The notes under the pieces are model-generated. The model worked only from the letters and a program-made list of their open reading frames with translations, made no database searches and was not told the DNA's origin. From Dysgonamonadaceae bacterium (GTDB taxonomy: Bacteria > Bacteroidota > Bacteroidia > Bacteroidales > Azobacteroidaceae): a DNA stretch of 37,576 nt. Made by a program: the position numbers and the translations under genes. The DNA lies in the NCBI GenBank assembly GCA_031272085.1, contig JAISUN010000067.1:1-37576 (forward strand). Reading direction: 5' to 3'. Positions 1-37,576 of the stretch are shown one piece after another; position 1 is the stretch's first letter, and every line of letters starts with the position of its first letter.

Positions 1-1
1 A

Positions 2-874
2 ATAAAAGACGAGATAGGCGAAGACCCGAAAAACCTTTTACCCATGTTGGTTGATGTCATTGTAAGTGTTACAACCAATAAAACGCCCGAACAAATACAG
101 TCGATATTTGATGAAAAAATTTATTTAGGGTACAAAATAGATGATAACGACAATGAATTACTTTGTTCTTCATTGATAGAGAGTAACAAAGAAAATTGGG
201 TTAAAAAATATATATTGTATTTTCACTTAATATATGAAAATCAATTGATATGTGAAAATACTAACAAGAATATAATTGCTTTATCGTTGGATAATGGTTT
301 AGAACTTTGGCAATTCTCCATATCCGATTTTCCGCCATACATTGATTTGGGACGTCAAAAAGAAGCAGAAATTAAACAAATTCTGGGAGTTTTCGATAAT
401 ATTTTGTGGGTGCATATAAGTGCGTTTTGGCTAATTGGAATAGACATCGAAACAGGAAAATTAGTCCACAAAATAGAAAATGTGATGAGAGGCGACAGCA
501 GTCATAATTTTTTGGATACAACAAACGGCGTCATTAAAACATTAGTATATAATTGCTATACCGAATTTGACTTGAAAACTTTACAGTTCAGCAAACAGAT
601 AATCGTTCAAAATAAAGAAAATATAAGATTCAGGGCAAGCAATTTTTACGAAAACGATAAGTATTTATATTTTTGCGGCTATTGTAACGATGATTTTTAT
701 ATTCCCAACGTTTTCGGCATTTTCGACACCGAGAAAGCCAAAATAGTTTGGTACGAAACGACAAAAGACGATTTGGGTTATTTCTACAATCCGCCGCAAG
801 CCAACGATAAACTGTTAGCAATTCTGGATGATAAGCATAATTTATTGATTTATGAAAGGGATGAACTTAAATGA
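2..874 (+). CDS. Partial beta-propeller-like (PQQ/WD40-type) protein of unknown function
   Basis: The frame is open to the left edge of the window, so the gene probably begins upstream. The first visible Met is at 44, but the codons before it read as ordinary protein (DEIGEDPKNLLP), which argues against a start there. The visible part has repeated short motifs of the kind seen in PQQ- or WD40-like propeller blades: ALSLDNGLELW, GIDIETGKLVHKI and IFDTEKAKIVWYE, each a strand followed by a tight turn and another strand. No signal peptide or membrane segment is visible in the part present. The gene is clearly more AT-rich than the genes that follow and ends by overlapping the next start by 4 bases (ATGA). 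The function is not recognised. A cytoplasmic immunity-type protein is one possibility given the composition, but nothing proves it. Confidence 0.7.
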   Translation: MKDEIGEDPKNLLPMLVDVIVSVTTNKTPEQIQSIFDEKIYLGYKIDDNDNELLCSSLIESNKENWVKKYILYFHLIYENQLICENTNKNIIALSLDNGLELWQFSISDFPPYIDLGRQKEAEIKQILGVFDNILWVHISAFWLIGIDIETGKLVHKIENVMRGDSSHNFLDTTNGVIKTLVYNCYTEFDLKTLQFSKQIIVQNKENIRFRASNFYENDKYLYFCGYCNDDFYIPNVFGIFDTEKAKIVWYETTKDDLGYFYNPPQANDKLLAILDDKHNLLIYERDELK

Positions 875-2214
875 TAAAAAACAGTAAAATACTATTAATA
901 TTGCTGGCAGCCTTATTTGCCTGCCACGAGGAACAGACTATTCCTGTTGAAATAGATGTTTCTCTGCATATCGTTGATGATAACCACACTGCGCCGCTTT
1001 TTGTTTATATTGAGAATAATACAAGAAATGCAGACGGTTTTCAATGGACTTTTGAAGGCGGACAGCCGAAGTCATCAAGCCTGAAAAATCCCGATGCTGT
1101 GGTGTTTTCGCAGCCGGGCGACCACACAATTACTATAGAAGCGTGGAACGACGGCGCTCGTGCCGAAAAGTCATATACAGTGAGGGTTGACAGCGCAGTC
1201 GCAATAGATTTTGAAACGCAGGCGGAAATCAACAATTATGCTCCGGCAACTTTTCTTATAACCAACCATTCTACCGGCGGAAGTTCATATAAATGGACAT
1301 TCGATGGCGGCTTGCCCGCATCTTACGAAGGACAGTATCCGCCGCCTGTCGTTTATGAAAACGAAGGAAAATACAGGATATTGCTTACAATAAACAACGG
1401 TAGCGCCGTTGTTTCAAAAACAAAAGAAATTGAAGTCGGAAAGCCACTTGACGCCTCATTTACAATAATCCCATCGTTTGAAGACCAAGACGATATGGAG
1501 GCCCCGCTTCGGGCAGGATTTGAAGTGTGGTTGCAAGGAGTTGAAAGCCTGAAATGGGAATGTCCCGGAGCCGTAATAACCAATCCGACTTCTGCCGAAG
1601 CAACCATGCTGTTTGAAAAAGAAGGAAAATACACCGTTTTTTTAGAAGTATCGAACAACAAAACAACAAAGCGAATTTCAGACGAAATAAGCGTTTTGCC
1701 AAACTCCAACTTGCGCACCCATAAAGATATACATCTGGGAATCAATACGGCAAAAGAAACAAAAGGCGCATTTTATTCCACAAAATTAAGAAAAATATTT
1801 AAAGCCTCCGAAATAAACGAAAACAACGGTAATCAGATAGACATTGTGTATTTTGGATTGAACAGCGCATTTTCGTACAACCGTTTTGTTTCGCCAAACG
1901 AGTTGGACGAAACAACATTTTCCGACATACCGAACGCAAGTTACACCCATTTCATAAATAAAACGGAATCGTGCGATATAAAATTGAGCGCAGAGCAGTT
2001 TGATGCAATGACGACAGACGCCCTTTTACGTGATTTGCCGATTTATGAAGCCAATTGTGGCGATGATTTTTTTTCGATGCAACAACTTCCGCGTGTAGTC
2101 CTGTTTGAAACCGCCGACCGGCGAAAAGGCGCCATTCTGGTTAAACAGGCAATAAGCGACGGAACGACAGGCTCTTACATAATTGTTGATATTAAAGTTC
2201 AGAAAAATGATTAG
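871..2214 (+). CDS. PKD-domain surface lipoprotein
   Basis: The protein of 447 residues starts with a lipoprotein signal (ILLILLAALFAC, lipobox Cys at about residue 18), so it is likely anchored in the outer membrane. Three PKD-like Ig-fold repeats follow. Repeat one has FQWTFEGGQP and PGDHTITIEAWN, repeat two has YKWTFDGGLP and EGKYRILLTINN, and repeat three has LKWECPGA and EGKYTVFLEVSN, together covering about residues 50-275. The remaining 170 residues are not recognised. The start codon overlaps the stop of the upstream gene by 4 bases and the stop overlaps the start of the next gene, so the three are probably translated as a coupled unit. PKD domains generally serve in protein or glycan binding at the surface. 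The specific partner cannot be inferred. Confidence 0.8.
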   Translation: MIKNSKILLILLAALFACHEEQTIPVEIDVSLHIVDDNHTAPLFVYIENNTRNADGFQWTFEGGQPKSSSLKNPDAVVFSQPGDHTITIEAWNDGARAEKSYTVRVDSAVAIDFETQAEINNYAPATFLITNHSTGGSSYKWTFDGGLPASYEGQYPPPVVYENEGKYRILLTINNGSAVVSKTKEIEVGKPLDASFTIIPSFEDQDDMEAPLRAGFEVWLQGVESLKWECPGAVITNPTSAEATMLFEKEGKYTVFLEVSNNKTTKRISDEISVLPNSNLRTHKDIHLGINTAKETKGAFYSTKLRKIFKASEINENNGNQIDIVYFGLNSAFSYNRFVSPNELDETTFSDIPNASYTHFINKTESCDIKLSAEQFDAMTTDALLRDLPIYEANCGDDFFSMQQLPRVVLFETADRRKGAILVKQAISDGTTGSYIIVDIKVQKND

Positions 2215-3916
2215 ACGAATTGGAATAACAGGTTTTTTGCTGCTATGTACATTGGCTGTCAATGCGCAAAGTTTTAATATCGAAGACATTAAAAATATGT
2301 TCGGGAAAGGCAATCCTTTGAAACTGACAGGAGGTTTTTCTGCCAACTCAACATTTAATGCCGGAAGTGAAGACTTGGCACGCGACCCTTTTGTTTATTA
2401 CCTCAACGGCAATATCAACCTGAACATTTACGGCAATATCAATCTGCCGTTTTCGTTCAGCCTTACCAATTCAGGCACGAGTTACAAACTGCCGTCAAGC
2501 CCCAACCGGTTAAGCATACATCCATCGTATAAATGGATTACCGGACATATTGGCGACGTTTCTATGACTTTTTCTCCATATACGCTTAACGGGCATATTT
2601 TTACAGGCGCCGGAGTAGAACTGTCGCCCGACGGCTGGGAATTTGCCGCCATGTACGGACGATTGCTCAAAGCAGTAGAATACGACGAGGCACAACCCGC
2701 TTTTCTTCCGACCTATAAACGAATGGGATATGGATTTAAAGCCGGAAGACAGGCGGAAAAATACCGGATTTCAATTAATGTTTTCGATGCAAAAGACAAT
2801 GTTTCTTCTTTGATTACTCCGCCCGACAGCCTTGGGGTAACTCCAATGGAAAATCTTGCCGGAAGCGTTACATTCCTTTACAAACCTGCGCAATTTATCG
2901 AAATCAGCGGCGAATACGGATTAAGTTTGCTGACTTTGGATACCCGTTCGCTTGCAGAAAACAGGGACGGAATAATGGGAATGTGGAACGCAAGCAATAT
3001 GTCATCGACTTATTACAAGGCTTTCAAGGCGCAAATAAATTATGTGGGCGAAACCAACCGCTTTGGGATAGGATGCGAACGTATCGACCCCGGATATAAA
3101 ACCTTGGGCGCCTATTATTTTGCAAATGATTTGGAAAATATTACCCTGAATGCTTATCAGGCTTTTCTGCAAAACAAAATGAATATTAATTTAAGTCTGG
3201 GCTACGAACGCGACGATTTGGATAATGCCAAAGCAAGCGCATCGTCGCGAATAGTCGGCTCGGCAAATGTTACTGTTATGCCGAATGAGCGTATCAATGC
3301 AAACCTGTCGTATTCCAACTTTCAAACATATACTAATGTCCGCTCGAATTTTGAATTGATAAATCAGGAAAACCCTTTGGATAAACTTGACACACTGAAT
3401 TTTGTACAGTTAAGCCAGTCTGCAAATCTGAATGTAAATATAATTACGCGGAAAAACGAAGCGCAATCTCACAGCCTCAATATCAATCTGTCGTATCAGG
3501 ATGCGGCAAATAAACAGGGCGGAGTTTATCATATCGGAAGCGTTACCGAAATGATAAATGCAATGGCGGCTTACTCGTGGACTTTTCTTAAATCAGGCTT
3601 AACGCTGAACGGAGCAGTAAATCTTAACAACAGCAAAATCCTGAACGGAAACACATTAACCTGGGGTCCGACTTTGGGGGCATCAACCCGACTTCTCAAA
3701 AAGAAAATAAATCTTTCCGGTTCGCTTTCCTATAATGCAGGAAGTTTGGAAGGAGTTAAGCAAAACGAAGTATTTCTGTGTCGCATAAACAGTTCATATT
3801 CATTTCTCAAACGCCAAAGCCTTACACTTGCCTTCAACTATCAATGGCGGTCGGCATTTAATCGCCCCGGCGTCAATAATTCATTATTGACGCTCGGTTA
3901 TACTTGCAGTTTTTGA
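2207..3916 (+). CDS. Outer-membrane beta-barrel protein, function unknown
   Basis: The chosen start is the ATG at 2207, which gives a clean signal peptide (MIRRIGITGFLLLCTLAVNAQ) and overlaps the stop of the preceding lipoprotein by 8 bases. An upstream TTG at 2183 would place eight extra residues before the signal and is rejected. After the signal, the roughly 545 residues are dominated by alternating polar/aromatic strands (for example INLNIYGNINLPFSFSLTNSG, NLNVNIITRKN, SLNINLSYQ) and the chain ends in an aromatic residue (LGYTCSF), the usual outer-membrane barrel terminus. I see no TonB box or plug domain, so it is not a SusC-type receptor. With the PKD lipoprotein in front it may form a surface complex, which is inference from the overlapping genes. 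Confidence 0.7.
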   Translation: MIRRIGITGFLLLCTLAVNAQSFNIEDIKNMFGKGNPLKLTGGFSANSTFNAGSEDLARDPFVYYLNGNINLNIYGNINLPFSFSLTNSGTSYKLPSSPNRLSIHPSYKWITGHIGDVSMTFSPYTLNGHIFTGAGVELSPDGWEFAAMYGRLLKAVEYDEAQPAFLPTYKRMGYGFKAGRQAEKYRISINVFDAKDNVSSLITPPDSLGVTPMENLAGSVTFLYKPAQFIEISGEYGLSLLTLDTRSLAENRDGIMGMWNASNMSSTYYKAFKAQINYVGETNRFGIGCERIDPGYKTLGAYYFANDLENITLNAYQAFLQNKMNINLSLGYERDDLDNAKASASSRIVGSANVTVMPNERINANLSYSNFQTYTNVRSNFELINQENPLDKLDTLNFVQLSQSANLNVNIITRKNEAQSHSLNINLSYQDAANKQGGVYHIGSVTEMINAMAAYSWTFLKSGLTLNGAVNLNNSKILNGNTLTWGPTLGASTRLLKKKINLSGSLSYNAGSLEGVKQNEVFLCRINSSYSFLKRQSLTLAFNYQWRSAFNRPGVNNSLLTLGYTCSF

Positions 3917-4023
3917 GGTTTTACCTAATCCTAACATTTTTAACAGTTTCTATATTTTTACAAATTGATAATTTTTTTTTGTTTTTTTGTAACTTTTATA
4001 TAGAATTTACGTTGAAAAAGAAG

Positions 4024-4031
4024 TATCTTTG
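4024..4031 (+). promoter_or_regulatory. Possible upstream promoter -7 box (TATCTTTG)
   Basis: The octamer matches the Bacteroidetes -7 consensus TAnnTTTG exactly. No TTTG lies 19-21 bases upstream, so the -33 element is weak or absent. If active it would give the rimP operon a leader of more than 200 bases. Confidence 0.4.
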
Positions 4032-4183
4032 CAAAAAATTGAAATGAGTTATTTGTACAGCGTAAAATGCAGCAAATCATAGAATTGGTTTCGTTACTAA
4101 TTCATTACCGACAAAAAAATAATGCTGTATATCAGTTAATTTAGGTGGATTTTATTATTTTTATGAAGAAAATTGCCATAATA

Positions 4184-4215
4184 TTTGGATTTCATTAAAT
4201 AATGTATTACCTTTG
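4184..4215 (+). promoter_or_regulatory. Consensus promoter of the rimP-nusA-infB operon
   Basis: A TTTG at 4184-4187 and TACCTTTG at 4208-4215 are separated by 20 bases, the spacing expected for the Bacteroidetes major sigma factor. Transcription would start near 4220, about 45 bases before the rimP ATG. Confidence 0.75.
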
Positions 4216-4233
4216 CGGCAAAATAAGGTGGTG

Positions 4234-4257
4234 GGGGGCTTAAAGCCCTCTTTTTTC
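4234..4257 (+). terminator. Terminator-like hairpin in the rimP leader (possible attenuator)
   Basis: GGGGGCT (4234-4240) pairs with AGCCCTC (4244-4250), including one G-U pair, over a three-base loop, and six T residues follow at 4251-4256. It begins about 15 bases after the predicted transcription start and ends 8 bases before the rimP ATG, so it cannot serve the upstream gene alone. It resembles an intrinsic terminator placed to limit entry into the operon. Confidence 0.5.
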
Positions 4258-4264
4258 TTATATT

Positions 4265-4732
4265 ATGCTCGAAAAGTCATACATATCGAAAATTGCAGAC
4301 GATTTTCTGAACGGTTCGGAAAATTATTTGGTCAGCGTCGAGGTCAGCCCCGACAATGCCGTTGTCGTTACAATCGACAATGACAGAGGCGTTTCCATCG
4401 ACGACTGCATCGCGCTGAACCGCTTTATAGAATCGAAACTCGACCGCGACGCCGAAGATTACGAACTCGAAGTCGGCTCGGCCGGAATCAGCCAGCCCTT
4501 CAAAGTCCTGCGGCAATATCAAAAAAACGTGGGCAAAGAAGTGGAAGTCCTGACAGTGGCGGGCAAAAAACTGACCGGAACGCTGAAATCGGCCGACGAA
4601 AACGGTTTTGTGCTGACTGTCGAGAACAAAGTGAAGCCCGAAGGGGCAAAAAGAAAGGTTTTGGTCGAAGAAGACCTGGCTTTTCGCTACGACGAGATTA
4701 AAAAAACAAATTATTTAATAAGATTTAAATAA
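4265..4732 (+). CDS. rimP: Ribosome maturation factor RimP
   Basis: The 155-residue protein has the two-domain RimP layout: an N-terminal alpha/beta domain with the family segment VSIDDCIALNRFIESKLD followed by YELEVGSAGISQPFKVLRQYQKNVGKEVEV, then an Sm-like C-terminal beta-barrel. RimP binds the free 30S subunit and is needed for its maturation. It is the first gene of the conserved rimP-nusA-infB order, 9 bases before nusA, and lies just after the consensus promoter and leader hairpin. There is no strong Shine-Dalgarno sequence before the ATG, which is usual in this phylum. Length and order both agree with the family. Confidence 0.95.
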   Translation: MLEKSYISKIADDFLNGSENYLVSVEVSPDNAVVVTIDNDRGVSIDDCIALNRFIESKLDRDAEDYELEVGSAGISQPFKVLRQYQKNVGKEVEVLTVAGKKLTGTLKSADENGFVLTVENKVKPEGAKRKVLVEEDLAFRYDEIKKTNYLIRFK

Positions 4733-4741
4733 CAGAATAAT

Positions 4742-5995
4742 ATGGCAAGGAGAAAGCAGGAAGCAAATATGATTGAGACTTTTGCCGAGTTCAAGGAAAA
4801 CAAGAATATCGACAGGACAACGCTCATCAGCATCATCGAAGAATCGTTCAGAAACGTTATCAGCAAGATGTTTGGTTCCGACGAAAACTACGACATCATT
4901 ATCAACCCCGACAAGGGGGATTTCGAGATTTGGAGAAACCGCGAGGTTGTTCCCGATGCAGCGCTGAACAACACAAGCACCCAAATCAGTTTGACCGAAG
5001 CCCAGAAAATCGACCCCGATTACGAAGTGGGCGAACAGATAACCGACGAAGTGGATTTCGCCGGATTCGGCCGCCGCGCAGTGCTGAACTTGCGACAGGC
5101 GCTTGCCGCCAAAATCCTTGAACTCCAAAAGGACAATATTTACACCAAATATAAAGACCAGATAGGCCAAATCGTTTCAGGCGAAGTTTATCAGGTCTGG
5201 AAAAAAGAAGTCCTGCTGCTCGACGACGACGAAAACGAACTGATTTTGCCCAAGTCGGAGCAGATTCCGGGCGACTTTTTCAGGAAAAACGACACCCGCC
5301 GCGCTGTGGTTATTAAGGTTGACAATCAGAACAACAACCCCAAAATCGTAGTGTCGCGGACATCCAACCTCTTTATGCAGAGGCTGTTTGAATTGGAAGT
5401 GCCGGAAATCCACGACGGACTGATTACCATCAAGCGCATTGCCCGGATACCGGGAGAACGCGCCAAAGTCGCAGTAGAATCCTACGACGACCGCATCGAC
5501 CCCGTAGGAGCCTGCGTAGGTATGAAAGGAGCGCGTATTCACGGCATAGTAAGGGAGTTATGCAACGAAAACATCGACGTTATAAACTACACTTCCAACA
5601 CCGCCCTCTTTATACAAAGAGCATTAAGCCCGGCAAAAATTTCGTCCATCAAAATTCACGAAGACGAGAAACGCGCCGAGGTCTTCCTCCGTCCCGAAGA
5701 AGTATCGATGGCTATCGGTAAAAACGGGCTGAACATCAAACTCGCAGGTATGCTCACGGAATTTACCATCGACGTAATCCGCGACATCGACACCGGCGAA
5801 GACGACATCTACCTCGACGAATTCTCTGACGAAATAGAGATGTGGGTAATCGACCAGTTGAAGAGCATCGGTTGCACCACCGCCAAAAGCGTTTTGAGGA
5901 TGAACCGCGAAGAAATCATAGAAAAGGCCGATTTGGAAGAAAGTACGGTTGACGACGTATTGCGCATCATCCAGGCCGAATTTGAAGAAGAATAA
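4742..5995 (+). CDS. nusA: Transcription termination/antitermination factor NusA
   Basis: The 417-residue protein has the NusA order: an N-terminal RNA-polymerase-binding domain (about 1-130, with the segment ALNNTSTQISLTEAQKIDPD near its end), an S1 domain (about 135-205, GQIVSGEVYQVWKKEVLLL), and two KH domains (about 205-350) with the signatures RIARIPGERAKVAV, GVCVGMKGARI-like GACVGMKGARIHGI and SMAIGKNGLNIKLA. A short helical tail with one helix-hairpin-helix-like repeat (IDQLKSIGCTTAKSVLRM) replaces the two acidic repeats of the E. coli protein. It controls pausing, termination and antitermination. It lies between rimP and infB, 8 bases before infB. In enterobacteria NusA autoregulates this operon through leader termination; the hairpin before rimP makes a comparable loop possible here, by inference. 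Confidence 0.96.
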   Translation: MARRKQEANMIETFAEFKENKNIDRTTLISIIEESFRNVISKMFGSDENYDIIINPDKGDFEIWRNREVVPDAALNNTSTQISLTEAQKIDPDYEVGEQITDEVDFAGFGRRAVLNLRQALAAKILELQKDNIYTKYKDQIGQIVSGEVYQVWKKEVLLLDDDENELILPKSEQIPGDFFRKNDTRRAVVIKVDNQNNNPKIVVSRTSNLFMQRLFELEVPEIHDGLITIKRIARIPGERAKVAVESYDDRIDPVGACVGMKGARIHGIVRELCNENIDVINYTSNTALFIQRALSPAKISSIKIHEDEKRAEVFLRPEEVSMAIGKNGLNIKLAGMLTEFTIDVIRDIDTGEDDIYLDEFSDEIEMWVIDQLKSIGCTTAKSVLRMNREEIIEKADLEESTVDDVLRIIQAEFEEE

Positions 5996-6003
5996 AATAA
6001 TTT

Positions 6004-9000
6004 ATGGCTATTAGAATAAATCAAGTTACACGTAATCTGAACGTGGGATTGACCACAATAGTGGATTTCCTGCAAAAAAAGGGCTTTCAGGTAGAAGAAA
6101 ACCCCAACGCTAAAATCAGCGACCAGGAATATGAACTCCTTGTCAAGGAATTTGACAAGGATAAGAGCATTAAACTCCAATCCCAGAAAATGAGCCAGGA
6201 ACGCCACCAAAAAGACACCAAACAGTCCCTGACCATAGAAGATTACGACAAAACAGAAAAAAAAGCAGAAGAAGTAAAAACCGAAATCCCGGAAGAGATT
6301 AAGCCGAAGTTAGTTACCGTCGGCCATATCGACCTGTCGGCCTTCGAGAAAAAAGGCCACGAACAGCCAAAACATCACGAAAAAGAAAAAGAAGCGCCTG
6401 CTCCTAAACCGGAACCGGAAAAAATTCCCGAAAAAGAGATAGTGCAAGAACCGGCCGCCGAAACGCCGAAAGAAAAGCCCGTTGAACAACCCGCTCCGGC
6501 CAAAGAACCGGTCGCAACGGCAGAACCTGCAAAACCGGCCGCCGCCGAACCCGAAAAAGAGCAGCCCGCAAAACCGGAACCTGCTCCTGAACAGCGTCCG
6601 GCAGAACCCCAACAGCAGCCCAAAGAGCCTGCAAAAGTCCAGCAGCCGCAACAGCCGCAGCAACGGCAGGGGGAAAACCAAAAAAAACAGGAAAAAGACA
6701 GAAATCAGAATCAAAAACAACAGCAACATAATAAACCCGCCCAGCAACAACAGGGAAAAGGCGGCGACAAACGCGACGACCGCCAAAAATCCCAAAACCA
6801 GCAGGGCAAACCGCAACAAAACCAGCAGAACCAGAAAAAAGACGAGAGCCAAAAACCGCAGGAAACCGCTCCCAAAAAGGTAGAAATATTCGAAACAAAA
6901 ATACCTCAATTAACCGGTCCTACGGTCATAGATAAAATCGACCTCTCGGCCATCAACCAAAATACCCGCCCGAAGAAAAAGAGCAAGGCGGAAAAACGCC
7001 GCGAACGCGCCGAAAGGGAAAAAGAGCGCAAAGCAGCCGAACAGAAAAAAACTGCTCCACAAGATTCAAAAGGCGGAGCGCCGAAAAAAGACAGCCGTCC
7101 CACCCAAAACAAGCCGGGCGAAGGCGGAACAGGCGAAAAGAAAAAACGCCAGCGTTTTAATCCTAACGCCGTCGATATAAAAGAAGAAGCAAAGAAAATC
7201 CAACATAACGGCAAAAGAACAGACCGCCGCTCGGAAAGAGTCCGCAAACCGATAAAGAACGAAATCAGCGAAGAAGACGTTCAGAAGCAGGTTAAGGAAA
7301 CTCTTGCCCGCCTGACCAACAAAGGCCAGAAAAAAGGAGCAAAATACCGCCGCGAAAAACGCGAAGCCGTTTCGCAACGCCAAAGCGAACAGCAAGAAAT
7401 GGAAATGCAGGAAAGCAAAGTAATCAAACTGACCGAATTTGTTACAGCCAACGACCTTGCAACAATGATGAACGTTCCCGTAACCGACATCATCAAAACC
7501 TGTATGAGCATCGGCATTATGGTGTCGATAAACCAGCGCCTCGACGCGGAAACAATAAATATCGTCGCCGAAGAATTCGGCTACAAAACCGAATACGTCA
7601 GCGCCGAAGTAGTAGAGGCAATTACCGAAGACGTGGACAAGCCCGAAGACCTTGTCCCCCGCCCGCCGATTATTACTGTTATGGGACACGTTGACCACGG
7701 TAAAACCTCGCTCTTGGACAGCATCCGCAATACAAACGTGATTGCAGGCGAAGCCGGAGGCATTACCCAGCACATCGGAGCATACAAGGTAAAACTGCCC
7801 GACGGGCGGAAAATTACCTTCCTCGATACTCCCGGACACGAAGCATTTACCGCCATGCGTGCCCGCGGAGCCAGCGTTACCGACATCGCAATAATCATAG
7901 TCGCAGCCGACGACAGCGTGATGCCTCAAACCATTGAAGCAATCAACCACGCATCGGCGGCCGGAGTACCTATGGTATTTGCAATCAACAAGATAGACAA
8001 ACCGGGAGCAAATCCCGACAAGATAAAAGAAGCCCTCGCCGGAATGAACTACCTCGTGGAAGAATGGGGCGGTAAATACCAGTCGCAGGACATCTCGGCC
8101 AAAAAAGGAATCGGAGTTCACGAACTGCTCGAAAAAGTGCTGCTCGAAGCCGATTTGCTCGAACTGAAAGCCAACCCCACGCGGAAAGCCGTCGGTTCGG
8201 TCATCGAATCCTCGCTCGACAAGGGACGCGGCTACATTGTAACAATGCTCGTCCAGAACGGAACCCTTCACCAGGGCGACATCGTTCTGGCAGGAACCCA
8301 TTTCGGGCGCGTAAAGGCCATGTTCAACGAAAGAAACCAGAAAATCACCGAGGCCGGGCCTTCGGAACCGGTGCTGATTCTCGGATTCAACGGCGCTCCT
8401 ACCGCCGGCGACACCATTCACGTGATGGAAACCGAACAGGAAGCCCGCGAAATAGCCACAAAACGCGAACAGTTGCAGCGCGAACAGGGCTTGCGTACCT
8501 CGGTGCGCGTTACCCTCGAAGATATTGGCCGCCGGATTGCCATCGGAAACTTCAAAGAACTCAACATCATCGTCAAAGGCGATGTGGACGGCTCTGTCGA
8601 AGCGCTTTCCGACTCGCTTATCCGCCTTTCTACCGAACAGATTAAGGTCAATGTCATCCACAAAGGCGTCGGCCAGATTTCGGAATCCGACGTTATTTTG
8701 GCAGCCGCATCCGATGCAATCATCGTCGGGTTCCAGGTTCGCCCCTCGGCGCAGGCACGCAAACAGGCCGAAAAAGAAGGCGTAGATATCCGCCTCTATT
8801 CCGTCATCTACAACGCGATAGAAGAAGTGAAAGCCGCTATGGAAGGCCTTCTCGAACCGGAAGTGAAAGAAGAAATTACGGGCAACGTAGAAATTTTGGA
8901 AGTGTTCAAGATTACCAAAGTCGGCTCGGTTGCAGGCTGTATAGTCCGCGACGGAAAAATAAAACGAGGCAACAAAATCCGCCTTATCCGCGACGGAATT

Positions 9001-9165
9001 GTGGTCTTTACCGGCGAACTCGGCTCGCTGAAACGTTTCAAAGACGACGTGAAAGAAGTTTCGCAGGGATTCGAGTGCGGACTTAATATCCTGAACTTCA
9101 ACGATATAAAAGTCGGCGACATAGTAGAGGCATTTGAAGAAGTGGAGGTTAAGAAAACGCTATAA
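6004..9165 (+). CDS. infB: Translation initiation factor IF-2
   Basis: At 1053 residues this is a long IF-2, as is common in Bacteroidetes. Residues 1-55 form an IF2_N-type helical module ([23 protein letters not shown]). About residues 85-460 are low-complexity, rich in Pro, Glu, Lys and Gln, with a second IF2_N module near 475-530 ([22 protein letters not shown]). The GTPase domain follows: G1 GHVDHGKT at 561-568, G3 DTPGH at 608-612 and G4 NKID at 662-665, with SAKKG as G5. Domains II, III and IV of the factor follow to the end. It brings initiator tRNA to the 30S subunit and promotes subunit joining. It is co-transcribed with rimP and nusA. The Gln/Lys-rich stretch is unusually repetitive but the frame is intact. 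Confidence 0.97.
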
Positions 9166-9172
9166 AATACGT

Positions 9173-9202
9173 ATAGTTTGTAGGTTACTGGCTGTAAACT
9201 AT
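9173..9202 (+). other. Hairpin between infB and cvpA
   Basis: ATAGTTTGTAG (9173-9183) can pair with CTGTAAACTAT (9192-9202) using two G-U pairs over an 8-base loop. It fills the gap between the infB stop and the cvpA ATG at 9205 and has no T-tract. It may be an RNA processing or translation-control site. Confidence 0.4.
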
Positions 9203-9204
9203 TT

Positions 9205-9699
9205 ATGAACTGGTTCGATATTGTAGTTTTTGTCTGTCTGGGAGCAGGATTGATAAAAGGCTTGCTCGACGGATTCATAAGGCAACTGATAGCCCTCATT
9301 GCCCTCTATTTGGCGTTTGTCTTTTCGGGCGCAGTGGCGGCTCTAATCCGGGAATTTGTCGAAACTCACTGGCATTTGCAGGCCGGAAATCCGGTTCCGC
9401 TCAACACGATATATTACATAATCGCTTTTGTAGTGATTATTTTTGTTACAAATATCATCGCCCGCTTTGCCGAAAAAATTATCAACTTTACCCCAATCGG
9501 GATTTTAAATAAACTTGCAGGCGGACTTTTCGGAGTTCTGCTCTGGCTGCTGTGCATCAGTTTTGCACTTAATCTGCTTTCGGCTTTCGACGCAGAATCA
9601 AAAATCATCAGCGAGGAAACGCGCAATGAATCAATCACTTACGATACGGTGAAAAATGCGCTGCCTCTTGTTTATCCATATTTTAAGGAATTTATTTAG
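9205..9699 (+). CDS. CvpA family membrane protein
   Basis: The 164-residue protein fits the CvpA family: the N-terminus [40 protein letters not shown]-type opening with the Gly-rich [13 protein letters not shown] turn, and four predicted membrane segments at about residues 4-22, 27-47, 70-88 and 105-125. Family members are inner-membrane proteins first linked to colicin V production in E. coli and to stress or envelope functions; the biochemical role is not known. It follows infB by 39 bases and precedes sufB by 7, so it is probably part of the same transcript. The infB-cvpA-sufB order is, from memory, common in Bacteroidales. Confidence 0.85.
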
Positions 9700-9706
9700 C
9701 AAAAAA

Positions 9707-11164
9707 ATGTCAGAAAACAACGATATAATCAGCGAAGTAACCGGCAAAGACTACGAATACGGCTTCTCGACCGATATTCATACCGAACTCGCGCCAAAAG
9801 GCCTTAACGAAGACGTTATCCGCCTGATTTCGAGCCGCAAAAACGAACCTGAATGGCTGCTCGAATTTCGACTAAAAGCATTCCGGCACTGGCAAACATT
9901 GGAAATGCCCGACTGGGCGCACCTGAATATTCCGCCCATTGATTATCAGGATATTATCTATTATGCCGCGCCAAAAACAGCCTCCTCCGCCCCCCGAAAA
10001 GAGGGCGAAGCCGCAGAAATCGACCCCGAAATTGAAAAAACTTTCGACAAACTCGGAATCCCGCTCAACGAGCGCAAAGCAATAGCAGGAATGGCCGTCG
10101 ATGCCGTAATGGACAGCGTTTCGGTAAAAACGACCTTCAAAGCCGACCTCGCGGCAAAAGGAATTATTTTCTGCTCGTTCGGCGAAGCGGTTCAGGAACA
10201 TCCCGATTTAGTCAAAAAATACCTTGGAAGCGTTGTTCCATACAGCGACAACTATTTTGCAGCCCTCAATTCGGCGGTTTTCAGCGACGGCTCGTTCGCT
10301 TTTATCCCCAAGGGCGTGCGCTGCCCCCGCGAACTTTCGACCTATTTCCGTATCAATGCAATGAAAACCGGACAGTTTGAACGCACCCTGCTCGTGGCCG
10401 AGGAAAACGCTTACGTCAGTTACCTTGAAGGCTGCACGGCCCCGATGCGCGACGAAAACCAACTCCACGCCGCAATAGTGGAAATAGTGGCTCTGGCGCA
10501 CGCCGAGGTCAAATATTCCACCGTCCAGAACTGGTATCCGGGCGACAAGGAAGGCCGTGGCGGAATCTATAATTTCGTTACCAAACGCGGAATCTGCAAG
10601 GGCGAAGGCGCAAAAATCTCGTGGACGCAGGTCGAAACAGGCTCGGCTATCACGTGGAAATATCCATCGTGTATCCTGCTTGGCGACAACTCTTCCGGCG
10701 AATTTTACTCCGTTGCCGTAACCAACAATTTCCAGCAGGCCGACACAGGAACAAAAATGCTCCATATCGGTAAAAATACACGCAGCATAATCGTTTCAAA
10801 AGGCATATCGGCAGGCCGCAGCCAGAACAGTTACCGCGGCCTCGTCCGCGTGAACAAAGGCGCCGAAAACGCCCGCAACCACTCGCAGTGCGACAGCCTC
10901 CTGCTCGGCGACAGATGCGGAGCGCATACATTTCCATACATGGATATTCAAAACGAAACAGCGGTGGTGGAACACGAGGCCACGACCTCGAAAATCAACG
11001 AAGACCAACTGTTTTACTGCAACCAGCGCGGCATCTCGACCGAAGAAGCCGTCAGCCTGATAGTGAACGGTTACGCCAAGGAAGTGCTGAACAAACTCCC
11101 CATGGAATTTGCGGTAGAGGCGCAGAAATTGCTGCAAGTCAGCCTTGAAGGGAGCGTGGGGTAG
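9707..11164 (+). CDS. sufB: Fe-S cluster assembly scaffold SufB
   Basis: The start at the ATG of 9707 is preferred to the longer frame from 9656, which would overlap cvpA and adds residues unlike the family. The resulting 485 residues match SufB in length and in characteristic segments: [12 protein letters not shown] near the N-terminus, [46 protein letters not shown], and the C-terminal [14 protein letters not shown] and [20 protein letters not shown] of the SufB/SufD beta-helix. SufB is the scaffold on which Fe-S clusters are built in the SufBC2D complex, taking sulfur from SufS/SufE. Its partners sufC and sufD would be expected next, but the next gene is on the other strand with a 3-base gap, so sufB is the last gene here. 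Confidence 0.95.
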
Positions 11165-11167
11165 AAA

Positions 11168-12214
11168 TTACCTCACCGTAACCATAGTAGCCCCAAATCC
11201 ATACTCGCGGAACGAGGCGTCCTGTACCGGACAGTTGCGGTATTTGCGTTTCAGTTCGTCGAGCAGGGCGCTTTTCAGGACGCCCTCGCCCTTGCCGTGA
11301 ATGAAAACTATTTTTTGTCCTTTTTTGCCGCGGTTTTCTTCCATTGTTTTGCGGAAAACGTCTAATTGATAGTTGATTATCTCGGCGTTGCCCATCCCTT
11401 TTGTTGTGTCGAGCAACTGGTTGATATGCAAATCAACTTCTATTATTTGCGGCGTTTTGTCCGCTTTTGCGGGCGTTTTTTTGTGCGGAAAATCGTATTT
11501 GGCTTTTTGCGTCATCGCTTCTTGGAGGTCGGTGGCCGAAATCAGCATTTCCCTCTCCGGAACGTCGTTTACCACGACAGGATAAATCAGGGCATCGTCT
11601 TCAAAAAACTCGTTTTCGCGGAAACAATGCAGTTTGTAAAATTTCACCCCGTCGATGCGCAATTCTACGCTATATGCGTTTTTCAGGCTGTACGGTTTAT
11701 CTTTTTTGAAGGCGACGAACTGAACGCAAACTTTTTCGAGTTCGTTAATCTGTTCTCGGCCAAATTCTTCGATAAAAAGGCGGGTATTCGGCTCGACAGT
11801 TTCGATATGGCGGCTAATCCACGCATTATTTTGTCGGCTCATATAGTTGAAAAACAAGAAATAATTGCTGTTGTTTACCAAGTAAGCCTCGTAGTTGCAT
11901 TTACCTAACTGCTTGACGTCGAGCGGCAAATAGGCAAGATAGACGTTCAGGCGGTCGCCGCCCGCCACTTCTTCTATTTCGTATTTTGGTTCTTCGGCCG
12001 GCTTTTCGGTTTTCGGTTCAGGATGGTAAGGCTCTGCTTCTGTGATAGTTGCAGCCTTTTTGCCGTCCGATTCTATCACTATGCACTCGCGGATAAGGGC
12101 GGGAGTTTCAAACCCGTCTTCCTCTTCCACCCAAACTATGTCTTTATTTTTGAAGCGCTTAACTATTCCGCCGCCGACGGCGTTCAGGAAGCGCACACGG
12201 TCTCCAATTTTCAT
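11168..12214 (-). CDS. DUF2027 / Smr-domain protein
   Basis: The 348-residue protein starts with a small beta-rich module (MKIGDRVRFLNAVGGGIVKRF) typical of DUF2027, followed by a Pro/Glu/Lys-rich linker at about 70-90 and a central beta-sandwich-like region. The last 90 residues are an Smr domain: VDLHINQLL matches the LDLHG-like motif and FIHGKGEGVLKSALLDELKR carries the HGKG motif of Smr nucleases, ending in FGATMVTV. Smr domains occur in MutS2 and in stand-alone nucleases acting on DNA or on mRNA of stalled ribosomes. This architecture is widespread in Bacteroidetes; its substrate is not known to me. It converges on sufB with only 3 bases between the two stop codons. Confidence 0.88.
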   Translation of the reverse strand: MKIGDRVRFLNAVGGGIVKRFKNKDIVWVEEEDGFETPALIRECIVIESDGKKAATITEAEPYHPEPKTEKPAEEPKYEIEEVAGGDRLNVYLAYLPLDVKQLGKCNYEAYLVNNSNYFLFFNYMSRQNNAWISRHIETVEPNTRLFIEEFGREQINELEKVCVQFVAFKKDKPYSLKNAYSVELRIDGVKFYKLHCFRENEFFEDDALIYPVVVNDVPEREMLISATDLQEAMTQKAKYDFPHKKTPAKADKTPQIIEVDLHINQLLDTTKGMGNAEIINYQLDVFRKTMEENRGKKGQKIVFIHGKGEGVLKSALLDELKRKYRNCPVQDASFREYGFGATMVTVR

Positions 12215-12233
12215 AAAAATAATTTTTAATGTA

Positions 12234-12241
12234 CAAAGTTA
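12234..12241 (-). promoter_or_regulatory. Probable -7 box of the Smr-domain gene
   Basis: Read on the minus strand this is TAACTTTG, a match to TAnnTTTG, 20 bases before the start codon at 12214. No convincing -33 TTTG is present at the normal distance. Confidence 0.45.
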
Positions 12242-12308
12242 CGGAAAAATGCCGAATTTGTATATCTTTTTTGCCGAAATTTTGTCCCGGCCTTTCGTTT
12301 TATTCCAC

Positions 12309-12316
12309 TAATTTTG
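12309..12316 (+). promoter_or_regulatory. Possible -7 box of the PUL operon
   Basis: TAATTTTG matches TAnnTTTG and lies 34 bases before the first gene of the PUL. The nearest TTTG (12281-12284) is 24 bases upstream, longer than the usual 19-21, which would suit a promoter that needs an activator such as the hybrid regulator encoded downstream. Confidence 0.4.
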
Positions 12317-12350
12317 CATAAATTTATTTTGTTTAACTTAAATTAATTTT

Positions 12351-13778
12351 ATGATGAAAAACAATTTTCTTATTTTTGGAATCCTGATGTTTGCCCTCTT
12401 TTCGTGCGATAAGGATGATTCCGGAATTAACGACAGTCAAGCCCCGGATATCCAACTTTCGGCAGCAGAGACGTTTTCCGAACCCGGACGCGAATTTCAC
12501 ATCACGGGAACGGTTACGGACAACGAGGGAATCGCATCAATTAACCTGCTGAACGCAGACTGGTATTTGGACAAAACTATTGTTTTCCGCGATACCATTG
12601 TGAAAAACTACGCTCTTGATTACAAGTTCAAGGCTCCGGCCGGCGCAAGTACGGCTTCAAATTACACAATCAAGGTTACTGTTACCGATGTGGGCGGAAA
12701 CGTGAAAACCGTTGACCTGCAAGTGAATCTGAACGGCGACTTTACCGCGCCCGTGTTTACCGCTTCGCCCGACGTGGCAATTACGGTGCTGATTAAGGAT
12801 GAAACCCGCCTGAATCTGCGTTTCACGGTAGAAGACGACAAGGCGCTTGACTACATCGACGTCTCAATTCCTGAAATTTCCTACACAACCCGCATTGATG
12901 CGCAGGGGAGCAAGGTTGTCGATTTCAGCGAGCCAATAGTTTTGCCTTCGACGGCGGCTACTTACAATCTGACTATCAAGGCGGTGGATAAATTCAACTG
13001 GACAACCGAGCGCCAGAGCGTTATTTCGGTGTCGAATATGCCCGATTTTCAGAAAATGTATCTTGTTGATGTGAAAGAATCGGCCAAACTCAACAGCGAT
13101 GTTTTCGGAATCCCGATGCTGATTGACCGGACGGCGGCTTACACCTACCGTGCGCGTTATTACAACGAAACGGCCAATACCGAAATCCGCTTCGTGCCGC
13201 AGAAAACCGACTTTTCGCCTATCTGTTTCGGCATCGACCCCGACGACAACTCAATTTTGACCGACGAACCCGACCGTTCGCAGGCCATCGTGTTGCCGGA
13301 AGCGAAGAAATATTACGAAATCACGTTCAATATTATGTCGGGCGAATATGCTTTCCATACTTACGTCCCGACCGATGAGCCGGTAAAAATCGGCAGTTCA
13401 ATGTATCTCGACCCGACTCGGCCGGGCGAAGGCTCTATCCCTCTGGAAATAGGGCTTGTAGGCGGCGGATTGCCCGGAGCGGGAGATTGGAGTCCGGCCG
13501 AACCGCTGATGCTGACGCAAGATGCAGACAATCCGTATCTTTTCAAGGCGGAAATGAATTTAGAAGCCGGAGCGACGCTTGATTTCATCATTCAGACCAA
13601 GCACTCGTGGGGCTGGTGGCCGGAACCGTTCTGGCGCTGGGATAATGGAACCGACCCGGAATACAACGTATCGAACGGCGGCGAAAATCCGGGAAAATGG
13701 GCGATTAAAACTGCCGGAAAATATGTTTTCAAGTTCGATTCGCACCTGTTGCGTTCAAGATTTTATCCTGCAAATTAA
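12351..13778 (+). CDS. SusE/SusF-like surface glycan-binding lipoprotein
   Basis: The product of 475 residues (474 if the second ATG at 12354 is used) has a lipoprotein signal ending in ALFSC. Two Ig-like domains follow (about 30-125, with ITGTVTDNEGIASINL and YTIKVTVTDVGGNVKTVDL, and about 130-225, with LRFTVEDDKALDYIDVSIPE), then a middle domain, and a C-terminal SusE/SusF-like binding module (about 350-475) with LVGGGLPGAGDWSP, many exposed Trp residues in HSWGWWPEPFWRW, and GKYVFKFD. Such proteins sit on the cell surface and hold the glycan for the SusC/SusD importer. It lies first in the operon, 12 bases before susC, whereas the more familiar order puts this class after susD. The ligand cannot be read from sequence; the neighbouring enzymes suggest a beta-galactan. 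Confidence 0.75.
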   Translation: MMKNNFLIFGILMFALFSCDKDDSGINDSQAPDIQLSAAETFSEPGREFHITGTVTDNEGIASINLLNADWYLDKTIVFRDTIVKNYALDYKFKAPAGASTASNYTIKVTVTDVGGNVKTVDLQVNLNGDFTAPVFTASPDVAITVLIKDETRLNLRFTVEDDKALDYIDVSIPEISYTTRIDAQGSKVVDFSEPIVLPSTAATYNLTIKAVDKFNWTTERQSVISVSNMPDFQKMYLVDVKESAKLNSDVFGIPMLIDRTAAYTYRARYYNETANTEIRFVPQKTDFSPICFGIDPDDNSILTDEPDRSQAIVLPEAKKYYEITFNIMSGEYAFHTYVPTDEPVKIGSSMYLDPTRPGEGSIPLEIGLVGGGLPGAGDWSPAEPLMLTQDADNPYLFKAEMNLEAGATLDFIIQTKHSWGWWPEPFWRWDNGTDPEYNVSNGGENPGKWAIKTAGKYVFKFDSHLLRSRFYPAN

Positions 13779-13790
13779 AAATTTATTGTT

Positions 13791-16700
13791 ATGAAAAAAT
13801 ATTTAATTCTTATATTATTGACTGTCATTTCGTTAGCAGTCAATGCCCAACAGAAATCCGTAAGCGGAAGGGTAATTTCGGCTGAAAACAGCGAACCTTT
13901 GGCGGGCGTTTCGGTAGTGATAAAAAATAATCCTTCCGTAGGAACAAGCACCGATTTGTCTGGAAATTTCAGGATTAGCGCGTCGCCGGCTGACGTTCTG
14001 CTGTTCTCGTATCTCGGCTACTCGACAAAGGAACAGGCAGTCGGCGCTCAAACGGTGTTCGACATAGTTCTGGAAAGCGATTTGAAGTCGCTCGACGAGA
14101 TAGTTGTAGTAGGGTACGGCGTTGCGAAAAAGAGCGATTTGACGAGTTCGATTTCCAGCATAAAAGGCGATGCTTTGAGCAGTATGACCGTTGGAAATGT
14201 TACCCAGTCATTGCAGGGCAAAGTGGCCGGAGTTCAGGTAGTTGCCGGAAGCGGCGCCCCGGGTTCCACGCCCAAAGTGCTGATTCGCGGTTTTTCGAGT
14301 TTGAATTTGAGTACCGACCCGCTTTACGTGGTTGACGGAGTACCGATGGGAACTAATGTTAATTTCCTGAATCCAAATGAAATAGAAAGTATGGAAGTTT
14401 TGAAGGATGCTTCGGCAAGCGCAATTTACGGAAGTTTGGCCTCAAACGGCGTGATAATGGTAACAACCAAGCGCGGAATTGAGGGAAAACCCGTTTTCAA
14501 TGCCGAATTGACCTACGGAATCCAGACTATGAAATCGCCTTACCAAATGACTAATGCGCAGAATTATGTTAAATATATGAATTCCGCTTTCGTAAATGGC
14601 GGCCTGACCGAACTGTTCAATGCTTCGGAATACGCATCCGCGCCGACTACCGACTGGTGGGGAAATACCGTAAACTCGTCTTCGCCCCAGATGAACGCCG
14701 GAATCAGCGTTCAGGGCGGAAGTCAGGCTTACCGCTACGCGGCAAGCGTAAACTGGTATCAACAGGACGATTTCTATAAAAACGGCGGCGACGGCTGGAA
14801 AAAATTTACCGCCCGAATAAGTACCGATTTCAAGTTCTCGAAATACGTTTCGGCAGGATTGATGTTCAATCCGAGGCGGGAAACATGGGGGTCGCCCTCA
14901 AATTGGCAGGACGCGCTCCGAATCGACCCGCTGACGCCTATTTACAAGCCCGAAAGCGAACTTACCGGCGACGAAAACGAATACAGCATCTACGGACGTT
15001 CCGATTTGAGTTACGTTTGGAATCCTGTTGCGGCCGACAAACGGTTTTACAATAAGTCAGGCTACTACGCTCTGGGCGGGAATGCCTATCTTGACATAAA
15101 TCCTGTTGCAGAACTGACTTTCAGAACGCTGATTGGATACGACATTAAGGCGCAGGAAGGCGACGTTTTCGAACCCGACTTTTCGATAGACGCCGCTCAC
15201 GAATATCAGGAACTGAACAAGGTTTCGCGAAATCAGGATATTTATACTTCCTATTCTTGGCAAAACACGCTCACATGGCTCAAATCCTTCGGGCGGAACA
15301 ACCTTACCGCTATGCTCGGTATGACAATGGACAGGAGCATATCGAAAACTTTGAGCGGTTCGAGCCAGAAACTGCCGAACAACAGCGAAATCCTGCGCGA
15401 AATAGACGCCGGAACGATGAATCCGCAAGTTAGCGGAACTCTCGCTACTTCGTCGCTGCTTTCTTACTTCGGACGTGCGGCCTACAATTTCGACCGCCGT
15501 TATTACCTGACTGCAACCTACCGCCGCGACGGTTCCTCGAAATTTATGGCCAATAACAAATGGGCGGTTTTCCCATCGGCTTCGGCGGCTTGGCAAATTA
15601 CAAACGAAGATTTTATGAAAAATCAGGACGTGTTCAGTTCATTGCGTTTACGCGCAGGCTGGGGCCGCGTCGGAAATCAGAATTTGCCTTCGGGAGTTTA
15701 TGAATCGCTCATCGGCCAAAGTTATTACGCCGCCCCCTCGAATCAGTATGTAAATACCACATACATAAGCACTTTGAAGAACGAAGACATAAAATGGGAA
15801 ACGGTTGAAGACATAAATCTCGGTCTGGATTTCGCCCTTTGGAACAACCGTTTCAGCGGCTCGGTGGAGTATTACGTGAAAAATACCCGCGATATGCTTT
15901 TCCAGAAGCCATTCCCGTATTACAGCGGATTTCCGAGCGACGCCCTGATTTGGGCAAACGTCGGCTCGATGCAGTCCAAAGGCTTTGAATTTCTGCTCAA
16001 TTACCGGAACAGCGCCGGAAAGTTCAATTACGATATTTCGCTGACTTTCACAACGTTCGACGTAACGACTACCGAACTTGCCGACGGCGCGAAAATCGTT
16101 TACGGCAACAGCGAAAAAACAAAAACCGTAGAAGGCGACGAACCGGCTTATTACTACGGCTACGTGGCCGACGGGATTTTCCAGAATCAAACCGAAATAA
16201 ACGCCCACACATGCGAACACGGCAATTTTCTGCAACCCAAAGCGCGTCCGGGCGACATCCGCTTCCTTGATATTAACGGCGACGGTGTTCTCGACGGCAA
16301 CGACCGCACCAAAATCGGCTCCCCATGGGCGGATTTCACTGCCGGATTGAATATCAGTCTTTCGTATTCGGGAGTTGATTTGTTAGCCAATTTTTACGCA
16401 AGTTATGGCAACGACCTCGTGAACGGAGTGAAAAACGAACTCCACAACGGAACTACCGGTCAGGGACTTGTGGCCGACATCAACGAAATAGCGTGGCACG
16501 GCGAGGGAACGTCGAACGATATTCCCATTCTCTCGCGGGTGGACAACAACGAGAATTACATCAAATTTTCATCTTTTTATGTTGAAGACGGCTCATTTTT
16601 GAGGCTCAAAAACCTGCAACTCGGCTACACGTTGCCCAAAAAGGCTCTGGCTCCGCTTGGAGTGCAGAAATTGAGATTGTATGTTGCGGCGCAGAATCTG

Positions 16701-16826
16701 CTCACACTGACTAAATTTCAGGGTATAGAGCCGGAAGTTGCGGGCGATATTTTGAGTTTCGGTTTTTCGGGATGGAATTATCCGGTTCAGAAAACTTTCC
16801 TCGCCGGAATAAACTTAACATTTTAA
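13791..16826 (+). CDS. SusC-type TonB-dependent outer-membrane transporter
   Basis: The 1011-residue protein has a signal peptide ending in AVNAQ, a carboxypeptidase-D-like regulatory domain (about 23-105, VSGRVISAENSEPLAGVSVVIK), a TonB box region with DEIVVVGYG at about 102-110, and a plug domain with the family signature PLYVVDGVPM and EVLKDASASAIYG. The rest is a 22-stranded-type barrel ending in FLAGINLTF. It imports oligosaccharides across the outer membrane using TonB energy with SusD as the lid. The gap to susD is 13 bases. Length, the VVGYG segment and the paired SusD make the family certain; the substrate specificity is inferred only from the adjacent GH30 and GH2 enzymes. Confidence 0.95.
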   Translation: MKKYLILILLTVISLAVNAQQKSVSGRVISAENSEPLAGVSVVIKNNPSVGTSTDLSGNFRISASPADVLLFSYLGYSTKEQAVGAQTVFDIVLESDLKSLDEIVVVGYGVAKKSDLTSSISSIKGDALSSMTVGNVTQSLQGKVAGVQVVAGSGAPGSTPKVLIRGFSSLNLSTDPLYVVDGVPMGTNVNFLNPNEIESMEVLKDASASAIYGSLASNGVIMVTTKRGIEGKPVFNAELTYGIQTMKSPYQMTNAQNYVKYMNSAFVNGGLTELFNASEYASAPTTDWWGNTVNSSSPQMNAGISVQGGSQAYRYAASVNWYQQDDFYKNGGDGWKKFTARISTDFKFSKYVSAGLMFNPRRETWGSPSNWQDALRIDPLTPIYKPESELTGDENEYSIYGRSDLSYVWNPVAADKRFYNKSGYYALGGNAYLDINPVAELTFRTLIGYDIKAQEGDVFEPDFSIDAAHEYQELNKVSRNQDIYTSYSWQNTLTWLKSFGRNNLTAMLGMTMDRSISKTLSGSSQKLPNNSEILREIDAGTMNPQVSGTLATSSLLSYFGRAAYNFDRRYYLTATYRRDGSSKFMANNKWAVFPSASAAWQITNEDFMKNQDVFSSLRLRAGWGRVGNQNLPSGVYESLIGQSYYAAPSNQYVNTTYISTLKNEDIKWETVEDINLGLDFALWNNRFSGSVEYYVKNTRDMLFQKPFPYYSGFPSDALIWANVGSMQSKGFEFLLNYRNSAGKFNYDISLTFTTFDVTTTELADGAKIVYGNSEKTKTVEGDEPAYYYGYVADGIFQNQTEINAHTCEHGNFLQPKARPGDIRFLDINGDGVLDGNDRTKIGSPWADFTAGLNISLSYSGVDLLANFYASYGNDLVNGVKNELHNGTTGQGLVADINEIAWHGEGTSNDIPILSRVDNNENYIKFSSFYVEDGSFLRLKNLQLGYTLPKKALAPLGVQKLRLYVAAQNLLTLTKFQGIEPEVAGDILSFGFSGWNYPVQKTFLAGINLTF

Positions 16827-16839
16827 AAATTAAGGAATT

Positions 16840-18456
16840 ATGAAAAAAATAATATCAATTTGTTTCGTCCTTTCACTGTTTTTGGTTTCTTGCAGCGATT
16901 TTATCGAAAATCCTCAACGCGGAAAACAGACCTTGGACAATTATTTCCAGACGGAAGAAGAATGTCAGAACTTTGTAAATGGCCTCTACGCCCGCCTTGT
17001 AACTCACGACGACTGGTGGCAACTGCTCGGCCCGCGCCTGGTAAACGAAGCGGCGACCGACGATGCGTGGATGGGCAATACCCAGCAAAGCACCTCGGAT
17101 TATTATCCGGCTGCGCATTACGCGATGACGCCTACATTGATGGGAAGTATCGGCAATATTTACGTCAAAAGGTATGAAAATATCACGAACTGCAACTACG
17201 CTATCAGCGGAATCGCAAATTCGCCCATCGATGCGGCTAAAATTGCGACTTTGGTTGCGCAGGCCAAGTTTTGCCGCGCGATGAATTATTACGAACTCGT
17301 AAATAATTTTGGCGGCGTACCCATTGTAACAGAGCCGATTGCAACCAACGCTATGGACAAAGAACGCTCTACCTCCGACGAAGTTTACGCCCAGATAATC
17401 AGCGATTTGAAAGATGCTTCGGGAGCGCTTTCCTATCAAACTGCGGCCGAGGCCGCCGGTCAGGCTACAAAAGGCGCGGCGCAGGCTCTTTTGGCCCGCG
17501 TTTGCCTGTTTTCGGGCGATTATCAGAGCGCTTACAACTATGCCGATTCGGTCATAAAATGCGGGAAATACGCTTTGGAACCCGATTTCATCAATATTTG
17601 GAGCGTTTATAACCACAACGGCGTGGAATCTATTTTCGAGATTCAGTCTTCCGATTTGAGCGACAAGAGTTTGGGCGCACAAATCAGCACTCTTGCGGGC
17701 GCCCGCGGCGAAAAAGCCGACAAGTTTCCAAGCGGCGATTCCAAGGATGTGATGGACGGCTGGGGTTGGTGTATGCCGACTTCCGACCTCGAAAACTGCT
17801 ACCTTTCGGAAGACGACGAAATCCGCCGCAGAAGTACTATTACCCGCTATCTTGACCCGGTTTACGGCGACGAAGTTAATAATCCGGCTTACTATTTCAG
17901 TCCCGACGCCAACAAGTCGATGCGCGTTATCCGAAAATATTATATTCCGGTGGCAATGCGCCGCACGCTTACCGACAAGCGGATGAACGCCCCGCTTGAT
18001 ATTCCGTTGCTGCGCTTGGCTGAAATGTACCTGACCCGCGCAGAATCGGCGTATTACCTGAATAATACAAGCCAAGCAACAGCCGATTTGAATATTGTAC
18101 GCGACCGCGTTTTTCTGGCTCCGAAAAACGGACTTTCAGGCAACACCCTGCTCTACGCAATCTGGAAAGAACGCCGTATGGAACTCGCTTTCGAGGGATT
18201 ACGCCTTTACGACATCCGCCGCGAGATAGACCCCGCTACCGGCAAACCGGTTATTGACGGGCTGTTCGGCGAAAACGGCAGTTTTGTGAAATACAATACA
18301 CAGACAAGTACTGACGAGTATGAACTTACCAATACGATGGAACGTCAGGACAAGGGGATAATGTACGAGTCGCCGAAACATCGCCTCTGGCCGATTCCGC
18401 AAGCCGAAATCGACCGCAGCATGGGAGTGGTTAAGCAGAATCCGGGCTATAATTAG
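16840..18456 (+). CDS. SusD-like nutrient-binding lipoprotein (RagB/SusD family)
   Basis: The 538-residue protein starts with a lipoprotein signal whose lipobox is LVSC with Cys at residue 18. The N-terminal SusD segment (DNYFQTEEECQNFVNGLYARL) and the TPR-like helices with AQAKFCRAMNYYELVNNFGGVPIV and GAAQALLARVCLFSGDYQSAYNYADSVI are typical. The C-terminal part contains IPLLRLAEMYLTRAESAYY, the ELAFEGLRLYDIRR segment and ends with the HRLWPIPQAEIDRS motif of the family. It is the surface lid and glycan-binding partner of the SusC protein encoded directly upstream. The start of the GH30 gene is 6 bases downstream, so the genes are surely one operon. Confidence 0.95.
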   Translation: MKKIISICFVLSLFLVSCSDFIENPQRGKQTLDNYFQTEEECQNFVNGLYARLVTHDDWWQLLGPRLVNEAATDDAWMGNTQQSTSDYYPAAHYAMTPTLMGSIGNIYVKRYENITNCNYAISGIANSPIDAAKIATLVAQAKFCRAMNYYELVNNFGGVPIVTEPIATNAMDKERSTSDEVYAQIISDLKDASGALSYQTAAEAAGQATKGAAQALLARVCLFSGDYQSAYNYADSVIKCGKYALEPDFINIWSVYNHNGVESIFEIQSSDLSDKSLGAQISTLAGARGEKADKFPSGDSKDVMDGWGWCMPTSDLENCYLSEDDEIRRRSTITRYLDPVYGDEVNNPAYYFSPDANKSMRVIRKYYIPVAMRRTLTDKRMNAPLDIPLLRLAEMYLTRAESAYYLNNTSQATADLNIVRDRVFLAPKNGLSGNTLLYAIWKERRMELAFEGLRLYDIRREIDPATGKPVIDGLFGENGSFVKYNTQTSTDEYELTNTMERQDKGIMYESPKHRLWPIPQAEIDRSMGVVKQNPGYN

Positions 18457-18462
18457 GAGATT

Positions 18463-20292
18463 ATGATTAAGGCAATTAAATTGTTGATTTGCGCCGCCGC
18501 CGTTTTTCAGTCGGCGGTGGCTCAAATCATTATCAATCCGGCGGTTACGTACCAAACTATCGAGGGTTTTGCCGCATCCGATTGCTGGACAGTCAATTAT
18601 GTCGGAAAATATTGGACAGGCGAGGCTCGCGAAAAAGCGGCGCAATTGCTGTTCAGCCGCGAAATGAAATCCGACGGTAGCCCCGAAGGAATCGGGCTTT
18701 CGATGTGGAGGGTAAACCTTGGAGCAGGCACCGCCGAACAGGGCGACAACAGCGGAATTGAAGATATTTCGCGCCGCGCCGAGTGTTTTTTGGACGCTTC
18801 GGGCGCTTACGACTGGACAAAACAGGCCGGCCAGCAGTGGTTTATGCAAAAAGCCAAAGAATACGGCTGCGAAAGTTTTGTCCTTTTCTCAAACTCGCCT
18901 CCGGTAGCGCTTACCCGCAACGGGAGAGGGTTTTCGCCCGGCGACGGCAACTCAAACCTGAAAACCGACAAGTACCCCAATTTTGCCGATTTCCTGACCA
19001 CAGCGGCAGCCCGCTTTGCAGGCGAAGGTTATAACATACGTTATATCAGCCCCTTAAACGAACCTCAATGGGATTGGAAAGACGGCTCGCAGGAAGGTTC
19101 GCCCTGGCAAAACAGCGAGATAAAGAAAATCGTTCAGGAACTCGATAAATCAATAATTAGTAAGCAGTTAAATGCAAAAATCCTGATTACCGAAGCCGGA
19201 CAGTTCGACCGCCTCTATCAAAGCAACGGACGCGCAAGCAACCAGATTTACGAATTGTTAGATGCGGGCAGCGCAAATTACCTCGGCGAAATTCCCTCGC
19301 TTGCGCCCGTCATTGGCGGACACAGTTACTGGACTCACGATACCGACGCTCAACTCCGCTCGGTCAGGGAGAATGTCAGGAATCGCGCTGCTGATTACGG
19401 TTTGGGAGTTTTTTCAACCGAATGGAGCATGCTGTCTTCCAATCAGGGATTTCCGGCGTTTGAAGACGCTTCGTATATGGATAACGCCTTGTTAATGGCC
19501 AAGATAATCCACGGCGATATGGTTTTTGCCAACGCCGCTTCCTGGTCGTTCTGGACGGCTATGGATATGGAACGTTGGGGTCATAAAAACCGCTTTTTGC
19601 TGATTTCGCTCAATCCCGACAATCCTTATCGGGCGATTACCGAAGCGGGCAATCTCGCCGACAGGCCAACACTTTGGGTATTAGGAAATTACAGCCTTTT
19701 TGTCCGTCCGGGGTATAAGAGGATTGAACTGACCGGAGCCGATAATCTGCAAGGCTTGATGGGTTCGGCCTATATTTCGCCCGACGGCAAAACTGTTGCG
19801 GCCGTTTTTGTGAACCTGACTTCCGAAACGAAGCGGGTTTCCATTGATTTTCAGAATCTTGCCGACGGACTGCCTTTGCGCAACCGGATGTTTGTAACGA
19901 GTTCGCTTTACAGCCTGAAACGAATGGCAAACGTGCCGGAAACTTTCAGTTCCGATTATCAAATGCCGGTTCCGGCGCGTTCCGTGGCAACAATAATTTA
20001 CGAATTTGACGATAAAAATGCTATTGAAACATCAGGGAATCAGGATTTTCAGGTCTGCCCCAATCCCGCATCGGCAGGCGGGAAACTGCGGTTTTTGCTG
20101 CCCGAAAATATTAATAGCAATCTGTTGGTTTCGATTTTCGATTCGGCGGGTAATTTTGTGTGTAACAAAAAATTATGTATTTTTGCCGACGCAGGCGAGA
20201 TTCCGGTTCCGGCTTGTTTTGAAAAGGGGGTTTATTTTGTGGTGATTGATTCCGGCAAAAAGAAATATTGTAAAAAGTTAATAATCAAATAG
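18463..20292 (+). CDS. GH30 family glycosidase, probable endo-beta-1,6-galactanase, with T9SS sorting domain
   Basis: The start at 18463 follows an AGGAG ribosome-binding sequence and gives a signal peptide ending in SAVAQ. The catalytic barrel (about 25-400) begins with YQTIEGFAASDCWTVNYVG and contains the GH30 acid/base Glu200 in SPLNEPQWDW and the nucleophile Glu320 in FSTEWSML; a beta-sandwich typical of GH30 follows to about residue 505. The opening GFAASDCWT resembles endo-beta-1,6-galactanases of the family more than glucosylceramidases or xylanases, which is a judgement from memory. Residues from about 524 to 609 are a type A T9SS C-terminal domain: QVCPNPASAGGKLRF, FDSAGNFVC, GVYFVVI, KKLIIK. 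The enzyme should therefore be exported across the outer membrane by T9SS. It is followed by the GH2 gene after 11 bases. Confidence 0.85.
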   Translation: MIKAIKLLICAAAVFQSAVAQIIINPAVTYQTIEGFAASDCWTVNYVGKYWTGEAREKAAQLLFSREMKSDGSPEGIGLSMWRVNLGAGTAEQGDNSGIEDISRRAECFLDASGAYDWTKQAGQQWFMQKAKEYGCESFVLFSNSPPVALTRNGRGFSPGDGNSNLKTDKYPNFADFLTTAAARFAGEGYNIRYISPLNEPQWDWKDGSQEGSPWQNSEIKKIVQELDKSIISKQLNAKILITEAGQFDRLYQSNGRASNQIYELLDAGSANYLGEIPSLAPVIGGHSYWTHDTDAQLRSVRENVRNRAADYGLGVFSTEWSMLSSNQGFPAFEDASYMDNALLMAKIIHGDMVFANAASWSFWTAMDMERWGHKNRFLLISLNPDNPYRAITEAGNLADRPTLWVLGNYSLFVRPGYKRIELTGADNLQGLMGSAYISPDGKTVAAVFVNLTSETKRVSIDFQNLADGLPLRNRMFVTSSLYSLKRMANVPETFSSDYQMPVPARSVATIIYEFDDKNAIETSGNQDFQVCPNPASAGGKLRFLLPENINSNLLVSIFDSAGNFVCNKKLCIFADAGEIPVPACFEKGVYFVVIDSGKKKYCKKLIIK

Positions 20293-20303
20293 TTCCGTTG
20301 TTT

Positions 20304-22727
20304 ATGAAAAACATATCTACAATTTGCGCAGTTTTGCTGTTTGCCGTTTATTCCGGCCTCAGTGCGCAGGTTTCCTTTGGAAAACCCGAAAAAATCAATG
20401 AAAAATGGGAATTTCACCTTGGCGACAGTCTTTCGGAGCAAACCCGCTGGCGAACGCTGAATTTGCCTCACGATTGGAGCGTCGAAGGAGCGCTGAATCC
20501 TTCGCTTGCCGCCTGTACAGGCTATTTGCCCGGCGGTATTGGCTGGTACCGTAAATCGCTCGATATTCCTGCCGACAAAAAAGGCGAAAAAGTTTTTATC
20601 TATTTCGAGGGCGTGCAAAACCGCAGCGAAGTGTATCTGAACGGACATCTGCTCGGAAAGCGTCCAAACGGTTATGTATCATTTCTTTACGATATGACGC
20701 CTTACATCAGTTTCGGCGGGGAAAATGTGCTGACCGTCCGCGTTGACCATTCGCGCTACGCCGATTCGCGCTGGTACAACGGCTCCGGAATCTACCGCAA
20801 TGTCTGGCTCGTTTTCTCAAATCCTGTTCACATCGCGCAATGGGGAGTTTATGCCCAAACAAAAAAGGCAACGGTGAATAGCGCAGAACTCGCCGTAGAA
20901 ACGGAAATTGCCAATGAAACGGAATCGCCTGCCGCTATTACGGTTACGAATGAACTGTTCGATGCCGAAGGGAAAAAAATCGCTTCTGCTTCGCAGAAAA
21001 TCAGTCTGAAAGCGAAATCGGCAAACCAAAAAGTCGAACAAACGCTGAAAATCAGCCGTCCAAGCCTTTGGAGTCTCGATTCGCCCGCGCTTTACACCCT
21101 GAAAACGACTGTCGCCCAAAATGGGATAATTATTGACGAAACAACAACCCAAACCGGAATCCGCACTCTTGCTTTCAGTCCCGACAATGGCTTGGCGCTC
21201 AATGGTAAATATTTGAAAGTAAAAGGATTATGTATTCATCACGATGCGGGAGTTTTGGGAGCCGCAGTTCCCCGCGAAATTTGGGAACGCCGCCTGCAAA
21301 CGCTTAAATCACTGGGCTGCAATGCTATACGCTTGACGCATAATTTGCACAATCCCGATGTTTACGATATTTGCGACGAACTTGGCCTGCTCGTTATGGA
21401 CGAGGTTTTCGACGAATGGGAATTTCCGAAACGCAAATGGATTGAAGGCTGGAACATTGGGAATCCCGGCTACGACGGCGGAGCGGACTATTTCAACGAG
21501 TGGAGCGGACGCGACCTTGGCGACGGCGTCCGCCGCGACCGCAACCATCCTTCGGTATTCGCTTGGAGCATCGGGAACGAGGTCGATTATCCCAACGACC
21601 CCTATTCGCACCCGATTCTCGACAGCGGCGGCAAAGGCTTTACTCAAGCCCAATTCGGCGGTTATAAAAAAGACGCTCCCGACGCTAACCGTCTTGGCGG
21701 GATTGCCAAACGATTAGTTGCGGTTGTCAAGCAGTTCGACCGCTCGCGTCCGGTTACGGCTGGGCTGGCCGGAGTTGCGATGTCGAACGAAACAGATTAT
21801 CCGTATTTGCTTGATATTGTGGGATATAATTATACCGAAAACCGTTACGAAGAAGACCATAATACCTATCCTGAAAGGATAATTTACGGCAGCGAAAACC
21901 GCCACGATATGGAAGCGTGGAAAGCAGTTCGCGATAATCAATTCATTTTCGGGCAGTTCCTCTGGACGGGCATCGATTACCTTGGCGAATCAGGCGTTTG
22001 GCCTTCGCGCGGATTTTATTCGGGATTGCTCGATTTTGCAGGATTCATCAAGCCTCGCGGCAATTTCCGCAAAGCCTTGTGGAGCGATGAGCCGACCGCT
22101 TATCTTGGAACTTACCTGCCTTTTGGAGGCTTTCGCCGGCAAATGCCGTCGATGGACGCCTGGCCGGTCTGGAATTACGAAGACGGGCAAACGGTAAAAG
22201 TCGTTTGTTACACAAATGCCCCAAAAGCGCAGTTATTCCTTAATAATGAGCCGGTTGGCGATGTGAAAAATTACGACGACAATACGGGAATAATTTTATG
22301 GGATGTTCCTTACAAAGCCGGAAAATTGCTCGTAAAAGGCTATGATTCAGCAGGAAAAGAAATTTGCCAAACGGCGATTCAAACTTCGGAACAGCCTCAA
22401 AAATTAGCATTAAAAGCATATCAAACGGAAATCAGCAGCAAAAGGGGAGTTGCGCAAATTGAAATACAGGCGCTTGACCGCAACGGAGTTCCGGCGGTTT
22501 TGGCCGATAATCTGCTGACTTGTCGCATCGACGGCCCCGGCAAACTTCTCGGTCTGGAAGCGGGCGACAATACCGATATGGGCAATTACCGCGACAATTC
22601 GCAGCGCATTTTCCGCGGGCGGATGATAGCCTACGTCGAGGCTGCGGGCAAGCCGGGCGAAAAGTTCAAAGTTTCGTTCACTTCGCCCTGGTTGGAAAAA
22701 GCGGAAATCGAGATTGGGATTAAGTAA
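20304..22727 (+). CDS. GH2 family glycosidase, probable beta-galactosidase
   Basis: The ATG at 20304 starts a signal peptide ending in GLSAQ; an upstream TTG at 20298 is less likely. The 807-residue protein has the GH2 order: sugar-binding jelly roll (about 25-175, with LNLPHDWSVEG and GIGWYRKSLDIP), an Ig-like domain (about 180-290), and the catalytic barrel with FDEWEFPKRKW, the acid/base Glu426 in IGNEVDYP and the nucleophile Glu531 in YGSEN. A DUF4982-like domain and a GH2 C5-type beta domain (RGVAQIEIQALDRNGVPAVLADN) close the chain. It would remove terminal beta-galactose from oligosaccharides, probably in the periplasm because it has no T9SS tail. It ends 9 bases from the convergent hybrid sensor gene. 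Other GH2 activities (glucuronidase, mannosidase) cannot be excluded; galK nearby favours galactose. Confidence 0.85.
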   Translation: MKNISTICAVLLFAVYSGLSAQVSFGKPEKINEKWEFHLGDSLSEQTRWRTLNLPHDWSVEGALNPSLAACTGYLPGGIGWYRKSLDIPADKKGEKVFIYFEGVQNRSEVYLNGHLLGKRPNGYVSFLYDMTPYISFGGENVLTVRVDHSRYADSRWYNGSGIYRNVWLVFSNPVHIAQWGVYAQTKKATVNSAELAVETEIANETESPAAITVTNELFDAEGKKIASASQKISLKAKSANQKVEQTLKISRPSLWSLDSPALYTLKTTVAQNGIIIDETTTQTGIRTLAFSPDNGLALNGKYLKVKGLCIHHDAGVLGAAVPREIWERRLQTLKSLGCNAIRLTHNLHNPDVYDICDELGLLVMDEVFDEWEFPKRKWIEGWNIGNPGYDGGADYFNEWSGRDLGDGVRRDRNHPSVFAWSIGNEVDYPNDPYSHPILDSGGKGFTQAQFGGYKKDAPDANRLGGIAKRLVAVVKQFDRSRPVTAGLAGVAMSNETDYPYLLDIVGYNYTENRYEEDHNTYPERIIYGSENRHDMEAWKAVRDNQFIFGQFLWTGIDYLGESGVWPSRGFYSGLLDFAGFIKPRGNFRKALWSDEPTAYLGTYLPFGGFRRQMPSMDAWPVWNYEDGQTVKVVCYTNAPKAQLFLNNEPVGDVKNYDDNTGIILWDVPYKAGKLLVKGYDSAGKEICQTAIQTSEQPQKLALKAYQTEISSKRGVAQIEIQALDRNGVPAVLADNLLTCRIDGPGKLLGLEAGDNTDMGNYRDNSQRIFRGRMIAYVEAAGKPGEKFKVSFTSPWLEKAEIEIGIK

Positions 22728-22736
22728 GCGCGGCAA

Positions 22737-25700
22737 TCAGTGCAGTTTCCGCAAGTATTCGGCAGGCGTGGCGCCAAACTCGTCGCGGAAGCATTTCCGG
22801 AAATAGGCGGCGCTGTTAAATCCCGTTCTGTAAGCGACTTCCGAAATAGAATAACGCCCCGACAGCAGCAGTTCTTCGGCCTGCTTCATCTTTATCCGGC
22901 GGACAAACTCATTGACTGTCAGGCCGGTAATGGCTTTTATTTTGCGGTAGAGCGTGGAATGCGTCATCGCAACTTGCGAGGCAATAAACTCAATATCAAT
23001 GCTTTCCGGTAAATTATAATCTCGGATTACGCGGCTGACTTTTTCGATAAATTCATTGTCGAGAATGTTAATTGATTCGACAAGCAGTTCTTGTTTGTAT
23101 AATTTGCTGTTTACCAAATGTTTAGCCAAATTTTTCCGCGATTCCAGCAAATTTGCCACCCGGCTTCGCAACAAGGCGGCGCTGAAAGGTTTTGTGATAT
23201 AGGAATCGGCTCCCGATGCGTATCCCTCGGCTTTTTCGCTCATCGAAGTTTTGGCCGTCAGCAGGATAATCGGGATATGGCAGGTGCGGAGGTTTTTTTT
23301 CAGGATTTCGCAAAGTTCGATTCCGGACATTTCGGGCATCATAATATCGCTGATAATAATGTCGGGAATCTGCTGTTGAGCCGCAACAAGGCCTTTTTGC
23401 CCGTTTTCGGCTTTCAAAACCTTGAAATCGGATTTGAAAGCGTCGGCTGCATATTGCAAAATTTCGCGGTTGTCTTCCACTATAAGGATTATTTTGCGGT
23501 CGGCTTTCGCATCTGTTTCAGGCTGAATGTTTTCCTGATTCTCAGGAAGATTTTCCCCGTCGTCTTCGCGGCGTTCAATGTCGGGATAAATATTTTCGGT
23601 TTTTATCCGCAAACGGAATGTTGAACCTTTGCTCGGCTTGCTTTCGGCCGTAATTGCGCCCTGATGAAGTTCGGCCAGATTTTTCGCCAGGGCGAGGCCG
23701 ATTCCCGTTCCCTGCGCCATCCGCTTGCCTTGCGCCTGATAGTAACGGTCGAAAATCTTCGCGAGTTCGTCTTCTTCAATCCCGCAACCCTCGTCCGCAA
23801 CCTCAATTTCGGAATAAAGCGTTTCGCCGTCGCGAACGTCCCGCAGAGCGATTCGGATTTCGCCGCGGTCGGTGTATTTCAGGGCGTTTGAAATCAGGTT
23901 GTCAAGGATAATTGCCAAATTTTCGGGGTCGAAATACAAAACGGGATTTTCCGTTTCTATTGTTGTAACTATTTTAATATCAGGATTTTGATTGAGTTCC
24001 GAATATTTTTCGCCTATTTTGCTGACAAAATCCGCTAAATTGCCTTTCCTGACTTTCAGCGGCATATTTTTGGTTTCCGTTTTGCGAAAATCCAGGATTT
24101 TATTGATTAAATCGAGCAAACGCTTGGCATTCTGATGAATAAGCGATATTTTGCGGCCTGCCTCATCCGGCATTTTATCCGCCAGCAAATCCTCTAACGG
24201 GCCTATAATCAGCGTCAAAGGCGTTCGCAATTCGTGAGTAATATTGGTGAAAAACTGCAATTTTTCGTTGTTTAAGGCTTGCTGCTGTATGCTGTTCTGT
24301 TTTTCGAGATAAAGAATATTTCGGAACTGCAAGCGTCGTATGTAAAACATTACAACATAATAAATTAGCAAAGAAATTAACCACAGATAAATCATTTTAG
24401 CCCACCACGACCACCACAACGGAGGCAATACCCTGACCTTGAACGAGGCGATTTGCGGCGACCATTCGGAATTATTGTCCAATCGGGCTTTTACCGAAAA
24501 AATATAAGTCCCTGCGGGCAAATTTCGGAAAGTCGATTCGCCCGATTTGCCGTTAAAATACCATTCGTCGCTCAAACCTTCCAAACGGCAGGAATATTCT
24601 GCTCGTCCCGAAAAAGCATAATCCATAACTCCGAAGCGGAAAGTAAGGGTGTTTTGATTGTATTTCAGGCGGATTTTGCCAAGGCTTACCGGACAGAAAG
24701 CCTCCCGATCTTCCGAAGCCTGCTTTCCTGAAAAATACCGAAATTCCGTGATTTCGACCGGAGGGAAATCCCCTATTTCAGCGCCGTTTTGAGGATTGAA
24801 AAAGCAAACCCCGTTTTGCGAGCCGAAATAAAGCCGCCCGTCGCCGTCGACAGTTACCGAGCCGTCCATAAACTGCCCGACCGGAAGGCCCTGCGAATGG
24901 TCGTAATTGCTGAAACTGCCCGATTTTTCATCGAATTTGCTGATTCCTCCGTTGTGGCTGAACCAGATATTTCCGGCGCGGTCTTCGACGATTGCGCGGA
25001 TGTAACTGTCTCTTAATCCGTCTTTTTCGGTATAAATCCTGAACTTGGCGAGGCTGTCGGGATTTTGGAAACAAACCAGCCCCTCGCCTGTGCCGACCCA
25101 GATTTGCTGTTTGGAATCAAGAAAAATTGACGAAACGGCATTTGAATAAAATCCCGAATCCTTATGAAAGGCCGTAATCCGGCGATAATCAGCATCTAAA
25201 ACGACCAAACCCATACCGAAACTGCCCACCCAAAGCCGGCCGCGGGCGTCTTTCGCTACCGCCCTGACAAGATTATCTGTCGGTAAACGGTGCGATTCGG
25301 CAGTGTAATTGCTTAATTTTCCGGAATTTAAGTTATATGCGTAAAGTCCGGCATCGTCGGTTCCAATCCAAAGATTTTTCTTCTCGTCTTCGTAAAAACA
25401 GCGGATTGTAAGATTGCCGAAAACGGCGGGCATAAAAGCGGAAAAACGTCCTGTTTTGCTGTTGTAGAGCGTGATTCCGCGCATAAATGCGCCAAACCAG
25501 AGATTTCCTTCCGAATCTTTGAAGGCCGAAAGCGTTGCGTCGCCTGACATCGGCCCGTTTTTGACGTTATAAGTTGCTGTTTTTAGGCCGTTTACGAATT
25601 TACAAACTCCGCCGCCGTCGGTTCCAACCCAGATTGCGCCCTCATTGTCGGTGCAGATTCCCCATGCCGTTTTGACCGGCAAACTGTTGTTATTCAGCGT

Positions 25701-26786
25701 GTTTTGATATTGCCATTTCCTGAAAAATTCGGGACTGCGGCTAATGAAATTCAAGCCTCCGCTGTAAGTTCCAATCCAGATATTCCCGAAGCGGTCGGTA
25801 ATGATTTTCTTGACTGTGGCGCAGGACAGGCCTGTTTCGTCGTCGGAAGGGTAAATATTCTGAAACTCAACGGCTTCCGGCGACAGAAACATATCTTTTC
25901 CGAGATTCAGTATGCTGATTCCGCCGTTTTCGGAGCCAATCCAGAGCCGGTTGTCGCCGGCCTGATTTATTGAGAAAATGCGGTCGGAAATAAGCGACGA
26001 CGGCTTCTGCGGATTGTGGCGAAACGAGGTAAAATGCTCATTATCGGGATTAAACAGGGACAATCCATTGGCCGTTCCCAGCCAGACGCCGCCCATATTG
26101 TCGATAAAAATATCCCAGATGCAGTTGTCCGGCAAAGAATTTGGATTTCCGGGACTGTTTTGATAATTTTTTACGGAATTATCGTTTAAGTTTATCACAG
26201 TCAAGCCTTTATCGACGTGTCCAACGTAGAGTTTTCCCTTTTTGTCGTCGAGAATCGACCAAATTTTGTCGCTCGGCAATCCGGGCAAGGTCGAGCGGTT
26301 GAAATGGATAAATTTTTTGCGGTCGTAGAGGTCGATACCGTTGGAATAGGTTGCTAACCAGAGGTTTCCGTCGGCAGATTCGCAAATATCGGTAACGGCG
26401 TCGGAGGCGATGCTGTTGCTATCGCGGTCGTCGTGGGCGAAAAGCGTAAAAGTTTCGGTTTCGCAGTCGAAACGGTTCAAGCCGTTGCGTTGAGTAGCAA
26501 TCCAAACGGCATTTTCACGCGGGTCGGCAAAAACTTTGTTCAGTTCGTTTCCGCTGATAGAGGCCGCGGTTTGAGAAAATTTGCGGTATGTCCAAAAGCG
26601 GTTTCCATCGAAGCGGTTAAGCCCCGATTCGGTTGCAAACCACATAAAGCCTTGCCTGTCCTGCGCAATATCGACTACGTAATTATTAGACAAACCCTGT
26701 TCAATACCGAGTTTGCGAATATCAAATTCCGGTTGAGCCAAGGACAAAACCGGCAAAAGAGCGAAAATCAGCAATCCAAACCGCAT
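22737..26786 (-). CDS. Hybrid two-component system sensor-regulator (HTCS) of the PUL
   Basis: I chose the ATG at 26786, giving 1349 residues with signal peptide MRFGLLIFALLPVLSLAQ; the longer frame from 26819 would start inside the upstream terminator. The periplasmic sensor (about 20-770) is two seven-bladed propellers of Reg_prop repeats (GFMWFATESGLNRFDG, NLWLATYSNGIDLYD, IWVGTDGGGVCKF and more), then a Y_Y_Y domain with AGTYIFSVKARL, and a membrane segment at about 785-815. The cytoplasmic part is a histidine kinase with His851 in THELRTPLTLI and N-box DNLISNALKYT, a receiver domain with Asp1147 in SDIMMPEMSG, and a C-terminal AraC-type DNA-binding domain ending in GFNSAAYFRKCFRDEFGATPAEYL. 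Proteins of this type sense an oligosaccharide in the periplasm and activate the neighbouring PUL. It converges on the GH2 gene. Confidence 0.93.
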   Translation of the reverse strand: MRFGLLIFALLPVLSLAQPEFDIRKLGIEQGLSNNYVVDIAQDRQGFMWFATESGLNRFDGNRFWTYRKFSQTAASISGNELNKVFADPRENAVWIATQRNGLNRFDCETETFTLFAHDDRDSNSIASDAVTDICESADGNLWLATYSNGIDLYDRKKFIHFNRSTLPGLPSDKIWSILDDKKGKLYVGHVDKGLTVINLNDNSVKNYQNSPGNPNSLPDNCIWDIFIDNMGGVWLGTANGLSLFNPDNEHFTSFRHNPQKPSSLISDRIFSINQAGDNRLWIGSENGGISILNLGKDMFLSPEAVEFQNIYPSDDETGLSCATVKKIITDRFGNIWIGTYSGGLNFISRSPEFFRKWQYQNTLNNNSLPVKTAWGICTDNEGAIWVGTDGGGVCKFVNGLKTATYNVKNGPMSGDATLSAFKDSEGNLWFGAFMRGITLYNSKTGRFSAFMPAVFGNLTIRCFYEDEKKNLWIGTDDAGLYAYNLNSGKLSNYTAESHRLPTDNLVRAVAKDARGRLWVGSFGMGLVVLDADYRRITAFHKDSGFYSNAVSSIFLDSKQQIWVGTGEGLVCFQNPDSLAKFRIYTEKDGLRDSYIRAIVEDRAGNIWFSHNGGISKFDEKSGSFSNYDHSQGLPVGQFMDGSVTVDGDGRLYFGSQNGVCFFNPQNGAEIGDFPPVEITEFRYFSGKQASEDREAFCPVSLGKIRLKYNQNTLTFRFGVMDYAFSGRAEYSCRLEGLSDEWYFNGKSGESTFRNLPAGTYIFSVKARLDNNSEWSPQIASFKVRVLPPLWWSWWAKMIYLWLISLLIYYVVMFYIRRLQFRNILYLEKQNSIQQQALNNEKLQFFTNITHELRTPLTLIIGPLEDLLADKMPDEAGRKISLIHQNAKRLLDLINKILDFRKTETKNMPLKVRKGNLADFVSKIGEKYSELNQNPDIKIVTTIETENPVLYFDPENLAIILDNLISNALKYTDRGEIRIALRDVRDGETLYSEIEVADEGCGIEEDELAKIFDRYYQAQGKRMAQGTGIGLALAKNLAELHQGAITAESKPSKGSTFRLRIKTENIYPDIERREDDGENLPENQENIQPETDAKADRKIILIVEDNREILQYAADAFKSDFKVLKAENGQKGLVAAQQQIPDIIISDIMMPEMSGIELCEILKKNLRTCHIPIILLTAKTSMSEKAEGYASGADSYITKPFSAALLRSRVANLLESRKNLAKHLVNSKLYKQELLVESINILDNEFIEKVSRVIRDYNLPESIDIEFIASQVAMTHSTLYRKIKAITGLTVNEFVRRIKMKQAEELLLSGRYSISEVAYRTGFNSAAYFRKCFRDEFGATPAEYLRKLH

Positions 26787-26793
26787 ATTTGCG

Positions 26794-26840
26794 AAAATAA
26801 AACCGCCCCAAAAGTTCATGCAGTAAAGGCTTCGGGGCGG
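26794..26840 (-). terminator. Intrinsic terminator after galK
   Basis: Read on the minus strand, CCGCCCC (26840-26834) pairs with GGGGCGG (26809-26803), with further pairing of AAG and CTT inside, and the stem is followed by TTTTATTTT at 26802-26794. It lies between the galK stop and the HTCS start at 26786, which begins only 8 bases after the T-tract. Confidence 0.7.
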
Positions 26841-26867
26841 CCACGAAAAAATTATGATATTTTATTT

Positions 26868-28025
26868 TTAGAGTTTCCGCGCTCCGTCCTTGATTACGAC
26901 GTCGTAAACCTTGGGCTTGATATTAAATTCCTGTTCGTAAGCCGCAATGGTTTTCCTTACAAACTCGTCGTAAAGTTCGTTTTTCACAAGGTTGATAGTG
27001 CAGCCTCCAAAGCCGCCGCCCATCACGCGCGAGCCGGTAACGCCGTATTCCTTGGCTTTTTCGTTCAAAAAGTCGAGTTCCGGACAACTAACCGTATATT
27101 TCAGGCTCAAACCGGTGTGAGTTTCGTACATCTTGGCTCCGGCCGCTTCATAATCGCCTTTATTCAGCAGTTCGCAAGTGTCGAGCAGCCGCTGGATTTC
27201 TTCAATTACAAATTCTGCGCGGATGTAATCAACTGCGCTGACTTTGCCCGCAACCTCGTGCAGCCACTCGATTTTGGCGTCGCGCAGGAATTTCACTTCC
27301 GGATGTTTTTTTGCGATGGCTGCAACAACGCGCTCGCAGGATTCGCGGCGTTCGTTGTATTCGCCGCCCAGCATGTGCGCAACACAGGTGTTTATCAGCA
27401 CAAGCCGATAACCTTTCGGATTGAACGGGAAATATTCGTATTCCAACGAGCGGCAGTCGAGCCGAATCAGCGAGCCTTCTTTGCCGAAACAGGATGCGAA
27501 CTGGTCCATAATTCCGCATTTAACGCCTACGTAATTGTGTTCGGTAGCCTGTCCGATAAGGGCGAGTTCCATGAGGCTGAACTCGAGTTTGAAAGTGTCG
27601 TTCAGCGCAAAGCCTACGCAACTTTCCAAGGCTGCCGACGACGACATTCCCGCTCCCAGAGGCACATCGCCTGAAATGATGACGTCGAATCCGGGGATTT
27701 TCGCTCCTCTTTTCGCCATCTCGCGGGCTACGCCGAAGATGTACTGCGCCCAGCGTTCAGCGGGTTTGTCGGCTTCTTCCAGCCCAAATTCGCTGTTTAG
27801 CGCAACTGTCGCGGGATTTTCATCCGGCGCATACGCGCGGACGCGGTTAGTCCCGTTAGGTTTAATAACGCAATAAATGGCCTTGTCAATCGCGCCCGGA
27901 AGCACAAAACCGCCGTTGTAATCGGTATGTTCGCCGATAAGATTGATTCTGCCGGGCGATGAGTATGCAACTCCGCCTTCGCCGAATAACTCTTTGAATT
28001 TTCCTTTGATTTTTTCAGTATCCAT
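26868..28025 (-). CDS. galK: Galactokinase
   Basis: The 385-residue protein is a GHMP-family galactokinase. The family signature GRINLIGEHTDYNGG lies at residues 25-39, the ATP-binding motif PLGAGMSSSAALE at about 130, and the third motif GSRVMGGGFGGCTINL at about 340. Asp in the segment KCGIMDQFAS is the expected catalytic base position. The enzyme phosphorylates alpha-D-galactose to galactose-1-phosphate in the first committed step of the Leloir pathway. Placement beside a PUL with GH30 and GH2 galactan-type enzymes links it to use of released galactose. galT, galM and galE are not in the window. It is followed by a strong terminator before the HTCS gene. Confidence 0.95.
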   Translation of the reverse strand: MDTEKIKGKFKELFGEGGVAYSSPGRINLIGEHTDYNGGFVLPGAIDKAIYCVIKPNGTNRVRAYAPDENPATVALNSEFGLEEADKPAERWAQYIFGVAREMAKRGAKIPGFDVIISGDVPLGAGMSSSAALESCVGFALNDTFKLEFSLMELALIGQATEHNYVGVKCGIMDQFASCFGKEGSLIRLDCRSLEYEYFPFNPKGYRLVLINTCVAHMLGGEYNERRESCERVVAAIAKKHPEVKFLRDAKIEWLHEVAGKVSAVDYIRAEFVIEEIQRLLDTCELLNKGDYEAAGAKMYETHTGLSLKYTVSCPELDFLNEKAKEYGVTGSRVMGGGFGGCTINLVKNELYDEFVRKTIAAYEQEFNIKPKVYDVVIKDGARKL

Positions 28026-28057
28026 GATAATGATATTAAGTTTTTAAATTAAAAACC

Positions 28058-28065
28058 CAAAATTA
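28058..28065 (-). promoter_or_regulatory. Probable -7 box of galK
   Basis: On the minus strand this reads TAATTTTG, matching TAnnTTTG, about 32 bases before the galK start. A TTTG lies 23 bases farther upstream (28092-28089), slightly beyond the usual spacing. Confidence 0.4.
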
Positions 28066-28074
28066 CTACATTTT

Positions 28075-28108
28075 TTTGATAAAACTACCAAAAATTTCTA
28101 TAATTTTG
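28075..28108 (+). promoter_or_regulatory. Probable promoter of queH
   Basis: TTTG at 28075-28078 and TAATTTTG at 28101-28108 are 22 bases apart, one base over the normal range. The box is 9 bases before the queH ATG at 28118, so the 5' leader would be very short. The region is shared with the divergent galK promoter. Confidence 0.4.
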
Positions 28109-28117
28109 CTTTTTGAT

Positions 28118-28651
28118 ATGAAACTTTTATTACACACTTGCTGTGCGCCCTGTTCGGCTGCCATAATCGAATATCTTTTGCAAAGGGATATTCGTCCGGT
28201 TTTGTTTTATTATAATCCCAATATTTTTCCGTTTGAAGAATATGAACTCCGAAAATCGGAACTTACCCGTTACGCCGCTTCGCTGGGGCTGGAAGTTATC
28301 GACGGCGATTACGCTCATAATCAATGGCTTAACGCGGTAACCGGAATGGAAAACGAACCGGAACGCGGGAAACGCTGTTCGGCCTGCTTCCGGCATCGGC
28401 TGTCGGTTGCGGCAAAATTGGCGTCCGAACGCGGATTCGACACGATTGCCACAACTCTGGCTTCCTCGCGCTGGAAAAACATCGACCAGATAGCCGAAGC
28501 CGGACAGGAAGCGGTAGCGCCCTATCCAAACCTCGCTTTTTGGAACAAAAACTGGCGCAAAGAAGGCTTGAGCGAACGCCGCAATATCTTGCTGAAAGCG
28601 AACGGCTTTTACAACCAGACCTATTGCGGCTGCGAATTTAGCAAACAGTAA
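28118..28651 (+). CDS. queH: Epoxyqueuosine reductase QueH
   Basis: The ATG at 28118 is taken as the start because it places the family N-terminus MKLLLHTCCAPCSA first; an upstream in-frame ATG at 28076 adds 14 residues overlapping the promoter. The 177-residue protein matches the QueH (former DUF208) family, with the Cys cluster HTCCAPC (Cys 8, 9, 12), YYNPNIFPFEEYELR, the segment RGKRCSACFRHRL, and C-terminal YCGCEFS. QueH reduces epoxyqueuosine to queuosine in the wobble position of certain tRNAs using Fe-S and metal centres bound by these Cys residues, replacing the unrelated QueG. It stands alone between galK and the tRNA-Met gene. Confidence 0.9.
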   Translation: MKLLLHTCCAPCSAAIIEYLLQRDIRPVLFYYNPNIFPFEEYELRKSELTRYAASLGLEVIDGDYAHNQWLNAVTGMENEPERGKRCSACFRHRLSVAAKLASERGFDTIATTLASSRWKNIDQIAEAGQEAVAPYPNLAFWNKNWRKEGLSERRNILLKANGFYNQTYCGCEFSKQ

Positions 28652-28691
28652 CCTCTTTACAGCCTGATTTTTATTTTTTTTTAGTTTTCAG

Positions 28692-28720
28692 TTGTTTTTT
28701 GGAAATTTTTACTATCTTTG
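28692..28720 (+). promoter_or_regulatory. Possible plus-strand promoter upstream of comM
   Basis: TATCTTTG at 28713-28720 is an exact -7 box and a TTG at 28692-28694 lies 18 bases upstream. The next plus-strand gene starts 255 bases downstream, and a transcript from here would run antisense across the tRNA-Met gene. A 23-codon frame from 28753 is not convincing as a gene. Confidence 0.4.
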
Positions 28721-28804
28721 CCTCATAATTGTACCCAAAATTACAACAGCGATGATTGAATTTTTTTTGGCGAAGCCGCAAAGTTGTGTGTTCGAGAAGA
28801 AAAG

Positions 28805-28878
28805 TAGCGAGACCGAGGATTGAACTCGGGACCTCATGATTATGAATCATGCGCTCTAACCGGCTGAGCTATCTCGCC
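28805..28878 (-). tRNA. tRNA-Met (CAT), elongator type
   Basis: Read on the minus strand from 28878 the sequence folds as a standard cloverleaf of 74 bases: acceptor GGCGAGA with TCTCGCT (first pair G-U), a D arm with AGCTCAG, anticodon stem CATGA/TCATG around the loop TTCATAA with anticodon CAT, and a T arm with GTTCAATCC. The discriminator base is A and CCA is not encoded. A G1-U72 pair and the T-T-CAT-A-A loop fit an elongator tRNA-Met better than initiator tRNA (which normally has an unpaired 1-72) or tRNA-Ile with a lysidine-modified CAT. Confidence 0.93.
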
Positions 28879-28895
28879 ATTGCGTTTTGCGGGTG

Positions 28896-28926
28896 CAAAG
28901 GTAACAAATTTATTTGGAATATCAAA
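28896..28926 (-). promoter_or_regulatory. Consensus promoter of tRNA-Met
   Basis: On the minus strand a TTTG (28926-28923) is followed after 19 bases by TACCTTTG (28903-28896), a full match to the Bacteroidetes promoter. The -7 box ends 17 bases before the first base of the tRNA. Confidence 0.75.
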
Positions 28927-28975
28927 ACGGTTTTCAAATTTTTTATAAAATATAACAAACAAAACTTTAACCATT

Positions 28976-30514
28976 ATGTTGGTAAAGGCTTATTCAGCGG
29001 CGATTCAAGGTATTGACGCCCAGATTATAACTATCGAAGTTAATTGCAGCAAGGGGATAAAATTTTTCCTTGTGGGGCTTCCCGACGTCAGCATCAAAGA
29101 ATCGCACGAGCGCATCACTTCGGCGCTGAACGTGAACGGAATAAAATTTCCAAGAAACCAAATTGTCGTAAATATGGCTCCCGCCGACGTCAGGAAAGAG
29201 GGCGCCGCTTACGACCTGCCGTTGGCAATCGCCATTTTAGCCGGAGCCGAGAAAATCAAGTCCGACAAAATCGGCGATTATCTGATTACCGGCGAACTGT
29301 CGCTCGACGGCGCCCTGAAACCCGTAAAAGGCGTGCTTCCAATGGCCATCAAGGCAAAAGAGTGCGGATTCAAAGGCATTATCCTGCCGTCTGTAAACAC
29401 TCGCGAAGCCGCTGTGGTAAAGGATTTGGAAGTTTACGGCGCAGAAAATATTATCGACGTAATTCAATTTTTCAACGGCGAAAAGGAACTCGAACGCACA
29501 ATAGTTGACCCCGAAAAGGAATTTTTTGATAATCAAAACCTTATCGACCTCAATTTTTCGGAAGTAAAAGGTCAGGAAAACGTGAAACGCGCTATTGAAG
29601 TGGCCTGTGCCGGCGGACACAATATTTTGCTCATCGGCAGTCCGGGAGCGGGGAAAAGCATGCTTGCCAAGCGGATTCCGTCTATTTTGCCGCCTCTTAC
29701 TCTGGATGAAAGCCTCGAAACGACGAAAATTCATTCCGTAGCAGGGAAAATCAACCACAACGGTTCGCTGATTACTACCCGCCCGTTCCGCAGCCCTCAT
29801 CACTCAATCTCGATGGTGGCGATGGTCGGAGGCGGCTCGTATCCGCAGCCGGGCGAAATAAGCCTCGCGCACAACGGGGTGCTGTTTCTCGACGAAATGG
29901 CGGAATTTAGCCGCAGCGTGCTGGAAGTACTCCGACAGCCCTTGGAAGACCGCTATATTTCCATTTCCCGCGCAAAATCGAGCGTGGAATTTCCGGCCGG
30001 ATTTATGCTTGCAGCATCGATGAATCCCTGTCCCTGCGGCAATTACAACAATCCTAACAAACCCTGCGTCTGTACGACCGCGCAGGTGCAAAAATATCTG
30101 AACCGCATTTCCGGCCCGCTGATGGACAGGATTGATATTCAGGTGGAAATTGTGCCGGTCCCGTTTGAAGATATTTCCGATTTCCGGCCTGCCGAATCGA
30201 GCGAAGCAGTTAGGACAAGGGTTATAAATGCGCGGAAAATTCAGGAAAAACGCTTTGCAAAAGAAGCCGGAATATATTGCAACGCACAGATGACAACCCG
30301 TTTGCTGCACAAACACGCCCGTCCCGACGCGGCCGGATTGGTAAAACTCCGCGATGCAATGGAACGGTTAAGTCTTTCAGCCAGAGCCTACGACCGCATT
30401 TTGCGCGTTGCCCGGACGATAGCCGATTTGGAAGAAGCGCCAAATATCGAAGTTCATCATTTAGCCGAAGCAATCAGTTACCGCAATCTTGACCGCGAAA
30501 ATTGGGCCGGATAA
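28976..30514 (+). CDS. comM: YifB/ComM-family Mg-chelatase-like AAA+ ATPase
   Basis: The 512-residue protein has the YifB/ComM order: an N-terminal Lon-protease-like ChlI domain (about 1-170, MLVKAYSAAIQGIDAQIITIEV and VGLPDVSIKESHERI), the AAA+ ATPase core with Walker A GSPGAGKS at 221-228 and Walker B GVLFLDEMAEF at about 302-312, a four-Cys zinc-like segment MNPCPCGNYNNPNKPCVCT, and the C-terminal Mg-chelatase helical domain ending in the family's IADLEEAPNIEVHHLAEAISYR. In naturally competent bacteria ComM is a hexameric helicase that promotes branch migration of incoming DNA; in others the role is less clear. It lies downstream of the tRNA gene and 49 bases before porT. Confidence 0.92.
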   Translation: MLVKAYSAAIQGIDAQIITIEVNCSKGIKFFLVGLPDVSIKESHERITSALNVNGIKFPRNQIVVNMAPADVRKEGAAYDLPLAIAILAGAEKIKSDKIGDYLITGELSLDGALKPVKGVLPMAIKAKECGFKGIILPSVNTREAAVVKDLEVYGAENIIDVIQFFNGEKELERTIVDPEKEFFDNQNLIDLNFSEVKGQENVKRAIEVACAGGHNILLIGSPGAGKSMLAKRIPSILPPLTLDESLETTKIHSVAGKINHNGSLITTRPFRSPHHSISMVAMVGGGSYPQPGEISLAHNGVLFLDEMAEFSRSVLEVLRQPLEDRYISISRAKSSVEFPAGFMLAASMNPCPCGNYNNPNKPCVCTTAQVQKYLNRISGPLMDRIDIQVEIVPVPFEDISDFRPAESSEAVRTRVINARKIQEKRFAKEAGIYCNAQMTTRLLHKHARPDAAGLVKLRDAMERLSLSARAYDRILRVARTIADLEEAPNIEVHHLAEAISYRNLDRENWAG

Positions 30515-30563
30515 AACAATAACTGCCCCTTTTTCACGTTAATTATTAGCAAACTGATTTTGA

Positions 30564-31268
30564 ATGAACAAATTCAAGTTGATAATTATCGGCCTCGCCC
30601 TTTGCGGATGCTCGCTTTTTGCCCAGAAACAGAAAGTGAAGAATCAGCCTTATGGCGATTATAAACTGTATCATTTCGGCATTTCGATAGGCCTGAACGT
30701 CCAGGATATGAACATCGTAAACTCCGGATTTACAGGCGAAAACGGCGAAACGTGGTTCGCTACTCTTCCCGAATATTCGCCCGGATTTACGGTCAGCCTC
30801 ATTTCAGACCTCTATCTGAATCCGTTTATGAATCTGCGGTTTACGCCCTCGCTGTCGTTTGGCGAGAAAAACTTTGTATTTGTCGAAAGCGCTACAAAAG
30901 AGCAGTTTACAACCGGCGTGCGTTCAAATTACCTGATGGCGCCATTAGACCTGAAAATCCGCTCGATGCGGCTCAACAACTACCGTCCTTACGTGCTGAC
31001 GGGCGTTTATGCCGCTACGGATTTGGGCATAAAAAAGGACGAGCCGATTCTGTTGAAGCAGATGAATTACGGGATTACCCTCGGGCTGGGATGCGATTTT
31101 TACCTGCCTATAATCAAGATTGCGCCCGAAATCCGCTTTTGTTTCGGCCTCAACAATATAATCGAGAAAGACCGTTCCGACTTGACCGACAATACATTAG
31201 CCAAATATTCCAATGCTGTTGCGAAAGGATTTTCCAGAATGGTAATCCTGACTTTTAACTTTGAATAA
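30564..31268 (+). CDS. porT: PorT-like outer-membrane protein (type IX secretion)
   Basis: The 234-residue protein has a signal peptide (MNKFKLIIIGLALCGCSLFAQ) and an eight-stranded-type outer-membrane barrel ending in MVILTFNFE. The segment YKLYHFGISIGLNVQDMNI after the signal, the central NYLMAPLDLKIRS and the C-terminal LGCDFYLPIIKIAPEIRFCFGLNN resemble PorT, which is required for type IX secretion in Porphyromonas gingivalis and has similar length. The family is recognised by memory of its pattern, and general PorT-family barrels outside T9SS also exist. The presence of a T9SS sorting domain on the GH30 protein in this window supports the T9SS reading. A Cys in the signal (CGCSLF) could also be read as a lipobox, but AQ cleavage fits better. 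Confidence 0.7.
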   Translation: MNKFKLIIIGLALCGCSLFAQKQKVKNQPYGDYKLYHFGISIGLNVQDMNIVNSGFTGENGETWFATLPEYSPGFTVSLISDLYLNPFMNLRFTPSLSFGEKNFVFVESATKEQFTTGVRSNYLMAPLDLKIRSMRLNNYRPYVLTGVYAATDLGIKKDEPILLKQMNYGITLGLGCDFYLPIIKIAPEIRFCFGLNNIIEKDRSDLTDNTLAKYSNAVAKGFSRMVILTFNFE

Positions 31269-31290
31269 AACGGTTATTTTTTCCCGTTTC
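31267..31290 (+). terminator. Weak possible terminator after porT
   Basis: AAACGG (31267-31272) can pair with CCGTTT about 10 bases downstream, with T-rich sequence inside and after the stem. The stem is short and the assignment is tentative. Confidence 0.25.
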
Positions 31291-31347
31291 AACCGCCTTT
31301 TATTCCGTTTTAACAATTAAAAATAATTATATTTCGCAAAAAAAATA

Positions 31348-31355
31348 TATCTTTG
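31348..31355 (+). promoter_or_regulatory. Probable -7 box of the small lipoprotein gene
   Basis: TATCTTTG is an exact TAnnTTTG box, 31 bases before the ATG at 31387. No clear -33 TTTG is present at 19-21 bases. Confidence 0.45.
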
Positions 31356-31386
31356 TGAAATTTTAAACTACTAAATATTAAGAGGT

Positions 31387-31797
31387 ATGAAAAAAGTATT
31401 TGGAACATTATTTTTGAGTTTGGCATTAGTAGCGCCAATGTCGTTTAGCGGCTGCGCATCGACCGCAAGTTCAACCACGCAAAACGTCGTTTCGGCCGTA
31501 TTGCAAAACCTCATCGTTGAGTATCTTACCGGAACGCTGGGAACTGGCACAGCGCTGTCAAGTTCACTGACTAACGCAACAGCATCAACCACTCTTTCAT
31601 CGATTCTGGGCGGCAGCACGACAAAAACAAGTTTGCTGACAAGCCTGATTTCGTCGAAATTTTCTATTCCGCAAGATTCTGTAACAAGCGCAGTTACGAG
31701 TTCGGGAAGCACTTTGGGAACTTTGGCCGCATTTATAGGCACTAACACAAGCGCTTCGACTTTATCCAACATTTTGGGCGTTAGCGTAAACAAATGA
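31387..31797 (+). CDS. Small Ser/Thr-rich lipoprotein, possible DUF4923-like N-terminus
   Basis: The 136-residue protein begins with a lipoprotein signal (MKKVFGTLFLSLALVAPMSFSGC, lipobox FSGC at Cys 23). The mature part is very rich in Ser, Thr, Leu and Ala (SSTTQNVVSAVLQNLIVEYL, ATASTTLSSILGGSTTKTSL), with two weakly similar helical units, each containing an LSSILG- or LSNILG-type segment. It is preceded by its own -7 box and followed after 14 bases by the end of the convergent hemG gene. The pattern recalls short Bacteroidetes lipoproteins near the DUF4923 type, but the conserved C-terminal part of that family is absent. No function can be given. Confidence 0.7.
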   Translation: MKKVFGTLFLSLALVAPMSFSGCASTASSTTQNVVSAVLQNLIVEYLTGTLGTGTALSSSLTNATASTTLSSILGGSTTKTSLLTSLISSKFSIPQDSVTSAVTSSGSTLGTLAAFIGTNTSASTLSNILGVSVNK

Positions 31798-31811
31798 GTT
31801 TTGAGTAAATC

Positions 31812-33191
31812 TTATTGATTCACAAGCGATTTTGCAATATTAGTCCCCTGCAAAATCCGGTCGCCCATACTGATTCCGTTTTTCAGGTTTCCGCCAATAA
31901 CGAGACCTGAATAACGGTTTTGTAATTTTTCTACCGTTTCTAATCTTTCGCCGGTCGATTTTTCGTACTGCGGAATCGCATATTTGTGGCGGGCAATATG
32001 AATCATATCAGGCTCTTTGCCGGCGGAAAATTTCAACATATCGTGAAATTCGCGCAGGACGAGCGCGGTCAGTTCGCTGTCGGAAAGTTCGGTCAGATGT
32101 ATGGCTTTCATTCCGCCTATAAAGAACGAGAACAACATCCCATTTTCGGGAGCGCGTCCGGCAAAGCAAGCCGAAGGAAACAAGACGCCCAGCAAAGGCT
32201 TCTTTTCGCAGGACGGAATCAGGCCTCCGAAAGCGTTGAATCGCAGCCCCAAAATATCTTTTACGCCTACAACAACCTGAATTACAGGAGCATAGCGCAG
32301 ACAGGAAATTTTATCCATATCCGTTTTTTCCACAAAAGGCAGCATCTCGGGCAAAGCGTGGGAGCCGACGGTTGTTACGACATTTTTCGCGCGTATGCTC
32401 CGTTCGCCGTCGGCAAGACGGTAATCTATTTTCCAATTTTCGCCGTCGGGCGTAATTTTTAGCGAAGAAGCGGACAGAACGATATTTTCCCGTCCAATGG
32501 CGTCGGCCAGCGCCGAAGCGAGGTTTCCAAGCCCGCCTTTTACCGAAAAAACTTTTTTCGTAGCCAGCCGGTCCCGCTCTGTTTTAGGCTCTTTGGCTTT
32601 GGCAATCGAACCTTTTATGAAACTGCCGTAATTTTGCTCCAGATTATAGAGTTTCGGCAGAGCGTAACGGGTAACGAGCGAATAGGGGTCGCCTGCGTAA
32701 ATTCCTGATATAAATGGGTCAACAGCATAATCGACAAACGTTTTTCCGAGGCGACGCGATGCAAGTTCGCCCACCGATTCGTCGGGATTTGTCCCTTTTG
32801 CGCGGAAGGGTTCGCCCAGAATCCGGAACTTGTCAGGCCACGAAAATAGCGGAGTTGCGATTCCGCCAAACAGTCCCGAAGGCAGCGGGTAGAAGCGGTT
32901 TCCTTTCCAAATCCAGCGGTTGTTGGCGTTCTCGTCGGCCGTTTCCAATTCGCAGGCGGGCGAAAGCGCAGAAAACAGTTCGGCAACTTCGGGATGAGAG
33001 ACAGTTCCCGTATTGGGGCCGGTTTCAAAGACGAAGCCGTCGCGGTTCAGGGTTTGAATCTGTCCGCCGGTGCGGCCGCTTTTTTCTATAACCAAAACGG
33101 GTTTCCCGCTGCGTTTCAGGTTGTATGCGGTAGTCAGGCCGGTCAAACCTGCTCCGGCAACTACTGTTTCGATAAAATTATTTTCGTTCAT
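31812..33191 (-). CDS. hemG: HemG/HemY-type protoporphyrinogen (or coproporphyrinogen) oxidase
   Basis: The ATG at 33191 is chosen because it sets a normal N-terminus with the FAD-binding motif VVAGAGLTGLTTAYNL (GAGLTG at residues 13-18); the 36 residues in front of it in the longer frame do not fit the family and cover the promoter. The 459-residue protein has the PPOX pattern: an acidic dinucleotide-binding end (VLVIEKSGRTGGQIQT), the substrate domain with DYAVDPFISGIYAGDP, KVFSVKGGLGNLASALADAI, and the C-terminal FAD motif GLVIGGNLKNGISMGDRI. It oxidises protoporphyrinogen IX, or coproporphyrinogen III in the coproporphyrin-dependent route, in haem synthesis. The choice between the two cannot be made here. 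No other hem gene is adjacent. Confidence 0.92.
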   Translation of the reverse strand: MNENNFIETVVAGAGLTGLTTAYNLKRSGKPVLVIEKSGRTGGQIQTLNRDGFVFETGPNTGTVSHPEVAELFSALSPACELETADENANNRWIWKGNRFYPLPSGLFGGIATPLFSWPDKFRILGEPFRAKGTNPDESVGELASRRLGKTFVDYAVDPFISGIYAGDPYSLVTRYALPKLYNLEQNYGSFIKGSIAKAKEPKTERDRLATKKVFSVKGGLGNLASALADAIGRENIVLSASSLKITPDGENWKIDYRLADGERSIRAKNVVTTVGSHALPEMLPFVEKTDMDKISCLRYAPVIQVVVGVKDILGLRFNAFGGLIPSCEKKPLLGVLFPSACFAGRAPENGMLFSFFIGGMKAIHLTELSDSELTALVLREFHDMLKFSAGKEPDMIHIARHKYAIPQYEKSTGERLETVEKLQNRYSGLVIGGNLKNGISMGDRILQGTNIAKSLVNQ

Positions 33192-33210
33192 TTCTGCTGT
33201 TATTGAATTG

Positions 33211-33218
33211 CAAAAATA
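33211..33218 (-). promoter_or_regulatory. Probable -7 box of hemG
   Basis: On the minus strand this reads TATTTTTG, matching TAnnTTTG, 20 bases before the hemG start codon. It shows that hemG has its own promoter and does not need the minus-strand box at 33441-33448. Confidence 0.5.
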
Positions 33219-33333
33219 CAAAATATTTTTCAGAAACGCGGTGAACTCGGGTGCTATTACGCGAATAAGCATCGCAATTTCCGATATATTTTGCAACAAA
33301 AAATGGTAAAAACAAAAAAATATTTGTCAAGTA

Positions 33334-33365
33334 TTGTATTATTAGAAAAATAAATAATATCTTTG
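33334..33365 (+). promoter_or_regulatory. Plus-strand promoter reading into the inverted-repeat segment
   Basis: TTG (33334-33336) and TATCTTTG (33358-33365) are 21 bases apart. Transcription would begin inside or just before the left inverted repeat and now runs antisense to the AraC-type regulator. No plus-strand gene follows for 1.2 kb. If the segment between the two repeats were inverted, this promoter would read into the regulator gene in the sense direction. Confidence 0.5.
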
Positions 33366-33371
33366 TCCGGC

Positions 33372-33399
33372 TTGTTTGTCACTACACAAGTGACAAACA
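33372..33399 (+). repeat. Left copy of a 28-bp near-palindromic inverted repeat
   Basis: The element has arms TTGTTTGTCACT and AGTGACAAACA around the spacer ACACA. The exact reverse complement of all 28 bases occurs at 34575-34602. Here the palindrome extends to 17-bp arms (33367-33383 and 33389-33405). The orientation is set only by the 5-bp centre. The design resembles a site-specific recombination core site, but an operator or RNA hairpin is possible. Confidence 0.8.
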
Positions 33400-33440
33400 A
33401 GCCGGGAATAAAACCACAAAATCACTTTTCAATCTCGGCA

Positions 33441-33448
33441 CAAAGATA
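33441..33448 (-). promoter_or_regulatory. Minus-strand -7 box next to AraC-type direct repeats
   Basis: On the minus strand this reads TATCTTTG, an exact consensus. It lies inside the segment between the two inverted repeats and now points left, through the left repeat, to the hemG side. No TTTG is at the normal -33 distance; the direct repeats at 33469-33506 take that place, as in activator-dependent promoters. Confidence 0.5.
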
Positions 33449-33468
33449 AATGCGTTTTTTTGTTCTCT

Positions 33469-33506
33469 TTATGTCAATTTGCAAAAATATTATGTCAATT
33501 TGCAAA
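33469..33506 (-). promoter_or_regulatory. Two 17-bp direct repeats spaced like AraC half-sites
   Basis: TTATGTCAATTTGCAAA occurs exactly at 33469-33485 and again at 33490-33506, with a 4-base gap, so the copies are 21 bases apart (two helical turns). The araI1/araI2 sites of E. coli have the same geometry. The proximal copy sits about 21 bases upstream of the -7 box at 33441-33448. The gene next to them encodes an AraC-family protein, a natural candidate to bind them. Confidence 0.65.
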
Positions 33507-33539
33507 GATTATTTTTTAATTTTAGTGTGATTTGCCTGT

Positions 33540-34211
33540 TTATCCTCTTTTTCTGATATTATAAACTGTTTCCGAAAAATTATTTTTGGAAAACTTATAC
33601 AACTGTATCTCTGTTGCAAATCCTGCAAGTTCGGCTATATCCTTCACTGCTTTTTTTCCTTCCGTCAATTCGCGGTAGATAAGGCGTTTCCGCTCGTTGA
33701 GAATCCACGTCTTGGGCGGAAGGCCGAATATGCGGATAAAATTGTTGCGGAATGTTTCTCGATTCATATTCAGCAGATTTGCCAACTCTTTGACTGTAAA
33801 TACTTTATTGCGGTATTGCAGTACCCTGAATTTGAAATCGCTGTCGAGAAGCAGCCGGTTTGAATCGGGACGGCCGAGATGGATAAAAAACTGTGCGAGC
33901 ATATCGTGGGGAAAGCAGGGCGATATGAGCGAAATAAGTTCTGATACAGAGGCTTTTATGTAGATTTTGCACAGCAGTCCGCGGTCAATCAGTTTTAAAA
34001 AATTTGAAACGACATTACGCAGTAAATCGTTCATTTTTAGCGTTATAATCTTGTTGCGTTCACGATTTATGCGTTTTTCAAATATTTTATTCCTGACCTG
34101 TTTGCAGAATTCCATATCGCCGTCTATGTACAGGAGGAGCAGCAGGCTGTCTTTCAGAGAGTTAAAATAAAAATCGCTATGTTCGGGAATTATGAAAAAT
34201 TCTTCCGCCAT
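33540..34211 (-). CDS. AraC-family regulator, C-terminal part of a split gene
   Basis: The frame encodes 223 residues from an internal ATG. Residues 1-30 (AEEFFIIPEHSDFYFN) look like the end of a cupin-type sensor domain and not like a true N-terminus. The last 90 residues are an AraC DNA-binding domain: VFTVKELANLLNMNRETFRNNFIRIFG is the first helix-turn-helix, AVKDIAELAGFATEIQLYKFSKNNF the second. The missing N-terminus is in the overlapping frame at 34190-34414, which ends in SINGNKIKK, exactly what would precede. Joining both by a -1 shift at the A heptamer 34220-34214 gives a regulator of 291 residues, the normal length. Whether the shift happens by ribosomal or transcriptional slippage, or the gene is broken or misread, is unknown. 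It lies between the two inverted repeats and beside a FISUMP surface-protein gene. Confidence 0.75.
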   Translation of the reverse strand: MAEEFFIIPEHSDFYFNSLKDSLLLLLYIDGDMEFCKQVRNKIFEKRINRERNKIITLKMNDLLRNVVSNFLKLIDRGLLCKIYIKASVSELISLISPCFPHDMLAQFFIHLGRPDSNRLLLDSDFKFRVLQYRNKVFTVKELANLLNMNRETFRNNFIRIFGLPPKTWILNERKRLIYRELTEGKKAVKDIAELAGFATEIQLYKFSKNNFSETVYNIRKRG

Positions 34212-34414
34212 AATTTTTTTATTTTGTTGCCGTTTATCGAAATTTCAATCTCGCCCTCTGTCAGGAAAGCGAGTGCAATGCGTGTGGAACGACGGCTGGT
34301 ATGGCCGTTTTCACCGGTTTTAACAACCTCATAATAATCATCCGCCGTATTCATGCGGTTTGAGCAGTCCGACGGACAGTTACCGCATAATGAATACGTT
34401 TTCATCGAGTTCAT
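34190..34414 (-). CDS. AraC-family regulator, N-terminal part of a split gene
   Basis: The 74-residue frame starts at 34414 (or at Met 4, 34405). Its middle, RIALAFLTEGEIEISINGNKIKK, is the beta-rich cupin-like sensor start of Bacteroidetes AraC-type regulators. After residue 67 the frame leaves the family pattern and stops 7 codons later (LWRKNFS). The continuing sensor and DNA-binding domain are in the -1 frame at 33540-34211. The N-terminus carries a Cys cluster (SLCGNCPSDCSNR), which could bind a metal or respond to redox state, but this is a guess. It could act as a short separate product if no frameshift occurs. Confidence 0.6.
   Translation of the reverse strand: MNSMKTYSLCGNCPSDCSNRMNTADDYYEVVKTGENGHTSRRSTRIALAFLTEGEIEISINGNKIKKLWRKNFS
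34214..34220 (-). other. Slippery A AAA AAA heptamer at the AraC frame junction
   Basis: On the minus strand the zero-frame codons are ATA AAA AAA TTA, so the seven A residues form the A_AAA_AAA heptamer known from programmed -1 frameshifting. A -1 slip here continues as ATT ATG GCG in the frame of the downstream part. No strong downstream stem was recognised. Confidence 0.55.
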
Positions 34415-34452
34415 ACGCTAATTATTTTAAAAAAATATAAAAAATCCCCTTA

Positions 34453-34481
34453 CCCCTCAAATGCCGTTAAAATTTGAGGGG
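34453..34481. other. Perfect 10-bp hairpin in the AraC leader
   Basis: CCCCTCAAAT (34453-34462) and ATTTGAGGGG (34472-34481) are exact complements around a 9-base loop. On the minus strand, T-rich sequence follows about 9 bases later, so it may be an attenuator in front of the regulator. On the plus strand only TTT follows. It could also be a protein-binding dyad. Confidence 0.5.
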
Positions 34482-34510
34482 TTTGATGATTGAAAAGAAT
34501 CTTGTTCAGC

Positions 34511-34530
34511 GGCAAAAATTTGCCTTTTTT
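34511..34530 (+). terminator. Short palindrome with T6, weak terminator candidate
   Basis: GGCAAA (34511-34516) and TTTGCC (34519-34524) form a dyad and are followed by six T residues (34525-34530). The real loop would need at least 4 bases, so the stem is short. On the plus strand it would oppose transcription toward the FISUMP gene. Confidence 0.3.
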
Positions 34531-34574
34531 ACACGCAAAATTACGGTTAGCGTATTATAAAAAATTATCCCCGA

Positions 34575-34602
34575 TGTTTGTCACTTGTGTAGTGACAAAC
34601 AA
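34575..34602 (-). repeat. Right copy of the 28-bp near-palindromic inverted repeat
   Basis: On the plus strand the arms are TGTTTGTCACT and AGTGACAAACAA around the spacer TGTGT, the exact reverse complement of 33372-33399. The inner flanks of both copies are also alike (a GGGA/GGGGATAA-like stretch). It lies 31 bases before the start codon of the FISUMP gene, inside its presumed leader. Confidence 0.8.
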
Positions 34603-34633
34603 ATATTAAAATTATCATTATTATTAAACTAAA

Positions 34634-36676
34634 ATGAAACGAACAAATTTTTTGGTAATCGCGCTCATCGCTTTGGGTGCGGTAAACGGCGCAAAAGCGC
34701 AGGTAACAATCGGCGACAACGCAGCCCCGACAGTAACGCTCGAAGTTAAGGGGAAACCCGCAGAAACGGCAAAGGCCGACGGAATAATTATCCCCAAACT
34801 GACGGGCAATCAGTTGAAAGCAAAATGGGATGCAGGCTCGTATCCCCAAAACTTGGACGCCAACAAATCGGAAGGCATATTGGTTTACATAACCGCAGCC
34901 TGCTCGCCTCCGGCGGCAGCAAGCACCCCCTTTGAATATGTAACCGCCCCGGGATTCTATTTTTTCTCATTAGACGGCAACGCTTGGAAACCGCTCGTCA
35001 GTGGCGGCGAAACGCACGAGGCGGCGCCTTACGCTGAACCGTGGAACATAGCAGGTACGACAAATCCCGCAACAAGCAATACGCAAAGCATCTACCAGTC
35101 GGCAAGCGTGGGAATCGGCTCCTCGCGTCCGGCTGCGTCGCTTGACATATCGGCGGCGGCAAATGATACTGCCGGCCTTCTCGTTCCACGTCTGACGCTG
35201 GCGGAACTCAACGCCCGCAAGCAGTTCTATACCACAAGGCAAAAAGGCGCTCTGGTTTACATTACCGACGCAAGCGTATCGCCCGTTACAGGATATTCCG
35301 ACCAGATTTCATGCACAGGTTTTGTTTACTGGGACGGCTACAAATGGATTAGCGACTGCGGAGTTGAGGCAACCTGGATTAGGGCGGCCGTACAACCCAA
35401 GGCGTTTACTTTTTATGAAACAGGCCTTGAATCGGAAGTCCCGCTTACTTTTGCCGTATCTACCAACGGTACAAACCTGAAATATACATGGTATAAAGTT
35501 ACGGGAAGCAACATACACGTCCGCATCGGCGTAAAATGTACCGATTCCGACGGCAGCGGATACAATACAGCCTCTTTTACGCCCAACGTAACGAAAGGTA
35601 CGACAATAGACGCCGCCAATACAGGGTTCTACAAGTTCTATTGCGTTGCCAAAGTTGATGAACTGTCCAACGACAGCATTGTCAGCAATATTGCCGAAGT
35701 TGCCGTCGGCTGCGGAGCCAAAAATCTGCAAGGCGAATGGCTGTCTTTTCTTTGTTTTAATCTTGGAGCACGCACTCTTACTATTGCCGACCAGATGAAT
35801 TATTCGATTACGCCGGTAAACACCTCTGTCGGTTATCATTATTATGTTGCTAACGAAGAATATCTTTACGGAGACTTGTATCAATGGGGACGTATCGGCG
35901 ACGGGCATGAAAAACGAGTAGGTACGCCCGGAGAAATAACTCCTCCTTCAAATCGAGCGCCTTTTACTGGCATTACATCTACTTGCTACGAATATGGCAA
36001 TCTGATAGGCACAAACATAACAACCCATTTTCCTTTTTATCAAATACGTAGGGATTCAACTACATGGTATGGCAAATTTATTTATTCTGCCACCACTTTA
36101 AACTGGGCAGATTCTGTTCCAACAATGTATAGGGACGGCTTATGGGTAACAAACAGGAGTGCAACTAATGACCCCTGCACCAAGATAAAATCTACTTACA
36201 CAGGGGAAGACCCTTTTACGCCCGCAAACGTAGGAATCGTTGGAGCGCAAACTAACGATTGGTTTTCGTGGTATCCTGTTGCGCAAGATGCGGATGCCGC
36301 CGGTGACGGTTCAGGCAATACCGGTTGGAGGTTACCGGCACAGGACGAATGGGCATCGCTCTATCGCGGAGGATACACGTCAGGCAATCCTTCCATTGCC
36401 ATCGCAAATACATGGGTATGGAACAGCAGTAATGGTAACGGTTACGAAATTCGTCCTGACAACATTACTACCACTCTATTTTTGCCGGCAGCCGGTCATC
36501 GAGATACAGGAAGCGCCGGAGCATTATTTAATCAGGGGAAAAATGCCCTCTATTGGAGTTCTTCTGTTGTAAGTAATTCTACTGCTTACCGTTTGAACTT
36601 AAATAGTGGTTTAGTAAATCCAGCACAAGGTACTTCTCGTTCAACCGGTATGTCAGTACGCTGTATAAAAAATTAA
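34634..36676 (+). CDS. Secreted FISUMP-domain protein
   Basis: The 680-residue protein has a signal peptide (MKRTNFLVIALIALGAVNGAKAQ). The N-terminal 230 residues contain two related segments: KADGIIIPKLTGNQLKAKWD with EGILVYITAAC, and TAGLLVPRLTLAELNARKQ with KGALVYITDAS, as in Bacteroidetes surface proteins. An Ig-like part lies at about 255-360. From about 365 to the end it is a FISUMP (Fibrobacter succinogenes major paralogous) domain: GEWLSFLCFNLGA, DLYQWGRIGDGH, GWRLPAQDEWASL, NALYWSSS and the end TGMSVRCIKN. Codons in the last third use more A/T in third positions than the first part, which suggests a mosaic gene. I found no consensus promoter in the 220 bases before it; see the inverted repeats at 33372 and 34575. 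Confidence 0.88.
   Translation: MKRTNFLVIALIALGAVNGAKAQVTIGDNAAPTVTLEVKGKPAETAKADGIIIPKLTGNQLKAKWDAGSYPQNLDANKSEGILVYITAACSPPAAASTPFEYVTAPGFYFFSLDGNAWKPLVSGGETHEAAPYAEPWNIAGTTNPATSNTQSIYQSASVGIGSSRPAASLDISAAANDTAGLLVPRLTLAELNARKQFYTTRQKGALVYITDASVSPVTGYSDQISCTGFVYWDGYKWISDCGVEATWIRAAVQPKAFTFYETGLESEVPLTFAVSTNGTNLKYTWYKVTGSNIHVRIGVKCTDSDGSGYNTASFTPNVTKGTTIDAANTGFYKFYCVAKVDELSNDSIVSNIAEVAVGCGAKNLQGEWLSFLCFNLGARTLTIADQMNYSITPVNTSVGYHYYVANEEYLYGDLYQWGRIGDGHEKRVGTPGEITPPSNRAPFTGITSTCYEYGNLIGTNITTHFPFYQIRRDSTTWYGKFIYSATTLNWADSVPTMYRDGLWVTNRSATNDPCTKIKSTYTGEDPFTPANVGIVGAQTNDWFSWYPVAQDADAAGDGSGNTGWRLPAQDEWASLYRGGYTSGNPSIAIANTWVWNSSNGNGYEIRPDNITTTLFLPAAGHRDTGSAGALFNQGKNALYWSSSVVSNSTAYRLNLNSGLVNPAQGTSRSTGMSVRCIKN
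36551..36676 (+). other. C-terminal segment resembling a hypervariable lectin-fold end
   Basis: The segment YWSSS to VRCIKN has the layout of variable C-type-lectin-fold ends, where Asn-rich template codons are diversified. Codons such as GTT, AGT, TCT, ACT, CGT and GGT could all come from AAT by changes at A positions only. No reverse transcriptase or template repeat is in the window, so this is only a resemblance. Confidence 0.2.
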
Positions 36677-36686
36677 AACTGATGCA

Positions 36687-36703
36687 TAAACCTAACAGGT
36701 TTA
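36687..36703 (+). other. Small perfect hairpin between FISUMP and the next gene
   Basis: TAAACCT (36687-36693) pairs with AGGTTTA (36697-36703) over the loop AAC. It has no T-tract. Short dyads of this kind are frequent between genes in Bacteroidetes; the role is unknown. Confidence 0.4.
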
Positions 36704-36716
36704 ATAACAGTATTTT

Positions 36717-37576
36717 ATGAACAAAACAAAACTGATAATATTACTTATTGCGCTATATTTCAGCAATATAACGTCGCAAAGAAACATCGACTTCCATTTT
36801 CCGGCAGCGAAAAATGAGCAGTGTTGCCTTGTGTTGTTGCGCGGAATGAAAATCGACACCACGGCGGTCGGAAAATTCGACGGCGCAGGGAATTGCTATC
36901 TTGCTGTGTCAGCGGAAGATACTGATTTTTGCGGAGTAGGAAAACTGTTGTTTACGGAAAATAAAACTTTGCAGCCGGTAAATCTGATTGTTTGCAATGA
37001 AAACGGCGTCGAGGTAGAGATTGAAAATATCAATAACCCCAAGTTTAAAAATTCGCCGGAAAACGAGATGTTTCAGGATTTTATGAAACGGCAAAACGAT
37101 TTGTTGCAGCAATATGGCGAAACATTCGGCCAATCTGCTGCCAATGAGAGTTTTATGCTTGCCGACGCAAAAAAGCGCGAAATCGAACAAAAATACGAGG
37201 CTTTGAGCCGCGAAATTGCCGAAAGTCCGCTCTACGCCGCCCGTTTGCACGAGATTTTTAATTACCTGCTGTTTTACGGTTCCTCGTTTTCACAAACAGA
37301 CGACGAAGTTCGGGCCGAGCAGGAAAAGTTTATTGCCGACAAACTTAATTTTAAAGACTTGTACAACAGCGGAGCCGCTTACTGGACACAATTTTTCGAT
37401 GCGTGGTACGAAAGGAATATGACCGAGCCGGATTCGCTGTTCGTTACCGACGCCCGAAAAATGCTGGAACGGACAAAAGAACCGGAAATCCATCTTGCGC
37501 TTTCGCAGGCTATAATCAATGTTTTAAGCAAGTACAGCCGAAGGGAATATCTGCTTCCGGAAATTTTTTCGGATAT
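36717..37576 (+). CDS. Partial DUF4369/thioredoxin-type secreted protein
   Basis: The frame opens at the ATG of 36717 and runs without a stop to the right edge, so 286 codons are visible and the C-terminus is missing. It starts with a signal peptide (MNKTKLIILLIALYFSNITSQ). The next 90 residues are beta-rich (IDFHFPAAKNEQCCLVLLRGMKI, GAGNCYLAV, QPVNLIVCNENGVEVEIEN), as in the DUF4369-type N-terminal domain that precedes thioredoxin-like domains in Bacteroidetes. Residues about 110-286 are helical with charged segments (KKREIEQKYEALSREIAES). A thioredoxin domain with CxxC, if present, would lie beyond the window. The gene follows the FISUMP gene by 40 bases, probably in one transcript. Confidence 0.7.
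   Translation, partial: MNKTKLIILLIALYFSNITSQRNIDFHFPAAKNEQCCLVLLRGMKIDTTAVGKFDGAGNCYLAVSAEDTDFCGVGKLLFTENKTLQPVNLIVCNENGVEVEIENINNPKFKNSPENEMFQDFMKRQNDLLQQYGETFGQSAANESFMLADAKKREIEQKYEALSREIAESPLYAARLHEIFNYLLFYGSSFSQTDDEVRAEQEKFIADKLNFKDLYNSGAAYWTQFFDAWYERNMTEPDSLFVTDARKMLERTKEPEIHLALSQAIINVLSKYSRREYLLPEIFSD

Follow-up and report, generated by a model that had tools for sequence, protein, structure and literature searches.

A probably invertible activator-promoter segment, now OFF, beside a FISUMP-type surface-protein gene

The segment at positions 33372-34602 of the window very probably belongs, in its OFF state, to a family of invertible activator-promoter segments that occurs in at least five genera. 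The window is the whole stretch of 37,576 nucleotides analysed here, namely the complete contig C33 of a 2.63-Mb assembly (139 contigs, 82% complete). In it, inverted dyad sites bracket a promoter upstream of a surface-type gene. The sequence-only reading had proposed an inversion switch that carries its own regulator. For the family this stands, with linked recombinases, sites with paired centres, a two-promoter geometry and a homologous segment lying reversed all seen directly in the DNA; for the window copy itself, inversion is what we infer from its relatives. Relatives have the same kind of segment in both directions, which gives it the look of a reversible on/off switch.

Bacteroidales are well known for their invertible promoters, and a flip of the present segment would move a whole control module, made up of an activator gene, its presumed operator and a promoter. 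In the OFF state, no sense promoter is recognised for either the activator or the target (for the window regulator there is one weak candidate) and the outer promoter is antisense, while in the predicted ON state both are connected. Such a DNA-gated feed-forward switch would still respond to a signal once ON, so that a single 1.2-kb unit would unite sensing with switching by chance. One relative, genome G438, has ON and OFF paralogues together.

The segment in the window

The two sites lie at 33372-33399 on the plus strand and at 34575-34602 on the minus strand, the right one being the exact reverse complement of the left, with 1175 nt separating the arms. This is in agreement with the 28-bp pair around about 1.2 kb reported in the sequence-only reading: all 28 of 28 positions are complementary, and no other perfect inverted pair within 5 kb is as long anywhere in the window, with maxima of 13-15 bp in 20 dinucleotide shuffles. 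The next longest are the self-palindrome of the left site (17 bp) and then pairs of 13 bp. The core of the sites is TTTGTCACT-NNNNN-AGTGACAAA, at 33375-33397 with centre ACACA on the left and at 34577-34599 with centre TGTGT on the right. The palindrome of the left copy is larger, with 17-bp arms spanning 33367-33405.

Between the sites lies an AraC-type regulator on the minus strand, which the sequence-only reading took as one gene. Here that reading has to be revised, since two overlapping open reading frames in different frames are found: a 223-aa one at 33540-34211 with the C-terminal part, identified as HTH_18 at 41.4 bits (Pfam cut-off 33.6), and a 74-aa one at 34190-34414 with the N-terminal part. 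HTH_18 is also found in the regulators of contigs C57, C119, C30 and C27 of the same genome and of the relatives G037 and G018; those of C57, C119 and C30 are intact, with 293-296 aa. The frameshift (34190-34220) falls beside a homopolymer run and could reflect decay, a sequencing error or a slippage switch.

Two promoters define the layout. The outward promoter of the segment, Pin, has its -7 box TATCTTTG at 33441-33448 on the minus strand and points away from the FISUMP gene, which is the OFF arrangement; this is the same box, in the same direction, as noticed before. Upstream of it, two 21-bp direct repeats at 33469-33510 on the minus strand (TTTGCAAATTGACATA twice) agree at 16 of 16 positions at lag 21, and they are the presumed operator of the AraC-type activator. 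AraC half-sites are spaced by 21 bp, and the regulator probably binds these repeats beside Pin. The second promoter, Pout, with its -7 box TATCTTTG at 33358-33365 on the plus strand, lies outside the left site and reads into the segment. A weaker box, TAATTTTG, inside the right end and upstream of the regulator start, could serve as the regulator promoter in the present orientation.

The presumed target, at 34634-36676 on the plus strand, is a FISUMP-type secreted or surface protein gene, whose scores fall just under the curated cut-offs (Fib_succ_major in Pfam, 31 bits against 33.9; TIGR02145, 38.8 against 41.65). When the inversion is computed, the Pin box moves to 34526-34533, in front of the FISUMP ATG at 34634, and the regulator ATG to 33560, downstream of the outer plus-strand box. 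Both predictions of the sequence-only reading are reproduced in this way, i.e. that inversion would bring Pin about 100 bases before the FISUMP ATG and would put the outer promoter before the regulator, which Pout would then drive. The left flank is a protoporphyrinogen oxidase gene of the hemG type (31812-33191, minus strand), outside the switch, and it occupies the place of the recombinase in the sister loci. An Rfam scan of the region gave 8 matches, all far below gathering scores and five of them to microRNA families.

Sister loci, recombinases and exchange in the same genome

We searched the genome for the pattern of the arms, with a free centre and up to 3 mismatches. The results show 15 forward matches against 5 with a reversed control pattern, and 12 of the 15 form six pairs with the core arms, 2 of these 12 sites having one mismatch. 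The centres are of five different kinds, namely ACACA in C33, ACGTA in C30 and C81, ATATA in C57, ATGCA in C119 and ACATA in C80. Within each of the six pairs one centre is the exact reverse complement of the other, though the pattern left the centres free; counted by hand, only 2 of 720 reassignments of right sites to left sites match everywhere. Such pairing is the expected trace of a recombinase that would need matching crossover sequences, or of repeated inversion at each locus. In addition, C48 has a seventh, diverged pair and C40 a single site. With at most one mismatch the pattern occurs in just 1 of the 97 genomes searched, the window's own.

The sequence-only reading found no recombinase in the window, and a genome search with a recombinase alignment (E<=0.001) likewise gives no match on C33; yet recombinase genes adjoin the sister segments. 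In C57, C30 and C119 a tyrosine recombinase gene (PF00589 and PF13102 above cut-off) stands directly outside one site, and C27 has a more diverged recombinase, a site pair and a regulator in the same order. A recombinase gene linked to similar repeats, of the kind for which a search had been suggested, is present beside the C57, C30, C119 and C27 sites, and in other species too. In an alignment of 10 recombinases, H280, R283, H306, Y315 and K206 are invariant, which we take to be the catalytic residues of tyrosine recombinases. The box-I arginine is presumably absent from its usual place, where nine have AQGM or ARGM and the tenth GQGI. The recombinases of G008 and of the segments in this genome have AQGM, related ones ARGM and that of contig C24 of G399 GQGI. 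A second recombinase copy lies on C111 (L083, 3969-4775), its DNA being 97% identical to the C27 recombinase locus over 576 bp; it is shorter and near the contig end, and no site pair was found there.

Lacking a recombinase of its own and carrying a frameshifted regulator, the window segment would have to rely on what the sister loci produce. It is accordingly best regarded as probably non-autonomous, with a recombinase that would act in trans. Another regulator could presumably replace the frameshifted one, and a regulator of the C57 type, with similar repeats, might do so in trans.

The catalogue described below has seven segments from this genome, every one of them OFF. Two of them, C80 and C81, are small segments with inner lengths of 216 and 227 bp and no regulator; each matches that portion of the window segment in which Pin and the regulator end lie, C80 also at the protein level. 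At C12, C24 and contig C11 of G008, where no site pair was found, a regulator lies upstream of, and codirectional with, a secreted-protein gene, an arrangement that the window would acquire by inversion. The start of these secreted proteins resembles that of the window FISUMP protein by eye, and they have no Pfam domain.

Comparison of sister loci also bears on exchange of segments. Between C57 and C30, identity is 87-89% in the left flank including the recombinase, and in the right flank 81% over the first 95 bp and 86-87% over 530 bp, against about 54% between the sites, where 35-44% was obtained with one shuffled alignment; followed in steps of 60 bases, identity changes at the sites. Inside the sites C57 is nearer to the window segment (66%), with the reverse in 0 of 5000 bootstraps, and for the non-coding ends alone C57 is nearer to C30 than to the window in 0.24% of bootstraps. 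In the flanks, C57 is nearer to C30 in 99.94-100% of bootstraps. The window flanks are non-homologous beyond about 100 bp, with hemG on the left and a 183-aa gene missing on the right, and it is therefore on the 109 columns left of the site that the flank test is meaningful. Besides, contigs C119 and C40 have the same first 119 bp (L010 and L014, 1-119), ending at the last base of the site core, past which C119 goes on into a regulator segment and C40 into a catalase gene. This is suggestive of an assembly branch, with alternative joins at a recombination site; it is only suggestive because the common predecessor contig is outside the bin.

From these comparisons, segments look to have been exchanged between loci at the sites. 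It is possible, and we put it forward tentatively, that the sites delimit exchangeable modules, each an activator with its operator-promoter, which are swapped between surface-gene loci via the same sites. If so, flipping would give ON and OFF within a lineage, while swapping would re-wire which activator, and hence which signal, controls a given surface protein. The C57/C30 identity break suggests such module exchange; regulatory evolution would then draw on site-specific recombination.

Relatives, the catalogue and both orientations

Regulator-bearing segments with dyad sites are found in G037 and G018, of the window's genus, in G247, G349, G176 and G399, and further in G438, G433 and G437, of the genus of G349, making at least five genera with the window's. 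We take the order that holds these five to be Bacteroidales. In the order-wide searches no more than 6 or 4 candidates were scored for each genome, and the counts from them are accordingly lower bounds. The recombinase is the next main gene in all these loci except G176, where two genes intervene. Further genomes have promoter-only segments next to related recombinases, and in some of these (G008, G399 and G439) the sites are of the same kind.

In all, 34 loci, 16 with a regulator and 18 without, were scored by one script, in which Pin is a box within 60 bp of the site that points out of the segment. Pin is at the predicted place in 32 of the 34 loci (29 OFF and 3 ON), two being unscorable. 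As controls, the box occurs opposite the same stretches in 1/34 and 1/34, on the opposite strand outside the recombinase-side site in 0/34, and reading in from the target side in 0/34; the box TAATTTTG is the window's single control-strand match. The direction of the regulator agrees with the Pin state in all 15 scorable regulator-bearing loci. Pout is present in 12 of 16 regulator-bearing segments, being missing in the other 4, against 4 of 18 promoter-only ones (Fisher p=0.005); in the first 25 loci the proportions were 9/11 and 2/14 (p=0.0012).

Lag-21 repeats (p<=0.01) are found in 7 of 16 regulator-bearing segments against 2 of 18 others, those two being C80 and C81. Of the 15 regulator-bearing loci where Pin could be scored, 8 have no significant lag-21 repeats (C119 with p=0.018, G037 with p=0.05, G349, G176, G438 C185, G438 C189, G433 and G437), which shows that the repeats are not universal in the anatomy; in G037 the best repeat is at lag 18. 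The repeat sequence varies with the regulator, that of C33, C57 and C119 being set apart from those of C30, C27, G018, G247 and G438 C110.

The main evidence for both orientations comes from G438. Between its paralogous loci on C110 (L298) and C185 (L299), recombinase and target align on the plus strand with the segment reversed, positions 3666-4699 of L298 aligning to 3785-2752 of L299 on the minus strand (1045 bp, 69%, E 2e-111). A reversed segment in related genomes, for which a look had been recommended, is thus seen between these two paralogues. The reversed alignment ends at the Pin-side site; its other end, close to where the regulator starts, leaves about 250 bp of diverged non-coding DNA up to the second site. 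On C185 the regulator faces away from the target, with Pin on the recombinase side, i.e. OFF. On C110 the order is Pout, the regulator in sense, the repeats (GCGGAAACGGATA twice at lag 21), Pin, the site and the target, with Pin 30 bp inside the target-side site and the regulator codirectional with the target. This layout is the predicted ON state. The comparison is one between paralogues about 70% alike, not strains, and concerns one regulator-bearing pair. The promoter-only loci of G104 and G439 are also ON, and the G439 target is a FISUMP protein above cut-off.

With 29 loci OFF and 3 ON, inversion may be rare. The excess may reflect either such rarity or dominance of the OFF state, as for one B. 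fragilis promoter.

Several loci stand outside the catalogue. They are C48, whose pair is at the recombinase 5' end with the target side undefined, L261 (a multi-site array), L306 and L307 (no recombinase beside), L100, and fetched loci without a site pair. One survey of 20 loci gave 10 with a pair near a recombinase, 9 of which were used; another of 40 loci gave 4 with a bracketing pair and a recombinase, and in L183 the recombinase is at the edge, with no pair. A contig scan with three recombinases gave a single distant named relative, Paraprevotella clara (L100), with an inverted pair of promoter size. No relative was confirmed by a scan of viral contigs with the regulators, and a DNA search of the genus of G247 (5 genomes) gave only short partial matches outside G247. 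The gene next to L252 was considered as a capsule regulator and rejected, Pfam giving a weak sigma-factor match. G438 has many segments in one genome (L298-L308), including ON, OFF and promoter-only copies, and its L306 and L307 have sites without a nearby recombinase. In contig C24 of G399 (L191), a 39-bp perfect inverted pair surrounds a regulator in the ON direction; this locus is unscorable, with no Pin box found within 60 bp, and its far flank is a ribosomal-protein operon by eye.

Proposed mechanism, alternatives and known systems

Family membership and layout lead us to propose the following mechanism. A tyrosine recombinase, encoded beside the segment in the sister loci and acting in trans here, would recombine the two dyad sites, whose 5-nt centres would have to match. 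In the OFF state seen in the window, Pin would fire away from the FISUMP gene and Pout would run antisense to the regulator. After inversion, Pout would transcribe the AraC-type activator, and the activator would bind the 21-bp direct repeats, whereupon Pin would fire through the right site into the FISUMP gene. A single flip would in this manner connect the activator and the promoter on which it acts.

It is also conceivable, though unlikely, that the window copy has decayed, i.e. that this family member is a formerly invertible activator segment now locked OFF. Such decay would fit the lack of a recombinase-alignment match on C33, the regulator split into two frames with its sister copies intact, and the OFF state of all seven catalogued copies of the genome. 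Yet both sites are exact to the last base, with a centre unique to C33 in the genome, and Pin, the repeats (16/16) and Pout are intact. Besides, the arms equal those of recombinase-bearing loci, and a Bacteroides tyrosine recombinase is known, from the main text of PMC4747536, to invert a distant promoter in trans.

Two further explanations dispense with inversion altogether, and we consider both far less probable. The dyads might be operators or RNA hairpins such as kissing loops, fixed in orientation and without recombination, as each copy is near-palindromic and the complementary centres would also allow loop-loop pairing. This is very improbable, because it would leave without account the reversed homologous segment in a block ending at the Pin-side site, the recombinase genes that adjoin such dyads in several species, and the drop between C57 and C30 from 81-89% in the flanks to about 54% between the sites, and because the Rfam matches are all so far below gathering scores. 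Equally improbable is a small transposon or MITE, whose terminal inverted repeats would be moved by a transposase instead of inverted. Several copies per genome with inverted ends would be in keeping with it, but no direct target duplication is seen by eye outside the ends, the ends are themselves palindromic dyads with a paired centre, a promoter reads in from outside the same end at 16 of the 34 catalogued loci, and the linked enzyme is a tyrosine recombinase. Overall, the evidence argues for an invertible segment now in the OFF state.

Among known systems, the Hin/H2 flagellar switch of Salmonella likewise has a gene carried inside the invertible segment together with a promoter, and its repressor lies downstream, outside the segment. 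The gene inside is there the recombinase (PMC5903667), while here it is an activator-type regulator which would itself be switched by the flip. The Mpi switches of the B. fragilis capsule loci resemble what is proposed here in having many segments per genome, a shared enzyme and surface genes turned ON or OFF. Mpi is a serine invertase, unlike the tyrosine recombinase (PF00589) linked here; a serine-invertase reading was rejected for the present segments, the linked enzymes being PF00589 tyrosine recombinases. To our knowledge, the fim/ipuS-type segments of E. coli have no regulator gene inside, which differs from the situation here. They share with the present family a tyrosine recombinase, short inverted repeats and a promoter inside (PMC6083910).

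A close likeness in kind of enzyme and promoter is with the B. fragilis tyrosine recombinase BF2766/Tsr19, which, as given in the main text of PMC4747536, inverts a local and a distant promoter (IVp-I and IVp-II), the local one being mostly OFF, with the -7 box TAnnTTTG. Both have a local tyrosine recombinase (here in the sister loci), inverted repeats, TAnnTTTG promoters and control of surface structures, presumed in the present case, and the use there of one recombinase for a local and a distant segment, with local OFF usually dominant, is comparable to what is proposed for the present family. They differ in that the invertible part described in that text is a promoter region, while here it is about 1.2 kb with an AraC-type regulator and a presumed operator, and an outer promoter waits outside the segment (PMC4747536).

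As to earlier descriptions, none of the open-access titles and abstract beginnings searched describes an invertible segment with its own activator and operator; the subscription literature lay mostly outside this search, and an earlier description may exist there. The word AraC is absent from the main text of PMC4747536, and an AraC regulator from the main texts of the related papers searched by term. In the main text of PMC8375218, the single 'arac' is part of a repeat sequence, the ARACGTTCGTN repeats quoted for Mpi, from which the site arms here differ.

A further observation concerns the diverged C48 pair (L080, i.e. C48:11000-20000 of this genome). This locus has a recombinase with a small site pair at its own 5' end (3435-4418 and 4636-4950), and by eye a promoter-like box inside the pair faces the recombinase itself. 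The C48 recombinase may accordingly be phase-variable, and it is a possible master switch.
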